This document shows positions 1-64,000 of a stretch of DNA of 64,000 nucleotides, piece by piece. The translations under genes were made by a program, and so were the position numbers. Numbering within the stretch: position 1 is the stretch's first letter; every line of letters starts with the position of its first letter. Location: contig PEZS01000008.1 of the NCBI GenBank assembly GCA_002778785.1, positions 69,207 to 133,206 on the forward strand, given 5' to 3'. The DNA comes from Bdellovibrionales bacterium CG10_big_fil_rev_8_21_14_0_10_45_34 (GTDB lineage: Bacteria > Bdellovibrionota > Bdellovibrionia > Bdellovibrionales > 1-14-0-10-45-34). Below the pieces are notes generated by a model that was given only the letters and a program-made list of their open reading frames with translations, did no database searches and was not told where the DNA came from.

Positions 1-316
1 AGAGCATAAGCCCTAATATATATCTCAACTGCATTCTCTTGCTTGCCAATGAAGGCTGTGAAATCAATCCATGTAAATCCATAGATGCTTCGACGTATTT
101 CCCTGCTTTGGCCAACTCCAAAGCCCTGTTCAATTTTGTCTGCAGTACGTTTCGCTTGCGCGGAACGGCTCGACGACTCACCTTTTTCTTTGTCGCGCCC
201 GTTGATGATTTAGCTTTTGCACGGTTCGGCTGGGCTTTTCGTCGTGACGACTGCGATTGCCCCATCACAGCTAGTAGAAAAATAGAAATCGCTATCCAGA
301 TTGTCGCTTTTTTCAT
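1..316 (-). CDS. Small exported protein, 3' end missing (GltC-like candidate)
   Basis: Reading the minus strand from an ATG at 316, an open frame of 105 codons reaches the left edge without a stop, so the gene is partial. Seen: a signal peptide or anchor (MKKATIWIAISIFLLAVMG), a Lys/Arg/Ser/Ala-rich linker to about residue 58, then a helical stretch (KLNRALELAKAGKYVEA) that looks like the start of a TPR repeat. The start overlaps the stop of the upstream barrel gene in an ATGA, so the two are probably translationally coupled. The order barrel, barrel, small TPR-like exported protein resembles gltB-gltA-gltC of the myxobacterial gliding machinery; this is inference from order and style, since most of the protein is outside the window. 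Confidence 0.7.
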   Translation of the reverse strand, partial: MKKATIWIAISIFLLAVMGQSQSSRRKAQPNRAKAKSSTGATKKKVSRRAVPRKRNVLQTKLNRALELAKAGKYVEASMDLHGLISQPSLASKRMQLRYILGLML

Positions 317-1167
317 CGGTATTTTGCCCCCGGGAAGAAAAAGCTGACGCCGAGATTGAGATGCATATCTATGAAGGACGACTCAGCCGAAGCGCCACGC
401 GCCTTCGCCTGGTACCAGTACCAGCCAAGATCCCATCGAAGTGCCATTGACTTACTCAAAGCGAAAATTTGCCCAGTTCCTCCATGAAATGTGAGAGCTG
501 GGTCAGGTTGATTAGTCTGCGTCATTCCCATTCCAAGCGAGAAGTACATATCAAATGGAACTATGGAGCGATTCGAGACTCCTAATTTACCGTAGATTGG
601 TGACCACTTAACATCTGCTCCGTAATAAGAAGTTGGAGTTACGAGGGCATTGGTTAAAACTCCCCGCTTTTCTTTTAGATCTGTCGTAATCTGGCGCTCG
701 GTAGAACCCATATACGAACCCGTAACTTCAACCGCCCAATACTCAGTAAAGCTATACGCCATTCTACCGGCAAACATCGACGACAAGAAGAATGCTTGAT
801 TGAGCACGATTCCCAATGACGGAAAGAACTCAAATCGATTCGTCTTCGGCAGGAACCTACGCTGAATAACAGCGATGTCTGAATATGCTGAAAGCTTTGT
901 CAAATCGGAGGGTTTTTCATACACTTGTGCATTTGATTCTGCAGGGTTCTGCGCTTCTACCGCCTCGTCCACTGAAGGACTCGAGCTGCTTACATCCGAG
1001 GATGTTGAATCTTCAGCTTGTGAACCTGATGAGTCAACATCTCCGCCGTAGGTTTCTTCTGGGTAGGATTCTAACTCATCAAGAACTTGATCCACAGAAG
1101 ATTGCGCTCTCAACGTGGGCGTTGAAAGAATTAAACCGATGAAAATTACGTTGAAAGCACGCAGCAT
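313..1167 (-). CDS. Outer-membrane beta-barrel, myxobacterial gliding-type family (GltA/GltB-like)
   Basis: 284 aa. A signal peptide (residues 1-21, ending LRA) is followed by a Ser/Asp/Glu-rich low-complexity segment to about residue 80 and then a barrel with alternating aromatic strands. Marks of the family of outer-membrane barrels shared by myxobacteria and Bdellovibrio are visible: the entry strand VIQRRFLPKTNRFEFFPSLG, a conserved LVTPTSYYGADVKWSPIYGK block, and a final strand ending in aromatics. It lies 96 bp after a second barrel of the same family and overlaps the next gene by 4 nt. In Myxococcus such barrels (GltA, GltB) form the outer-membrane part of the gliding complex. I infer an envelope complex role; orthology is not proven. 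Confidence 0.8.
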   Translation of the reverse strand: MLRAFNVIFIGLILSTPTLRAQSSVDQVLDELESYPEETYGGDVDSSGSQAEDSTSSDVSSSSPSVDEAVEAQNPAESNAQVYEKPSDLTKLSAYSDIAVIQRRFLPKTNRFEFFPSLGIVLNQAFFLSSMFAGRMAYSFTEYWAVEVTGSYMGSTERQITTDLKEKRGVLTNALVTPTSYYGADVKWSPIYGKLGVSNRSIVPFDMYFSLGMGMTQTNQPDPALTFHGGTGQIFALSKSMALRWDLGWYWYQAKARGASAESSFIDMHLNLGVSFFFPGAKYR

Positions 1168-1263
1168 TTTTATTCCTTATTTAAAGGATAGAGATATCTT
1201 ATCAATTTTGAAAGTGATTCAGCCAGACCTAGACCGGACCTAGAGAATTAAAAAGCATTTTAA

Positions 1264-2013
1264 CTAGAGCAAAAACAACACACCGACCGAAAACAGAATA
1301 GAAAACTGACTCGATTGTTCGTAGTCCGACACCTTGTATTTACGGCCACCAGTCACGGTTGGATCGTGACTTCTACTTGCTAGATTTGGTCCGGAGAACA
1401 TCAGCCCTCTAAGATCAAGTCTAAGTCCGACTTTAGGGCTAAAGTAAAACCTTTGGCCCAGACCAAAAGCTAACCCGTACTTCGACTCATCTTCAAAAGA
1501 AATTAAAGCAGGACCAACACTGAAGTGTGTTGAAAGGTTTAAAATCGTCGATTTGGTTAAACTGACTTTTCCGTAAAACGGTTTCCAGTTGTAGAGTAGT
1601 CCCGCAATGTACTGAATTGCAGGTGCTACTGCATAGTCTTGAGCAGCTGAGGAAGCCTTAATACTTTCTGCATTGCTGGAAAGTTCTGAAGAAAGGAGCG
1701 TTCCAAAGACTTCAACGCCATGCTCTTCTGTGAAATGGTAAAGAGCATTTCCGCCAAAGGCTAGTGGCTGAAAGAATGGTTCGTTAACAGAATATCCAGC
1801 AAGCAACCCTAGTTCTACGCGCTTCTCGGTAACGACCCGGCGCCTCTTAACAGCTTCTGGATTGTCGAAAACTGGATAAACCGTTTCAGTTGCGAGCTCT
1901 TCCTCCGGAAATTCAATAGTCGCTCCGCTTGCGACTATCGAGAGAAAAAGCACCGAACTCGTCGCACACGAAACTGTAACAGCCTTTAATATTTGTTTAA
2001 AACTCACTCTCAC
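1264..2013 (-). CDS. Outer-membrane beta-barrel, same family as the neighbour (GltA/GltB-like)
   Basis: 249 aa. The signal peptide ends near VASGA (about residue 30). The mature protein begins with a short acidic segment and then a barrel with the same landmarks as the 313-1167 protein: RRVVTEKRVELGLLAGYSVN, a central YIAGLLYNWKPFYGK block and a terminal strand ending in FLL. It lacks the long acidic Ser/Asp linker of its neighbour, so the two are diverged paralogues rather than recent duplicates. It is first in a three-gene set running off the left edge, 83 bp downstream of kdsD. The membership in a gliding-type complex is inference. Confidence 0.78.
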   Translation of the reverse strand: MRVSFKQILKAVTVSCATSSVLFLSIVASGATIEFPEEELATETVYPVFDNPEAVKRRRVVTEKRVELGLLAGYSVNEPFFQPLAFGGNALYHFTEEHGVEVFGTLLSSELSSNAESIKASSAAQDYAVAPAIQYIAGLLYNWKPFYGKVSLTKSTILNLSTHFSVGPALISFEDESKYGLAFGLGQRFYFSPKVGLRLDLRGLMFSGPNLASRSHDPTVTGGRKYKVSDYEQSSQFSILFSVGVLFLL

Positions 2014-2096
2014 TCCAATTTCGAATCTGACTTAGATTTCCTGAGCTTTACTCAAATCTTAAATCGAATCCGCTGGGAGTGTTAGCTTGACTCTTT

Positions 2097-3083
2097 CTAC
2101 CGGACCTTGGCCTTGATAAGATCTTGTAAATGTAAAATTCCCAGTGGTTTCCGAGAATCTTGCCCCATTGAATCAACAACAAAGAGAACTTGAATAGAGT
2201 ATTCCTCCATCAAGAAGAGTGCTGTTTCTGCCATTTCGTTTTGATCGATTGTCTTAGGCTTGCTCGACATTAAAGAAGCCACTTTCTCTTGAAGCGGGTT
2301 CTCACTTCGCTGAAGGCATCGCCTTATATCTCCGTCGGTGACAACACCCACCAGTCTTTCCTGGCTATCTGTAACTCCTACGACCCCTCTGACTTCCTTT
2401 GAAGTCATAACAGAAATTGCGTCTCGTACTAAGGAATCCATTCCTACAAGTGGAAGGTCGTCTCCGGAGTGCATCACATCTTTGACCCGAGTGAGTAGAC
2501 GCGCTCCAAGTTTTCCTCCAGGGTGAAACTCTGCAAAATCTTCTGGGCGAAAACCTCTTCGCACCAAAAGAGACATCGCGAGAGCATCACCCATAGCCAA
2601 AGTTGCTGTAGAGCTCGCCGTAGGAGCTAGCCCCAGCGGGCAAGCTTCCTGCTTAACTTCCACGCAAAGGTGCACATCGCACAACTGTGCAAGCGTACTA
2701 GTAACACTTCCGGAAACGCCGACTATAGGAATCCCCTTTCTCTTACAATAAGACGTTACACCGCGAAGTTCAGAGGTTTCGCCTGAGTAACTGAGAAGCA
2801 TTGCTACGTCGCCAGAAGAGATCACGCCGAGATCACCATGGAAGCTCTCGGCTGGATGTAAAAATACCGCCGGCGTACCCGTCGAGTTCAAAGTACTAGC
2901 AATCTTCCTTCCAATGTGTCCTGATTTGCCAATCCCTGAAACAATGACCTTCCCTTTCGCCTCATAAAGAGTTTCTACTGCCGAAACAAAATTCTGAGAT
3001 ATCGATTTGCTAAGATCGAGTACTGCCTTAGCCTCGATCTCTAAAACTCTTACGGCTTCTTTAATTATCTGATCCATCTCCAT
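2097..3083 (-). CDS. kdsD: Arabinose-5-phosphate isomerase (KpsF/GutQ family)
   Basis: 328 aa, the usual family length. It converts ribulose-5-phosphate to arabinose-5-phosphate, the first step of KDO synthesis for lipopolysaccharide. Seen: an N-terminal SIS domain (about 30-180) with SGIGKSGHIGRKIASTLNST and the catalytic-type HPAESFHGDLG segment, followed by two CBS domains (about 205-325; KDVMHSGDDLP and VASLMSSKPKTI). It starts 2 bp after the pyrG stop, as last gene of engB-kdsB-pyrG-kdsD. kdsA, which often sits in such a cluster, is not in the window. Confidence 0.95.
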   Translation of the reverse strand: MEMDQIIKEAVRVLEIEAKAVLDLSKSISQNFVSAVETLYEAKGKVIVSGIGKSGHIGRKIASTLNSTGTPAVFLHPAESFHGDLGVISSGDVAMLLSYSGETSELRGVTSYCKRKGIPIVGVSGSVTSTLAQLCDVHLCVEVKQEACPLGLAPTASSTATLAMGDALAMSLLVRRGFRPEDFAEFHPGGKLGARLLTRVKDVMHSGDDLPLVGMDSLVRDAISVMTSKEVRGVVGVTDSQERLVGVVTDGDIRRCLQRSENPLQEKVASLMSSKPKTIDQNEMAETALFLMEEYSIQVLFVVDSMGQDSRKPLGILHLQDLIKAKVR

Positions 3084-3085
3084 GA

Positions 3086-5581
<2,496 letters not shown>

Positions 5582-5585
<4 letters not shown>

Positions 5586-6169
5586 TGAGAACCCTTGATC
5601 CAGTTCTGATAGACTTCTTTTTTAAAGGCCAACATATTTTCACCTGATTTTGTGGATACCTGCCAAATATTCTCCACCGAAGACTCCTGCCGAAGAGCTC
5701 TTAATTGCTTTGCTCGCTCAACTTTACCTAGCTTATCTATTTTAGTTTGCACAACTCCGAATTTTAAATCCAGATGCTTGCAGAATTGAAACAATTGATC
5801 TTCTTGATCTGTCCACTTTCGCCGCACATCCATTACTAAAACAAACGCCACCAAACTCTCTCTTTTTGAAAGATATTCTTCAATCATCTTCTTCCAGCCA
5901 GCTATTTCTTTGCTGCTTCCTTTAGCAAAGCCGTAACCTGGAAGATCTACAATTACGTACTGGTCCTTGAGCCGATAAAAGTTGATCAAACGAGTTTTGC
6001 CAGGCGACGCACTCACTTTTGCGACTTTACTTATTAAAAGTGCATTCACCAAAGAGGACTTTCCGGCATTCGAGCGGCCAGCGATGGCTATCTCACCGAA
6101 AGAGTGGTCAGGATATTGCCCCCAACGAGCGGCGCTACCAAGAAAGAAGGGGTGCGAGCTTAATGCCAT
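5582..6169 (-). CDS. engB: Ribosome-biogenesis GTPase EngB (YsxC/YihA)
   Basis: 195 aa, full length. A TRAFAC GTPase needed for large-subunit assembly. Seen: G1 GRSNAGKSSLVNAL (about 31-44), G3 DLPGYGFAKG, G4 TKIDK near residue 140, and the family-specific HPFFLGSAARW N-terminus. First gene of the engB-kdsB-pyrG-kdsD set; the promoter must lie in 6170-6501, which also holds the palindromic element at 6208-6368, only 38 bp upstream of this start. Confidence 0.95.
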
Positions 6170-6207
6170 AAGCGATCTCTTTTACCAAAGAAAATATCCT
6201 TTGGCAC

Positions 6208-6368
6208 TAGGGCGTGTCCTCATTTGGTCGAACTACTGCAAAAGCCAATTTAAAGCGACCTCAGCGTTGCTCGACGGCGCCATAGAGGCGCTGTGGCTTC
6301 TCCTCGCGCCTTGATCTCGCATTAAATTGACTTTCTCGCGACGCTCGCCCAAATGAGGACACGCCCTA
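6208..6368. mobile_element. MITE-like palindromic element with 20-bp perfect terminal inverted repeats
   Basis: The left end reads tagggcgtgtcctcatttgg (6208-6227) and the right end (6349-6368) is its exact reverse complement; one mismatch later the match resumes for three more bases. Further inside, about 6238-6261 and 6312-6335 also pair imperfectly (caatttaa around a shared core), so the whole 161 bp is a long imperfect palindrome. There is no open frame of note. The outermost TA on both sides fits a 2-bp TA target duplication, as made by some IS5-group elements, but this is inference. It separates the divergent engB and FHA-regulator genes. Confidence 0.72.
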
Positions 6369-6501
6369 AATCCATTCTCGAAACTGAGACTCCCAACGAA
6401 GAAGATTTAAAGGGAGTTCACAGAGCCTCTGCAACCTCGCCCGTAGAGCCCGGCATGAAACTTGATGACAGCCACTTTTGTAAATCAAACCGGGAGGACA
6501 A

Positions 6502-7746
6502 ATGAATTTACCAGAACTGATCGAACTAGAGACCCAAGACCTCTTACCGATCTCGGACTTTGCGAAGATCGGAAGCGACAAATCCAGCGAAATCGTACTC
6601 GATGGGACTGATGTTGAACTGCGTCATGCTCAAGTATTTATGCGAGGGTCGGACTGGTGGGTCCGCGACCTGCAGTCGAAATCGGGAGTATTTGTCAATG
6701 AGGTGAGGGTCGTCGAAGCAGTCATCAAATCCGGAGACCTTATTCGCCTTGCCAGCTGCGAACTTCTCTTTAGAGAGCCGTGCAAGGAATCCGAAAATAT
6801 GGTTGGCGAAGGAGAGCTTAAAAGCCGCAGTCCTGCTCTGCAAAAAATATTCAAATCCCTACCTAACATTGCTCGATGCGACTTCCCCGTGCTTCTCACT
6901 GGTCCCTCTGGAGCCGGCAAAGAAGTCGTAGCGGCGCAGCTACATTCGCTTTCTCTAAGAAACATTCGCCCTATGGTGAGCGTGAACTGCAGTGCTATGT
7001 CTGCACAGTTAGTGGAAAGCGAACTCTTTGGTCATGTTAAGGGCTCTTTCACCGGAGCCACGCAAGATCGCAAGGGGGCTTTCGAAGCGGCGCGAGGTGG
7101 CACACTGTTTCTCGACGAAATTGGCGATCTCCCATTAGATCTTCAGCCAAAGCTTTTAAGGGCGCTCGAGAATCGAGAAATCCGCCCCGTAGGAAGCGAC
7201 AAAACCGTCAAAACCCAGTGCCGTATCATTGCGGCAACTCACAAAAACCTCTCTGCGGCCATTTCTAACGGCACTTTCAGAGAAGATCTCTATTTTCGCT
7301 TAAATGTTATCCAGGTAGAGTTGCCGGGCCTTTTAGGACGAATCGAAGATTTCGAAGAACTACTTATTAGTTTTGCAAGAGAGTACAAAGTGCGATTTTC
7401 TATCGCTGCCATTCAGGCTCTAAAGAAATGTCCGTGGCCCGGAAATATCAGAGAGTTAAGAAGCGTTGTACAGCGAGCAAAGGCGCTTTTTCCGGATGAA
7501 TATATATTGCCAGAGCACCTCAGCACTATTGCCACGAAAGAGATCAATGTGGCTGCCACGCGGGAAGGGTCGCTCTCAGTGGTTAAGGGCATAGAGAGGG
7601 ATCTTATGATTAAGAATTTAGAGCGACACTGCGGAAACCAAAAACTCGCTGCACAAGAACTGGGTATGCCCAAGAGCACGTTCAATGATCGTTTGAGGTA
7701 CTACGGAATAGATGCTCGTCAATTTCGGGTTTACAAACAAGCTTGA
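6502..7746 (+). CDS. FHA-domain sigma54-dependent transcriptional activator
   Basis: 414 aa. Architecture: an N-terminal FHA domain (about 20-95; KIGSDKSSEIVL, LRHAQV, NEVRV) that recognises phosphothreonine, a sigma54-interaction AAA+ domain (about 110-335) with Walker A GPSGAGKE, the sigma54-contact loop GSFTGA, Walker B LFLDEIGDLP and FREDLYFRLNV, then a Fis-type helix-turn-helix (LAAQELGMPKSTFNDRL, near 385-405). There is no receiver domain, so the input is probably a Ser/Thr kinase acting through the FHA domain. GGGAGG lies 6-11 bases before the ATG. Convergent with the FliL-like gene; target genes are unknown. Confidence 0.9.
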   Translation: MNLPELIELETQDLLPISDFAKIGSDKSSEIVLDGTDVELRHAQVFMRGSDWWVRDLQSKSGVFVNEVRVVEAVIKSGDLIRLASCELLFREPCKESENMVGEGELKSRSPALQKIFKSLPNIARCDFPVLLTGPSGAGKEVVAAQLHSLSLRNIRPMVSVNCSAMSAQLVESELFGHVKGSFTGATQDRKGAFEAARGGTLFLDEIGDLPLDLQPKLLRALENREIRPVGSDKTVKTQCRIIAATHKNLSAAISNGTFREDLYFRLNVIQVELPGLLGRIEDFEELLISFAREYKVRFSIAAIQALKKCPWPGNIRELRSVVQRAKALFPDEYILPEHLSTIATKEINVAATREGSLSVVKGIERDLMIKNLERHCGNQKLAAQELGMPKSTFNDRLRYYGIDARQFRVYKQA

Positions 7747-7750
7747 ATTG

Positions 7751-7787
7751 AGCGTTTAGCGGTTAAGGTTTAGCGTTTAAGGTTTAG
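7751..7787. repeat. Short imperfect tandem repeat between convergent genes
   Basis: The 30 bp between the stop codons of the FHA activator and the FliL-like gene consists of repeats of agcgtttagcggttaag / agcgtttaagg / tttagtgag, spilling into the FliL-like stop codon. It looks like slipped-strand expansion in a spacer. No hairpin with a T-run is apparent. Confidence 0.5.
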
Positions 7788-8655
7788 TGAGAAAAGTTTT
7801 AAAATTTATATCTTGAACGGAGCCTCCGTTAAGAGCTCCGTTGATAGATTTACGAATCGCAATCTTTATCTTTTTCTTGCCGATAACAGAAGTATATTCG
7901 TCGTAAGTAAATCCTTCAGAGACTCTTTGAATCAAATCGCTGAATTCTTTTTGGCGAGCTTTAATCTCAACAGCGCTCGCTTCATTGCTGGCAATAATAT
8001 ACAAGTCAAACGCCACCATCGGGTTCGGCCCTGAACTCCTAGACGGTTTAATATTGACGACGATCTTTTCAAAATGAACGGGCTGGTCTTGGTGGTTTTC
8101 GGGATTTCTTATCCAGATGCTTTTTTCAGACTTTTCAGTCATCCACATCACATCGAAACCTTCATAACGACCATACACTTTTTCGCCGAAGCGAATTGAG
8201 CGCCATGGTTGAAAAATAATCATCGCTGGAGCACCCATCAAGCAAACGATCAAAAAGTAAAACTGAATCTTTTGCAATCTAGTCAACTTTGAGACGAAAG
8301 ATCTTATACTGTCCCGTGAACCCCGAACAGCACTCAGAATACTTTTTAAGCCGCTTATAGTGCCGCTAAAACTAGGGGCTTTGCTGAAAACACGATGAGC
8401 GGCAGAGACAATGCGCCCCTTAACTTTCTGAACAATCAGTAAGGGAGCTTGAAATACAAGCTTGAATCCATTTTGAACAAGAGATTTTTTCGACTCTTGC
8501 GAATTGGTGGCAACGACATTATCCGAGATATCGCTGGCCAGACTGTTGAGGCCTGTAAGAAATGTTGGATCTGCCTGCTCCAAAATTTCATCCACCGAAA
8601 CGACAGCTTCGGCATTTTCCTGGCCCTTTTCTTCATTCTGCTGGCTTTCCGACAA
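7777..8655 (-). CDS. Single-pass membrane protein with FliL-like C-terminal domain
   Basis: 292 aa. An acidic cytoplasmic N-terminus (about 1-130) with an amphipathic, basic segment leads to one membrane helix (IQFYFLIVCLMGAPAMIIF, about 140-160) and a periplasmic domain of about 130 residues. The C-terminal part (ARQKEFSDLIQRVSEGFTYDE, GKKKIKIAIRKSIN, then a strand ending FKTFL) follows the FliL pattern of flagellar stator-associated proteins. The cytoplasmic extension is far longer than in FliL and no flagellar gene is nearby, so a non-flagellar stator role is possible. It converges on the FHA-sigma54 activator. The FliL assignment is from pattern and is moderate. Confidence 0.62.
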   Translation of the reverse strand: MSESQQNEEKGQENAEAVVSVDEILEQADPTFLTGLNSLASDISDNVVATNSQESKKSLVQNGFKLVFQAPLLIVQKVKGRIVSAAHRVFSKAPSFSGTISGLKSILSAVRGSRDSIRSFVSKLTRLQKIQFYFLIVCLMGAPAMIIFQPWRSIRFGEKVYGRYEGFDVMWMTEKSEKSIWIRNPENHQDQPVHFEKIVVNIKPSRSSGPNPMVAFDLYIIASNEASAVEIKARQKEFSDLIQRVSEGFTYDEYTSVIGKKKIKIAIRKSINGALNGGSVQDINFKTFLTKP

Positions 8656-8816
8656 TCTGCATCTCCTCGCGACACGGGACCATGATTAGAAGATATCAAA
8701 TCCTTATGATTCTGACCCTTTTCTGAAAATTAATAGCTCGACCAAGTGCCAGTTTAAGGTTTGAATTTTTTAAAAAATGTCGAGCACCTCAACATTATAA
8801 GCCGATTAGAACAAGT

Positions 8817-9422
8817 ATGAAGGTGAATTCTCAATTAAAGATTCTAAAATCTGTTTGTCCCGCTGTGATCTTTCTTCATGTTGCTGGCTGTGCTCAAATG
8901 CAAAGGTCACCAGAGTCGGGTTACGCCAACTATAGTTTCGAATCTGGCGAACCAAGCTATCTCAGATCACAGTCTAAAGAAAATTCGCACGAAGCATTAG
9001 AATTTGAAAAAGTTCGTTTACTGAGAGAACTAGAATCTCAAATATCCTCTCATGCAGAGAGAATCCAATACTTTGAGGTAGAAAGCCAATTTAGAGATAT
9101 CGACGACAAAATATTGTATTTAAGGCTCAAAAATAAAAACAAGCAAGCATGGCTCCAGTCGAAAGGAATTGATCGAAAACCGGCTTTCGATGGACAAGTT
9201 CAAGAAATAGTTGATAGAGGCGACATTGCAATTGGAATGAATAGACTTGCTGTTACTGAAAGTTGGGGGGAACCCGACTCACGGCAAACTGCCGGCGAAC
9301 CAGGTCTTGGCAAAGAACGCTGGATATACCGCTCTGAAACGCCAACTCCGCAGGGGTTCGTCACCAAAAAGAAAATCCTCTACTTCGAATTCGGAAGAGT
9401 GGCCGGATGGAACGTCAAATAA
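8817..9422 (+). CDS. Lipoprotein with coiled coil and SmpA/BamE-like C-terminal motif
   Basis: 201 aa. A signal peptide with lipobox HVAGC (Cys about 25) marks it as a lipoprotein. Residues about 55-110 are charged and helical, probably coiled coil. The C-terminal 70 residues (DIAIGMNRLAVTESWGEPDS followed by RWIYRSE) match the turn pattern of the SmpA/OmlA/BamE fold. The family is not recognised with certainty, and a BAM-complex role should not be assumed. It stands alone on plus, divergent from the FliL-like gene and convergent with polA, 3 bp from its stop. Confidence 0.7.
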   Translation: MKVNSQLKILKSVCPAVIFLHVAGCAQMQRSPESGYANYSFESGEPSYLRSQSKENSHEALEFEKVRLLRELESQISSHAERIQYFEVESQFRDIDDKILYLRLKNKNKQAWLQSKGIDRKPAFDGQVQEIVDRGDIAIGMNRLAVTESWGEPDSRQTAGEPGLGKERWIYRSETPTPQGFVTKKKILYFEFGRVAGWNVK

Positions 9423-9425
9423 GAA

Positions 9426-12203
9426 CTAGTGCGCATCACCCCAATTTTGCCCCACACCCAAATTCACTTTTAAAGGAACGTTGAGTTTTGCAGCTGATTC
9501 CATTTTTTCAGTGATCAGCTCTGAGGCAGCTCCTACATCGGCGTCATTACATTCAAATACAAGTTCATCATGCACCTGTAAAAGCATTTGAGCCGGGCAC
9601 GATCGTAGTGAAAGCATTGCCAACTTCACGATGTCTGCCGCTGTTCCTTGAGCTGGTGCATTTATCGCTGCTCTCTCACCAAATTTTCTAATTGAAGCGA
9701 GTCTAGACTTGAGCTCAGGAAGGTATCTTCTTCGCCCAAAGAGCGTCGTGACGTAACCCTTTTGATGGGCCTCTTCTACTTTGCTAACCATAAAACCTTG
9801 CACTTGCGGAAACTTCAAAAAATAACGTTCAATAATGCTGGCTGCCTCTTTTCGAGGAATTCCCAGATTCTCAGAAAGCCCATGTGCGCCCATACCGTAG
9901 GCCAATCCAAAGTTTACAGCCTTGGCAACACGCCTTTGTTCGGAAGTGACTTGGGTGATGTCTGTAGAAAAGATTTCAGATGCCGTCGCGCTGTGTATAT
10001 CTTGATCTCTCTCAAAGGCCGATATGAGACCACGATCCCCAGTTAAGTGAGCAATCACCCGTAGCTCTATTTGTGAGTAGTCGGCAGAAATGAGCTTCTG
10101 CCCAACATTTGCGACAAACGCGTTTCTGACCTTGGCGCCTCTCTCTGTGCGTATGGGAATATTCTGAAGATTGGGATTGGTACTCGAGAGCCTTCCCGTT
10201 GTTGTCACGGTCAAATTGAACTCGGAGTGAACTCTGTGAGTTGCCGGGTCCATAATCTCCGGAAGCGCATCCACATAGGTCGATTTTAGTTTGGTCAATT
10301 CTCTGTAATCCACAATCATTTTACAAATGGGGTGCTTATCAATTAGCTTTTGTAAAACATCAGAGTCGGTTGAAAAACCCGTCTTTATTTTTTTTATAAC
10401 CGGCAGTTTGAGCTTCTCAAATAGAATGACTGATAACTGTTTGGGGCTTGAAATCAAAAAGGCTTCACCGGCTTCTTTGTGAATTTTTGCTTCAATCGAT
10501 TTGATATCTTTCGTTAGGTCCGCGGCCTGAGCGCTTAGTTGAGACGGGTCGATGAGAATCCCTCGCTCTTCCATATCGTGAAGCACCGAAAGAAGTGGTA
10601 GATCGACATCATTATAAATATATTCCAAACTATCTCTCTTGAGACTTTTCCTAAATTCTTCTTCAAGCTTTCTATAAAGAGCATGAGTTTTTTCTGCTGT
10701 GAGGTATTCAGGGACTTTGAATCCAAGGTAGCGCTGGGTTAAATCTGACAAGTGCAATTTTTGACCCGGATCAAGAACATATCCCGCCAGGCAAAGGTCA
10801 AATTTCGCCTTTGGTGTGCGCACCGGAAATCTTCGCCACACAGACTGAAGAGAGTGCGCACTCCATAAGAAGTCCCGGCTGTTGAGCCAATCGAGCAGAA
10901 CCGCTTCTTGAGAATTAATTTTGTAGGCGATGCCATCTTTCTCTTTTGTAAGATGAAGGTACTCCCCATCGATGTAGGCCCAAATAGCCTCTCCCCGTTC
11001 AAAGTATTCTTGGGCCTGAGACAAACTGATTTCTTTAGCGGTACTTACCACAACCGATTCAGACTGGAGTTCTAACTGCATCTGTGAAGAGTTTTGAAAA
11101 ACCGCGGCTGGCATAGGAATTCCATGAGCCGGCGTTGATTCGTGCAAGTTTTCTTCCCCTTGTGTGTCGTTGAGAAAACCGCCTCCATTGGAACGAAATA
11201 CATTTGGGATACTTAAATTCTGGATGCCTCCTGTGACTTCAAAAACCTTGGAATTCTTAGCATGGTCACTCCTACGGGCGTCGTTCATAGAAGGATCACT
11301 CTTAGAGGCGTCACTTTTAGAGGCGTCACTTTTGATGGTGACACTTTTGCTTTCGCTTCCTAAGAGTTTGGTTTCTAAAGATTTAAACTCAAACTCTCGA
11401 AGAAGAACTCTCAGTTCTTCACTACGCGGTGAACTCTTGCTGAGTTTCCCAACGGATAAATCAAGCGGTATATTGCATTCAATTGTTGCCAATTTTCTCG
11501 ACAAAAAAGCACTCTCTTTGCCCGCTTCGAGTTTGGTCTGAAGTGACTTGTTCTTTATGTAATGCAAGTTTTCGTAAATACCCTCTAGGTTTGTATACTC
11601 TTGCAGCAATTTAACAGCTCCTTTGGGCCCAATTCCTCTCACTCCAGGAATGTTATCGGAGGAGTCTCCAACAAGAGCCAAATAATCGATGACCTGATCG
11701 GGCTTTATCCCCCATTTTTCTACAACTCCGTCGGAACTGTATGTCAGCTCTTTCATTGGGTCATAAATACTGATGCGACTATTCACAAGTTGTGCGAAAT
11801 CTTTATCTCCACTTATGATAATCGCTTCATGGCTGTTGTTGACTGCCCAGCACGCAATTGTTCCTATAATATCGTCCGCTTCGTAGCCTTGTTGATCAAA
11901 ACACGGAATACCAATTAGCTCCGACAGCTGCCGAATGTAAGGCACTTGAGGTACAAGCCCCTCGGGCATCTCTGAGCGGTTGGCTTTGTAGTCGACGAAT
12001 AAATCCTTTCGGAAACTTGGTTCTTTTCGATCGAAGCAATAAGCAATCATCTCCGGCTTATGGTCATTGATCAGTTTTGACGTCATTGTTAGAAAGCCGT
12101 ACAAGGCGTTTGTCGGAAAACCTTTTGAATTTGTGAGTTCACGAATGGCGTAAAACGACCTAAAGTACATCGAACTGACATCGACTAAGTAGACTCGACC
12201 CAT
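9426..12203 (-). CDS. polA: DNA polymerase I, proofreading domain probably inactive
   Basis: 925 aa. Replication and repair polymerase. Order: 5' nuclease (about 1-285; YEADDIIGT, GDKDFAQLV, GDSSDNIPGV), a low-complexity linker (about 290-390), a 3'-5' exonuclease-like domain (about 400-565), and the polymerase domain (about 580-925) with motif A SADYSQIELR, motif B RRVAKAVNFGLAYGMG and motif C QVHDELV. The exonuclease region has AYIDGEYLHL where active enzymes have DxE, and the later acidic motifs are not evident, so proofreading is probably lost, as in Taq and Bacillus enzymes. The linker holds a 15-bp tandem repeat. The ATG directly follows the TAA of the HTH gene. Confidence 0.95.
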   Translation of the reverse strand: MGRVYLVDVSSMYFRSFYAIRELTNSKGFPTNALYGFLTMTSKLINDHKPEMIAYCFDRKEPSFRKDLFVDYKANRSEMPEGLVPQVPYIRQLSELIGIPCFDQQGYEADDIIGTIACWAVNNSHEAIIISGDKDFAQLVNSRISIYDPMKELTYSSDGVVEKWGIKPDQVIDYLALVGDSSDNIPGVRGIGPKGAVKLLQEYTNLEGIYENLHYIKNKSLQTKLEAGKESAFLSRKLATIECNIPLDLSVGKLSKSSPRSEELRVLLREFEFKSLETKLLGSESKSVTIKSDASKSDASKSDPSMNDARRSDHAKNSKVFEVTGGIQNLSIPNVFRSNGGGFLNDTQGEENLHESTPAHGIPMPAAVFQNSSQMQLELQSESVVVSTAKEISLSQAQEYFERGEAIWAYIDGEYLHLTKEKDGIAYKINSQEAVLLDWLNSRDFLWSAHSLQSVWRRFPVRTPKAKFDLCLAGYVLDPGQKLHLSDLTQRYLGFKVPEYLTAEKTHALYRKLEEEFRKSLKRDSLEYIYNDVDLPLLSVLHDMEERGILIDPSQLSAQAADLTKDIKSIEAKIHKEAGEAFLISSPKQLSVILFEKLKLPVIKKIKTGFSTDSDVLQKLIDKHPICKMIVDYRELTKLKSTYVDALPEIMDPATHRVHSEFNLTVTTTGRLSSTNPNLQNIPIRTERGAKVRNAFVANVGQKLISADYSQIELRVIAHLTGDRGLISAFERDQDIHSATASEIFSTDITQVTSEQRRVAKAVNFGLAYGMGAHGLSENLGIPRKEAASIIERYFLKFPQVQGFMVSKVEEAHQKGYVTTLFGRRRYLPELKSRLASIRKFGERAAINAPAQGTAADIVKLAMLSLRSCPAQMLLQVHDELVFECNDADVGAASELITEKMESAAKLNVPLKVNLGVGQNWGDAH
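11296..11340. repeat. Three 15-bp tandem repeats inside polA linker
   Basis: Units tcactcttagaggcg, tcacttttagaggcg and tcacttttgatggtg sit head to tail and encode repeats of the K-S-D-x-S type between the 5' nuclease and exonuclease-like domains. The length is a multiple of three, so copy-number change would keep the frame. Confidence 0.8.
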
Positions 12204-12539
12204 TTAAGTCTCAGAGCTTTGAGCGGATTCTTCTTTTGAAGGCGGTAAACTATCAACCTCTATAAGGCTAATCTGACTGAGCTTAAATTTTGAAAGCAAC
12301 TCGTCTGCAGGGGCTTTTTTATGAAGATTTTTTGAAGCCAAATTGACCTCTGACCACCACTTTTCAAAACAGAGCAAGCGATCAACAGGTAGCTGACCAC
12401 CGTCTTCTTCCCACTTGACGAAATTCGAAAGTTTAAAACCCAAGCGAAACGCCAGCTCCGCGCGGCTCCATCCCCTTCGAGCTCTCAACAAATTGACCTT
12501 TTCAGGGGTCCATCTTGACCTGAGTTCGATATCATTCAT
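12204..12539 (-). CDS. Small helix-turn-helix (XRE-like) protein
   Basis: 111 aa. Residues about 11-55 form a helix-turn-helix of the Cro/XRE type ([20 protein letters not shown], then NFVKWEEDG). The second half is polar and ends in a Ser/Glu-rich tail, with no recognised domain. The start overlaps the 3' end of the cold-shock gene by 8 nt and the stop TAA directly abuts the polA ATG, so it is co-transcribed with both. DNA binding is inferred from the fold; the target is unknown. Confidence 0.8.
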
Positions 12540-12765
12540 TGGCTAAGTTCTTCTTATCCTCGATTAACTGTATATTTGAAGCTTGCGGACCGCGTTCGGT
12601 GTCTATGAATTCGAATTGAACTGCCACCCCTTCTGGCACTGCCTTATATCCATCTGACTTAATTGCGGAATAATGGAAAAATACGTCTTGGCCATCCGTT
12701 TGTTCAATAAAACCGTAACCTTTTGTTTCGTTAAACCACTTCACTCGTCCCGTTGCAGAAGGCAC
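12532..12765 (-). CDS. Cold-shock domain protein (CspA family)
   Basis: 77 aa. A single cold-shock domain with RNP1-like KGYGFIEQ and RNP2-like VFFHYSAI, plus [11 protein letters not shown] at the N-terminus; a nucleic-acid chaperone. AGGAGG lies about 4 bases before the ATG. It leads the operon cold-shock protein - HTH protein - polA, which is unusual company for a Csp and may couple polA expression to growth conditions. The 112-bp upstream spacer (12766-12877) shows no clear hairpin. Confidence 0.92.
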
Positions 12766-12877
12766 AGCTCCTCCTTTTCAATTAAAAAAGCCTAGTTCTC
12801 ACACGCAAAAAGATCAAGAAGTCCTCTGGCGTGAGCTACCTCAGGTCAAAATAATATTACCTCGAGGGCACTAACTG

Positions 12878-13168
12878 CTACTGGTTTTTGGCATTTTGAC
12901 CGGCAAATGTAAATATGATCTCGTCCTCTTGGCTCACATCAAACAGCTCCACTGCCTGCCTTTCAATGTACTCTGGACGATGGGCCTGCCTGATACGCTC
13001 CGTCAAATCTAATTGCTGCCTCTTTAAGCTTTCAATGGACTCGCTTATTCGCACACTCTCTTGTCGCATCTGCAGAAATCTTAAAAAGGAGCCATCAACA
13101 ACAACACTAAGCAATAGTGCAGCGAGAACCAAAAGGGCCACGGCAATAGGCTTTTTAGATGGAGCCAT
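12878..13168 (-). CDS. Septum-formation initiator FtsB/DivIC-like protein
   Basis: 96 aa from the ATG at 13168, which has GAGGAG 3-8 bases upstream; an in-frame ATG at 13210 would add 14 residues but has a weak ribosome site. One membrane helix (IAVALLVLAALLLSVVV) is followed by a periplasmic coiled coil (about residues 30-70) and a C-terminal segment (EYIERQAVELFDVSQEDEI) resembling the FtsB/DivIC 'R..ELG...P.E' tail. Probably part of the FtsBLQ-type division complex. It is followed by the cold-shock operon. Confidence 0.8.
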   Translation of the reverse strand: MAPSKKPIAVALLVLAALLLSVVVDGSFLRFLQMRQESVRISESIESLKRQQLDLTERIRQAHRPEYIERQAVELFDVSQEDEIIFTFAGQNAKNQ

Positions 13169-13240
13169 CGGCTCCTCGTCTTTGGACGTTTTGTTTAACA
13201 CGTTTCTCATTAGTACATTCTACTTTCAGAGCACCAAACG

Positions 13241-13268
13241 AAAAAAGTCCTGCCGTAATAAGCAGGAC
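13241..13268 (-). terminator. Rho-independent terminator for the upstream barrel gene
   Basis: On the minus strand gtcctgc, an 8-nt loop and gcaggac form a 7-bp perfect stem followed by six T residues (13241-13246). It lies 55 bp past the stop of the 13323-14363 gene and 73 bp before the FtsB-like start. Confidence 0.85.
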
Positions 13269-13322
13269 CACTTTTCGAAGAACTGAACCTCGGTTGAGTT
13301 CGCCATCTGTTATAAAAAACTT

Positions 13323-14363
13323 TTAGAACACCAAATAGGCGTCTAAGTAGTATAAGCTTTCACCCTCTGGATATAACACGAAGTTTCTACTTGCTAGGTT
13401 GAAAGAAGAGTCCGTGTAAACTCCCAAGGCAAAGTTGAAGTTTTCTGTAACTGTAAGGCCCACCCACGAATTCAAGAGCATAAAGTTATCTTGCTTTTCA
13501 GGTAGTGTCTGATCTTCAAACTCGCCCCCATTGTACCAGATACTATTGAGACCAGCTGCCTGGTGAAATGAAATCCAGCTTGTTGGCGCCGCCGAAAGGG
13601 TTAAGTAATGGTAAAGTCTCAACGACTTCGTCTGAACAAGAGCATTGTCTGCCTGTCTTCTGAATGCATACAAATTATTGAAATAGTATCTAGGGCTAAA
13701 ATCGTAGGCGAGCGTAAAAACAGAATTAAGAGGTTTTTCGAAGGTCATGCCACCGCGAAATAGTCCGATACTCTCAGCTTCTTGAGAAGCATTGCTAAAC
13801 GGAAGGTAATAGCGCGCATAGGCACCAGAGAAATTAATCCCACCTGGCAGCGTTGCAATCCCTGTTTTTGCAATCTGAACATAAGGATCTTCTACAGTGA
13901 CTGCGTTGGCATTCTCGCCTGACTTCTGACCAAAGCTGTGGCTCCATGCCGGGGCGATCGCTACTGAAACATCATCTTGGAGTCTGTAGCTGCCGCGAAC
14001 TAGTGTTGTTGTAGAAAGTGATTCGCCAGGGTTTGTTGAATTGATGGCATCGGCGATTCCAATCTCGTTGTAATTGTTGAACATAAAGCCAAAACGACTT
14101 GGCACTTTTTTAGTTACGACTTCCTCTGCCCCAATAACCGATTGCCCGGAGACCGATTGGCTCGTTGCGGAGGTCTGAGCTAAGTACCCACTGCGCTTAA
14201 ACTTTTTGTTCGAGCGAGAGTCACCGGCACCATTGGCTTTTTGGGCCGAACCTACTCTGCTCGCTTTTCGGGCTGAACCAAGGTTTGATTTTGTTTTTTG
14301 AGCTGCCTGGGCTCCAAAAGCACCTGCAATCCCCAGCATCACGATCCACGACAATTGCTTCAT
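13323..14363 (-). CDS. Outer-membrane barrel protein
   Basis: 346 aa. Signal peptide ending GAFGAQA (about residue 20), a Ser/Lys/Arg-rich low-complexity segment to about residue 55, then a barrel of alternating aromatic strands ending YLDAYLVF, a typical terminal-Phe signal for outer-membrane insertion. No porin or receptor family is recognised. Monocistronic: a good intrinsic terminator follows, and a 550-bp gene-free stretch precedes it. Confidence 0.75.
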   Translation of the reverse strand: MKQLSWIVMLGIAGAFGAQAAQKTKSNLGSARKASRVGSAQKANGAGDSRSNKKFKRSGYLAQTSATSQSVSGQSVIGAEEVVTKKVPSRFGFMFNNYNEIGIADAINSTNPGESLSTTTLVRGSYRLQDDVSVAIAPAWSHSFGQKSGENANAVTVEDPYVQIAKTGIATLPGGINFSGAYARYYLPFSNASQEAESIGLFRGGMTFEKPLNSVFTLAYDFSPRYYFNNLYAFRRQADNALVQTKSLRLYHYLTLSAAPTSWISFHQAAGLNSIWYNGGEFEDQTLPEKQDNFMLLNSWVGLTVTENFNFALGVYTDSSFNLASRNFVLYPEGESLYYLDAYLVF

Positions 14364-14913
14364 TTTTCCTCCGACTCTTTCTAAACTAACTATTTTATAT
14401 TTACTTGCCTTAAAACTTCAAAATCATCCACGAAGCAGTTCAAGAGCCGGTGCCAAAAACACCCTGTCGCTTCCCGTGGTCTCTCGTTACACCAAGCAAG
14501 AGCAAGCGTTGTGCCACAAAAACCGGTGTAAATCTGATACTCTACACTCCTTGCTGACATCAAAGCCTGAAAGAGCGGCCTATTGAGGCGTCAGCGGCGC
14601 TTAACGCACTTATGAAGCATCGGCGCTGTTAATGAATGACGCATTACGCTTAGTTCTGTCAATTCCTTTTACACAGCCATGTATTGATTATCCTTAAAGG
14701 AGACTTGAGCCGAGACGGTGGCTGTTACGTAAAACCTAGCAATCGCATTAAATTAAACTGAAAGGCGCGAGGAATAAGCGTAACTGAGCGCTCTGTCGAC
14801 GACAAAGGGCAATGGACGCTATTCATTTTATTGCGTTTGCGCAGTAGTTTGGACGAAATGGCATTAGCCCTAGAAAAACAAGAGAATGTGCATCTTTGAA
14901 GAAAGGACAAACA
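14364..14913. other. Gene-free stretch of 550 bp between divergent genes
   Basis: No coding frame with a ribosome site, no tRNA-like cloverleaf and no terminator was found on either strand. It must hold the promoters of the barrel gene (minus) and of the DUF2799-sodC pair (plus). Two similar blocks, cagcggcgcttaacgca and tcggcgctgttaatga (about 14600-14640), are too imperfect to call. An unannotated small RNA is possible but unsupported. Confidence 0.5.
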
Positions 14914-15687
14914 ATGAAAACTCGTTTAATTGGCGCCGTGGGCGCAGCCACATTGCTATTCGGGTGTACAAGCGCCCTAAAAAAACAGTGTGAGCAAACC
15001 AACTGGTTCAATCATGGCAGACAATTGGCTATAGACGGAAAACGCATCGGCCAAGATGACTTCATCGGTTCTTGTCAGCGCGAAGAAGTCGAAGTTGATT
15101 CGTCGGCCCTCGATCGAGGTTGGAAAGCCGGTAGAGGCGAATATTGCGAGCCGCAGGGCGCCTACTTAACTGGCAAGCGCGGGGACTTTTTAAATTCAGA
15201 CCTTTGCGAGCCGAATCAAATCCGAAAAATGCTACCGGAACACGCAAGGGGCGTCGAAGATTATTGCCACCCGCAAAACGGGAAAATAGCTGGCTCCTCG
15301 GGGCGACTTTACAATTCAGTTTGCCCCAAAAATTTAGAAGGAGCTTTTTTACCGGAGTTTAACAAGGGCAGACAAATATTCTTAGACGCAGAAATATCAA
15401 AAAAACGAAATGAAATTCGAACGCTTGATCGAAAGATTTCGGATCTACAAGTTCAAAAGCGCGACTATCAGAACAGTCTGAAAGACATGCAGCTTCGGCA
15501 GACGATTGGAGTGGCGCTTGATCGCGAGCGTACAGATAAAGAACGTATGGATCAGGATCAAAGCCGTAGACAAATCGAATGGAACGTTCAAGATACAGAC
15601 AGAAAGATTAGGCAGCACCGCGATACACAACAGAAGTTTGAAAATGAAATTCAAACCTTGGAGCGCGAGAAGCGAGCATTGCAATAG
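14914..15687 (+). CDS. DUF2799-type lipoprotein with C-terminal coiled coil
   Basis: 257 aa from the ATG at 14914, chosen because gaaagga lies about 7 bases before it and it gives a compact lipoprotein signal with lipobox LLFGC; an ATG at 14896 adds six residues. Residues about 20-165 contain repeats of a 'W..G...G' pattern with regular Cys (NWFNHGRQLAIDG, RGWKAGRGEYC, HARGVEDYC, FNKGRQIFL), matching the DUF2799 pattern; the last 90 residues are a long charged coiled coil. Function unknown, probably periplasmic face. sodC follows after 8 bp. Confidence 0.8.
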   Translation: MKTRLIGAVGAATLLFGCTSALKKQCEQTNWFNHGRQLAIDGKRIGQDDFIGSCQREEVEVDSSALDRGWKAGRGEYCEPQGAYLTGKRGDFLNSDLCEPNQIRKMLPEHARGVEDYCHPQNGKIAGSSGRLYNSVCPKNLEGAFLPEFNKGRQIFLDAEISKKRNEIRTLDRKISDLQVQKRDYQNSLKDMQLRQTIGVALDRERTDKERMDQDQSRRQIEWNVQDTDRKIRQHRDTQQKFENEIQTLEREKRALQ

Positions 15688-15695
15688 GAGTCGAA

Positions 15696-16235
15696 ATGAA
15701 AATTATCAACTGCATTTACACAATATCACTTGGTTTAGGAGCTTTGTCTTTTGTTGCCTGTTCATCTAAACAGACCGCAACGGAAGAGTCTCAGCGAAAA
15801 CTTGCACAGTTAGAGGCGAAGTCAGGATCAAAAGTTACCGGCGAGATACATCTCGTTCAAGTAGGTGAGACTGTTCGACTTACCGGAGAAGTAAAAGGGC
15901 TAAAGCCGAACTCCGTTCATGGATTTCATATTCATGAATTTGGCGATTGTAGCACAAAAGACGCGGCGAGTGCTGGCGGACACTTTAACCCCGATGGTCA
16001 CAAACACGGGGGGCCAAAAGAGGTCACCCGCCACGCAGGTGATCTTGGTAACATTACCGCAGACAAAGATGGTATTGCACTTGTAGAGGTGAGCACTCAG
16101 GCATTCACACTCGAACCTAATTCGAAAGTTTCGGTATTAGGTAAATCGATCATAGTTCACGAAAAACACGATGAATTTGACAAGCAACCGGCTGGCAATG
16201 CTGGCGCGCGGATCGCTTGCGGAATCATTCGTTAA
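15696..16235 (+). CDS. sodC: Cu/Zn superoxide dismutase, lipoprotein form
   Basis: 179 aa. Signal peptide with lipobox LSFVAC (Cys about 22), then the SOD fold. The metal ligands are all visible: HGFHIHEFGDC (Cu His pair and the disulfide Cys), GGHFNPDGHKHGG (bridging and Zn His), RHAGDLGNI (Zn His and Asp) and VHEKHDEF (Cu His), with the second Cys in ARIACGI. It removes superoxide in the periplasm or at the envelope. Co-transcribed with the DUF2799 lipoprotein; GGAG lies about 8 bases before the ATG. Confidence 0.96.
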   Translation: MKIINCIYTISLGLGALSFVACSSKQTATEESQRKLAQLEAKSGSKVTGEIHLVQVGETVRLTGEVKGLKPNSVHGFHIHEFGDCSTKDAASAGGHFNPDGHKHGGPKEVTRHAGDLGNITADKDGIALVEVSTQAFTLEPNSKVSVLGKSIIVHEKHDEFDKQPAGNAGARIACGIIR

Positions 16236-16237
16236 TG

Positions 16238-16261
16238 TAGGGCGTGTCCTCATTTGGTCGA
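16238..16261. repeat. Single end of the 6208-6368 element
   Basis: The 24 bp starting tagggcgtgtcctcatttgg are identical to the left end at 6208-6231. No matching right end lies nearby. It fills the 27 bp between the stop codons of sodC and the convergent SDR gene. Confidence 0.8.
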
Positions 16262-16262
16262 G

Positions 16263-16952
16263 TTAAAATGGTAGCTCGGCACCTTTGTAGTCATAAAACT
16301 TACCTGTATCTTCTTTTCTTAGCCCTTCGATAACAGTCATTAGACCTTCTGCTGAGCGCTCTGCCAGCAGAGGGGCGCCGGAGCCACCCATATCCGTTTG
16401 CACCCATCCAGGGTGAAGCACAACCGCGATCAGCTTCGGAAAGTCGATAGCAAAACTACGATTTAACATATTGAGTGCAGCCTTAGAAATTCTATATCCG
16501 TAGGACCCCCCACTTTTGTTGTCTGTAATTGAGCCCATCAAACTTGAAATGCTACAGACCTTCCCAGAGGCCGACTCTAGCAAAAGTGGTAAAAGTTTTT
16601 CGGTAACACGCAAAGTTCCAAATAGGTTGGTCGCCAGCGACTCACGTATTCTGTCCTCAGTGTTTTCATCAAACTGTGAGTCGGATTTTAAATAAACCCC
16701 TGCATTATTAACAAGAACGTCAACCTTTGCGAGTGACTTTAGCTCGGTAGAAAATCTCTCCACAGATTCCGTCGAGGTCAAATCTAACTCATTAATCTGA
16801 AGGCGGTCGCCATGCACTTCAAGGATTTTTCGGAGCGCCTCGGACGGCTGCGAACGAATAGTTCCAACAACATCATGTCCTTCTTCAAGGGCCACTTTTG
16901 TGAGTGCAAGTCCGATGCCTTTATTAACCGCGGTTATTACAAATTGAGCCAT
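16263..16952 (-). CDS. Short-chain dehydrogenase/reductase
   Basis: 229 aa. Classical SDR layout: a Rossmann nucleotide-binding start (VITAVNKGIG, the TGxxxGxG variant, about 5-14), NNAG (near residue 85), the catalytic Ser in CSISSLMGS and YxxxK (YRISKAALN, about 155). The substrate cannot be read from sequence; the length and C-terminus (LRKEDTGKFYDYKGAELPF) resemble C-factor/sniffer-like SDRs. The stop abuts the solitary repeat at 16238-16261. Confidence 0.88.
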   Translation of the reverse strand: MAQFVITAVNKGIGLALTKVALEEGHDVVGTIRSQPSEALRKILEVHGDRLQINELDLTSTESVERFSTELKSLAKVDVLVNNAGVYLKSDSQFDENTEDRIRESLATNLFGTLRVTEKLLPLLLESASGKVCSISSLMGSITDNKSGGSYGYRISKAALNMLNRSFAIDFPKLIAVVLHPGWVQTDMGGSGAPLLAERSAEGLMTVIEGLRKEDTGKFYDYKGAELPF

Positions 16953-17056
16953 GATAACTCCTTCGCCTCATGAGGCAGATCGTGGGGATCATTACCTGCT
17001 AGATTTAGTGACGAAGCCCACACTTTTTTCGTCTCAAGCCCAACTTGAAAGCCTGT

Positions 17057-18301
17057 CTAGTTTCTTTTACCACTTAGCATTTCTTCGATTCTCAGCAATT
17101 GGTTGTACTTGGCAATCCGTTCGCTCCGACAAAGGCTGCCCGTCTTTATTTGGTGACAACCAAGAGCGACACTCAAATCGGCGATTGTTGTGTCTTCCGT
17201 TTCACCGCTTCGGTGAGACATTACGGTGCCATAATTTGCTGAGTGAGCCAGCTCTACGGCGCTCATAGTCTCAGAAAGTGTGCCGATTTGATTGACCTTA
17301 ATGAGAACGGCATTGGCAATGTTGTCTTGAATGCCTCTTTGAATTCTCTTCACGTTAGTTACAAACAAATCATCGCCAACAAGCTGAACTTTAGAACCAA
17401 GCCTGTCCGTACAAAACTTCCACCCACTCCAATCGTCCTCAGAAAGACCATCTTCAATACTGGTAATCGGGTACTTCTTCGACCATTCACTATAAACGGA
17501 AACCAACTCTTCTGAAGAAATTCGATTTCCTTCCCAGCGATAACTTCCGTCTTCGAAAAGCTCTGTTGCCGCTACATCGAGAGCTATCGAGACGTCTTCT
17601 CCGGGCTGGTAGCCAGCCTTCTCGATCGCATTCATCAAAAGATCTAAAGCCGTTTGGTTAGAGTCCAATTTAGGAGCAAACCCGCCTTCGTCTCCAACAG
17701 CAGTTGCCAATTTCTTTTCGCTCAATATCTTCTTAAGATTGTGAAATATCTCAGCGCCGGTTCGAAGTGCTTCCGCGAATGTCGTCTTCAATTTCGGAAC
17801 AACCATAAATTCTTGAACATCTAAACCATTGTCTGCATGCGCTCCACCGTTGACGACATTCATCAGCGGAGTAGGCAGTCTCATAGTTTTATTACCACCC
17901 ACATACTGAAAAAGTGGTTGGCCCAACTCTAGCGACGCAGCACGGGCACAAGCCAGCGAAACCCCCAACAGGGAATTCGCACCCAAGTTGGATTTGTTTT
18001 CGGTTCCGTCAATTTCTAGTAGCAAGTGATCTAAACCCTTTTGTTCACTCACCTCAAAGCCAACCAATGCTTTTGCGATTGTAGTATTCACGTTGGCAAC
18101 GGCCTTTAAGACCCCTTTGCCAAGGTAGCGTGTTTTGTCCTGGTCTCTTAGCTCACAGGCCTCGTGCGCTCCCGTTGATGCCCCTGAAGGTACGGCGGCT
18201 CTGCCAATCACTCCGGCTTTTGTAGTCACTTCAACTTCTACCGTAGGGTTTCCTCTACTATCCAAAATTTCACGGCCATGTATCAACGTGATCTTCGACA
18301 T
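17057..18301 (-). CDS. eno: Enolase (2-phosphoglycerate dehydratase)
   Basis: 414 aa, slightly shorter than most bacterial enolases. Glycolytic enzyme, probably also in the RNA degradosome. Seen: [27 protein letters not shown], the Mg ligands in [19 protein letters not shown] and [12 protein letters not shown], the catalytic [12 protein letters not shown] and the SHRSGETED loop; C-terminus [16 protein letters not shown]. It begins 12 bp after the upstream coiled-coil gene. Confidence 0.96.
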
Positions 18302-18313
18302 TCTATTTGCTCC

Positions 18314-19375
18314 TTATTGTAAGTCTATCAGCGTGCTTCTTGCTTTCAAGGAAGACTGTTTTTGGTGTATAGCCTTAGCACTATTTAGCTCTTCTAAGTC
18401 CTTGCGAATGGTATGTATCTCTGTTCGAGCCTGCTGTATTATCGAGGAGAATTCCGCCTGAACACCCAACCAATCTAGTTTTTTCATTGCCTTGGCAATC
18501 ATCGATCGCGACACTTCGTCTGACGAAGAAAGTGTTACCAGCTGTTGAGCTCTTGCAAAGTAGTCATGAATTCTCGCAAGCTTGTTGCTTAAGCCAAACA
18601 AACTTCTACAAATCTGTTCATATTCTCGAATATCCAAAAGAGCACTCGTTTTTGAAATTGCCGTCTCACCTTTTAACAGACGAAGCTCCTCATCTTTTAT
18701 GTGGAGCTCTCGGTTTCTTGCCTCAAGTTGCTTCTGTGTGATTTCAAGATTCTGGATCAAATCGCGGATCATAGTCGGATTCACTAGCTCGTTTGCCGAA
18801 GCTGGCTGCAACATGGCTATCTGATGACTATTCAGATCAATTTGTACACTGTGCTGACTCCATTTGACCTGAGAAGGTGTTCCGCCAAGATAGCCCGGCA
18901 ACACTTCAAGTGTTCTGACCATAAAACGGATGACAGAAGGAAACTCCTCTATTGAGATTGGTAGTTCAAATGTGACAGCTGCCTGAGTTTTCTTAAGATT
19001 GGCAATTGGAGGAGGCGGCGAAACAAAGTACGAAAGTAAACGATCCGGCGCTGAATAATAGTCTTCAATGTGGCCTACCATCCTAAGGACACTGTCAAGA
19101 ACACCAAAAGTCCTAAGCTCAATAGATTCCGATGCCGCCTTTTCTATCCATCCTGAATTCAAATCTTGAGGGTCAACATTGTTCTCAAATTTTCGAAATG
19201 CTGCAGCCTCAAGATATTGAAGAAGTGTCTCCATCTTTTGGGCGGGAACCCATGCACTCGGATCCCGAAGGAATTCTTCAGGGATCCCAATCAAATCTAT
19301 AGCTTGATCGATTTCGACGCCACGATTCTCGAGATAGGTGATAACGGAGTTTGATATTTTACTGCTAAATAGCAT
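18314..19375 (-). CDS. Unrecognised cytoplasmic protein with C-terminal coiled coil
   Basis: 353 aa, no signal peptide or membrane helix. The first 60 residues (ITYLENRGVEIDQAIDLIGIPEEFLRD) resemble the N-terminal sensor region of AraC-type regulators, but no DNA-binding domain follows. Residues about 60-200 are globular; about 205-250 (NLEITQKQLEARNRELHIKDE) and the C-terminus are coiled coil. This layout suggests a signalling or scaffold protein. It sits directly upstream of eno and downstream of cpaF, with a 77-bp gap to the latter. Confidence 0.65.
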   Translation of the reverse strand: MLFSSKISNSVITYLENRGVEIDQAIDLIGIPEEFLRDPSAWVPAQKMETLLQYLEAAAFRKFENNVDPQDLNSGWIEKAASESIELRTFGVLDSVLRMVGHIEDYYSAPDRLLSYFVSPPPPIANLKKTQAAVTFELPISIEEFPSVIRFMVRTLEVLPGYLGGTPSQVKWSQHSVQIDLNSHQIAMLQPASANELVNPTMIRDLIQNLEITQKQLEARNRELHIKDEELRLLKGETAISKTSALLDIREYEQICRSLFGLSNKLARIHDYFARAQQLVTLSSSDEVSRSMIAKAMKKLDWLGVQAEFSSIIQQARTEIHTIRKDLEELNSAKAIHQKQSSLKARSTLIDLQ

Positions 19376-19452
19376 CCCACGGATTTGCCTTAGTTATTCG
19401 AAAAATTCAACGAATACATACCTTTAATAGGGGAGGCATTGCCAATTTTCTT

Positions 19453-20559
19453 TTATGCGGCCTGAGTTCTGTTCGAAAAACGAGTCCGTTGAAGTGGGAT
19501 TCCATTGGCTTCGATCTCATCCATAAAAGTCGGCAAAGCTCCGGTAGGCACTACATTGCCACGAAACTGACCATCGGCTTCTCTTTTTAGTTTTTGAAGT
19601 TCAAAAATAGGAACAACGTTGTAGGTGCCATCAGCATCGGCACCGAGAACTTCGCTCACTGCCGTAATGCGTCGCGATCCGTCGCTAATTCTAGAAATCT
19701 GAACAACAAGGTCAATGGCCGAACCGATTTGATGCTGTATCGCCTTACTACTCATTTTTGAGTCAGCACTCATCGCCAACCCTTCTAACCGAACGATGGC
19801 ATCCACAGGTGAATTGGCGTGAATAGTTCCAAGACATCCCTTATGCCCGGTATTCATGGCTTGTATGAGCTCCATGGCTTCGGAGCTTCTCACCTCACCG
19901 ACAATAATGCGATCTGGCCGAAGGCGTAAACTGCTCTTAAGTAGATCTCTCATACTCACTTCGCCCTGTCCATCTGCTCCAGCCATCTGAGTTTCAAACT
20001 GAATAACATGTTCGTAGGTAAGACTCAGCTCGGAGGAATCTTCGATAACAATGAGGCGCTGACCTTTAGGAATACGGCTAGCTAGTAGCCTCAGCAAAGT
20101 CGTTTTGCCCGACCCTGTGCCGCCGCTAACAATTATGTTTTTGCCAAGATACATGCAAACGTCGAGAAATTGTGCGCAGAAAGCCGTCATTGCGCCGCCC
20201 GCGACGTAATCTTTAAAAGAGATATTCGACTGTGTGAACTTGCGAATACTTACGACGGTTCCCTGTCGTGATGACGGAGGAAGAACGGCGTGGATTCGTG
20301 AGCCATCCGGGAGTCGCGCATCGAGAGTGGGGCTTAATGACGAAACCCTTCTTCCGACACTCTGAGCTATGTTGTTCACTGCTGCTTGAAGGGAGTCTTC
20401 ATCATCAAATTTTTTATTAGTGAGCTCGAGTTTGCCTTGGCGCTCAATGTATATTTGATTTGGACCGTTAATCATTATTTCAGATACAGATGAATCTTCG
20501 AGTTCATCTTTAACCGGGCTGAGAAAATTCAATAATGTGTCTCGGTATACTTCGCTCAT
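19453..20559 (-). CDS. cpaF: CpaF-type secretion/pilus ATPase
   Basis: 368 aa. Hexameric ATPase of the type II/IV secretion superfamily (Tad/Flp branch). Seen: N-terminal domain (about 1-110; SVSEIMINGPNQIYIE), Walker A VSGGTGSGKTTLL (about 145-157), Asp box VIEDSSELS, the Walker B region RPDRIIVGEVRSSEAMEL and His box GTIHANSP. No other tad gene (CpaB, CpaC, TadB/C, Flp pilin) lies here; its neighbours are a cupredoxin-like membrane protein and a small conserved protein, so the partner machine must be elsewhere or different. Confidence 0.9.
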   Translation of the reverse strand: MSEVYRDTLLNFLSPVKDELEDSSVSEIMINGPNQIYIERQGKLELTNKKFDDEDSLQAAVNNIAQSVGRRVSSLSPTLDARLPDGSRIHAVLPPSSRQGTVVSIRKFTQSNISFKDYVAGGAMTAFCAQFLDVCMYLGKNIIVSGGTGSGKTTLLRLLASRIPKGQRLIVIEDSSELSLTYEHVIQFETQMAGADGQGEVSMRDLLKSSLRLRPDRIIVGEVRSSEAMELIQAMNTGHKGCLGTIHANSPVDAIVRLEGLAMSADSKMSSKAIQHQIGSAIDLVVQISRISDGSRRITAVSEVLGADADGTYNVVPIFELQKLKREADGQFRGNVVPTGALPTFMDEIEANGIPLQRTRFSNRTQAA

Positions 20560-20656
20560 TATTGTCCTACTTTTATGACTAGCTTCATTTCTATGAGCAT
20601 TTTGATCACTTTAACCTCGATGAAAAAAGTGGCCGCACACGGTGGCGCCCAAACAT

Positions 20657-21448
20657 CTACTGCGATAAACTTGCCGGCATTCTCTCAGGGCTCGGGTCAA
20701 CAACAACAAACTGAGATTCGTTGGAAGTTTCAGGACACATAATGCTGTAAATGCCCTCTTGCTCAGGAGTGATCGATATGGTTTTGACTTTACCAAAGTA
20801 GGTGCTTTCAAGAACAGAAAACGAATCCGATACGAGACTTGCATTTGGATGAGACTCATCAACGTTAACCAAGTGAAGCGTGTATGTTTGACCCTTCCTG
20901 AGTTCAATCTTTCGGGGAAATATTCCTTTCGGAGTGTTCATTATAACGACTTCTCTATCACCTTCTTTTTGGCCGTCAGTGACTTTGGCCCAAACTTTCA
21001 TCGGAGGAATCGATGGCAAAAGAGGAGACTGCATCACTGTTTTAAGTGGCAGCGGCATAGCGTTTACTTTGGCTTCTTTCTGCTTATTGACCTGGGTCTC
21101 CTCCGGGCTAATATAGAGCGGAGACACAGGTGTCGGGCGGTCGAGACTCGAAGGGGCACGCCGGACAATTTCTTCTTGGTTTGTCTTTTCAACGAGTGTC
21201 TCTTCTTTATGGATGGATCTCTCGTTGTAAGCAGATTGTGTTCGGCGGGACAGATCGATATCCCAGCAAACTGCTGTTCCTGCTGCTGAGCTAACAAGAA
21301 CGAAGACTGCAACTGTCTGGCGGAAGTCACGCTTCGTAAAGAAGATTGGGCCAGCAGAAACAGCTCTGACGTCTTTACAAAAGGAGACTGCGCAACCTCT
21401 CAGACACTTAGTGAGTTTGTTGGCGAGTATGGTACTCTGCAAATTCAC
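20657..21448 (-). CDS. Membrane-anchored cupredoxin-like protein
   Basis: 263 aa from a GTG at 21448 that has GGAGG 7 bases upstream; an ATG at 21475 without a clear ribosome site is the alternative. A basic N-terminus of about 40 residues precedes one membrane helix (TVAVFVLVSSAAGTAVCW), a Pro/Ser/Glu-rich spacer to about residue 150 and a C-terminal beta domain of about 100 residues. That domain has the cupredoxin order (RKIELRKGQTYTLHLVN, a DESH His, EGIYSIMCPE Cys), but the later His and Met copper ligands are not evident, so copper binding is doubtful. It overlaps the preceding gene by 41 nt and lies upstream of cpaF. Confidence 0.7.
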   Translation of the reverse strand: MNLQSTILANKLTKCLRGCAVSFCKDVRAVSAGPIFFTKRDFRQTVAVFVLVSSAAGTAVCWDIDLSRRTQSAYNERSIHKEETLVEKTNQEEIVRRAPSSLDRPTPVSPLYISPEETQVNKQKEAKVNAMPLPLKTVMQSPLLPSIPPMKVWAKVTDGQKEGDREVVIMNTPKGIFPRKIELRKGQTYTLHLVNVDESHPNASLVSDSFSVLESTYFGKVKTISITPEQEGIYSIMCPETSNESQFVVVDPSPERMPASLSQ

Positions 21449-21686
21449 GAGCCACCTCCATGGCAAGATACTCAAGCGTTTGTCTTTGATAGGTTTTAAG
21501 CTTTTCGCTCAAGTCCAAAAAATCACCGGAGTGATTGTTGACTAAATCGACAACTTGATTGAGTTCGTATTTGAATTCTGGAAGACGAGTGAGTTCATTG
21601 ACCCAGTCCTTTTCTAAAACAGGATCTATAACACCCAAAAGATAGAGCGCATCAAAAACTTGCTGTAACTGACCTTGAAGATACAT
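21408..21686 (-). CDS. Small conserved cytosolic protein
   Basis: 92 aa from the ATG at 21686, chosen because GGAGG lies about 8-12 bases upstream; an upstream in-frame start would add 31 residues unlike the rest. All-helical, acidic (QVFDALYLLGVIDPVLEKDW, then EYLAMEVAREFAEYH), no signal peptide. I recall similar small proteins in Bdellovibrio but know no function. It is followed, with overlap, by the cupredoxin-like gene and then cpaF. Confidence 0.72.
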   Translation of the reverse strand: MYLQGQLQQVFDALYLLGVIDPVLEKDWVNELTRLPEFKYELNQVVDLVNNHSGDFLDLSEKLKTYQRQTLEYLAMEVAREFAEYHTRQQTH

Positions 21687-21894
21687 CCTCGTCCTCCTAC
21701 AACCTCTCTTCGGAAGGATGGGTGTCTCGTCTTGAGACTCACCAAGAGAAACTCGACCAAGGTTGCGGACAGCAACCAATTCAAAAGTTGCCGAACGCGA
21801 TGAGCTTAAAATTTAGGTGTCTGGACGATTCTATAAAGGTATCAGATAAGACCTATTTGACAGTTGGAAATACATTTCTTTTGAACAAGTGTAC

Positions 21895-22983
21895 CTAGTT
21901 ACAAGAAGTCGCTTTGGGATTATCTCGCAATTTTTCGATCATTCTCTTTAAATTGAGACTGCAAGTTTGGTAAAAGCTATCGAAATCGTCCAATCGACTG
22001 AGATAAATCTTGTAACCCAAGAGTCTGGCATTGTTCATCTTGCTCTTAGCAAACGAATCAAAGACATCCGTTTCGAGTTTGGGTTTTAATTGAGACAAAT
22101 AGATGTTTTGAAGCTCCACAAGTCTGCTCTGACGCCAGCGGTGAGCACTCGAACTTTCAGGCATTGTATCAGGGTCTGCGGACAGCTCTACAGCAACTTG
22201 AGAATCCGTCGATGGCAACCCATTTTCTTTCTGGTACTTTTCATATTCTTCTTCAAGAGTTCTCAGTTCTTGGGTCAAGAACTGAGAAAACTTTTTTTGA
22301 TCGCGAACTTCTTTTTCAGCTTGAAAAAGCTCCTCTTCTTTTAAATTATTTTTCCCCCACAAGAAGGCAGACTTTTGCCCAAGAAATGTCGCAATCCGTT
22401 CATTAAAATCCGCATCACCCGCCACATAAATGTTGGCATGGGTGAGCTCGTGCAACAAGAGTTCTGCAAGATCAAAGGGTTTTCCCGTAAGCATCGTAGA
22501 CAATACAGGATCTTCAAACCAGCCGAGTGAACTATAAGCTCTCACTCCGCCAACATTTACATCATAGATTTTTTCAAGCTCTTGAGCTTTGGCCTTTGCA
22601 TCGTCTGGATCAAAGAATCCCAAGTAAGGAACCTCTCCAACTATCGGGAAGTGCCAAGTATGCGCTTTGATTCTCCAGCGATGGCTAGCGACAACCGTCC
22701 AAGTAACGTAGGGTCGCTTTAAATCTACGTATGTTTCGTAGTTATTATTTGTGTGAAAGGCTAATTCTTCTTTAGCAAACTTCAGAACCGATTTTACAAC
22801 CTTCAGTTTTTGCTGCAAATCTTCTGAGGTTTGCGGATCCCTCTGCACCTCTTCAATAGGTACTCGCGCGCGCAAGATTTTAGCCTGCTCAAATCCCGAC
22901 TCGATCACGTAGGCCATCTGGCAACTCGTAAGAGTCAAAAGAACAACAGTAGCAAAAGTAATTTTTAATTGAGCCATCATCAC
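21895..22983 (-). CDS. Aminopeptidase-like zinc metalloprotein, lipoprotein
   Basis: 362 aa. Lipobox LTLTSC (Cys about 21). The body matches the putative-aminopeptidase family (DUF2265): YVTWTVVASHRWRI near residue 110, GWFEDPVLSTML near 155, and the zinc-binding LLLHELTHANIYV followed by FNERIATFLG, giving HExxH plus a downstream Glu. A polar helical insertion with several Gln and Glu lies at about 215-300. It probably trims peptides in the periplasm or at the outer membrane. The barrel gene 23008-23571 starts the minus run just upstream. Confidence 0.85.
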   Translation of the reverse strand: MMMAQLKITFATVVLLTLTSCQMAYVIESGFEQAKILRARVPIEEVQRDPQTSEDLQQKLKVVKSVLKFAKEELAFHTNNNYETYVDLKRPYVTWTVVASHRWRIKAHTWHFPIVGEVPYLGFFDPDDAKAKAQELEKIYDVNVGGVRAYSSLGWFEDPVLSTMLTGKPFDLAELLLHELTHANIYVAGDADFNERIATFLGQKSAFLWGKNNLKEEELFQAEKEVRDQKKFSQFLTQELRTLEEEYEKYQKENGLPSTDSQVAVELSADPDTMPESSSAHRWRQSRLVELQNIYLSQLKPKLETDVFDSFAKSKMNNARLLGYKIYLSRLDDFDSFYQTCSLNLKRMIEKLRDNPKATSCN

Positions 22984-23007
22984 TCGTTTACGTACATGCC
23001 AGTGGAA

Positions 23008-23571
23008 CTAGAATATCCAAGATACGCCGAGCCTGGCAGCGTAGTCCATACTAGAAGGTCGATTCGGATCATCTACTAGCGGTGACGTCCAGGCATCAAA
23101 GCCAACTCTGATTGCCAGACTGTCTGAGATTAACACTCGAAACCCCACGCCCGCCGATGGTGAGACTCCCTCAATTTTATCGAGCTGAACCGCATCCGTA
23201 CCATCTTGTTTGTAGACTATCTGTTTGATTTGGTAGGCGGAGCCGACTTTCACATACGGCCTAAACGGAGCTTCCTTCCCGGCCAGTGTGATAATAAGGT
23301 CCATGCCCGTAAGTTCTACGAACGCAATCTGCTCATAGATATTGGTTTTGGTGAAGGTCTTTCCTTTTGTATAACTAACTTCAAGCGCCGAGAATTCGCC
23401 AAAATAATAAGCGAGAGAACCTGTCCAAGCCTGCATGATCGTAAACGAATCGTTAGAGATGCGGCTTTCTCTATAGCTGCCAGATGCCCCGAGCTCCACG
23501 TAACCAGCACGAGCCGAGCCAGAAGAAACAAGAAAGAGCGCCAATAAAAAACAAAAAAACCAGTTGCACAT
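23008..23571 (-). CDS. Small outer-membrane barrel (OmpA/OmpW-like fold)
   Basis: 187 aa. Signal peptide ending GSARA (about residue 22), then about eight predicted amphipathic strands (YVELGASGSYRES, WTGSLAYYFGEFSALEVSYT, PYVKVGSAYQIKQ) and a terminal aromatic WIF for insertion. No plug or peptidoglycan-binding domain. It lies 24 bp upstream of the aminopeptidase-like lipoprotein, so the two are probably one unit. Confidence 0.78.
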   Translation of the reverse strand: MCNWFFCFLLALFLVSSGSARAGYVELGASGSYRESRISNDSFTIMQAWTGSLAYYFGEFSALEVSYTKGKTFTKTNIYEQIAFVELTGMDLIITLAGKEAPFRPYVKVGSAYQIKQIVYKQDGTDAVQLDKIEGVSPSAGVGFRVLISDSLAIRVGFDAWTSPLVDDPNRPSSMDYAARLGVSWIF

Positions 23572-23649
23572 TTTATCTAGCTTACCCCAAGAGATGGGCG
23601 CAGGCAGTTACTCACTTATGGTATCGACCATTGTCTCAGGAACAAAGTC

Positions 23650-24624
23650 TTAGGGCCCTCTGGGTTTTGCAATGTACCGCGAGTCCCAGTTTACTTTAAA
23701 CCTGTATTTCAAGTGAATAAGACCATCATCCCCTACCATACCTTGCGGCGGATTGTTAAAGGGGGTGGCATCTTGAAGAGCCCGGCGGGCCGCCTGATCA
23801 AAAGTGGGTAGGCCAGATGGCACCAAAATTTTGCTTTCTAAATATCTACCCTCTTTTGTAATAACAATTTCGATGTCAGTGATCCATACAGAGCGACGTT
23901 CAATGAGAGGCTGTCTAAAATACAAATCCTCGATCGCTCGGGTTAGATGGTTCTCCCAACGAAAGCGGATACCAGGAGCGTTTCTAGAAAAAAAAGAGTA
24001 AAAATAGTCTGCATCTGTATCAAGCGATGTGAAGTCGCCAAATTTTATCTTTTCAACAGCAATCCCGTTAAAGGTGGATATTCCACCATCAATTCGAGGG
24101 AGTAAATTAAGTTGAGGATTTTCTAAACCAGTCGAAACTTCGTTTTTTGCCTTCTTTTTAGCTTCCCCTGATTGCGCGGAAAAATTTCCCAAATCGGAAG
24201 TGAGCAGTGGGAACTTCTCTTTAGAACCCTGAGAGTGAGAGTCTACTTGAAGAGATTTTTTTTTGTTAGCCGACGGAGTTGCTCTGCTTTTAGGTGCTAC
24301 CGGCCTGCGAGAAGGACTATTTATTCTATTAACCGTTATTCCGGTAGCTTCTGCGATTTTCTGATCACGCACCCTCTTGTGAGATTTACCAATGAGCGGC
24401 GTCTCGCGGCTTGAATCAATCAGTTCCTCCTCAGGAACATCTTCATCAAGTACACGTATTTTTTTCTGAGGTTCCCTGGCATCTGAAATCTCAACTTCTA
24501 TAAAACTGTCACTTCGTCGCTCACGCGTTGAATGTGATGACACCTTCTCGAGGCCAAACCCCGTTAAAAAATGTATTAAGAGGCTTATTAAGCCTGCCAG
24601 AATCAAATAACTGCGACTGTTCAT
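23650..24624 (-). CDS. TonB-like protein with C-terminal TonB domain
   Basis: 324 aa from the ATG at 24624, which places the membrane helix (YLILAGLISLLIHFLTGFG) at the N-terminus as in TonB; a far upstream start is less likely. A long polar spacer rich in Ser, Arg, Lys (about 35-200) leads to a C-terminal domain of about 90 residues with the TonB pattern (GRYLESKILVPSGLPTFDQA, AARRALQDATPFNNPP, YRFKVNW). No ExbB/ExbD pair lies nearby. It may energise an outer-membrane receptor or an envelope-spanning machine. Divergent from the PilZ gene. Confidence 0.82.
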   Translation of the reverse strand: MNSRSYLILAGLISLLIHFLTGFGLEKVSSHSTRERRSDSFIEVEISDAREPQKKIRVLDEDVPEEELIDSSRETPLIGKSHKRVRDQKIAEATGITVNRINSPSRRPVAPKSRATPSANKKKSLQVDSHSQGSKEKFPLLTSDLGNFSAQSGEAKKKAKNEVSTGLENPQLNLLPRIDGGISTFNGIAVEKIKFGDFTSLDTDADYFYSFFSRNAPGIRFRWENHLTRAIEDLYFRQPLIERRSVWITDIEIVITKEGRYLESKILVPSGLPTFDQAARRALQDATPFNNPPQGMVGDDGLIHLKYRFKVNWDSRYIAKPRGP

Positions 24625-24722
24625 AAGTTTGACACCAATGTACTTCACACTATCATCCAGGGCAAATGTCGTGCCTAAAGTTGAGACATAATTCTCCCGA
24701 AAAGAGATTGTTAGGGGGGAAT

Positions 24723-25250
24723 ATGGCTGGTAAAGGCAACGTAATCGACTTGACCGCAAGACTCAGAAAAGGAAACAAATCAAAGAAGGAGCAACCGTCA
24801 GCACTAGCGTCAGCAGCACCTGTTCTTGATATGACTGAAAGGCGGCAGGAAATTCTTCAGTCAGAAAGACGTATCGCCAAACGGACAATTCTCACTGAAT
24901 TTTTAGGTGCCTTCATAGTCGTTCCGCAAAAGGGGCTGGTAAAGGCCAACCTGTATGACATTTCAGATACAGGTGTTTCTTTTGATGTCGATTTTGAAAA
25001 CGGAGAGCTCATACTCAGCCAAGAAGTCTCTGTTCGTTTCTACCTTAGCCAATCGAGTTACTTTTCATTTGATGTTGTCATAGCAAATATCAGAGCCATA
25101 GCAGGTGAGGGTGTTATCCGCCACGGTGGAACTTTTGCCAATGCCTTAGAATCTGACCCAGCGCTTACGCATTTCATTCGATTTATTGAACATGTGAGCC
25201 AACAGCTACGAGTCGATCGCGGGGACTTGGTTGCACCGAGAGTCAAATAG
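24723..25250 (+). CDS. PilZ-domain protein (c-di-GMP receptor candidate)
   Basis: 175 aa from the ATG at 24723, preceded by aggggggaat; an upstream in-frame start would add 19 residues. A basic N-terminus is followed by a PilZ-type domain (about 45-150): the ERRIAKRTILTEFLG segment replaces the RxxxR motif, and VKANLYDISDTGVSFDVDF gives the (D/N)xSxxG-like DISDTG. So c-di-GMP binding is plausible, though the first motif is imperfect. Transcribed toward phoH after 116 bp without a clear terminator. Confidence 0.78.
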   Translation: MAGKGNVIDLTARLRKGNKSKKEQPSALASAAPVLDMTERRQEILQSERRIAKRTILTEFLGAFIVVPQKGLVKANLYDISDTGVSFDVDFENGELILSQEVSVRFYLSQSSYFSFDVVIANIRAIAGEGVIRHGGTFANALESDPALTHFIRFIEHVSQQLRVDRGDLVAPRVK

Positions 25251-25366
25251 CACCGCCCCGCTCTGAATGGGCATCAGGCTCTATTATTTTCTTGAATTTA
25301 TCCGCCAATCCATTGTCGAATAAAGGTTAGCCCTCTGGACTTAAGAACAGAGAGCAAGGAGGCAAA

Positions 25367-26701
25367 TTGGCGAAGTCGGTTGGCAGCAAAGTCGTAATCA
25401 TTGATACCAACGTTATTCTTTTTGAAGCACAAGCCATCTATAAGTTCTTGGACTCTGATATTTACATTCCGATTTCGGTCATTGAAGAGGTTGATCGTTT
25501 CAAAAGGGATATTGGTGAGAATGGCCGAAACGCCAGACATTTTTCTCGCTTAATTGACACGCTAAGAAGCAAAGGCGCTCTGGCTGACGGAATTCCCCTT
25601 GAAAAAACTAACTCGCGTATATTCGTTAGTATGGATCACGTTGTCGACGGACTCCCGCCCGAGCTCGACAGAGAAAAAGCCGACAACCGCATTCTCGCAA
25701 CTGCTCTTGCACTAAAGAAAGAGAATCCAAACTGGAATGTCGAGCTGATCACAAAAGACATAAATCTTCGCATCAAAGCAGATGTGTTTGGAGTCAAAGC
25801 AAAGGACTACGAGCCTGAGGCTGTCTCCGTCGACGAAATGTACTCGGGCGTAGCTGAACTCGAGGTGGAGCCGGATCTCATTGATCAGTTTTACACCAAC
25901 AAGCTTTTGCCCCTACAAGCAAATTGGAAGCTTTTTTCGAATCAGTACATTGTGCTGAAGGATCAAGGAAATCCCAATCATTCCGCCATTGGCAGATTCA
26001 GCGAGAGTGCCGCTGGCATTGTTCCGCTTATAAGACCGAACGAAAGTGTTTGGGGTATCTTTCCACGAAACGCCGAACAAAGTTTTGCGCTAGATGCACT
26101 TTTGAATGAAGAAATTCTTTTTGTTACTTTAGTTGGGAAGGCCGGCACCGGCAAAACGTTGATCGCTTTAGCGGCTGGGCTTTCTAAAACATTGGATGAA
26201 GGTCGTTTTCACCGACTGCTTGTAAGTCGGCCAATCTTTCCAATGGGGCGCGACATAGGGTTTCTACCCGGAGACGTCGAGCAAAAACTCAATCCTTGGA
26301 TGCAGCCTATTTTTGACAACGTAGAGTTTTTAATGGGTTCGGATGGATCCCACCGTAAGGCGGCAGGTCGGGCGCAAGAGCTGATTAACCAAGGTATGCT
26401 CAATATCGAGCCGCTTACTTATATTCGAGGCCGAAGCATTCCTAACCAGTATCTTATCGTTGATGAAGCGCAAAACCTCACTCCACACGAGATCAAAACC
26501 ATTGTAACTCGCGCGGGCCAAGGGACAAAAGTTGTTCTCACCGGGGACTGCTACCAAATAGACAATCCTTACGTAGATGCGGCCAACAGCGGATTAACTC
26601 ATTCAGTGGAACGCTTTAAGGGGCAAAAAATATCTGCCCATGTGACACTCTCTAAGGGCGAGCGATCAGAGCTTGCGGAGTTAGCCTCTAACGTGCTTTA
26701 A
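25367..26701 (+). CDS. PIN-PhoH family ATPase/RNase
   Basis: 444 aa from a TTG at 25367, supported by AAGGAGG 5 bases upstream. Order: an N-terminal PIN domain (about 8-135; VVIIDTNVILFEA with the catalytic Asp, then DKADNRI-type acidic cluster EKADNRIL), then a PhoH P-loop ATPase domain (about 225-440; Walker A VGKAGTGKTLIALA, PIFPMGRDIGFLPGD, Walker B YLIVDEAQNLTPHE, TGDCYQIDNPY). This matches the YlaK/PhoH2-like group that unwinds and cleaves RNA. A hairpin lies just past the stop. Confidence 0.92.
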   Translation: MAKSVGSKVVIIDTNVILFEAQAIYKFLDSDIYIPISVIEEVDRFKRDIGENGRNARHFSRLIDTLRSKGALADGIPLEKTNSRIFVSMDHVVDGLPPELDREKADNRILATALALKKENPNWNVELITKDINLRIKADVFGVKAKDYEPEAVSVDEMYSGVAELEVEPDLIDQFYTNKLLPLQANWKLFSNQYIVLKDQGNPNHSAIGRFSESAAGIVPLIRPNESVWGIFPRNAEQSFALDALLNEEILFVTLVGKAGTGKTLIALAAGLSKTLDEGRFHRLLVSRPIFPMGRDIGFLPGDVEQKLNPWMQPIFDNVEFLMGSDGSHRKAAGRAQELINQGMLNIEPLTYIRGRSIPNQYLIVDEAQNLTPHEIKTIVTRAGQGTKVVLTGDCYQIDNPYVDAANSGLTHSVERFKGQKISAHVTLSKGERSELAELASNVL

Positions 26702-26708
26702 AAAGTTG

Positions 26709-26729
26709 CGGGCGCTTATGTTGCGCCCG
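26709..26729 (+). terminator. Hairpin after phoH
   Basis: cgggcgc and gcgcccg form a perfect 7-bp GC-rich stem with a 7-nt loop, 8 bp after the phoH-type stop codon. No T-run follows, so it may be a weak terminator or an mRNA 3'-end protector. Confidence 0.5.
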
Positions 26730-26730
26730 A

Positions 26731-26845
26731 TCTACACGTGCAATAGAATTAAAAATAATTCTGAGTGCTGTTCAAGAATTAAAAAGAATTGCACGCGTGA
26801 CCACGAGGCTCATTTACATATGCAACCCCTGATTTACACATGCAA
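26731..26845. repeat. Repeated 13-bp motif ttacaYRTGCAA, three direct and one inverted copy
   Basis: tctacacgtgcaa (26731-26743), tttacatatgcaa (26813-26825) and tttacacatgcaa (26833-26845) are direct copies, the last two 20 bp apart start to start. ttgcacgcgtga (26789-26800) is a looser inverted copy. Between them lie AT-rich palindromic bits (gaattaaaaataattc at 26746-26761). The spacing could suit a DNA-binding protein, or this may be decayed sequence. Confidence 0.45.
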
Positions 26846-26849
26846 AGAG

Positions 26850-27329
26850 TCAATTGCGAAAGCTAAGATCTTGAAGCGTTTCGAGCGATATCCGGCGCTT
26901 GAGAACTTCTTGTTTGTCATAAATCGCCGTGTCGGATCCGAGCAACCAACTGGCTGTAGAAGCCTCGTCGAAACTTCCGAGGCTAGCGATATTTCTAGCA
27001 ACTACTGGCGATATTCGGTAGAGAACGGGGTTGCACTTCTTGCTTGGTCGCTCCTCACATCGTGAGTTTACGGACGCAATCTTTACCTCAAGGACGTTAT
27101 AGGCTTTTTCGGCATCGGCAAGATTTGCCCTAACAGATGTAAACTGAGACGATTGAAAAATCCATCCGAACAAAAATGCAGCTAACCACTTTACTGATTT
27201 CGAATGCTTATTTTGTTGCAGGACTTTTGTTTCATTTTTTTCGGCGTGGTGGCTTTTTGTTCTAATAGATCTCGTGAAGGGTTTAAGAAGGCGATAAAGT
27301 TCGCTCTTAATGGTGCGAATTGGGTTCAT
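26850..27329 (-). CDS. Unrecognised small membrane or exported protein
   Basis: 159 aa. The ATG has GGAGA 7-11 bases upstream. A basic N-terminus of about 45 residues precedes one hydrophobic stretch (WLAAFLFGWIFQSSQF, about 50-65), then a helical and Cys-containing region (SRCEERPSKKCNPVLY near residue 100-115). The C..KKCNP(V/L)LY pattern reminds me of lytic-enzyme-like proteins of Bdellovibrio, but here the protein ends soon after, so it could be a truncated remnant. It lies in a gene-poor, repeat-rich stretch. Function not assigned. Confidence 0.5.
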   Translation of the reverse strand: MNPIRTIKSELYRLLKPFTRSIRTKSHHAEKNETKVLQQNKHSKSVKWLAAFLFGWIFQSSQFTSVRANLADAEKAYNVLEVKIASVNSRCEERPSKKCNPVLYRISPVVARNIASLGSFDEASTASWLLGSDTAIYDKQEVLKRRISLETLQDLSFRN

Positions 27330-27371
27330 CTGTTTTCTCCAGTTAGGAGATTGAAGGGCACTAATAGTGCC
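27330..27371 (-). promoter_or_regulatory. Hairpins in the leader of the 26850-27329 gene, one covering the ribosome site
   Basis: On the minus strand tctcc-taact-ggaga (27336-27350) is a perfect 5-bp inverted repeat whose 3' arm is the ribosome-binding site, and ggcac-tatta-gtgcc (27357-27371) lies just upstream. Such leaders can gate translation, but the stems are short and may be chance. Confidence 0.3.
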
Positions 27372-27497
27372 AGTAAGCGATTCGCCCCAGCATAGGTTAC
27401 CTTCGAGTTGGGATTCTTATGGGCATCGACCACCTAGTAAGAATTTCAGGATTGTCGCATTTTTAGTCAGCAAACCGACCCCAAGGTACGTCCCCAT

Positions 27498-27599
27498 GGT
27501 ACGGAGTCACTTGTGGAACTTGCTGGGTTAGCTCGACATTTCAAAAAGCCACCAAGGTGACAAGGCTGACGCAGCAAGTCCCACAAGTGACTCCGTACC
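27498..27599. repeat. REPIN-like 102-bp inverted repeat
   Basis: The arms 27498-27525 and 27572-27599 are 28 bp each and match with one mismatch; the left one starts ggtacggagtcacttgtgg. The 46-bp loop contains ccaccaaggtgacaagg, itself partly palindromic. The right arm is 21 bp past the stop of the small secreted protein gene, so the hairpin could also stop transcription. The ggtacggagtcac core is typical in style of dispersed REP-type palindromes. Confidence 0.8.
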
Positions 27600-27620
27600 T
27601 TTGGTGTACGATGTACGTGT

Positions 27621-27899
27621 TTAGTTTCTACCAGAAGAACGACTGTCAATTCTTTGTAGATACAAATTGTGCTGGCGGATTTTCTCGTTACGAGATAGAT
27701 CATCCACTCTCTGCGAAATATCGCTGGCGGACTCCACGCCCGTTAAGTTGACGGTGTCGTTTGAACTTACCCCTTCAGATATTGATGCCGTATCGCGGTG
27801 AATGTCGGCATCGGCACTCTGCGCGATTGCTAGACCCTGCGTGATGATTAGACCAATTACAGTTGCGGCTAAAGTGAAGTTTCTTTTTGAAGCTTTCAT
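27621..27899 (-). CDS. Small secreted protein
   Basis: 92 aa from the ATG at 27899, chosen because aaggggagg lies just upstream and it gives a normal signal peptide (FTLAATVIGLIITQGLAIAQ, cleavage near residue 26); a longer frame starting at 27932 is unlikely. The mature 65 residues are polar, rich in Asp and Ser, with no Cys and no recognised domain. A hairpin repeat follows 21 bp downstream. Confidence 0.65.
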   Translation of the reverse strand: MKASKRNFTLAATVIGLIITQGLAIAQSADADIHRDTASISEGVSSNDTVNLTGVESASDISQRVDDLSRNEKIRQHNLYLQRIDSRSSGRN

Positions 27900-28256
27900 A
27901 GGCCTCCCCTTTCTCTCAATTAGAAGACTCATCGCTGGTGAGTTTCGGTTAGCCTATCGGTTCAAACTTTACGAATACTGAGCTTTAGCCTAACTAGATT
28001 TTGGGCTTATGTAGATAAAAGATCTCTTCGCGAATCAATCGCTAGAACAGACAAATTGATGCAGCACTTGTTAAGACTAAGGGCTAGGGCTATTGCCGCT
28101 ATGGCCGAGTCACGATATGTCCATCTCACGAATAGTTAAAATGCGCACAGGCGGCGAACGACGAAGCGTATACTCTGGATTGCGTGGAGCCCGTACGACA
28201 ACGAACACGTTATAAACTCAAAGGGAGGTGGGACTACGCAGTAGTCGACCAATACA
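27900..28256. other. Gene-free stretch of 357 bp
   Basis: Lies between the start of the small secreted protein and the stop of the YhaM-type gene; both are on minus. I see no coding frame with a ribosome site. A small perfect hairpin gactac-gca-gtagtc (28232-28246) lies 11 bp past the YhaM stop, without a T-run on either strand. The promoter of the secreted protein must be at the left end. Confidence 0.5.
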
Positions 28257-29240
28257 TCAACAACCACTAGATTTCAGAAAGGTCCGCCCCATGCTGTAAT
28301 GCATTCTTGTCCAAGCTGAATCGCTTTCGGATTCTGAAGCGAGGAATTCAGAGATGGAATTTACCTTGCTATCAAGGTCATCGATATAACCTACAACGAC
28401 AGCTTCTAAAAGACTGGGTACTTTTGGGCTACCATATTCGAGTTTTCCGTGATGGCTCAGAACGATGTGTTTAAGAATATTCTTCAGATCAACCGGAAAG
28501 TTTTCAATCTCCCGGGCTTTTCTTTCAACAAGCTCGCTACCTAGAGGAATATGACCAACTAGCTTTCCGACATCTGAGTACCCAATGCTTGTGCCGAATT
28601 TTAACTCCCAAATCTTGCCGATATCGTGGTAAATAGCTCCAAACACCAAAAGATCTCGGTTGAGATTTCCGTAGTGGACGGCCAAGAACTCCATAATTCG
28701 GCAAATCGACAAGCAGTGCTCCAGTAATCCACCAATATATGCATGGTGAATGGTTTTTGCAGCTGGACAGTTTTTGAAAAGCGGCTGAATCTCGTTATCC
28801 GTAAGCGTGTTTTGCAAAAGTTTTTTGATAAAAATATCTTTCGTATTTTCTACGATGTTCATAAGGTCTGAAAACATTTCGTCGATCTCGAATTTCGTTT
28901 TTGGCAAGAATTCCGAAATATCTACAAGCGAGGTGTCTATAATATCCATTGCAGAAACAACAATTTGTTTTCTACCCTGAAACTTCTGAATGTTTCCTTT
29001 CACATTGACGAAGTCATCCACCTCGAACATCTCTGCCATTTCTTCGGCATTATCCCAAATTCGGCCATCGATTTGGCCCGTGCGATCTGAAAGAGTCATG
29101 GAAATGTAGGGTTTACCGGTTTTGCCAGTAAGTACGGATTTTTCACGGCACAGAAATGTGGAATTTACTGGTGTTCTTTCTGCTAAATCTTTAACAAACT
29201 GCTTTGTCACTCTTGATTCCGATCTGCAATTTCGTGCCAC
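28257..29240 (-). CDS. 3'-5' exoribonuclease, YhaM family (OB fold + HD domain)
   Basis: 327 aa. An N-terminal OB-fold nucleic-acid binding domain (about 15-110; ISMTLSDRTGQIDGRIWDN, VNVKGNIQKFQGRKQIVV) is followed by an HD phosphohydrolase domain (about 155-310) with HHAYIGGLLEH, the metal-binding YHDIGK and SHHGKLEYGSP. This is the YhaM/CbpA layout of RNases that degrade RNA or ssDNA from the 3' end. Single gene; the upstream 155 bp to the next stop holds its promoter. Confidence 0.88.
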   Translation of the reverse strand: MARNCRSESRVTKQFVKDLAERTPVNSTFLCREKSVLTGKTGKPYISMTLSDRTGQIDGRIWDNAEEMAEMFEVDDFVNVKGNIQKFQGRKQIVVSAMDIIDTSLVDISEFLPKTKFEIDEMFSDLMNIVENTKDIFIKKLLQNTLTDNEIQPLFKNCPAAKTIHHAYIGGLLEHCLSICRIMEFLAVHYGNLNRDLLVFGAIYHDIGKIWELKFGTSIGYSDVGKLVGHIPLGSELVERKAREIENFPVDLKNILKHIVLSHHGKLEYGSPKVPSLLEAVVVGYIDDLDSKVNSISEFLASESESDSAWTRMHYSMGRTFLKSSGC

Positions 29241-29395
29241 GAATTAGATTCGCGGCCGCCTATGGGTCAACCGCTCACTTCTGCCGAACAATATGTTACA
29301 TGAAGCCGAGTTTTTGTCCACCCTCAAGGTTTTGATTAATTGCCTTGTTTCTCACCAAGAATCAAAAGCTCAGGTAGTATCCACGCTACGTTGCA

Positions 29396-31507
29396 CTACT
29401 TCTCGAAGCTCAAATAAAGAGAATCAAAAATGATGTTCCCTCTTTTGTTGGATCTGAAACGCAGGTTGACAGATGATCGCGGACTACCGGCACCAATTAG
29501 ACTGTCCAGCAAGTCAATAAAATCAGTGTCTTGTTGCATCTGTAGACTTAAAGTATCGTAGGTTACTTTGGCAATACCCTTTGATTCAGTCACAAAGTAC
29601 CCACTACGAAACCGCTTCACTTCAAACTGATATTCATCGTCTGTCTCAAAAGAGAATTCCTTAAGAATTCCGAAAAACTTAGCAGTAAGATACAACTCAT
29701 CATAAGGCTCTGCCTCATTGTAGTTGGCCCGAGATCGCAAGGTCATGCGTGGAGAACTTGCTTTTACGTTCTCTGACAAAAATGGAATTCTTGTTATGGG
29801 CGAATAGTCCGGTTTTTCACTATTAAGCGCTTGTGCGGACTCCGCTATCAATGCTGCAAGAGCCGCTGTTTTTGGGCCAAGAAGAGCGATTGCAAGCCTG
29901 TTCACTTGAAGCCCAACAAGATCTTGCGGATCGGCTAACACAAATCCCGACCCCACAAAATAGATTTCTTGAGAGACCTCCGTTCTTCTCTGGTTTGCGG
30001 GTATGGAAAGTCTTTTTGACACTAAGGTTGTTACTCCGTCAATTTTGCCTTCAATTCGCTGCAAAACTTCTGAGCGACTTAGTGGGTTGTCTCCGTTAAA
30101 AGGAACGCCGTTATGATCGCGATCGAGCAGGCTCGTATATTTTTCGGCAGCATTGCTATCATACCCAGTTCCGAATATGACCTTGTCGACTACTTGGGTA
30201 GTGGTGCTGCCATCTTGTCTAGTCACCTCAAGTTTCCATTGTTGGTTTTTAAGTCGCTTCACTCTCGTTAAACGCCCTGGCACCGGTTGAATTTCACCTT
30301 TATCAACAACGCCGGAGAAAAATTTCTTAAGCCCACCTGCAATGCCGGCGTATCTAACTTTTGCGTTACTTACAAAGTTTAGGCAATCCTCAATATCAGC
30401 GCCAATCCAGACTATCTTTCTTGCGTTTCTAATTTGTGCTTTATCCTTGCCGTAATAGGCCCCATCCTCTAGCCGATCGAGTAGTTCAATGAACACTTTG
30501 GATGAGTCGCCGGACCTAGGGCCGCCACCTACAATCGCTACAACTTTGTCTGAATATTCTCTTAGGGGAGTTTTGGAGTTAGAAAAACGGGTGCGTGCAT
30601 CCTCCGTTGTTGTAATATCGGGCATGAAGCTTTTATCGATCAGGCTTTGCTCACGCTGGGATTCATACTCAGGCTGGATTTGGCGCAAAACCTTGGGCAC
30701 GCCCAAACCGCCTCCATCAATAATCACATTGGCATAGACTATCACTTCTTGACTTGTCTCTGCTTGGGTCAAAGTCACACGATAACGGGCTGGCCAATTC
30801 GAAAAAACAGAAAGACGGTCTTCTACTCGTGTCACGCGGTAGTTAAAAAGCACCTCGGAGCTGTTTACAGATTGGTTGAGCGTGGCTGCATCAGCTAAGG
30901 TCTGAGCCGGTGGATATTTTTGCGCACTAAGGTCCGGAACTTGGACTATGCCATTGATGAGTTCATTTAAATTACCCTTCCCTAACTTTTTCTCCGTGCC
31001 TCCGACCGAAGGGCGGTTAGGACTGTTCAACTGAAAAATAGCACCCTTTGCGAAAGTAGAGGCAACCAAGTCACTTTCTTCAACGATCAAAAATCTTAGA
31101 TCCGGCCTCGCCCTGCTAAGTGTATTGCTTGCGATACTCATATGAATGCCCATGCCAACACCGAGAACATCCACAATATTGCTTTTGTTCAACTTGAGCT
31201 CGGACTCCAAAACATTGGATTTTCTCCTCAGATCTGCAAGCGCCGCCCGAACGACTTGCTTTCGTAAAGTATCTTCTTTGGCAATAGAAACGAGATCTCG
31301 ACGATCTTTTTGATCCTGTTCTGAACGCAACTTATAGTCTTCGAGCGCTAGATTGTCTCGTTGATTAAAAGCTATGGCTCGGGAAGTTCTTGGGTCAGCT
31401 TTGGCCAAGCGCAAAAGATTTTTGCAACTTTTTGAAAGCTTTGCTTCTGACGTGCTTTGAAATGCCAAAGCTACCAATAATACAAATACGCTTCGGACTA
31501 AGATCAT
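29396..31507 (-). CDS. Exported FAD-dependent oxidoreductase-like protein
   Basis: 703 aa from the ATG at 31507, which has ggggga 3-8 bases upstream and gives a Sec signal peptide (ILVRSVFVLLVALAFQSTSEA); a longer frame has no ribosome site. After a charged helical segment (about 25-100) comes an N-terminal Rossmann-like motif with degenerate dinucleotide glycines (VLGVGMGIH), NSPNRPSVGG, a second nucleotide site (VAIVGGGPRSGDS, about 315) and FGTGYDSN, as in flavin monooxygenase-like enzymes. The C-terminal 120 residues are an extra domain. No twin-arginine motif is seen, which is unusual for an exported flavoprotein. The substrate is unknown. Confidence 0.75.
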   Translation of the reverse strand: MILVRSVFVLLVALAFQSTSEAKLSKSCKNLLRLAKADPRTSRAIAFNQRDNLALEDYKLRSEQDQKDRRDLVSIAKEDTLRKQVVRAALADLRRKSNVLESELKLNKSNIVDVLGVGMGIHMSIASNTLSRARPDLRFLIVEESDLVASTFAKGAIFQLNSPNRPSVGGTEKKLGKGNLNELINGIVQVPDLSAQKYPPAQTLADAATLNQSVNSSEVLFNYRVTRVEDRLSVFSNWPARYRVTLTQAETSQEVIVYANVIIDGGGLGVPKVLRQIQPEYESQREQSLIDKSFMPDITTTEDARTRFSNSKTPLREYSDKVVAIVGGGPRSGDSSKVFIELLDRLEDGAYYGKDKAQIRNARKIVWIGADIEDCLNFVSNAKVRYAGIAGGLKKFFSGVVDKGEIQPVPGRLTRVKRLKNQQWKLEVTRQDGSTTTQVVDKVIFGTGYDSNAAEKYTSLLDRDHNGVPFNGDNPLSRSEVLQRIEGKIDGVTTLVSKRLSIPANQRRTEVSQEIYFVGSGFVLADPQDLVGLQVNRLAIALLGPKTAALAALIAESAQALNSEKPDYSPITRIPFLSENVKASSPRMTLRSRANYNEAEPYDELYLTAKFFGILKEFSFETDDEYQFEVKRFRSGYFVTESKGIAKVTYDTLSLQMQQDTDFIDLLDSLIGAGSPRSSVNLRFRSNKRGNIIFDSLYLSFEK

Positions 31508-31826
31508 GTTCCCCCAACTTACAAATCCAACAATATTCCCTTGGCCAGGCCACTTGTGACTCACAAAATGAATCTTGCACACAATCAAGTCTTAAGGGCT
31601 TCAACGAACTAAAAAACACAGTCAACTTTTTATCAGATTCTCCTACTTTACTGACCAGTGTCTTGTAAACTCTGGGATGAGCGCTGGTAAAATATACAAC
31701 CGTCGGCATCGCGACACCAAATCAGCGTATTTACTATAGGTTCAGGGTACACCAAAACCCCTCGTTCGGTAGCAGCCAATGGCTAAAGTTTTTGGCTCAT
31801 AAACGCAATTGCCGCAAAATTAGAAT
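31508..31826. other. Intergenic stretch of 319 bp
   Basis: Lies between the start of the exported oxidoreductase gene and the stop of the aminotransferase gene, both minus. It must hold the oxidoreductase promoter. No coding frame, tRNA-like fold or clear terminator was found; an imperfect agccaatggct repeat near 31774-31797 is the only structure noticed. Confidence 0.5.
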
Positions 31827-32684
31827 CTAGGCATTTTTAACGTAGTCATAGTAAGCTTGCTGAAGTCGACGTGTTACTGGGCCTGGCGAAGATTTCAGCA
31901 CATCACCATTTACAGAGGCGATAGGCATTACTTCTCTTGTCGATGAGGTTAAAAAAGCTTCGTCAGCATTTTTTAAATCTTGTCTCGTAAAATTTTTCTT
32001 TTTTAGAGGTATGTCTAATCCTTGGGCAAGAGTGATCACGATATTTCTCGTGATGCCGCGAAGAATGTCTGAGTCATCGGGCGATGTCCACAGTTCTCCG
32101 TTAACAACACAGAATACGTTCGATGTCGTAGCCTCTGTTATAAAGCCTTCAGAATTCTCCATGATGGCCTCATGAGCTTTCTTTTCGGCTGCAAATTTGT
32201 AAGCCAGGACGTTGTTGAGATAATTGCCCGATTTGATATCGGGATCCATAGCCTTTTTTGAGTTGCGCAGTACTCCGGCTATAACAACAGGCACACCTCT
32301 TTCAAAATATTCTCGCGGATGAGGCTTCAGCGGACGCAGATACATGACTTCATTAACAGTTGTTGGAGCATAAGGGTCGAGAGTGATTGGCCCCTCCCCT
32401 CGCGAAATCTGGATTCTTAAATAGGCATCGTCAAAGGGTGCCTTTTGGTAGAACTCTTGCATTCTGTCTAGATATTGCTTTTTTGTGTAAGGCAGCTTCA
32501 TCGATATGCGCTCTGCTGACAAAAACAATCTGTCAATGTGGGGCTCAACGGCAAAAAGTTTACCAGAGTAGCTCCTCACAACTTCATAAATTGCATCGCC
32601 ATACAGGAAGCCTCTGTCAAACACAGAGATTTTTGCCTCGGACGGTTTAGATATCGCCCCATTAATCATTACCAGCTCTTCCAT
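31827..32684 (-). CDS. Class IV (branched-chain/D-amino acid type) PLP aminotransferase
   Basis: 285 aa. Fold type IV aminotransferase: ISVFDRGFLYGDAIYEVVRS at the N-terminus, the PLP lysine in DIKSGNYLNNVLA (about 160), the glutamate and loop in NSEGFITEATTSN (about 185) and LTSSTREVMPI near the C-terminus. The subfamily (IlvE, D-amino acid transaminase or aminodeoxychorismate lyase) cannot be fixed by eye. Single gene; the upstream 135 bp carries the promoter. Confidence 0.88.
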   Translation of the reverse strand: MEELVMINGAISKPSEAKISVFDRGFLYGDAIYEVVRSYSGKLFAVEPHIDRLFLSAERISMKLPYTKKQYLDRMQEFYQKAPFDDAYLRIQISRGEGPITLDPYAPTTVNEVMYLRPLKPHPREYFERGVPVVIAGVLRNSKKAMDPDIKSGNYLNNVLAYKFAAEKKAHEAIMENSEGFITEATTSNVFCVVNGELWTSPDDSDILRGITRNIVITLAQGLDIPLKKKNFTRQDLKNADEAFLTSSTREVMPIASVNGDVLKSSPGPVTRRLQQAYYDYVKNA

Positions 32685-32820
32685 TTGCGGCTCCGTTTGT
32701 TGCTCATCTAGATTTTCTGCAATGAAAGTACTCCTACTAGTGGGGAGCAGGCAAGAACACCTTAGAGAGCCTTCTTATTTGAGATATCCACTGAGATACC
32801 CTCGCTATTTGAAATCCTTG

Positions 32821-33585
32821 CTACTTGCAGGTACGAATACGGGATTTTGAATCCACGACTTTAAGTGCTGAGAAGTAAATATTTTTTTCTATTTTAACCC
32901 AAAACAAGTATTGGCCAGAGAGAAGGTAGGAATACCTGCTGTCAGCTGTCGAAGTCAAAATCCCGTTGCCTTTTAGAAAACTTCGAAAATGTGAAGTCAT
33001 ATCGAGGACCGCTTGGCAGCCAGAGCCAAAAGTCTCTTCACCCATTTTCACTTGATCAGCGTCAGAAAAATAATACACGCTTGCCTGAGACATAAGTTCA
33101 GCGTCACTTAAGACGGCCTTAAAATAGAAGTTGCCGCGCCCTTTAACGAAGTCAGCTAAATCTAACTCGCCCCCACCGCGTTCAAAGAGAATGTGATGGT
33201 TAACGCCACCCAATACTCCCACTGTTTTTTCAATAAGCCACACTTCGAGTTCAACGGCGGTAGGACGAATCTTTGTAGCATCGTCAGACAAGTAGTCGTC
33301 GTAGATCTCGGGAGGGATGTCCTTTGCAACAGACTCGGCTACAGCAAAATCCTCAGATGTCTTTTCTACCTTAGTGACGACGCTTTCGGGAGCTTCCCAA
33401 GCCTTAGTACAGCCCGCAGAAAATACGAGCAAGCTAATTGCCACTGACAAAAATATCTGGAAACCTTCGATGTCAGTCGGCGCGCGACGATTTGGCAACT
33501 GAGTCCTAGAGAATTTCAAAGGTGACAGACATTTATTGGAACTCCAAGACGCCAAGTAATTCTTGGAGTCGAACATTTGGTTCAT
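32821..33585 (-). CDS. Lipoprotein, last gene of the envelope operon
   Basis: 254 aa. The ATG overlaps the TGA of the upstream GYF-TPR gene. A lipobox (LLVFSAGC, Cys about 59) lies unusually far from this start; a TTG or GTG at about residue 46-48 would give a very short signal sequence, so the true start is uncertain. The mature part is rich in beta structure (VELEVWLIEKTVGVLGGVNH, YLFWVKIEKNIYFSALKV) without a recognised family. Probably works with the coupled TPR membrane protein. Confidence 0.7.
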   Translation of the reverse strand: MNQMFDSKNYLASWSSNKCLSPLKFSRTQLPNRRAPTDIEGFQIFLSVAISLLVFSAGCTKAWEAPESVVTKVEKTSEDFAVAESVAKDIPPEIYDDYLSDDATKIRPTAVELEVWLIEKTVGVLGGVNHHILFERGGGELDLADFVKGRGNFYFKAVLSDAELMSQASVYYFSDADQVKMGEETFGSGCQAVLDMTSHFRSFLKGNGILTSTADSRYSYLLSGQYLFWVKIEKNIYFSALKVVDSKSRIRTCK

Positions 33586-35285
33586 TGTAAGCTACCAAGT
33601 GCGCGGTGGAGTGGCGCATAGTGTGGCGAGATCGACAACGCCTCCTGAATTCTACGAAGCGCCTCGGATGTGTTCCCGCGGCTGCCTTCAATGACCGCCA
33701 AGCCCGTCTTGGCTGCAATATTGGTCGGATCAAGCCGTAGAACGCTGTTCCAGCTTTCCTCTGCGCACGCCCACTGCTTTTTCTCCGCGCAAAAGCGAGA
33801 CTTTAAAATCTTTGGCAGCAGTCTCTTTTCAGGCAAACTCAAACTTAGCCCTAAGTTCACATCAGCTTCTGAGTACTTCCCGATGGAATGCTCCATATAT
33901 GCCAGCAGCCCGTAAAACAGGGGCTCTGTATTGGTTCGCTGTGTAAGATCGGTGATGAGTTTCTTGCCTTCTAGTTTTTCATTTCCCTGGAAGTAGAGGT
34001 ACGACTTAGCTGCTATGACTATAGCGTTGGTAGGTAAAAGATTTTGAGCTTCGTCCATCCATTTTGACATTTGTTGAAAGCCGTATCGACTTCGATCCGC
34101 GTTCAAATTTGGAGCATGATCCTTGGTTTGGTCCGGATCCATATCTAAAGCTTCTTGCAAATACTTGAGAGTATTTGCAGAATCTCCCAAGTGAGCATGA
34201 ATTCTTGCTTTTAAAAGCCGCAGTTCCTGAGCATACTCTTTGAAGGACTTGAGGTATTCATCAATTCTCTCTAAGCCTTTTGATGCCATTTCGGGAGCTG
34301 AGCTACTTTGAGCCTCCATAAGATTGAGTTCTGCCCAGACAAGAGTGAGTAACCCATCCGACGGCGTTTGCTCAAGGGCCTTAAGCACTGACTCTTTTGC
34401 CAATGCCGGCCGGCGACGAATGAGTTCTATGACAGCTTGATGGTAGATCGCTGGTGAATAGTAAGGATCCTGAGAGAGCGCCTGTTGAAAAAACGTACTA
34501 GCTTGATCAAGGTTCATACTAATTAGTTCGATCATTCCCAGCAAATTCAGAGAGACTTTTCGGTACTCGGCATTTGAAACCTGATTGAGCGCATCTTCAA
34601 TCAATCTTCTGGCCGCAATTGCTTCGCCGCGGTTGATTTGTAAAGTGGCCAACTGAAGAAGCACATCAACATGGTTCGAACGCAACCTATAGGCGCGATC
34701 TAGCAAAGAATAGCTTTCTTCAAGGTTTCCTTTCTTTTGCTCTTTAAGTGCTTCTTGATAGATTTGATTAAAACTATCCGCGACCGTTCCCGTTTGTCTC
34801 TGCTTATAAAAGTAAAATCCGGCGCCAAGAGCAAAAAGAACTATCAAAAGCCAAAACGTGCGATTCGATTGCTCGGCCTCTTGAGCCACTGAAGGATCTC
34901 GCCGATAGGTATAAACTTCTTTCGGCTCCTCTGCCTTCTCTCTCTTGCGGTTCTGCCCTTCCGCAACCTGCTGCTCTATTCCCTGAATTATACTATCGTG
35001 CTTAACAAACATCCGACCACTCAAAGATTGTGTTAAGGTCTCTGTTTGCGTGTCATCAAAAGTTTTGGTGGGGTTCTCTTCTAGCTGTTCAAACCGATTC
35101 TTTAATTTGTTAACAACTTCTTGGAACTCGCTAGCATCTCTGATAAATCCCCAACGCCCATGAGTCTTACAGATCTCGTCGACAAGTGAGAGTTCTTTGC
35201 CTGATATTGCCGTTCGCACTTCTTCGGCTGTGTAAGGACCGAGAATGAGCCCGCCCTGTTTCGCCAACCATATTCGCTCTTCCAC
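33582..35285 (-). CDS. Membrane protein with GYF-like domain and TPR repeats
   Basis: 567 aa. The N-terminal 55 residues (WLAKQGGLILGPYTAEEV, then GRWGFIRDASEF) match the GYF-like/DUF4339 pattern, a peptide-binding module. A polar linker leads to one membrane helix (WLLIVLFALGAGFYFY, about 147-163) and a C-terminal array of about ten TPR-type helices (LEESYSLLDRAYRLRSNHVD and repeats) on the far side. This places a cytoplasmic adaptor on a periplasmic TPR scaffold; myxobacterial GltJ has a related GYF plus membrane layout but a different C-terminus. Starts 11 bp after the purH stop. Confidence 0.82.
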   Translation of the reverse strand: MEERIWLAKQGGLILGPYTAEEVRTAISGKELSLVDEICKTHGRWGFIRDASEFQEVVNKLKNRFEQLEENPTKTFDDTQTETLTQSLSGRMFVKHDSIIQGIEQQVAEGQNRKREKAEEPKEVYTYRRDPSVAQEAEQSNRTFWLLIVLFALGAGFYFYKQRQTGTVADSFNQIYQEALKEQKKGNLEESYSLLDRAYRLRSNHVDVLLQLATLQINRGEAIAARRLIEDALNQVSNAEYRKVSLNLLGMIELISMNLDQASTFFQQALSQDPYYSPAIYHQAVIELIRRRPALAKESVLKALEQTPSDGLLTLVWAELNLMEAQSSSAPEMASKGLERIDEYLKSFKEYAQELRLLKARIHAHLGDSANTLKYLQEALDMDPDQTKDHAPNLNADRSRYGFQQMSKWMDEAQNLLPTNAIVIAAKSYLYFQGNEKLEGKKLITDLTQRTNTEPLFYGLLAYMEHSIGKYSEADVNLGLSLSLPEKRLLPKILKSRFCAEKKQWACAEESWNSVLRLDPTNIAAKTGLAVIEGSRGNTSEALRRIQEALSISPHYAPLHRALGSLQ

Positions 35286-35296
35286 TTAGCCCCCGA

Positions 35297-36802
35297 CTAA
35301 TGTCTGAAGTGCCTCTTGCCAGTAAGTACCATCGAAATCCCAAGCTCTTCACATCGCTTAAGAACTTCATCGTCTCGCTTGGATCCACCGGGCTGTATCA
35401 CCCACCGTACTCCTGCTTGAGCAATTCTCTCAACTGAGTCTACAAATGGAAAGAATCCGTCACTAGCCAACACCCACTCTGCAGCAGCTTTCCCATGCAC
35501 CTTCTCCGCGCGCGTGATGGCATGCTCAACTGCATCTACGCGGTTCACTTGCCCCATCCCAAGACCCAAAGACTGCCCGTGATGAACAATGGAAATCGCG
35601 TTGCTTTTTAATTGTGCCACAAGATTCCATGAAAATGTAAGATCCTCTAAAACTTTTGCGTCTGGTTTTTTGCCGTAGTACTTCCAGTCAGAAGTATCTA
35701 GCGAAACCTGATCGAAAGTCTGCCGCAAAATGCCCCCTCGTATCGAACGGTATTCATAACGAGGAATCGCCCAGGCCTCCTTTGGAAAAACCAAAACTCG
35801 CAACTGGGACTTCTTTCGTAAAAGCTCAATTGCCTCTTCTGTAATGGAGGGGACGACGATACATTCCAAAAATATGCTTGAAAGAAACTCGGTCATTTCG
35901 GTCGTGAGTTCGAAATTCGCAGAAACTATGCCACCGAACCGACTCACCGGATCTGCTTCTAACGCTTTTTTTAAGGCTGCAATCCCCGAGGAAGCATCAC
36001 GTCCAAAGCCACAAGGACTATTGTGTTTTACAACACATGCTGCAGGAGTCGAAAAGACTTCAATGGCTCTCAGTGCTGACTCCAGATCCAGCAAATTGTT
36101 ATACGAGAGTTCCTTACCCTGCAATATTTTCGATTGCTGCCAACCACTTTCATGTGCTGTCATCCAAACGGCTTCTTGATGAGGGTTCTCCCCATATCGG
36201 AGTACCCGATGCTCTCTTAAGGGCAGAGTCTCCTGAGTTGGCAAAAAGTATTTCGCTATCGTTGCGTCGTACTGGGCCGTGTGCTGGAACACCTTTGCAG
36301 CAAGATAGCGTCGATCAGCGATATTAAGAGAGTAAGACTTTTCTGTCAGCCAGGCGTAGTCGGACGGATCACAAACTACGGCTACGGATTCGAAGTTTTT
36401 TGAGGCCGCCCTCAAAAGGGTCGGGCCGCCAATATCGATCAGCTCTACTTGCTGGGCTTCATCCACTTTCTTTTCTATTCCGCTTTCAAATGGGTAGAGA
36501 TTGCAAATCACCAGATCAAAAAGTTCCAACTGATTTTCTTTAAGGAGTATTTGGTCTTCTGTGTGGGACTTTCGTGCAAGAAGCGCCATATGTACCTTTG
36601 GGTGCAAGGTACGAACTCGGCCATCCATAACTTCAGGAAAACCGGTATGTTCTTCTATCGGTGTTACCCGCAGACCGCTGCCTTTGAGCAATGTGTAAGT
36701 ACCACCAGTAGAGACAACGCGTGCGCCTGCTTCTACCAATGGCCTAAGAAAATCCACGATACCGGTTTTATTTGAGACGCTAACAAGAATATTTTTGAAC
36801 AT
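35297..36802 (-). CDS. purH: Bifunctional AICAR formyltransferase/IMP cyclohydrolase
   Basis: 501 aa. Catalyses the last two steps of IMP synthesis. Seen: N-terminal MGS-like cyclohydrolase domain (about 1-190; SVSNKTGIVDFL, STGGTY, DGRVRTLHPKVH, NLYPFE) and the C-terminal transformylase domain with the CVVKHNSPCGFG motif (about 255-267), SDGFFPFVDSVERIA and a C-terminal GKRHFRH. It follows mlaD after 18 bp, with a ribosome site inside a repeat-like sequence, and precedes the GYF-TPR gene by 11 bp. Confidence 0.95.
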   Translation of the reverse strand: MFKNILVSVSNKTGIVDFLRPLVEAGARVVSTGGTYTLLKGSGLRVTPIEEHTGFPEVMDGRVRTLHPKVHMALLARKSHTEDQILLKENQLELFDLVICNLYPFESGIEKKVDEAQQVELIDIGGPTLLRAASKNFESVAVVCDPSDYAWLTEKSYSLNIADRRYLAAKVFQHTAQYDATIAKYFLPTQETLPLREHRVLRYGENPHQEAVWMTAHESGWQQSKILQGKELSYNNLLDLESALRAIEVFSTPAACVVKHNSPCGFGRDASSGIAALKKALEADPVSRFGGIVSANFELTTEMTEFLSSIFLECIVVPSITEEAIELLRKKSQLRVLVFPKEAWAIPRYEYRSIRGGILRQTFDQVSLDTSDWKYYGKKPDAKVLEDLTFSWNLVAQLKSNAISIVHHGQSLGLGMGQVNRVDAVEHAITRAEKVHGKAAAEWVLASDGFFPFVDSVERIAQAGVRWVIQPGGSKRDDEVLKRCEELGISMVLTGKRHFRH

Positions 36803-36818
36803 TAAGGCGTGTCCTCAT
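36803..36818 (-). repeat. Short match to the MITE terminal repeat in the mlaD-purH gap
   Basis: On the minus strand atgaggacacgcctta matches the 6349-6368 end (atgaggacacgcccta) at 15 of 16 bases. It fills the gap between the mlaD stop and the purH ATG and contains gagga about 10 bases before it, so it may serve as the ribosome site. It could also be chance similarity. Confidence 0.5.
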
Positions 36819-36820
36819 GA

Positions 36821-38212
36821 CTAGAAATTCACTCTCGAGAGAAGTCTTGTCAGATCATCATTGCTGAAGTCAAGACCCGCGCCAAAGTAACTTGTTGAGT
36901 TACCCTCTCGAGAAGAAAAGTCATCAAAACCGCCGATCAGATAAAGCCCTTTGAGCAAGTCAAATCTTGCAAAAGCCCTGAGGTGAATGCTATTTTCTGT
37001 AAATTCAAAAGCGTCGAATGAAAGTCGCAGCTGTCTTCTAAAGAAATGATAATCAACTCCGAACCCACCGCTACTTTCGATGAGTCCGCCTCGTAACGCC
37101 AATTCATGAATATACTTGGCATACATGGCAGAAAATTTAACTTTATTTTTAAACACTTTGGTTTCTCGAGTCGTAGTCGTTCCACCTGGTTCATTGACCA
37201 GAGTCGTATCGACCCTCTCTATGACGCCAGTGGGGTCATCGACTACTTGGATAAGATAGTAACGATCTTGCCCCGGTTGTATCTGAAGCCCGAGGTAGGA
37301 TTTAAATAGTCCCGGCCCGGTCTGGTACTCCGAACGCAAATCTAAACTGGTTTGGAGTGATGAAACATCGCCTAAGAAAAGGTTAACGTTATCCACAGCC
37401 TTATTCACTTCGACGATGGTCGTGTCATCGTTAACAAGCTTTCCGAGTGTTCCCTCTCCTGTATTGATCTTTCTCGTGATGTCTTCGATATTTCCCATGC
37501 TTCGGTCGAGTTTATCAACGCTTGCCATGAGTTTTCGCCAAGAGGAACGAAAGCCTTGCTCGCCTTCCTCGGTCATTGAGTCACGGATAACGTCTGATAT
37601 CTCTCTGACATTTGAAACAATCTCTCTAAAATCTTGCTTGTTATCGCGGGACACTTCGGAGAGATCTTGAGTTACCTTTTCAATGTTATCGACGATGCGA
37701 CCAAGCGCTGTGACGCGATCCCCTTCCTGAGTGGCCGACTTAAGAGCTTGCGCCACTTCCTTAAGATCGTCCGTAATTTCAGATACGTCTCCCATCACTT
37801 TATCAAGAGAACCACCTTCATTGATCTTGCCAATCTGCCCATTGTCTCCCAGCAGTGGATCTGCATCGCTTCCCGGAAAAAGTTCAACATAACGATCTCC
37901 AAGAATACCTAAGGACTTTATCGTAACTCGCGCCGAAGTTTTGACCGGCAAGTCCCCTCGAATCAACATCTCTACTCGGGCCTGACCATCTCGCAAATCA
38001 ATACCTTCTATGATTCCGACATCGATACCAGCTGTCTTCACAGAGCCCTTCTTAACAAGGCCTGAGGCATCACCGACTAAAAACCAATAGGATTTTGTTG
38101 AGCCCCTAAGGCTTGGATTCTCCGAGACGCGAAACGCCATATAGACGATCAGTCCAGAGATGATCGCCACCACAAACCCAACTCTTAATGTGAGAGTAGG
38201 AACCCCATTCAC
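36821..38212 (-). CDS. mlaD: MCE/MlaD-family lipid-transport protein with long beta-rich C-terminus
   Basis: 463 aa; E. coli MlaD has about 180. N-terminal membrane helix (VGFVVAIISGLIVYMAF, about 10-28), one MCE domain (about 40-125; KKGSVKTAGIDVGIIEGIDL, SLGILGDRYVELFPG), a long helical segment (about 140-290, heptad-like) and a C-terminal domain of about 150 residues with alternating aromatic strands (FGVDYHFFRRQLRLSFDAFE, ARFDLLKGLYLIGGFDD) that resembles an outer-membrane-type barrel. The start is GTG, overlapping the mlaF TGA by 4 nt. It probably spans from inner toward outer membrane. Confidence 0.9.
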   Translation of the reverse strand: MNGVPTLTLRVGFVVAIISGLIVYMAFRVSENPSLRGSTKSYWFLVGDASGLVKKGSVKTAGIDVGIIEGIDLRDGQARVEMLIRGDLPVKTSARVTIKSLGILGDRYVELFPGSDADPLLGDNGQIGKINEGGSLDKVMGDVSEITDDLKEVAQALKSATQEGDRVTALGRIVDNIEKVTQDLSEVSRDNKQDFREIVSNVREISDVIRDSMTEEGEQGFRSSWRKLMASVDKLDRSMGNIEDITRKINTGEGTLGKLVNDDTTIVEVNKAVDNVNLFLGDVSSLQTSLDLRSEYQTGPGLFKSYLGLQIQPGQDRYYLIQVVDDPTGVIERVDTTLVNEPGGTTTTRETKVFKNKVKFSAMYAKYIHELALRGGLIESSGGFGVDYHFFRRQLRLSFDAFEFTENSIHLRAFARFDLLKGLYLIGGFDDFSSREGNSTSYFGAGLDFSNDDLTRLLSRVNF

Positions 38213-38994
38213 TCCCGATGAACCCCTTTTGAGACAAATCGTTTCACTAACTCAATTTCCGAACTTAAAAAGTCATCGGCAGTTCCGCTCAGTAAGATCA
38301 CCCCATCGTTCAGCATTGCTATAAAATCTCCAAATCGAAATGCGGCATAAAGATCATGCGTCACAACTACACTCGTCATACCTTCGCGATGGCGATGTGT
38401 ATCCAGAATTAGATTATCAACCATTTCGGTCATGATGGGATCCAGTCCTGTTGTTGGCTCATCATAAAAAAGGATTTCTGGATCTATGGCTAACGCGCGA
38501 GCTAGACCAACTCGCTTCCTCATTCCGCCACTTAATTCGGAAGGAAGTTTTTCGAAGTCTCTCGGCTTAAGGCCTACGCTAAGCAGTTTGTCTTGAGCCA
38601 ATCTCCGCGCTGCTGCGCGCTTAAGATCTTTACGATGCTCTCGAATAGGGAACAGCACATTTTGAAGTGCAGTCATATCATCAAAAAGAGCCGCATTTTG
38701 AAAAAGGACTCCAAAGTTTTTCGAAAATTCAACAGCTTCATCGACATCAAACTTGGTAACGTCTTTTCCGAGGACTTCGATGAGCCCTGATGTTGGCGGT
38801 AGCAAGCCGAGCAGCATCTTAAGGAGCACGCTTTTCCCTGTTCCACTAAATCCGATCAGCACAGTGATTTTGCCTTTGGGAATCTCTAAATTGACGTCTC
38901 TGAGTACCTGCTCTTTACCATCAAATGACTTCTGTAACTTCTCTACTCGAATGACTACGGAGGCTGGGACATTGGGAGTAAGTAATTCTGGCAT
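38209..38994 (-). CDS. mlaF: ABC transporter ATPase of Mla-type lipid transport
   Basis: 261 aa. Walker A GFSGTGKSVLLKMLL, Q-loop LFQNAALFDDM, signature LSGGMRKRVGLARAL, Walker B EILFYDEPTTGLDP and H-loop VVTHD are all present in the order of MlaF-type ATPases. It powers the MlaE permease with MlaD. It starts 20 bp after mlaE and overlaps mlaD. Confidence 0.95.
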   Translation of the reverse strand: MPELLTPNVPASVVIRVEKLQKSFDGKEQVLRDVNLEIPKGKITVLIGFSGTGKSVLLKMLLGLLPPTSGLIEVLGKDVTKFDVDEAVEFSKNFGVLFQNAALFDDMTALQNVLFPIREHRKDLKRAAARRLAQDKLLSVGLKPRDFEKLPSELSGGMRKRVGLARALAIDPEILFYDEPTTGLDPIMTEMVDNLILDTHRHREGMTSVVVTHDLYAAFRFGDFIAMLNDGVILLSGTADDFLSSEIELVKRFVSKGVHRE

Positions 38995-39014
38995 CGCTCT
39001 CTCGCTTTAACATA

Positions 39015-39854
39015 TCACATGATAGCTAAATACAATCTTATCAATTTTGTTACGAAAAGATCGACGATAATTATTGATACCATGCTAATTACGACACCGT
39101 GATGTGTAGCATCACCGACACCTTTGGCACCTCCTTCGGTATGAAATCCCTTGAACGTGCATACAGATGAAAATATTAGCCCAAACACCGCTCCCTTGAT
39201 CACTCCTTCTACTATGTCTCTTGGTTCTGCCCAATCGTTGACCTTTGACCAAAAAACCGCCGGGTCTAGGTGTAGTACATGAACAGCCATGACGTGGGCT
39301 CCAAACATTGCCACAAACCCAAAAAAACTCGTCAGGAGTGGAGTTGCAATGACTCCCGCGATCACCCTTGGAGCAACTAAGTATTGAATAGGGCTCACTC
39401 CCATGATTTTCATTGCATCAATCTGCTCCGTAACTCTCATCGTACCCAGTTGGGCTGCCATGGCTCCGCCAGCACGAGCTGAAATAATGAGCCCAGTTAA
39501 TACCGGTCCTAATTCCCGAAAAATGCCTAAAGCTACCGTAGCACCAATAAGACCTTCCGCGTTGATCATGCGAAATCCTAGATAACTCTGAAAGCAAAAG
39601 ACCATTCCTGTAAACATTCCTGTTAAAGCGACGATGAGGAGGCTTTTGTTTGCCACAAACTCCAGTTGCACTAAAAACTGCGTCCATCGGAAAGGGGGAC
39701 GAAAGGCCATACGAAAAGCTTGAAAAATAAAAAGAGAAAGCTCTCCTAATTTTAAAAAGGGCATCTTAGCGAGATCAAGGAACTCGGAAAAGTCCCAAGA
39801 ATTCCTTTCTTCGCCATTTGTGTCCGAGCTACCAGCACCTGTTGAGACGCTCAC
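39015..39854 (-). CDS. mlaE: MlaE-type permease
   Basis: 279 aa. Five or six membrane helices (LLIVALTGMFTGMVFCFQSY, TPLLTSFFGFVAMFGAHVMA, and a final IIIVDLFVTKLI) and the family motif SARAGGAMAAQLGTMRVTEQIDAM (positions about 128-151, key residues Arg, Gly, Glu and Asp) that contacts the ATPase. The start is a GTG overlapping the alr TGA by 4 nt. No MlaA, MlaB or MlaC gene is in the window. Confidence 0.94.
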   Translation of the reverse strand: MSVSTGAGSSDTNGEERNSWDFSEFLDLAKMPFLKLGELSLFIFQAFRMAFRPPFRWTQFLVQLEFVANKSLLIVALTGMFTGMVFCFQSYLGFRMINAEGLIGATVALGIFRELGPVLTGLIISARAGGAMAAQLGTMRVTEQIDAMKIMGVSPIQYLVAPRVIAGVIATPLLTSFFGFVAMFGAHVMAVHVLHLDPAVFWSKVNDWAEPRDIVEGVIKGAVFGLIFSSVCTFKGFHTEGGAKGVGDATHHGVVISMVSIIIVDLFVTKLIRLYLAIM

Positions 39855-41023
39855 GGCGTGTATCTCCGCGGTATTCGTGAATTGATGTTTGTAAGGACTT
39901 CGTACCCAATCGTGTTTGCATGATAAGCAAGTGTTTCCACTCTCACGGCAGACTGAGCTCCAAGGTTTGTTTCACCGAAAAGAAGTACGCTCTCACCAAT
40001 AAGAAGTTGGTCTTTTTGCGTATGCTCTTCGAGACTTATCATAAGGTAGTCCATACACACTCGTCCTACAACTGGACAAACTTCCTCTCTTACCACAACA
40101 GAGGCCTTGTTCGACAAACACCTCAAATATCCATCACCATAACCAACCGGAAGAACCGCTATCTTCATTTCTTTGGACGCTCGAAAGGTGCCGCCATAAC
40201 TAACAATCTCGCCCCTCTTTAAATTTTGAAAGTGGACAATTTGACTTTTCAAACTCATGGCGGGCCTGAGATCCGACAAGATTTTTTCTGTTGGACTACA
40301 TCCGTAAAGGGAAATGCCCGGACGAAAAAACTTCATCTGACTTTTTGTGAAACTAGGTATCTGTTCTTCAACTCGATCAAGTGGATTGCCATGAAGCACA
40401 TAACCTGAAATGATCGGTGCGGAGCTTCCCCAGTGGATGGCTAGGTTCCAACCGTCAACATCATCCACGTAGTCGGCAAATATCTTGAGCTGAGCTAGGC
40501 TTGTTGAACTTTTATCGTAAAAATCTGCCGAAGAGTGGAGGTGGGTACAAAGCCCAACAAGATTTCGAAGGCTCGTGGCTTTGCCAACAACTTGCTTGGC
40601 AAGCGCCGGATCCATACCTAGGCGGTTCATTCCAGTATTGATTTTTAAATGAAAGCCAACGTCTCTAAAAAAACTTTTCAAAAGTTCAATTTCACTTTTG
40701 CGGCTCACAACTGGCGTAAGCTGATGCTTCCTGCATGCCCCAAGGCTGATTTCATCAAAAGTGGCAAAAACAAGAATGGGGGTGAGAATTCCCGCTTGTC
40801 GAAGCTCGATACCCTCTTCTACGAGTGCTACACCAAAGCCGACTGGCTCCATATATTCCAGCGACTTGGCAACATCGATTAGACCATGACCATAAGCATT
40901 CGCCTTAACCATCGGGCAAAGGCCAGCACGATCGCCTAAAGTGCTCAAGAGAAGACTGTAGTTTTCTTTAATTGCAGAAAGATTAATTTCCGCCCAAGTC
41001 TTTCGAAAGTGTGCCTCTACCAC
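39851..41023 (-). CDS. alr: Alanine racemase
   Basis: 390 aa from a GTG at 41023, chosen because GGAGGG lies about 8 bases upstream; an ATG at 41044 gives 397 aa. Interconverts L- and D-alanine with PLP for peptidoglycan. Seen: the PLP lysine in PMVKANAYGHG (about residue 38), a barrel domain to about 240, the catalytic tyrosine segment RPGISLYGCSP and C-terminal GRVCMDYLMISL. It overlaps the GGDEF-type gene by about 41 nt and mlaE by 4 nt, so the reading frames are tightly coupled. Confidence 0.93.
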   Translation of the reverse strand: MVEAHFRKTWAEINLSAIKENYSLLLSTLGDRAGLCPMVKANAYGHGLIDVAKSLEYMEPVGFGVALVEEGIELRQAGILTPILVFATFDEISLGACRKHQLTPVVSRKSEIELLKSFFRDVGFHLKINTGMNRLGMDPALAKQVVGKATSLRNLVGLCTHLHSSADFYDKSSTSLAQLKIFADYVDDVDGWNLAIHWGSSAPIISGYVLHGNPLDRVEEQIPSFTKSQMKFFRPGISLYGCSPTEKILSDLRPAMSLKSQIVHFQNLKRGEIVSYGGTFRASKEMKIAVLPVGYGDGYLRCLSNKASVVVREEVCPVVGRVCMDYLMISLEEHTQKDQLLIGESVLLFGETNLGAQSAVRVETLAYHANTIGYEVLTNINSRIPRRYTP

Positions 41024-42527
41024 TTGAGGGCCCTCCAATTTCATTCAAGCTTTCGATGGATTTGAACTCCGGACGAAAGGCCTCGTCTACGACATAGATG
41101 CACACTTTGTTTTTACTTCGAGACATCACCTGATCAAGTGCTTCCTGGGCCGACTCCACAAGAGCGTCCGCGTCTGATGAAAGATTCGGGAACTCACTAA
41201 CACCTATACTGAGGCTCAAATGCCCTAAAGGTTGATGATCCATCATCGGAAACGCCGCCTGACTGATTGCACGACGTATTTTTTCAGACTTAATGGCAGC
41301 CCCAACTCGAGACGTATGCGGCAGCACCATAACCAGTCGACCGCCACCCAAGTTAAAGATTCGATCGTTCGCGCGCGAAGCACGAAGGAGATATTTCACA
41401 ACTTTACGTAAAAGAACATTCGAGAGCACGATACCATTTCGCTCGTTGTAAGATTTGAAATCATCAATTTCGATCGCAATCACTGAGAGTGGGTGTTTAA
41501 TTCTGCGACTTCGAGACACCTCATCGGCAACGAAACTGTGTAGACCCTTTGCCAAATAGGCCTCTGTCTGGGAATCTTTGTTTTCTAAAAGGTGTAGTCT
41601 GAGCTGGGACTGCTTAAGTTCAATCTCTCTTATCAGTGAGCTTTTAATGAGTTCAACTGCTGAATCGTGATGAAATGAGGGGCGCACAAAAACAAGTATA
41701 TAAATTTGCCCATCGGTTAGTTCCAAACACAAAAAAGTGCGGTCTTCCACGAATCCCATCTTATCTAAAAAAACACGCAGTTCCGGTAGCTCAGAAGGGC
41801 TTCTTAGAAGCGGCAATAATGTTTTGGGATCTCTCTTCGAAAGATCGACTCCCAAACCTTCACTCGGATCGATCGGTAAATTCTTGCTAATTTGCAGCGG
41901 CAAACTTCGATGACTTGCAATAAAACGAAACAAACAGACTGGGCCTTGCTGAGTCCACGCAGACATCCAGTTAGCCAAGTTTTGAAAACAAGTCCCCATA
42001 TCCTGTGAGTCTCGGATCAGCTGGCTCATCGAGAGCAACCCATCCAACTGAGATTCAAACCATGCAAGATTACGATCTCTTAAAGTGATCTCTGCATGTA
42101 GCTCTAAATATTTTGATTCCGCTAACTGTCGTTTTTGTTGTACGTAACTCAGCTCAGCGACGCGGTCTACTCTCAAAGTTAAGGCAATCGAGCCAAAGGA
42201 GCTCCAAAGTACTACGTCTGAAGCACCAAATTCAAGAGCTCTTTGTTGCTCATCAGGATCTTCCCCGTCTACTAAAACGAGCAATGAAGATTCTACGTTG
42301 ATGAGACGAACCGCCGCGAACAAATCAGACAAATCTGCATCTTCGGTGACAATATCTACTAACAGAATCGAGGTCGGCTGCGCCCTGAACTCTTCTAGCA
42401 AAAGAGAGGTGTCTTCAAATAACTGCGTGTTGTATCCGACAGATTCCAGCGACTCGGAGATGTATTTACGCCGAGTACGATTTTGGCAGTATACGAGCAC
42501 CTGAAAGCGTGAGCGAAAATTATCCAC
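40983..42527 (-). CDS. REC-GGDEF protein with degenerate active sites
   Basis: 514 aa from a GTG at 42527 with GGAGG upstream. N-terminal REC-like domain (about 8-125) keeps the Asp of ILLVDIV but the usual Lys-Pro is replaced (VVLWSSFGS). A middle region (about 140-310) looks GAF-like. The C-terminal GGDEF-type domain (about 335-485; VIAIEIDDFKSYNERNG) has GGGRL in place of GG(D/E)EF, so cyclase activity is probably lost, while RAND (RxxD) lies five residues before it at the inhibitory-site position. A c-di-GMP receptor is therefore more likely than a cyclase. It overlaps the sensor-like gene by 8 nt. Confidence 0.82.
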   Translation of the reverse strand: MDNFRSRFQVLVYCQNRTRRKYISESLESVGYNTQLFEDTSLLLEEFRAQPTSILLVDIVTEDADLSDLFAAVRLINVESSLLVLVDGEDPDEQQRALEFGASDVVLWSSFGSIALTLRVDRVAELSYVQQKRQLAESKYLELHAEITLRDRNLAWFESQLDGLLSMSQLIRDSQDMGTCFQNLANWMSAWTQQGPVCLFRFIASHRSLPLQISKNLPIDPSEGLGVDLSKRDPKTLLPLLRSPSELPELRVFLDKMGFVEDRTFLCLELTDGQIYILVFVRPSFHHDSAVELIKSSLIREIELKQSQLRLHLLENKDSQTEAYLAKGLHSFVADEVSRSRRIKHPLSVIAIEIDDFKSYNERNGIVLSNVLLRKVVKYLLRASRANDRIFNLGGGRLVMVLPHTSRVGAAIKSEKIRRAISQAAFPMMDHQPLGHLSLSIGVSEFPNLSSDADALVESAQEALDQVMSRSKNKVCIYVVDEAFRPEFKSIESLNEIGGPSSGRGTLSKDLGGN

Positions 42528-44031
42528 CCTGATCCTCCGACATGTCTCTAACTATAGACTTCGGTAGCTGAGGTTTCCACGCTGAACGAAGGACTGTTTT
42601 TTTGAACTCCTCGGATATAGGTTTCAACGTAATTTCTGTACCCGCAGGTCGAAAATCAATTTTAGGAAGCTCGTCTTCAGTGGTTTGAGATGATGCAGTT
42701 CGTTCACGAATTAAAGTTTCTTCTTCTTGCCATGACTGATTATGTCCACCCAGAGCCGCCGTCAGAGCCTTGATGCTTTCTTGACTCTCGGTAGTAAATG
42801 AAGTGGGCTCGCAAACTTCTGTCCACTCCTTGTTAAGAAGTCCTTCGAGTCGATCTAAAGCCATTTCTACATTTTTATGATCGCCTGTCTTCCACAGACC
42901 CTTGACCTTTAAAAGATCAATCTGTGCTTTTGCAGACGCGAGTGGAGCATAAATCTGACCCTTAAGCTGAGCCCAAAGTCTTCGCTGGCTTTCTTTCCAG
43001 GTGTGTTTTTCTTCGAATTGCTCTTCACTAAGTTGTCTTTGCACTTGATCTTGCCACTTTGACCAGTGAAACAGAAAGTCAGTTAAGACAGGTTTTAGAA
43101 AATCCCTTTTCGATTCTGAAAGAGTTTTCAAATTGCCCATCCACTGCTCCTGAGAATCACCTTTAAATAGCTCTATCACGCGTCTTTCAACAAACACGCC
43201 AATATAATACCCTGCAAGTCCCAATAAAATAATCAGTCCCAAAGCAAGTAGCTGTAACGCAGTAAATGTTTTGGTGACCCTTGCTTCGTTTGTAGAGATC
43301 AGCTTCAACGTCAATGCGCCACCTAAAAGGGAGGCGCTATTAGCACTGATCTTGCTCAAATCGCTTTCATCGTTTGCGTTGATAGAAACAATTGTATCTT
43401 CTTGTGCTCCTACCAGGTGGGCTTCAAAAGCTTGTCCTTTAAGATCTTTCAGTACGCTTTCAATGAATTTTGCCTCGATGATTCCCACAAAGCCGGCTGA
43501 ATCTCCGCGACCCTTTGGAGCCCAGATGAGAAGTTGCTGTTTGTTATCAAGAGCGAAAAGGTTACTTTGGCTGAGTAGTCCTGAACTTCTTTGAGCTCTG
43601 GCAATGAGTCGAACAATTTCCCTTTGTTGATCAGCAGATCCTAACTGACCAAGGTCCGAAATCACCCATGCGGCTGACTGCCACTCAACTGCTCCAGCTG
43701 CAAGAAACGGAGAAGGTAGAGGCCCACCTCTTCCGGTCTGGTTCCAAACGGCCAACTGATAAGCACGGTTCTGGATTTCTCTTTCAAGCAAAGTTGTCGA
43801 CATTGCCAACACTTGTTTGGAGTAACTGCTTAGTATCTCGCTGTTTACCTTCTCCAATTGAGAGTTAATGTCGCTCTTCTGAATCCAGTAACTGAACATA
43901 GAGAACACAATGAGTAACAACGGTAAAGTCCATCTTACTGATAGTGGCATAGACTTCCTTCCATCCTTGGTCGTCTTGCGAGCGCCAGCCCGCGTTGAAT
44001 TTATTGTCCTTAGGCCAGGTGATTTGGTCAA
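42520..44031 (-). CDS. Two-helix membrane sensor-like protein without kinase domain
   Basis: 503 aa from a TTG at 44031 (ggag 5 bases upstream); ATG at residue 28 is an alternative. Two membrane helices (WTLPLLLIVFSMFSYWI, about 33-49, and LQLLALGLIILLGLAGYYIG, about 252-271) bracket a periplasmic domain of about 200 residues. The cytoplasmic part (about 280-420) is a long helical coil resembling a dimerisation region, but no ATPase motifs follow; the C-terminal 80 residues are acidic. Together with the coupled REC-GGDEF protein it may form a sensor-receptor pair that starts the operon. Confidence 0.75.
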   Translation of the reverse strand: MTKSPGLRTINSTRAGARKTTKDGRKSMPLSVRWTLPLLLIVFSMFSYWIQKSDINSQLEKVNSEILSSYSKQVLAMSTTLLEREIQNRAYQLAVWNQTGRGGPLPSPFLAAGAVEWQSAAWVISDLGQLGSADQQREIVRLIARAQRSSGLLSQSNLFALDNKQQLLIWAPKGRGDSAGFVGIIEAKFIESVLKDLKGQAFEAHLVGAQEDTIVSINANDESDLSKISANSASLLGGALTLKLISTNEARVTKTFTALQLLALGLIILLGLAGYYIGVFVERRVIELFKGDSQEQWMGNLKTLSESKRDFLKPVLTDFLFHWSKWQDQVQRQLSEEQFEEKHTWKESQRRLWAQLKGQIYAPLASAKAQIDLLKVKGLWKTGDHKNVEMALDRLEGLLNKEWTEVCEPTSFTTESQESIKALTAALGGHNQSWQEEETLIRERTASSQTTEDELPKIDFRPAGTEITLKPISEEFKKTVLRSAWKPQLPKSIVRDMSEDQGG

Positions 44032-44267
44032 GCTCCAGTCGTCGAAGGCAGGGCCCCAATCTTTTTTTTACCTCCACACGAGGCGTTGGCAGCAGGTTAA
44101 TCTAGTGAATGATTGCCGGGCGCTCAGAGACTTTGATGACGCGATATCAACGAAAGCGACTCAACCCTTGGTTTTCTTGCCTCAATGCAAAAATGGTAGC
44201 AAATGCTATGGATGATGGTTGCCGGTTGTCAGAAAAAACTGGATTTGCCTGAAAGAAGAGAGGATCA

Positions 44268-45869
44268 ATGTCTTCAGTTTTGCGTTCTTCAGATTTCTTA
44301 GTGGTCGGGGGAGGAATCTCTGGCCTCTTGTTTGCCTTAGAGGCTTCAAAACTTGGAAATGTGAGAATCCTCGCCAAAAAGGAACTCACAGAAGGAAATA
44401 CACCTTGGGCACAGGGAGGAATCGCAGCACACCAGATAGACGACCTTGAAGCCCACAAAAGAGACACCCTTAAAGCCGGCGCCGGACTGTGCCGGGAATT
44501 CGCAGTAGAAAAACTCCTGGGTACGGCCCCTGATTCAATCGCCTTGCTGCGAAAGTATGGAGTTAACTTTGAGCCCCACCTAGGTCTAGAAGGTGGACAC
44601 TCCGCTCGCCGTATTCACCATGTTCAAGATCAAACCGGTAAGGCAATTCATGCTGCCCTCATTGATTCGATTCGAGCCAACAAGAATATTGAGGTTGTCG
44701 AGAATTGCATTGCTATTGACTTAATCATAGATCGAAAAGTAGATCCGTGGAGATTTCACTCAAAACCCCAATGCTTGGGTGTTTACGCTCTTGATAAAAA
44801 AACCAACCGAGTAGCAACCTATGTTGCCGACGAGATCATTTTAGCAACCGGAGGAGCTGGCAAAGTTTACCTTTACACTTCGAACTGGGAGGGTGCGACA
44901 GGTGATGGGATTGCAATGGCATACCGAGCAGGTTGCCGCGTGTCTAATCTGGAGTTTATGCAGTTTCACCCGACATGTCTTTTTCATCGCGAGTCTCGAA
45001 ACTTTCTCATCACCGAGGCTCTTCGTGGGGATGGAGCTATTTTGATTGATCACAAAGGCAATGCTTTCGCTAAAAAGTATCACGAAAAAGCGGAACTGGC
45101 CCCGCGCGATATAGTCGCTCGCGCCATCGATGCTGAAATAAAAAAATCAAGAGCTGAGTGTGTCTACCTTGATGCCAGACATCTTGGGTCGCAGTTTCTT
45201 GAGGAGCACTATCCTCAGATGTTTAGCCGGTGTCTCGAACTGGGTATTGATATTAGAACCGAGCCGATACCTGTTGTTCCAGCGGCTCACTATCTTTGTG
45301 GTGGAGTACTTTGTGAGCCCGATGGCACAACTGACGTCAGTCATCTTTATGTTTTGGGAGAGAGCGCATGCACCGGGCTACATGGCGCCAATCGACTAGC
45401 TTCTAATTCTTTACTCGAGTGTGCAGCAATGGCACAGCTTTGCGTCGAAACAATCCGGTCTCGGTTTGGAGGCGCCGCCAAAAACGCCGAAGATTCCTCC
45501 GACAAAGCTGCCCTTCGAAAACTGATAAGACCGTGGCAATCGCCCGCGGTCCGAGACGATGACGAACTCATTGTCATAACCCATATGTGGAATGAAGTGC
45601 GCCACCTCATGTCTAATTACGTGGGCATCGTGCGATCAAATAAAAGGTTGGAGCGCGCCCATCAACGCTTAGTTAACTTGTTAAATGAAGTGAAGAGCTA
45701 TTACGACAATTTGGCGATACACCCACACATCATTGAGCTTCGCAATATTACGCTTGTAGCTCACTTAACTATTCTATGCGCGCGAAAGAGAAAAGAGTCT
45801 CGCGGGATACATTACAATATTGATTGGCCCGAAACCAAGCCGGCCCGGGCGCGAGACTCGATAGTTTGA
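44268..45869 (+). CDS. nadB: L-aspartate oxidase
   Basis: 533 aa. Flavoprotein making iminoaspartate for NAD synthesis. Seen: FAD site FLVVGGGISGLLFALEA, the WAQGGIAAH loop, HSARRIHHVQDQTG (active-site region, about 105-120), EFMQFHPTCLFH, ALRGDGAIL, ARAIDAEI and HYLCGGV with GANRLASNSLLE near the C-terminal half. GAGAGG lies 5 bases before the ATG. Divergent from the sensor-like gene across 236 bp that carries both promoters. Confidence 0.95.
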   Translation: MSSVLRSSDFLVVGGGISGLLFALEASKLGNVRILAKKELTEGNTPWAQGGIAAHQIDDLEAHKRDTLKAGAGLCREFAVEKLLGTAPDSIALLRKYGVNFEPHLGLEGGHSARRIHHVQDQTGKAIHAALIDSIRANKNIEVVENCIAIDLIIDRKVDPWRFHSKPQCLGVYALDKKTNRVATYVADEIILATGGAGKVYLYTSNWEGATGDGIAMAYRAGCRVSNLEFMQFHPTCLFHRESRNFLITEALRGDGAILIDHKGNAFAKKYHEKAELAPRDIVARAIDAEIKKSRAECVYLDARHLGSQFLEEHYPQMFSRCLELGIDIRTEPIPVVPAAHYLCGGVLCEPDGTTDVSHLYVLGESACTGLHGANRLASNSLLECAAMAQLCVETIRSRFGGAAKNAEDSSDKAALRKLIRPWQSPAVRDDDELIVITHMWNEVRHLMSNYVGIVRSNKRLERAHQRLVNLLNEVKSYYDNLAIHPHIIELRNITLVAHLTILCARKRKESRGIHYNIDWPETKPARARDSIV

Positions 45870-45915
45870 ATAAGATATTCTTAACAACAGATGAGTTTTA
45901 ATCAAATTAACAAAA

Positions 45916-45951
45916 TCAAAAAATAAAAAGGCGGTCGATTACCAACCGCCT
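45916..45951 (-). terminator. Rho-independent terminator after the DUF3015 gene
   Basis: On the minus strand a 7-bp perfect stem (aggcggt / accgcct, 9-nt loop) is followed by TTTTTATTTTTTG. It lies about 20 bp past the 45972-46457 stop and 60 bp past the convergent nadB stop. Confidence 0.85.
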
Positions 45952-45971
45952 CTCAATCCTATTGAGTATTC

Positions 45972-46457
45972 TTATGACTGTGGCTGGCAAAGACCAGCGG
46001 CTCTAAGCTCCAACTTAATATTTCTGTAGAGCTCCTCTCCGTTTTCAGCTGGAGTAACAACTGCGTCGTATCGTGATTTCAAATGGGCGCCTAAATTCTG
46101 GCTATCTGAAGGTGAACACGAAAACGCCGCAGCCAGCGACCTTACATACTCGCCTTCACCTTGTGCCAACTCTGCTTTTAACACTTCTGAATTATTCGCA
46201 ACATAGTAAGCTGGCTCCATTTCACTGGCAGCCAAATCAAGTTTTTTGCAACCAAGGGTACCGGTTGTCATTCCAAAGGTGGGAGGAACAAATACGTTCG
46301 TCGTCGCTCTAGTAGAGGTACCAAGGAATGTGGCACTGTCGGTAACTTCCCAACCAAGCCCACATCCATCCATCGAGTCTCGCGCCTGAGTAGCCAACGA
46401 TAGTGCACTGATTGCTACGAATGCTGTCAAAATTCCAAACTTATGCATTGAAAACAT
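45972..46457 (-). CDS. DUF3015-type exported protein
   Basis: 161 aa (or 158 from an ATG at 46448). Signal peptide ending ALSLATQARD (about 25). The mature part begins DGCGLGWEVT and holds the NVFVPPTFGMTTGTLGCK segment typical of DUF3015, with four Cys that could pair in the periplasm. Role unknown. gagggataa lies just before the ATG; a good terminator follows. Confidence 0.85.
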   Translation of the reverse strand: MFSMHKFGILTAFVAISALSLATQARDSMDGCGLGWEVTDSATFLGTSTRATTNVFVPPTFGMTTGTLGCKKLDLAASEMEPAYYVANNSEVLKAELAQGEGEYVRSLAAAFSCSPSDSQNLGAHLKSRYDAVVTPAENGEELYRNIKLELRAAGLCQPQS

Positions 46458-46533
46458 TTATCCCTCTCTATTTAGTTTGTTAATTCATACCTGCTACTGC
46501 ATGTAAGAGGCTAAGCCAAACCCTAACAATATA

Positions 46534-48663
46534 TCAATCAAAAAAGTGGGCCCACGCGAATAGAACTTCGTTAAAATAAACATCGACTAGACCAATGCTC
46601 CTTAGGGTCTCAAGCGAAAGCCTCAATTCATTGTTGTGGGCCAAATGAAAGGCTAAAATCCCATCAAAAGTCCAAATCGACATTTGCTCAGTGATGTCAT
46701 TTGTCAAATGAGGCCTGTCCCAAAAAAACGGAGCATAAAAGTTCTGCCTAAACGTAAGTTTAAACCTTTCTGAGAATCGAAAAATGAAACCGGCGTCGAC
46801 ACTTGGCCCCAATCGATACCCTCGGCGAACGGAGTTTCCGATATCTAACCTTCCTCCAGCGAGTAGGTAGCCAACCATACGGTCCACTCCGAACCGAGAA
46901 GCAAATCCGAAAGTTGCTTCGTTAGATAGTAAGGTGCAGTTCATGCATTGAAAATCCTTAGGGTTTTCGATTCTCGAAAACACCCTCCATGACATAGGTG
47001 TTTCGAGACTCCAAAAAGGTGAGAGTGCAACAATATTTAGAAGGCGCGCTTGTTCGAACTGCAAATTCTTAGCCTCGAGCTCATAGATCAATTTTAATGC
47101 AGGAAATTCTATCTGCGAGTAAGGCGAGAAGCCCAAATCACTTGAGGCCAAGTCGTGATAAGCAGTTCGTACTTCAACCACACTAAGTGGTCCAGAACTG
47201 TATTGATGGTCTCTAAAGCCGCCAGCAAACAACACGCGCCATGGATCATCCCCTATATGAGGAGGCGAAAACTCGGAAGTCCAACTTGGGTCACTAAAGA
47301 TCTCGCTGTCAGCTGTATCGTAATATAAGTTTCTGTTCTTTTTCTTGGTGCTCGGCAAACTTGCTCTTAACGAGAGCAAATCTTTTCTAAATGTCGCTTT
47401 TTTTGCATCTGTCCCTTGTCCGAGATAATCTAAATAGGAAATGAGAAAGCTTACTGTCTCGGCTAACTCTGCAGCATCCTTGGCCGAACGCCTCTCTATA
47501 TGTTCCACAGAGGATTCACGAAGGGCGCGCCAAAAAATATCTCTTTGCCCCTTGCCGAGGGCCTCCCAATCCTGCTTTAAACTACGTGAAGCCGAAGGCC
47601 TAAAAACTATACCTTTCACGACGCCAGACTGCCTCGTAAGGGACTTCATGCTTTCGCCCGGTATCTCGTACAATCTGTCGCTAGTCAGCTGCCATTCAGG
47701 TCGGACAGCCTCGATGGCGGCGAGAATCTGATACGAACAGTTTTCATCGAGAAAAAAATAATCAAAAAAGGAGTTTGTCTCGATCTCCCAGAGATGCTCA
47801 ATCAACATTCTGATCTCACCCGGACTCAGCGCAATCTGATACTCCCATAGATCACGGTGTTCACCTCGAATGTATTCACCAACCTTCAAATAAAATGGTT
47901 CGTTCGACCATTGCCCTAAATATCCGCCTGCCAATCCGAAGTACATGAACGCAAACGGATTTTCATCAGGAGGGACGTTCGCAGCAAAGTTGATACCCTG
48001 ATCTAATAGCCCATCTCCTCTGTTCGAACCGATGCGTAAAAAAGTGTGACCGAACATCGAAGCAGGATTACCTGAGTAGGCGCTCGAAAAAACAACGGTC
48101 AAAATTTGTAGCTCGCCAAACTGTCTTAAGAAACCATCAAACTTCTCGCACTCGCTTCGTGGAATTCCCAGGGAAAATGCATTATTGAGCAACCTTAGCC
48201 TTGCGGGCATCGCACACCTCGGGACTTGATTAAAGCGCCCAACGACTTGCCTTGGCGACTCTGCAAGAAAGGCCTCTAAAGAAGCAACCAGTTCAGCAAG
48301 AGGATCTGTACGCCCCATTTCTGAAAAAAAGAATTGATTACCATCGAGACGACTTCTAGTCCCTAGGAGCCAATGATTATGATAATGCATTATTTTTTGC
48401 CACGATCGTGATTTCGAAAAGTCTATTAACTCCTTTAGAGAGATTCCTCTCGACGAAAGCGACAGCGGCAAAGGGAGTTTGTAGGTCACCGCCTTGTCAA
48501 CTTGATTCCCTATATTTGGGCCGTGGGTTGGCACTTGGACCTTTAGAGCAGCTTCTGAAAAGATCACTTTAAAAAGCGTAGTGATACAAAAAAAGACAAA
48601 AGCTATTACCAAAAATCTACCGTTTCCAGCAGACGGCGCGATCTTGCCTAAAATGACTCTCAT
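46534..48663 (-). CDS. Lnb-type/DUF4105 envelope protein
   Basis: 709 aa. An N-terminal hydrophobic segment (FLVIAFVFFCITTLFKVIF) acts as signal or anchor. The body contains the DUF4105/Lnb N-terminal domain motif VVFSSAYSGNPASMFGHTFL (about residue 188-207), with Cys-containing segments and FFLDENCSYQILAAIE (about 305-320) typical of papain-like active sites of that family. The C-terminal 250 residues (LRFGVDRMVGYLLAGG, FKLTFRQNFYAPFFW) are a barrel-like domain ending in FFD. Lnb proteins make lipoprotein diacyl-to-lyso conversions in Gram-positives; here the role is unproven. Starts a minus pair with DUF3015. Confidence 0.82.
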   Translation of the reverse strand: MRVILGKIAPSAGNGRFLVIAFVFFCITTLFKVIFSEAALKVQVPTHGPNIGNQVDKAVTYKLPLPLSLSSRGISLKELIDFSKSRSWQKIMHYHNHWLLGTRSRLDGNQFFFSEMGRTDPLAELVASLEAFLAESPRQVVGRFNQVPRCAMPARLRLLNNAFSLGIPRSECEKFDGFLRQFGELQILTVVFSSAYSGNPASMFGHTFLRIGSNRGDGLLDQGINFAANVPPDENPFAFMYFGLAGGYLGQWSNEPFYLKVGEYIRGEHRDLWEYQIALSPGEIRMLIEHLWEIETNSFFDYFFLDENCSYQILAAIEAVRPEWQLTSDRLYEIPGESMKSLTRQSGVVKGIVFRPSASRSLKQDWEALGKGQRDIFWRALRESSVEHIERRSAKDAAELAETVSFLISYLDYLGQGTDAKKATFRKDLLSLRASLPSTKKKNRNLYYDTADSEIFSDPSWTSEFSPPHIGDDPWRVLFAGGFRDHQYSSGPLSVVEVRTAYHDLASSDLGFSPYSQIEFPALKLIYELEAKNLQFEQARLLNIVALSPFWSLETPMSWRVFSRIENPKDFQCMNCTLLSNEATFGFASRFGVDRMVGYLLAGGRLDIGNSVRRGYRLGPSVDAGFIFRFSERFKLTFRQNFYAPFFWDRPHLTNDITEQMSIWTFDGILAFHLAHNNELRLSLETLRSIGLVDVYFNEVLFAWAHFFD

Positions 48664-48841
48664 GATACGAATTGCCCTTTTTGAAGCTGAGTTAAAGTAA
48701 AAGTCTTTTGAATTGTTTTAGCCTAACTCGTCATCGCATAACTTGCTTTTGACAGAGACCTAGTCAACAAAGAGAGTGCCTAACCTTTATAATGTACTCA
48801 ACATTGTCGAATCGATTCATCTATGTCATCTTTCACAAGAT

Positions 48842-49735
48842 ATGCTTTTTAATCGTTTTTTCTTCCTGTTTATCGCGGCTACTGGCCTCTGCCTTAGCGG
48901 CTGCTCTCATTTCTTGTACTATCCAAGCAGAAGGCTTTACATTACCCCCTCTCATTTAAGTTTTATTCCAGTCGAGATTGTCTATACCTCATCCGACGGA
49001 AAGCCTTTTGTTATATGGTATTTCGACTCAAAATCCAAAAGGATCGACCGTCCAATGATCTTATTCTTTCATGGTAATGCCGAAAATATGTCCAGCCACT
49101 ATTCATCAGCCTATTGGCTTCTAGAAAAAGGCTACGATTTTGCCATTTTTGATTATCCTGGTTACGGTCCTAGCCCGGGCTCCCCAAATCCTGAAAATAC
49201 CGTTAGAAGTGGGGTATCATTTTTGGAGTGGGCAATTAAAATGTTTCCAAACCGTAAGTTCGTTGTTTGGGGCCAAAGCCTCGGCGGGGCTATCGCCCTA
49301 AGGTCAGTAATTGAATTGAGTTCTTTGAAACCTAAGAGTGAAGTTATTCTTGGAATCGTTGCCGAAAGCACATTTAGCTCTTACCGTTCAGTTGGTGCGG
49401 ATATTCTTTCTAGGTCTTTTTGGACGTGGCTTCTTCAACCCCTCTCTTATGTAGTGCTTAGTGATAAGTTCGCACCGCGAGGAAGGATTTCTGAAATCTC
49501 GCCTATTCCCTTATTGGTAGTTCATGGAAAAAGAGATCCGATGATTGATTTAAATGAAGGTGAAATGATTTTCGAAGAGGCAAAAGAGCCTAAGTACTTA
49601 TTGACGGTAGAAGATGGCCACCATACAGACGCATTCGTCGGAAAATCCAGAGAAGAAAATCGCAATCTCTTCACACAGTTGTTAGAAAATAAATTTTCTT
49701 TTAGTAGCATAACTACTTCCGAACAACCTTTTTGA
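48842..49735 (+). CDS. Alpha/beta hydrolase, lipoprotein
   Basis: 297 aa from the ATG at 48842, chosen because it gives a clean lipoprotein signal (LFIAATGLCLSGC, Cys about 21); a GTG at 48776 adds 22 residues and neither has a strong ribosome site. Alpha/beta-hydrolase fold of the BEM46/YheT-like group: oxyanion HGNAENMSSHY, GYGPSPGSP, nucleophile Ser in GQSLGG, Asp in GKRDPMID and His in DGHHTDAF. It probably hydrolyses an ester or amide at the envelope. Convergent with the 49750 gene. Confidence 0.85.
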   Translation: MLFNRFFFLFIAATGLCLSGCSHFLYYPSRRLYITPSHLSFIPVEIVYTSSDGKPFVIWYFDSKSKRIDRPMILFFHGNAENMSSHYSSAYWLLEKGYDFAIFDYPGYGPSPGSPNPENTVRSGVSFLEWAIKMFPNRKFVVWGQSLGGAIALRSVIELSSLKPKSEVILGIVAESTFSSYRSVGADILSRSFWTWLLQPLSYVVLSDKFAPRGRISEISPIPLLVVHGKRDPMIDLNEGEMIFEEAKEPKYLLTVEDGHHTDAFVGKSREENRNLFTQLLENKFSFSSITTSEQPF

Positions 49736-49749
49736 ATACACGATTCCGC

Positions 49750-50355
49750 TCAATTCTGCTTGGGAATTACCAGCTGGCGAGAATCCACTGGGCCTGTAAT
49801 CGTTAGAACCGCGGATGACTGCTCGGCAATATGGGTGGGCACCGCAAATTTCATCCAGAAACCTTTCGCCCAACGTGTAAAATGAGGGAATCGATTGTTG
49901 AGTTCTGGAAATTTTTCTGTAGCTCTGACAAGTTTCGCTTCATACCTTTTTCCATCCTGATCGAGGAATATCTTCCAAAGGCTATCGGCGTCGGCTAAGT
50001 TTATTAACTCTCTGGAATTAGAAAAGAAGCTAACAAACATTTCGTATTCAAATGCCCTTTGCTGCTGATCTTCGTCTCGCTCTTGCTGAATTTTACTCGC
50101 AGGCCACTCATAGACCATTGCCTTCTTTTGCAAAATTAGGTCTGCAGCACGATTTGAAATGGGAGTTACTGCCATCTCAAAATTTGTGACAAGGCCACTG
50201 TAAGACTTAACCCAGTAGGTGTGATCCTGTAAGTAATCGATGTAATGTTCAGGATCGCGGTTCTGCCGTGAAATTGTTGAACACGAAACCACCAGTAGCG
50301 ACACCCCGGCCACCAGCATACGAAACTTTTTAGTGTTTGAAGCTCTTTGAAGCAA
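49750..50355 (-). CDS. Lipoprotein of unknown family
   Basis: 201 aa from a TTG at 50355 with aaaggaaa upstream; an ATG at residue 13 is the alternative. Lipobox LLVVSC (Cys about 25). The remainder is mixed helical and beta (YEWPASKIQQERDEDQQQ, FSSNSREL-like, WMKFAVPTHIA). No family recognised. It follows pyrE by 27 bp, so is probably co-transcribed. Confidence 0.75.
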   Translation of the reverse strand: MLQRASNTKKFRMLVAGVSLLVVSCSTISRQNRDPEHYIDYLQDHTYWVKSYSGLVTNFEMAVTPISNRAADLILQKKAMVYEWPASKIQQERDEDQQQRAFEYEMFVSFFSNSRELINLADADSLWKIFLDQDGKRYEAKLVRATEKFPELNNRFPHFTRWAKGFWMKFAVPTHIAEQSSAVLTITGPVDSRQLVIPKQN

Positions 50356-50382
50356 TTCTGATTTCCTTTTCGATAAGCGACT

Positions 50383-50937
50383 CTACCTTGCAAGTATCTC
50401 AGACTTCGTAGTCAAAGAATGAAACCTCAGTCCGCGTTCTTCGATTTTCTCTCTTCCACCCTCTTCTCTGTCAACACAAGCAATAATCCCAAGTACCTGC
50501 AGGCCAGCCTCTTCGGCTCGCTCAACAGCTTTCAAAGAAGAACCACCCGTTGTCACAACATCTTCCATAATTATCACCTTGTCTCCCACAGAGAAGTTCT
50601 TCAGACCTTCAACCCAGCGAGAGGTTCCGTGGCTTTTGGGTTCTTTTCGAATGTAAAATCCATTTAGCGGCCACCCATTTTGTGAGCTTCGAAGGCTTAC
50701 CGCCGTGACGATGGGATCTGCCCCCATAGTCATACCACCGACTCCTTTGATCTGCCCTCGATATCTTTCCAAAAGTTCTAAGAAGGCCTGACTCATCCAC
50801 TCGATCCACTTAGCATTGAGCAAGACTTGTTTCATATCGATGTAAAAATCGCTTTCAAGGCCCGAGGCCAGTTTAACCGTGCGCTTTTCGTAGCAAAGTG
50901 ATCTTACCGCCTCTAACCAAACATCCTTATTGAACAC
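50383..50937 (-). CDS. pyrE: Orotate phosphoribosyltransferase
   Basis: 184 aa from a GTG at 50937 with aaggag about 5 bases upstream. Type I phosphoribosyltransferase: VKLASGLESDFYIDMKQVLL, GVGGMTMGADPI, and the PRPP loop VIIMEDVVTTGGSSLKAVE. Converts orotate to OMP in pyrimidine synthesis. It overlaps the hydrolase gene by 11 nt. Confidence 0.95.
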   Translation of the reverse strand: MFNKDVWLEAVRSLCYEKRTVKLASGLESDFYIDMKQVLLNAKWIEWMSQAFLELLERYRGQIKGVGGMTMGADPIVTAVSLRSSQNGWPLNGFYIRKEPKSHGTSRWVEGLKNFSVGDKVIIMEDVVTTGGSSLKAVERAEEAGLQVLGIIACVDREEGGREKIEERGLRFHSLTTKSEILAR

Positions 50938-51814
50938 TTTGGCTCCTTATCACGGACTTTACCCAACTTAGAAAGTCTTCTTGCACAAGTTCTCTGCCTA
51001 AATCGTTAAAAATCTCATGGTAAAAATCTCGATAAATCTTCAGTTCTTTCTCAGGTGATGCCAATTTCTCAAAAAACTTTTGCCCCATGGCCCCATTCAC
51101 AATTCTATCGGTACCCGCTAACTGGACTAGGCAGGGCATTTTTATTTCCGTAGCTTCTTGAATTGCCAGATTCATTGCTTCGACCATTTCGGTAAAGAGC
51201 CTTGAAGAAACTCGGTCATGTCGAAGGGGATCTTTATAATAGCCACTTGTAACCCTTGTATCTCTGCTTAAATCTTCGTAACGAATTTGGTTAGACATTG
51301 CAAATCTAGGGGCCCATTGACTTAAAATCTCTGCCAGCTTCTTTTTTACACCTGCTACAGGTATTGCAATACCCATTAGCGGTGAACTAAAAGCGAAACC
51401 CGCTATGTTAGAAACCGAGAATCTCTCTGCCCACCGAGAAAGCACTAGCCCACCCATTGAGTGACCAAAAAGCACCAGCGGCCCTTCAATTTCTTCTCGA
51501 AGCAAAAACCTCAAAACACGGTCGAGACTCTCAACATATTCATCAAAATGAAAGATATGCCCTCGTTGGCCATAGGATCGACCATGGCCAGGGAGGTCCC
51601 ATGCGTAAAAGTTGATCCGCTGTGCGATTTCATTCTTCTCAATCATTTCCGATATAGCCCGGTGATAAGCCTCTGAATGTTCGCCGTGCCCATGAGAAAT
51701 TACTACCGAGATATTGGCCTTTTGTTGAATCCAAGACTGGACGTAAATCTCGCCATGCTCGGCTCCAGACTTTGCCGTCTTATCTAGTATGAATTTTTCT
51801 CTTCTCTCAAACAC
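50927..51814 (-). CDS. Alpha/beta hydrolase (monoacylglycerol lipase-like)
   Basis: 295 aa, no signal peptide. Hydrolase_4-type fold: VVISHGHGEHSEAYH, DLPGHGRSYGQRG, nucleophile Ser in LFGHSMGGLVLS (about 118), Asp in LAGTDRIVNG and His in YHEIFND near the C-terminus. This is the monoacylglycerol lipase/lysophospholipase pattern; substrate unproven. First of the hydrolase-pyrE-lipoprotein unit. Confidence 0.85.
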   Translation of the reverse strand: MFERREKFILDKTAKSGAEHGEIYVQSWIQQKANISVVISHGHGEHSEAYHRAISEMIEKNEIAQRINFYAWDLPGHGRSYGQRGHIFHFDEYVESLDRVLRFLLREEIEGPLVLFGHSMGGLVLSRWAERFSVSNIAGFAFSSPLMGIAIPVAGVKKKLAEILSQWAPRFAMSNQIRYEDLSRDTRVTSGYYKDPLRHDRVSSRLFTEMVEAMNLAIQEATEIKMPCLVQLAGTDRIVNGAMGQKFFEKLASPEKELKIYRDFYHEIFNDLGRELVQEDFLSWVKSVIRSQSVQ

Positions 51815-51918
51815 TCAGCGACTCCAGGTTGCTCATCTATTCTAGGTAAATGAGCAGCATTCTTCCAAGGAAAATTTTAAGATGAGATTCTTCTAATATT
51901 CGGATAGCCTGTTTGTGA

Positions 51919-52446
51919 ATGAAACCATTCGCCCACTTGGCAAAAACTTTAACCTGCTTATTCGCTCTAGTGCTATCAGGAGGCGCTACCATCTGCCAAG
52001 GCCAATCTAAGGGCCAATCAAAATCACGCGACTCTAGCTATATCAATCTCCATCTTGGTCCAACACTGCCAAATCAAATAGATGGCGTAACAGAGATTTT
52101 ACCTTCTTGGGGCGCGCGGTATGGATTTCCTATCTTCTCTGGATACTTACTCGAGTCAGGAGCTATCATTAGTCGGGGCAAAGGCACCCACGCTTATGAT
52201 TTTCACACATCGATTCGTTCGGATATGGATATCAACGGGTATTTAATGGCTATTATGTATCTCGGTGCCGACTTTCACTATTACGCGCCCCCTCACTCTG
52301 ACTTTCATAGTGCTTTTGGGGGTCACGTGGGAATCGGAATCACAGCCCCCATCATCGATTCTATTTGGATTCGCTCTGATATGAAATTTAATATTAATCC
52401 CGGAACATCACTCTATATTGGATTCGGCTTAGAGATGCCAATTTAG
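51919..52446 (+). CDS. Small outer-membrane barrel-like protein
   Basis: 175 aa. Signal peptide ending GATICQG (about 28), then amphipathic beta strands (YINLHLGPTLPNQI, GRGKGTHAYDFHTSIRSD-type turn, FHYYAPPHSDFHSAFGGHVG, SLYIGFGLEMPI). No family recognised. The 3' end overlaps the convergent addA-like gene by 18 nt, so each gene's stop codon lies inside the other. Confidence 0.72.
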   Translation: MKPFAHLAKTLTCLFALVLSGGATICQGQSKGQSKSRDSSYINLHLGPTLPNQIDGVTEILPSWGARYGFPIFSGYLLESGAIISRGKGTHAYDFHTSIRSDMDINGYLMAIMYLGADFHYYAPPHSDFHSAFGGHVGIGITAPIIDSIWIRSDMKFNINPGTSLYIGFGLEMPI

Positions 52447-55400
52447 CCGAAAACATTTTTTAGAAAAAGGATAGACGGCAACGAGATGGCATTTTGATCC
52501 TTTCCAAATCTGAGAAGTTGCTTCTGAATAAAGCTCAAGCTGCTTGCGAGCTTTGTCGACTTTTGCCTCATCCCCCGTCTTGTAGTCTACAATCCAGTAT
52601 CCGGCGTCAGTAAAACCACACAGATCTATTGCACCTGATAGCAAATGCCCTTCGTGCACAAAGCTAAATGGAAATTCCGCTTTGCCAGATTTCATCAACT
52701 GAACAAACGGAAACTCCTCTTGCTCAAACAGGTAATTGAGCGCATCAAGAACATACTGATCTTCACTTTCAAACAATTGTTGCGTAATGTGCGCAGGATC
52801 GGACTCTGTTTTTTGAAGAATCTCCATCAATCGGTGAACCTTGTTACCAAAAACCCTCGCATTTAACCTCTCCAGCCAACCTAAAGTTGAAACGCGCTTT
52901 CGTTGCCAGCTCTCCCTCTCATCTTTATTTAGAAAAGCAGAAACAGAAAGATTCAAAAATGAATCATCCCGCTCAGGCTCTGATCTTTGTGATACAAATA
53001 GCGACTCTGGCGCTCGCAGCAGAGGGGCTTCCGGATCGGATAGCTCAGGAGCCGGCTCTTCAGAAGGCAAACTCGAACTGCCGTCTTGCTGCGAACTCCA
53101 AACCTTCGATAGCTTTTCTCCGGCAGATAATGCCAAGTGAAAACGAGCCTGCTCTCTAGAATAATCAGAAAGGCTTCCGATGATAGTTTCTGCCCATGAT
53201 GATTTTTCAAAGCTGAATTTGATCAGATCGGACATATCTAAATGATCGCCAAGTTTCCAATGATGAGGAGGCTCGGGAATCAGTTTTGAAGACGGAGACA
53301 TTGTAACCCACAACGATTGCTTGGCTCTAGTGAGGGCCACATACAGAAAGCGCGAAAACTCCTCTTTCTCGCTCGCCTTCTTCAACTCCGCATGAGATTG
53401 AGTTATCCAATTGTGAACAATTTCACCATCGATCTCACTTTTAAGAATAAGAGTGTAAGCTCCGCTTTTATCATCCACAGGTAGTAGCGAATCTGGCTGA
53501 TGCCTCAAACCTTTGCCGGCTCGACTAACAAGTACGTGCTCGAACTGCAAACCCTTTGATGCATGTATCGTCATCAACTGTACTCGATTAGTTTCAAACA
53601 AGCCTGGGGCATCGCTATCTGACTCGCGATCTTCAACACGATCTAGAATAGAATCCAAAAGAGTCTCTAACTGAGAGGCCTCCTTGTAAGACCCATCTTT
53701 TAGCATATGGACAATCTTCCATATGTTCGCCTCTCTCACTCCCGTCGAGTCTATTGCAAAACTTGTCGAAAGAACGCCACGGGATTGCAAAAACTCGTAG
53801 AGGGCGCTGCTCAGCCCAGAACCCAAAAAAATGTTGTAAATTCGAATAAGCTCTTGAAACTTTAGCAAAAGCAGCTCATCCAGCAGGCGGGCTTCATTTG
53901 AGGTGAGACTCCGACTCAAAAAGTCAAAAAGTGAATCCGATTTAGGCCAGAGCTTTCGAAGCGCAATAAAGCTAGTGTCTTCTATATGAAACCAGGGGCT
54001 CCTAAGAAGTCCAAACAGAACGATATCATTTTCTGGTTCAAACAAAAAACGGCAAAACAACGCCAAATCCTTTACTTCTCTTCTCCTTTTGAAGCCCTTT
54101 CTTGCATGAACAAAAACTGGAATTTTATCTAGCTTGAGATGTCTACCAATTTCTACGAGATCTGAGTTACTTCTCGATAGAATGACAATATCTTCGTAAC
54201 TAGCACCAGAGGCGACAAGTGAGGCAATGTGACTTTTGATAGAAAGAACTTCGTCAGAGAAATCAAGACAGACCTCTAAATGCAAATCAGAAGTCGAGCC
54301 CTCACCGCTTTTATTCGCAGGTTCCATGGGTGTAAAGGCGGATAATCCTGAAAATATTTGATTGAAAACATGCACCAATCGCCCTTGAGACCTATAGTTC
54401 TTTGATAGGGTCTCAAGTTTAAACTGAGAAGCCTTAAACTCAGCCTTTACTCCCTCAAACACTTCTCTACGCGCGCCCCGAAAAAAATAGATGCTTTGTT
54501 GAGGGTCTCCAACAAAAACACACGATTTGTCTGAAATCCAAAGATTAAAAATTCTCATTTGCAGCGGATTCGTATCTTGAAATTCGTCTACAATCCATAG
54601 GTCGACCTCTCTTCGAAATTCTTCGAGAGCCTCGGGAAACTTCTGGCTTGCAAGAAGGCACAGGGGTGCTAGCTCGGAGACACTCACTTGCGAAGAAATC
54701 ATCCGTGAGTTCCACCATCCTTCAAAAAATCTTTGCGCCAACTTATCGAAAAGAACATTACATCGCAAAAACAACTCAGAATTATCTTTCTTGCTAAGAT
54801 GATTCCTTAGAATCACTACATTCTTCTTTAACTCTGGAATAATTTCATCGATCGCTAGCTTATCTGGGTCAGAAGCCTTAGTGCTTTTTCTAAACGACGA
54901 CGTACACAGCCATTCAATTTCGCACTGGTCTTTTGATGTCCAGCTATCCAAATCTTTTTTTAAAAAAACCTGGGCCCGCAAAAGATGTTCCTGAATCTTA
55001 GAGTACCTACTTTCCTTCAAATGCGGTGATATCAGTCTCAGCAGTTCTTCGATTTGCGAAACTGCCACAGAGACGATTCGTCCAAGATAAATTTTGTGAA
55101 GCTCAATATCTAAAGGTCGCAAAATTGGAGTTTCGATTTTTTGTCGCGCGTATTCTAGAAGGTGTAACACAAGGCCTCGATAGCCGTAGATTTCCAAGAG
55201 TTCTTGAAACTCGAAGGAATCGGCATTGGATGGATCGTATTTCTGGCGGCTTTCTCCTATTAGCGACTTCAACTGCAGCATGGCTTCTTTTTGAACAAAA
55301 CGCTCACTCACTAACTCTATTTGTTCAATCACATTCAGGTTAGGACGTACTCGATTCAAAAAATCATAGCAGAGCCCGTCAATGGTTGTAGTGACGATAC

Positions 55401-55635
55401 TTTTTTGAGAAGAGGCAGCCCGTAAAAAATGAGCGTCCCCCACTTCAATGGCACATCGAATAATTCTCTCTTTAATTTCATGCGCAGCTTTTTTGGTGAA
55501 TGTTGTAACCACAATACGCGGATAGGATTGCTGCCTTGAGAAATGGTTGAAGAAATATTCTTTCACATCTTTGACAAGCCCTGTGGTCTTGCCTGCTCCG
55601 GCACCAGCTTGTCTTAATACTTTAAACTTCTCCAA
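52429..55635 (-). CDS. addA: AddA/RecB-like UvrD-family helicase-nuclease
   Basis: 1068 aa. Superfamily 1A helicase fused to a RecB-type nuclease: Walker A QAGAGAGKTTGLV (residues 9-21), Walker B/DExx VDEFQDTNPLQMRIF (near 350), motif III/IV GDPQQSIYFFRGA, motif V TIHASKGLQFEHVLV (about 690), motif VI VALTRAKQSLW, and the C-terminal PD-(D/E)XK residues in GAIDLCGFTDAGYWIVDYKT (about 1000-1020). The length fits AddA-type subunits. It starts 11 bp after the addB-like gene, and together they should process double-strand breaks. Confidence 0.9.
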   Translation of the reverse strand: MEKFKVLRQAGAGAGKTTGLVKDVKEYFFNHFSRQQSYPRIVVTTFTKKAAHEIKERIIRCAIEVGDAHFLRAASSQKSIVTTTIDGLCYDFLNRVRPNLNVIEQIELVSERFVQKEAMLQLKSLIGESRQKYDPSNADSFEFQELLEIYGYRGLVLHLLEYARQKIETPILRPLDIELHKIYLGRIVSVAVSQIEELLRLISPHLKESRYSKIQEHLLRAQVFLKKDLDSWTSKDQCEIEWLCTSSFRKSTKASDPDKLAIDEIIPELKKNVVILRNHLSKKDNSELFLRCNVLFDKLAQRFFEGWWNSRMISSQVSVSELAPLCLLASQKFPEALEEFRREVDLWIVDEFQDTNPLQMRIFNLWISDKSCVFVGDPQQSIYFFRGARREVFEGVKAEFKASQFKLETLSKNYRSQGRLVHVFNQIFSGLSAFTPMEPANKSGEGSTSDLHLEVCLDFSDEVLSIKSHIASLVASGASYEDIVILSRSNSDLVEIGRHLKLDKIPVFVHARKGFKRRREVKDLALFCRFLFEPENDIVLFGLLRSPWFHIEDTSFIALRKLWPKSDSLFDFLSRSLTSNEARLLDELLLLKFQELIRIYNIFLGSGLSSALYEFLQSRGVLSTSFAIDSTGVREANIWKIVHMLKDGSYKEASQLETLLDSILDRVEDRESDSDAPGLFETNRVQLMTIHASKGLQFEHVLVSRAGKGLRHQPDSLLPVDDKSGAYTLILKSEIDGEIVHNWITQSHAELKKASEKEEFSRFLYVALTRAKQSLWVTMSPSSKLIPEPPHHWKLGDHLDMSDLIKFSFEKSSWAETIIGSLSDYSREQARFHLALSAGEKLSKVWSSQQDGSSSLPSEEPAPELSDPEAPLLRAPESLFVSQRSEPERDDSFLNLSVSAFLNKDERESWQRKRVSTLGWLERLNARVFGNKVHRLMEILQKTESDPAHITQQLFESEDQYVLDALNYLFEQEEFPFVQLMKSGKAEFPFSFVHEGHLLSGAIDLCGFTDAGYWIVDYKTGDEAKVDKARKQLELYSEATSQIWKGSKCHLVAVYPFSKKCFRLNWHL

Positions 55636-55646
55636 CTGGATGTCCT

Positions 55647-58424
55647 TTAGCCATGTAAATGAGGCGCCCTACATATTGACACGAAATCGCAATAGTCACA
55701 GATCTTAGTTTCTCGAGGAATGGCATCAAAAACACCCGCCTTCTCAAGTTCGGTGAGCCTAGCGATCTCGCAGAGATTGCTGTGCAAAAACTCATGAAGT
55801 CCCGCTACGTCGACCTGCCTGCTTTCGGTCAAAAGAATCTCTGTAATAGAATTGCCCGCTAACCCAATTCCCAAGTCTCGAGACATCGATCGTAAGTCGA
55901 TGTACCCAGAAACGACAACCTTCGCCTTCAAGCCTCTTTCAAAAATCATTTGGTTTGCGCCAAGCCAATACAGCGCAGGCTGAAAGTTACCTTTAGGCAC
56001 CCATTCCTTAGTTGTTTTGAAACTTGACGTAGATGACTTGTAATCAAAAACGGCCGCGGTATCATCACTGAGTATATCGATACGATCGATTTTACCTGTA
56101 ATAGCAACGGGCAGTAAAACCTTATCTTGTTTGAGAAGCTCATTCGAGCCTAATAAGCCGAAGACTGGGCCCGCTTCAATTTCAAATGCCTCTTCAAGTA
56201 ACTGCGCAACTATAATGAGGCCTCTTTGCGCCAGGGCCTTTCGATACTCCGCCTCAGCAGTGAGAAACCTACGAAGTGTCTTCAACATCACCGCACTGTT
56301 AACTCGCAAAGAGTCCGTATCGATAAACCGAATGTTCTCCTCTTTAAGAGCCTCTGAGTAGGAAGAATCAAAAACTTCATTTAAAGTCTCAAGCCGCCAG
56401 TTCTCTGACTGACATTTTCTCAGAAGAGCGTGAATCAAAGTACCTTTAGAAAGTAGCCCAAGATCTTGGTCAATTAATTCACCTCCGAGTAAGCCCACTT
56501 TGCGAGAAGCCATATACCGAAAGCCGCAATCAGACAAAGTTTTCAATGCTGAGGCCGACCACTTTTTGTGAGGGGTCAACTTAGGGGCATGGGCAATGCG
56601 GGAATTCGCAGCAGAAGAATATGCAGTTGCCTCATCGGCCTGAATTCCTTGGCTAAGTTGACGTTGTACATTATCCCATAGAGTCGCCCCAGGTAAATTC
56701 AATGACTCCCAATCGACTCCTTTTTCTTTTGCACAAAGTAACCATTCCAAAGAAGGAAGCAGCTCTCGCCCATCAAGCGCCAAGTTGGAGTGTGAAACAA
56801 CAACTTCCCGCAGGGACCGCTTGAGCAATACACTCAGCGAAGTGCGGCGAAGAAAAACATCTGCGCTCCCTAGGCGAATACCTAAGTCCCTCTCTATCTT
56901 TGAGATCTGATCAAATGAAATTTCAAGAGGCGCACCTTGAGCCAAGTACTCCTCTGAACAACCCAAAATATAAGCGTATTCCAGTTCGAGTGAAATCGCT
57001 TCTTCGTAAGTGACAAGATGTATGCCCTCGAATGTATCGGGTTTAAGCACAACTTCTTTTTGAGAGATTAACCTAAGTGCTTGAGTCCAATGCTGAAAAC
57101 TCGAAAGGTAACGATCCGGCATTTCTTCAAAGAAGGATTCGAGCATACGTGAGACAATCTCGTCTCTGAGTAAATCAGAATTTCTCATGGCAACATCGTT
57201 GAGCCACGCCCGTCCCGACTGGGGCTGAGTGTAGTTGTCCGCAAGATAGGAATTATCTAGTCCGGGCATCTCTAGACACTCATGTTGGTTCCCTAAGAGG
57301 TTTTTAAGACTCTTTCGAAACTCTCTAAAAGACTGCTCCTTGTATCTACCGTTACAAGATCGATCAAGAGAGAGCATTTCAAAATTGTACTTCCCGTAAA
57401 CCATTTCTAGTCGCGAAAGCAAGTTTTGAACCTGAGGGTGCTCACAATATCGAAAGCTCGCGGATCTTTGAGACCTTATGCCACTAGATTTTAACAAGTG
57501 GAGTAGCACCGTCTTATAGACTGAAAGATCAGGTGCGACTATAGCGATCTTCTTAGAATCACCGCAGACGCTGAGCCATGACTCTACACAAGACACCGCA
57601 TCGCGAACTTCAGCCAACTGACTCTGAAAGCGCTTCACGAAACAATTAGCACCTTTGTCGTTTCTATTCGTATCTGCACTTACTTGTTTCGCCTTCTTTG
57701 TAATGCCAGCCAAATTCTCGAGGATTTTGTACCTAGATTCGATGTAGCCTGCTGACGCGTCCAACTCCGAAAAAGTTCGTATGACGTAAATATCGCTCTG
57801 GCGAGATATTGCCGATATTAGCTCGACATCAAGCGAAGATATATTAAGACCAAGATCCACATAAATTCGCTTCGGAAGCGACAATTCATCAAGAGATAAT
57901 ACGTAGGTAGCAGCCCAGCCTTCGCAGATGAGCTGATGCTCATTGACATGAAGCCAGAGTTTTCTAGCCAATTGCCAGTTTGCCAGTACCGAACGTTGCT
58001 CGTCTTGATCTATTTGCGTTTCGGTCGCTCCCGCTTCCCATTCCTCGACAATGTCAGCGAAGCCGGTAGCGGCAAGAGTCGGCAGATAAAATTCTAAAAT
58101 ATCTAAAGGTCGATTTTCTTTTGGGAGCTGAAACGAATTCTGCTTAAGATACTCTTCGAGTAACAACCCCATTTGAGCCCGAGACACCAAGTTCCAAGTA
58201 GGGCGTCTTATCAAGAACTGACTCAAAAAGTAACTAGAGTAGATCTGAAAGTTCTGACTTGAAAAAAAACCTTTTGATTTCGTCAAACGATTTAGAAGCT
58301 GCTTTCTCGCATAAGGATGTGCCGTTAGAACGAGAGTGTCTTCCTGCTCGAGGTAAAGTTCTAATTGATTGTAGTCACTAAGATTGAGAACATGAAGCAT
58401 TCTAGGTACGAACCATACCACCAA
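55647..58424 (-). CDS. addB: AddB-like nuclease with iron-sulfur staple
   Basis: 925 aa. No Walker A is visible, as in many AddB subunits. The C-terminal third has an RecB-type nuclease: ALKTLSDCGFRYM (first Cys, about residue 630), KIDRIDILSDDTAAVFDYKS (Asp and Lys of the PD-(D/E)XK site) and ICDYCDFVSIC near the C-terminus, giving C-x2-C-x5-C. Together with the earlier Cys this fits the iron-staple of AddB. The first in-frame start is used; an ATG at 58400 would shorten it by 8 residues. An inverted repeat precedes it. Confidence 0.85.
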   Translation of the reverse strand: MVVWFVPRMLHVLNLSDYNQLELYLEQEDTLVLTAHPYARKQLLNRLTKSKGFFSSQNFQIYSSYFLSQFLIRRPTWNLVSRAQMGLLLEEYLKQNSFQLPKENRPLDILEFYLPTLAATGFADIVEEWEAGATETQIDQDEQRSVLANWQLARKLWLHVNEHQLICEGWAATYVLSLDELSLPKRIYVDLGLNISSLDVELISAISRQSDIYVIRTFSELDASAGYIESRYKILENLAGITKKAKQVSADTNRNDKGANCFVKRFQSQLAEVRDAVSCVESWLSVCGDSKKIAIVAPDLSVYKTVLLHLLKSSGIRSQRSASFRYCEHPQVQNLLSRLEMVYGKYNFEMLSLDRSCNGRYKEQSFREFRKSLKNLLGNQHECLEMPGLDNSYLADNYTQPQSGRAWLNDVAMRNSDLLRDEIVSRMLESFFEEMPDRYLSSFQHWTQALRLISQKEVVLKPDTFEGIHLVTYEEAISLELEYAYILGCSEEYLAQGAPLEISFDQISKIERDLGIRLGSADVFLRRTSLSVLLKRSLREVVVSHSNLALDGRELLPSLEWLLCAKEKGVDWESLNLPGATLWDNVQRQLSQGIQADEATAYSSAANSRIAHAPKLTPHKKWSASALKTLSDCGFRYMASRKVGLLGGELIDQDLGLLSKGTLIHALLRKCQSENWRLETLNEVFDSSYSEALKEENIRFIDTDSLRVNSAVMLKTLRRFLTAEAEYRKALAQRGLIIVAQLLEEAFEIEAGPVFGLLGSNELLKQDKVLLPVAITGKIDRIDILSDDTAAVFDYKSSTSSFKTTKEWVPKGNFQPALYWLGANQMIFERGLKAKVVVSGYIDLRSMSRDLGIGLAGNSITEILLTESRQVDVAGLHEFLHSNLCEIARLTELEKAGVFDAIPRETKICDYCDFVSICRAPHLHG

Positions 58425-58466
58425 TGAACGCTGAGCTGTATGTAGAAAAGAAACAACAATTCCTAT

Positions 58467-58483
58467 ATGCCAAGATGTGGCAT
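58467..58483 (-). terminator. Possible weak terminator between barrel and addB-like genes
   Basis: atgcca-agatg-tggcat is a perfect 6-bp stem that overlaps the barrel gene's stop codon. On the minus strand it is followed by a partly T-rich stretch. Weak and possibly chance. Confidence 0.3.
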
Positions 58484-59586
58484 TATCGGCGCTCTTTCAG
58501 CCCTCTAGGGCGACCATTTACAAAGTTGAAATCCGGATCGAAGGAGAGTTCAATGGTAAGCTGAGCCGCGTATCTTCTTTGCTCGTGCTGTCCGGGATAT
58601 TGCCCTAGCTCAACGCCCCAGGTTGCTGCATCAATTTTAAACAATCCCATTTTTACTCCTAAACCGGCGGTATAATATCCCTGATGGAAGCCCCCTCTGA
58701 CGTCAATAAAAGGAAGTGCAAACTCTATCCCCATATGCACTTTCTTTCCAAGCTGTTCATTGTAACGATTAATATTTTTAATATCGATTGAAGGCCTTAT
58801 GTCTACCAACATGCTTTCAATCTCCAGCCCCATACCTGCAATCATTTCATCGCGCTGATTTGGCGGAGTGTTCGCGCCAGGCGAGGCCACAAACTTTGTC
58901 ACGCCAACATCCTTCCAAACAAAACTGAATTTTGGACGAACACTTGTTGGCAGCTCAAACAAAAGCCCTACGTCGGCGCCATAACCAACACCTTGTCGAT
59001 TAACTTGCTCTCTTAAAGCTGTATCTGAAAGGGTTCCAAGGGTGTCCAAGCCCAAGGGCAGCTCAGCCCCAAATCGTGTGACACGTTTACCGACGACCCC
59101 AATGTAGGTCATAGGCAAAAGCTCGAATGAAAAACCCATGGCAAAACCGTAGTCATTAACAAGTCGCAAGTTAAGGTTCGGAAACGCTGGGTTTCCAAAA
59201 TTAGCAGCGATATCAAAGCTATCATAAACAGCTAGGCCAAGATTCTTAGCGACAAAGGCGCTCTTGAATCCGCCACCCACCCAGGCATTTTTTCCGTAAT
59301 ATTGTCTGAGAGTATCGCTGATGCTCCCGCCGCTTTGCGTACTGCGAACATCTTCTATAATTTCTTGGCCATTCGCAGCCAGCTGAGGATCAAAAATAAC
59401 AAACTCAAACCCTTTAACTCGCGAAAGGGCCGCTGGATTGTAAAACAATGCATCGCGGTCTTGAGCAATTGTGGTGTAGGCGTTTCCCATTCCTAGCGCC
59501 CGAATAGATCTGTTGATCTCAGCAAGCTCGGCAGCAAATGCTCCCTCACCAAGAAGAACAGTTATCATGGCAACCAGCAATTTCAC
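58483..59586 (-). CDS. PorV/FadL-like outer-membrane barrel
   Basis: 367 aa. Signal peptide ending GEGAFAA (about 18). The N-terminus reads INRSIRALGMGNAYTTIAQD followed by DALFYNPAAL, the signature of FadL/PorV-type barrels (NPA near residue 50). Barrel strands follow to a C-terminal positively charged tail (GRPRGLKERR). Paralogue of the 60579-61646 protein, with the 59597-60496 lipoprotein gene between them and 10 bp from it. Possible hydrophobic-substrate channel or secretion partner; not proven. Confidence 0.8.
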   Translation of the reverse strand: MKLLVAMITVLLGEGAFAAELAEINRSIRALGMGNAYTTIAQDRDALFYNPAALSRVKGFEFVIFDPQLAANGQEIIEDVRSTQSGGSISDTLRQYYGKNAWVGGGFKSAFVAKNLGLAVYDSFDIAANFGNPAFPNLNLRLVNDYGFAMGFSFELLPMTYIGVVGKRVTRFGAELPLGLDTLGTLSDTALREQVNRQGVGYGADVGLLFELPTSVRPKFSFVWKDVGVTKFVASPGANTPPNQRDEMIAGMGLEIESMLVDIRPSIDIKNINRYNEQLGKKVHMGIEFALPFIDVRGGFHQGYYTAGLGVKMGLFKIDAATWGVELGQYPGQHEQRRYAAQLTIELSFDPDFNFVNGRPRGLKERR

Positions 59587-59596
59587 AACACTACTC

Positions 59597-60496
59597 CTAA
59601 GGAATCAAAGCACAAACACCCAGGGCTTGAACAAGAGACCTATCTTGTATTCCAAGCCCCACACTTTCGTTTTCAACAATCAATGCCCGCATGGCCGCTC
59701 TTTGTGGCGCCGTCACCGCGCTTGGATCTTGTACTGAGCAAAAGTTAAGGGCTGGGTCTTGGTCTTCAAGTTGATCGCAAACACCTGCAATAGTTTCTAG
59801 ATCCTGTCCCCCGATTGAGGTTCCAGCCGCTGAAAAAGAAGAGATTGCAAACGCCAAAGACACAGTCAGTTGATTAACTTCATCGTTAGTCAAATCAGTC
59901 GCACCCGAGCCGCCACACGGATCCCAGGTTGAATCGATTGTACCGTCTTCGTCAGCATCGCCCCTATATGTGAGATACGTACCTAAAGTAGCGAGGCCCA
60001 CGAAAGTCCCCAAGAGATTCTCCGAAACACTCCGACTTGTAGCGCTTGGAGCGATTGCTGCCAGAATGTCGATAGAGGTCACGCAGTCTTCTGATTTGGT
60101 CTCTGTGCCCAATGGAAATGAGCTGACGAGTAGCTGAAAAAGTCTACCCGCACTGTCGTCGTCAGCTTGAATTGTGTCTATGAGTGCAAGAATATCTAGT
60201 CCACACCTGCCAGCGTATGCAGAGGCCAGACCTGCAAGATTGTTTCTGTTCTGTTTGTTGACGTCCGTTAGAAGATCATACTCTGCGATGGCCTCGCTCC
60301 AACTTCCCTTCGCCAAATACCGATCAAAATTGTATTGAATAGCATCTTGAGTGCCTTGATCGGCCATGCTTTCGAAGATATTTGCGCAGCCCGATAATGA
60401 GATTGAACTCAACACAACGCATACCACTGCAACAAGAATTCTTTTGCCACGATCAGGCGTGTTTAATTTTTGAACACTTTCTGCTAAATACTTCAT
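59597..60496 (-). CDS. Lipoprotein with Ca-loop-like segment, between two barrel genes
   Basis: 299 aa from the ATG at 60496, where the MKYLAESV reading gives a normal lipoprotein signal (SLSGC, Cys about 37); an ATG at 60523 adds 9 residues through a tandem duplication. The body is helical and Cys-containing (AGRCGLDILALIDTIQADDDS, ADEDGTIDSTWDPCGGSG), with DADEDGTID resembling a Ca-binding loop. No family recognised. Probably partners the barrels on either side. Confidence 0.75.
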   Translation of the reverse strand: MKYLAESVQKLNTPDRGKRILVAVVCVVLSSISLSGCANIFESMADQGTQDAIQYNFDRYLAKGSWSEAIAEYDLLTDVNKQNRNNLAGLASAYAGRCGLDILALIDTIQADDDSAGRLFQLLVSSFPLGTETKSEDCVTSIDILAAIAPSATSRSVSENLLGTFVGLATLGTYLTYRGDADEDGTIDSTWDPCGGSGATDLTNDEVNQLTVSLAFAISSFSAAGTSIGGQDLETIAGVCDQLEDQDPALNFCSVQDPSAVTAPQRAAMRALIVENESVGLGIQDRSLVQALGVCALIP

Positions 60497-60541
60497 CCAT
60501 GAATCCTTAAATACTGCGTCCATGATTCCTTAAATACTGCG
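60496..60541. repeat. 23-bp tandem duplication of a ribosome site and start
   Basis: tccatgaatccttaaatact (60496-60515, continuing gcg) is repeated with one mismatch at 60519-60541. On the minus strand each unit contains AAGGAATCATG or AAGGATTCATG, so ribosome site and ATG exist twice. 23 bp is not a multiple of three, so the two ATGs are in different frames; the lower copy leads to the ATG at 60496. Confidence 0.85.
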
Positions 60542-60578
60542 TCTCCGATTTTTTAGATACCTTGCCCTTGTTTTCCTT

Positions 60579-61646
60579 TTAAAATCGAAACGAAAACTTT
60601 CCTATGAGCCTTCGTGACTCCCTCGCTTGCGCTGCTGTACCGATTTCTTCTCCGTATGTCGCCACTTGAAACTGCATAAATTTCACAGCCATTTCTGCAC
60701 CAAGAGTCCAATACCTTTGGTTCATGCCAGCTCTCAAAAAAACAAAGTCTCCGATGTTTAGCTCCATGCCCGCGTGCACCTTCTTCATCGAATCGGTCTC
60801 TTCGTAAGCTCCCATAGCATCTCGGTACTCCGCTCCAATTTGCATCCTCACGAGCGGGGACAAAATGGGATTGATAGAAATTCCAAGGTCCAGAGTTTGC
60901 TTGATGTTTTGGGGACGCCTCGTGGTGTTGTGTAAAAAGCCAGATCCGGCATCAAGAGCCGTGTCACCTGCATCTCTTAGAACACCTGCCACAGAAGGCA
61001 AATACTCCCAAGGCCCAGTTAAAGTGAGTGCCGCATCACCTGCAATGCCGCCGCCTTCATGCACAAGATCAGAGATTTGTAGGTTTGTTGAGTCCGCCGG
61101 AAGCACTTCTCGAATCTCAGACCGATTGATAACTCTTCCGTTGAACCCCAGTTTGACCCGCCCATCCCAAAACCGAAAATTAAAGCCGGCAACTAGGGCG
61201 TAATCATTGAAATAGTTTAAGGTGTAAGTTTGCCCCGTCTCGTCGACTTCGGCGTCGTAGGATTGTTTTACTAAGAAGCCCATGCCAAAGTTTGTGTTCA
61301 CATAAGACGGAAACAACTGAAATTTTGCGTGATACGGATACCCTTGGTTCTCTCTAAGAGTGTTGAGGAGGCCCTGCACATCGGTTATCCCACCCGTATT
61401 CTGGTATACTCTCTCTGCCGCTCCCGCTGAAACATGAACTTCTGGATCGATCATCGTGAGTATCGGGCCTCTTAGGCGTCCAAGACCATTAGGATTTAAC
61501 AGAAGTGAGGTTTCGTCGTTGACTGTGGCAATACCCACGCCGCCCATTCCCATCTGCCTGACACCGTTGTAAAATTCGTAACGTTCACCTGTATAGGCTG
61601 ATGTCGCAAACAGCGACAAAAAAATGCTAAAAGAAGACAGTCTCAT
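60579..61646 (-). CDS. PorV/FadL-like outer-membrane barrel (paralogue)
   Basis: 355 aa. Signal peptide ending TSAYTGE (about 20), then YNGVRQMGMGGVGIATVNDE with LLLNPNGLG in place of the NPA motif. The barrel strands end in KFSFRF. Paralogue of 58483-59586 with recognisable shared blocks (MGMGxVGxA, then MQIGAEYRDAMGAYEE against IDIRGG-type segments). First of three minus genes; the 174 bp upstream hold divergent promoters with the plus lipoprotein. Confidence 0.8.
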   Translation of the reverse strand: MRLSSFSIFLSLFATSAYTGERYEFYNGVRQMGMGGVGIATVNDETSLLLNPNGLGRLRGPILTMIDPEVHVSAGAAERVYQNTGGITDVQGLLNTLRENQGYPYHAKFQLFPSYVNTNFGMGFLVKQSYDAEVDETGQTYTLNYFNDYALVAGFNFRFWDGRVKLGFNGRVINRSEIREVLPADSTNLQISDLVHEGGGIAGDAALTLTGPWEYLPSVAGVLRDAGDTALDAGSGFLHNTTRRPQNIKQTLDLGISINPILSPLVRMQIGAEYRDAMGAYEETDSMKKVHAGMELNIGDFVFLRAGMNQRYWTLGAEMAVKFMQFQVATYGEEIGTAAQARESRRLIGKFSFRF

Positions 61647-61820
61647 GTGTCTCTTTTCGGTACATTGCTGTCTCGATCCAACACGACTGCGACAAACTAG
61701 ACCCCTTCATCTTCGATCTAAGTCTAGAGTCTCAACCTTTTAGTCAAGACCCGACTCGACCTAGACGATCATCTATCTGTAAAGAGAATATTTACCGCAA
61801 TACGCACCTGGAGTGACACA

Positions 61821-62597
61821 ATGATGGAATCCTCTAATAGCATGACGTTGTCTAAACAAATGGCCACCTATTTAAAGAAAACTCTTGTTCTGGCAAATTG
61901 CCTGAGTCTATTTGTGCTGACGGGGTGTGAAACCTCCGAGGACAATACGATTGCAAAAGCCCAACACCAACTGAACAAAGCGCAAACAGCTAACGATGGC
62001 TTGGTCGTATATCAGTCTGTAGCGGGAATAACGTCGCCGCAGGCCGCCCTTATAAGATGTTCTGCATTCTTTTTAATGGTTGGCTTCACTCCTGCTAGTA
62101 ACAAATTCGTAAATGCTTACAAATCAATGACGGATGGGACGCCTGGCGATCCAGCACTTAAGATGATGAACTTGCTGTCAATCGAGGCGAATACAAATCC
62201 AAATCCAGTCACTCAAGCCATAACGGGCGGAACCCCTGCTCAAGATGCTTCATATTTAAGCACTGAATGCGCTCGAAGCGGATCCAGCGGAATGGCCTTC
62301 TTAGCAGCAGCTACTCAAATCTCGACATCGATTGCCATAGCCGCACGAACGTTGACCTCTGGGGTAACTGTGGACAACTACCAGTCATTACTCGCGGACT
62401 TAGTTGCCGATCCAGATTCTGTTGCAAATGAAGCGACTCTAACTGCTATTGGTAGCGCAGCCTCAACAGCTTACGACACCTACTGTAGTGGCGCCAACGC
62501 GACTTCTGATTCGTGTAAAGAGATTAGTGCCGCTGTGACAACCGGTACGGATGCGAAATCTATTGGGCAGGCACTTGCCGATCTTCTTAAGGAATAG
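61821..62597 (+). CDS. Lipoprotein divergent from the barrel cluster
   Basis: 258 aa from the ATG at 61821, supported by GGAGTG 7 bases upstream. Lipobox LFVLTGC (Cys about 34). A helical coiled start (IAKAQHQLNKAQTANDG) is followed by Ala/Thr/Ser-rich helical domain with three Cys (IRCSAFF, STECARS, TYCSG...DSCKE), similar in style to the 59597-60496 lipoprotein. No family recognised. Likely part of the same barrel-lipoprotein system. Confidence 0.75.
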   Translation: MMESSNSMTLSKQMATYLKKTLVLANCLSLFVLTGCETSEDNTIAKAQHQLNKAQTANDGLVVYQSVAGITSPQAALIRCSAFFLMVGFTPASNKFVNAYKSMTDGTPGDPALKMMNLLSIEANTNPNPVTQAITGGTPAQDASYLSTECARSGSSGMAFLAAATQISTSIAIAARTLTSGVTVDNYQSLLADLVADPDSVANEATLTAIGSAASTAYDTYCSGANATSDSCKEISAAVTTGTDAKSIGQALADLLKE

Positions 62598-62637
62598 CTT
62601 CGCATTTTCCTGTGCGGGCGCTCAAACCTTAAGAAGG

Positions 62638-62680
62638 AAGCTGGTATATTACGTTATCAAGTACCACAGAGCTTTTTTTA
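62638..62680 (+). terminator. Possible terminator after the 61821-62597 gene
   Basis: An imperfect stem (aagctggta and taccacagagctt) is followed by a run of seven T residues at 62673-62679, 40 bp past the stop codon. Only weakly supported because the stem has bulges. Confidence 0.4.
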
Positions 62681-62695
62681 CTGTCCACGCGTGAA

Positions 62696-64000
62696 CTATA
62701 ACATCTTTCTGAGCTGCTCTTTAGTGAGTGGCGGATGGTACGGATTAAATTTTATTTTCTGGGGCACGACCATTGTATCCGGTGCTTCGTGGTGCCTGCC
62801 AGGAAAGAAAACTTCAAACCCCGATTTATCTCTTAGTGCCATCACTTTTCCTAAGGCGTTTCTCGTCGTGTATTTATCAAAATAAGAGTTGAGGTCCTCG
62901 CCGAAGGCCGATGAAAGTTCCCGACGAAAAACAGCAGTGCCCACAGACTGAAAAATATATTTTTTGTAATAATCTCCCAAAACGGATTTTAGAGATCGCC
63001 CCTTTGAATCGAACAAGCCAGCTAAAAACGAAATAAAATTTCGCCCTTCGGTATAGGACTGATACGAAGTGGTTCTAGCGTATGCTCCTCGCCTATCCAA
63101 ATTTACCGGCTCCAAAATCCCCTCTTCAACAACCTCGTAATTGGCGTCTCTCCAGCTCGCTATGGCTTCATCCATCCAACCGGCATTTCCGTCTTTCGGC
63201 ATCATAGACCTTGCATGATACATATGAGAAATCTCGTGGGAAAGAGCCCAAAGTGAAGTCGCAGTAGCACCGCAGTACTCCATTCCACCGCCACCTTCAG
63301 TCAGATAAATGAGCAGTTCCGCAAAGGGATACTCACCGTAAGCAGACTCGAGTTCGGCCATCATTTCGAGCGCATGTGAAAGTGCTTTGTCGGTCTCTCC
63401 TCCCACGGCCGCATACACCCTTACCAAGACGTCCCGACCATCAATGGAGCGATAAACTCCCATGGCTTCTTCGGGGAACGCACCCTTGGGAGCGATGTGG
63501 TAGTATATCGAACTTGACGTGAAGTAATCTGGGTAAGAAATCAAAAACTTATTAGGCGCCGCTTCCACCAAACTTCCGTTGGTGTAAATGACGTGCTCTC
63601 GCTTAAGATTTTCCAAAGAAACAAAGAATTCAATGGGATGGTGATCGTATTCAAGATTGCTCACCATGTACTGTTCAAGAAACTGACGGTCCTCTAGGTC
63701 GCTAAAAAAGAAGGCATTGCGAACCGAAGCAGCATCTTCTCTAGCTAGATCGCTACCATGTTTATCAACGAGCTCCTCATCAAGATCAGAAAACTGGAGA
63801 TTCTTAGTAGATTGCGTCTGTGCCGTTAGAGTGTGAACGCCCGGCCCCACATGCGTCGATAAATAACGAATCCTTGTATTGGCATCTTGGGTTACACCAG
63901 CAATTGAATGGCTTAGAAATTCACTTTTTTCTCCATTAATAAAAACTCCTGAAATCCAGTTACCGCTGAAATCAAAAACCGGGTGCCCTCCGTTTTTAAC
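62696..64000 (-). CDS. Gluzincin (M1-like) metallopeptidase-like protein, 5' end missing
   Basis: The frame is open to the right edge, so the gene is partial; 434 residues are inside the window. An internal GTG at 63850 is not the true start, because the upstream residues (HPVFDFSGNWISGVFINGEK and more) continue a beta-rich N-terminal domain of peptidase M1 style. The catalytic core has HEISHMYH (HExxH) followed about 20 residues later by GWMDEAIASW, supplying the third ligand Glu. The C-terminal 170 residues are helical. It converges on the lipoprotein gene. Confidence 0.78.
   Translation of the reverse strand, partial: VKNGGHPVFDFSGNWISGVFINGEKSEFLSHSIAGVTQDANTRIRYLSTHVGPGVHTLTAQTQSTKNLQFSDLDEELVDKHGSDLAREDAASVRNAFFFSDLEDRQFLEQYMVSNLEYDHHPIEFFVSLENLKREHVIYTNGSLVEAAPNKFLISYPDYFTSSSIYYHIAPKGAFPEEAMGVYRSIDGRDVLVRVYAAVGGETDKALSHALEMMAELESAYGEYPFAELLIYLTEGGGGMEYCGATATSLWALSHEISHMYHARSMMPKDGNAGWMDEAIASWRDANYEVVEEGILEPVNLDRRGAYARTTSYQSYTEGRNFISFLAGLFDSKGRSLKSVLGDYYKKYIFQSVGTAVFRRELSSAFGEDLNSYFDKYTTRNALGKVMALRDKSGFEVFFPGRHHEAPDTMVVPQKIKFNPYHPPLTKEQLRKML

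Follow-up and report, generated by a model that had tools for sequence, protein, structure and literature searches.

We found that a FadL-fold outer-membrane barrel (b1) and an acidic lipoprotein (LPP1) are encoded as a pair across Bdellovibrionota, and that in Bdellovibrionales the pair sits in a conserved locus with two further barrels (b2 and b3) and a second lipoprotein (LPP2). We examined this locus in a 64,000-nucleotide stretch of DNA (the window) on contig 8 of a 3.06 Mb genome. When b2 was compared, the nearest named relatives of this genome were MAGs of Bdellovibrionales and Bdellovibrionota. We tentatively favor the view that the locus encodes an importer of the FadL type, equipped with a periplasmic lipoprotein, that takes up hydrophobic compounds and probably fatty acids of the prey.

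All four genes of the preliminary description lay at the positions it gave. Three are on the minus strand: b1 (58483-59586, 367 aa), LPP1 (59597-60523, 308 aa) and b2 (60579-61646, 355 aa). LPP2 (61821-62597, 258 aa) is divergent, on the plus strand. The 174 bp between b2 and LPP2 (61647-61820) presumably hold both promoters; a promoter and terminator scan gave no consensus match there, and its sites were no commoner than in shuffled sequence. Genes for an AddA-like UvrD helicase and an AddB-like PD-(D/E)XK nuclease (52429-58424, minus strand) are neighbors outside the barrel-lipoprotein system. The claim that two paralogous barrels flank LPP1 held, but the true number of barrels is three: b3 (window-equivalent 67112-68266) starts 3.1 kb past the window end. 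Between LPP2 and b3 (window 62696-64000 and L002:5903-9663), we also observed a gene for a secreted protein that resembles M1 peptidases (very weak Pfam match), together with a RiPP cluster of bufferin type (MNIO maturase, DUF2063 partner and a small Cys/His-rich precursor-like ORF). Among 37 loci, these were seen only in the window's genome.

Locus numbers used here are those of a relative's genome, which we take to be Bdellovibrio bacteriovorus HD100. Because bd3139 (UvrD/REP helicase) and bd3140 (AddB; both PMC3593177), the orthologs of the AddA- and AddB-like genes, and the kinase Bd3148 (PMC6733907) anchor the gene order, the genes between them could be numbered with none left over: b1 is Bd3141, LPP1 is Bd3142, b2 is Bd3143, LPP2 is Bd3144, b3 is Bd3145 and CoaE is Bd3147. 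Bd3141-Bd3146 were unmentioned in the literature searched, which comprised the main text of papers available without subscription. Bd3155, which is strongly induced on prey contact, was rejected as part of the locus because the numbering places it beyond Bd3148. A search of HD100 for MliC found nothing.

We compared the corresponding regions of 36 relatives after ORF calling and clustering, which gave 37 loci including the window's own. We observed a recurrent gene order with few changes: AddA-AddB-b1-LPP1-b2, LPP2, b3, a small protein, CoaE, a Ser/Thr kinase and a FadD-type acyl-CoA ligase. The arrangement was kept in most of the 37 loci, which is therefore more than chance. Of the barrels, b2 is the most conserved within the order (56 of 60 relatives), and it is usually accompanied by at least two further paralogs, mostly nearby. 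LPP1 was present in 34 and LPP2 in 28 of the 37 loci, and the spacing of LPP1 and b1 was tight, from small gaps to overlaps. The small secreted protein beside b3 (L002:11580-12230, L031:11566-12246 and L045:5190-5756, with Bd3146 and a c8-type counterpart) was conserved in position; it matched no Pfam or NCBIfam family and may be a further outer-membrane component. The Ser/Thr kinase (L045:2567-4591, Bd3148 counterpart) has a C-terminal PEGA domain, which is frequent on envelope-associated proteins.

Five genomes of one Bdellovibrionales family (G003, G032, G035, G056 and G206; 1.2-2.6 Mb) lacked LPP1. Four of them were also checked for b2: three had no match and G032 had a weak match only, such that genomes without LPP1 were also without a strong b2 match wherever both were checked. 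Two of the five have a clear canonical FadL instead.

Outside the order, the LPP1-b1 pair was retained in different surroundings. Of 192 genomes drawn from across the phylum, 115 had a match to the LPP1 profile; among the weaker matches, many covered part of the profile only. We selected 20 loci outside the order on LPP1 score alone. In 18 of them the adjacent gene, in the same orientation, encodes a b1-type barrel, and the barrel match was weak in two of the paired loci (L103 and L104). On closer look, one further locus contained an intact b2-LPP1-b1 arrangement, giving 19 of 20 with a barrel next door. The preliminary description held that a lack of co-occurrence in relatives would speak against a shared system; given the frequency of b2 and the adjacency of LPP1 and b1, across the order and beyond it, the proposal withstood this check. 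In one distant relative, a 2100-aa repetitive lipoprotein-like protein (L105:9660-15962) adjoins the pair.

These loci bear on whether the genes are neighbors through long-standing synteny alone, without a common complex. AddAB, CoaE and the kinase are also syntenic with no evident shared role, which favors this explanation. However, LPP1 and b1 remain adjacent in other classes where the whole surrounding gene order has changed (RsmD, CoaD and an aminotransferase), and the pairing is thus not a by-product of regional synteny. The tight or overlapping spacing within the order also speaks against it, and we regard synteny alone as the least probable of the explanations weighed here. For LPP2, synteny is the basis for placing it in the same complex, to which b2, b3 and LPP2 may all belong.

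The three barrels are paralogs. As the preliminary description had proposed, b1 and b2 are related (BLASTP, 25% identity over 357 columns, E = 2e-21; profile-profile probability 100%, E = 7e-54), and both have signal peptides. The b3 profile matched those of b1 and b2 at E of about 1e-46. In a maximum-likelihood tree, b1, b2 and b3 formed three ortholog clades with 99-100% bootstrap, and they are therefore old, separately kept genes.

We next considered the fold of the barrels, which had been labeled PorV/FadL-like. The label stood at the level of fold. An AlphaFold2 model of b1 built from 17 sequences (pLDDT 81, pTM 0.78) has a predicted FadL fold, with about 14 strands and an N-terminal hatch. 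Foldseek matched it over nearly its full length to PorV (8gl6_F, top match, E = 1.2e-9; also 6h3i_F) and to FadL and TodX (E = 6e-9), with BamG behind them (9n2d_B, E = 6e-6). The TM-scores were ~0.5, which therefore indicates the same superfamily and not close kinship. The hatch contains an NPA motif in which N and P are invariant and A is at least 90% conserved (mixed b1/b2/b3 alignment). The label did not stand on family cut-offs: against PF03349, b1 scored 16.6 bits (cut-off 29.7) and b2 and b3 had no match, and against the PorV/PorQ family NF033709 (cut-off 90), b1, b2 and b3 scored 33.4, 29.5 and 25.7. Sub-threshold PorV-family matches occurred in 18 of 23 b1 orthologs, and these and the sub-threshold PF03349 matches were centered on the hatch motif. 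A PDB sequence search with b2 alone gave no match.

Both lipoproteins have a lipobox (LSGC in LPP1, LTGC in LPP2) whose Cys is invariant across relatives. In LPP1 this Cys is residue 46 counted from the first in-frame start, which may lie upstream of the true start. Pfam searches with every aligned LPP1 and LPP2 ortholog found no family. The model of LPP1 is all-helical (pLDDT 75), and a fold search with it returned weak TPR matches only (E = 0.06 or worse). LPP1 contains conserved cysteines, its C-terminal half being Cys-rich, and a DxDxDGxxD motif (DADEDGTID here; 59933-59959, minus strand) that resembles a calcium loop. In 27 aligned orthologs D197 of this putative loop was invariant and D189 nearly so. 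LPP2 is also Cys-rich, with five invariant cysteines including that of the lipobox. The description of LPP2 as a lipoprotein of similar style was right as to the lipobox, but homology was weak: BLASTP found no similarity between LPP1 and LPP2, and the profile-profile probability fell from 92% with signal peptides to 57% without them. Judged by these profiles, LPP1 and LPP2 may share a very remote ancestry.

The calcium-loop-like motif and the many conserved cysteines would fit extracellular proteins, which raises the possibility that LPP1 and LPP2 are surface-exposed, adhesin- or receptor-like lipoproteins, delivered or displayed by the barrels for prey contact. The neighboring kinase Bd3148 is reported to reach its highest expression in attack phase and to impair predation when disrupted by a transposon (PMC6733907), possibly through a polar or regional effect. 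However, the LPP1-b1 pair is kept in several classes, probably including non-preying lineages, and the predicted all-helical, TPR-like LPP1 is typical of periplasmic scaffolds. A role at the cell surface is therefore improbable in our view.

A feature of b1 points to the periplasmic side. b2 ends in the aromatic residue typical of outer-membrane barrels. In contrast to b2 and b3, b1 does not stop at the final strand but continues with a linker and a basic tail (...GRPRGLKERR; 58486-58530, minus strand). Within the order, every one of the 34 orthologs has the final RR and 24 have LKQRR; the tail was absent from distant orthologs outside the order. The C-terminus of an outer-membrane barrel lies on the periplasmic side, and the tail is therefore likely a docking or anchoring element. 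LPP1 has a median net charge of -20.5 compared to about +6 for the tail. The acidity of LPP1 relative to neighboring genes was higher inside the order, where b1 is tailed, than outside it (P = 0.006), a contrast that is suggestive only. LPP1 acidity and the b1 tail are possibly unrelated, which would weaken docking as part of an importer.

Having a constant lipoprotein partner and a basic tail in the periplasm is more in keeping with a docked subunit than with a channel that works by itself. The barrels could be accessory components of an envelope machine, in the way that PorV belongs to type 9 secretion and BamG to the BAM complex of Bacteroidota. In that case b1 and LPP1 would aid the assembly, export or carriage of outer-membrane or surface proteins and transport no lipid. 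The strongest argument for such a role is that known FadL channels stand alone, whereas PorV and BamG are FadL-fold barrels with fixed partners. PorV was the top structural match to b1. However, b1 scored far below the PorV family cut-off, LPP1 has no detected type 9 homology, and no type 9 secretion translocon genes were seen in the locus. BamG is a FadL-family barrel that binds the outer-membrane lipoprotein BamH (PMC12611786), and BamG structures also matched b1. This match was weaker than those to PorV and FadL. The Bacteroidota pair also differs in that the lipoprotein BamH lies at the cell surface and BamG rests on BamA; a PDB sequence search with LPP1 matched no BamH chain.

The LPP1 profile also weakly matched the N-terminus of BamD lipoproteins (YfiO; E = 8e-5), in line with its TPR-like N-terminal helices. 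This match spans only ~60 residues including the signal peptide, and LPP1 differs from BamD in its Cys-rich C-terminal half with the calcium-loop-like motif. LPP1 was rejected as the BamD of its genome: separate YfiO genes scored above cut-off in seven of seven genomes, including the window's own (C6:39225). No central machine gene lies within the locus. Taken together, an accessory role in an envelope machine is a possible reading but not the one we prefer, and we rank uptake slightly ahead of it on the basis of the comparisons below.

Two other systems were compared. PopA (Bd0427), the Bdellovibrio major outer-membrane protein, occurs in the same organisms and is a barrel with a plug and a distant resemblance to FadL. 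It differs in being a 16-stranded pentamer encoded at another locus, and the available portion of its description reports no paired lipoprotein (PMC12228718). The Myxococcus gliding proteins GltA, GltB and GltK were set apart by published lengths and predicted domains, not by sequence (GltA 256 aa and GltB 275 aa, PMC3169522, compared to 355-384 aa for the barrels here).

The case for uptake is strongest where four lines of evidence meet: the FadL fold, the nearby FadD-type ligase, the lack of a canonical FadL in HD100 and its genus, and recorded uptake of prey fatty acids. Like FadL, TodX and CymD channels, the barrels have a predicted N-terminal hatch with an NPA-type motif and a FadD-type ligase in the neighborhood. 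The locus differs from these channels in having three paralogs, a dedicated lipoprotein and a basic C-terminal tail. FadL and TodX transporters are not known to depend on a lipoprotein of their own, and this counts against an importer, as do the modest TM-scores and a top structural match, PorV, that is not a lipid channel. A PF03349 search found no canonical FadL in HD100 or in the congeneric genomes of the sample (g14). In the window's own genome, a different FadL-like gene does score above the PF03349 cut-off, which also counts against an importer.

We observed the FadD-like ligase in 26 of 37 loci, usually adjoining the kinase. Among the genomes tested, 12 of 13 that have the locus and one of five that lack it retained the ligase (P = 0.008, Fisher's exact test). 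This co-loss is confounded, because all locus-free genomes tested belong to one family and mostly have small genomes, and there were exceptions in both directions (G038, locus without ligase; G032, ligase without locus). Absence of fatty-acid breakdown from locus-free genomes was rejected, as all tested genomes encode acyl-CoA dehydrogenases, whether or not they have the locus. The ligase and CoaE are possibly ordinary neighbors.

If the locus does encode an importer, b1, b2 and b3 would each pass hydrophobic molecules over the outer membrane through a barrel with an NPA-type hatch, the likeliest substrates being long-chain fatty acids or other lipids from prey. The acidic, helical LPP1 would be held below b1 in the periplasm as its fixed partner, docked in Bdellovibrionales by the LKQRR tail, and would take or pass on the substrate or keep the barrel open. 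The FadD-type ligase could then trap the fatty acid as a CoA thioester. A broader proposal is that b1 and LPP1 form an unrecognized Bdellovibrionota-wide outer-membrane machine in which a dedicated periplasmic lipoprotein of the TPR type gates a FadL-fold barrel, acting in this order via the tail. In Bdellovibrionales the machine would have grown to three barrels and two lipoproteins, serving prey-lipid intake or predator-envelope building. We consider this proposal rather unlikely.

The barrel fold itself is not new. We found no earlier account of the pairing of such a barrel with an unclassified helical lipoprotein across the phylum, of the increase to three barrels in Bdellovibrionales, or of the tail that hardly varies. 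The pair would be a third setting, after PorV and BamG, of a FadL-fold barrel within a fixed protein pair. Uptake of prey fatty acids is reported (PMC7529429, citing Kuenen and Rittenberg 1975), yet HD100 has no standard FadL family match. Present almost throughout the order and, it appears, not studied so far, the locus provides a candidate set (Bd3141-Bd3145) for the route of fatty acids over the HD100 outer membrane. These data suggest that it may be the missing prey fatty-acid uptake route of Bdellovibrio-like bacteria.
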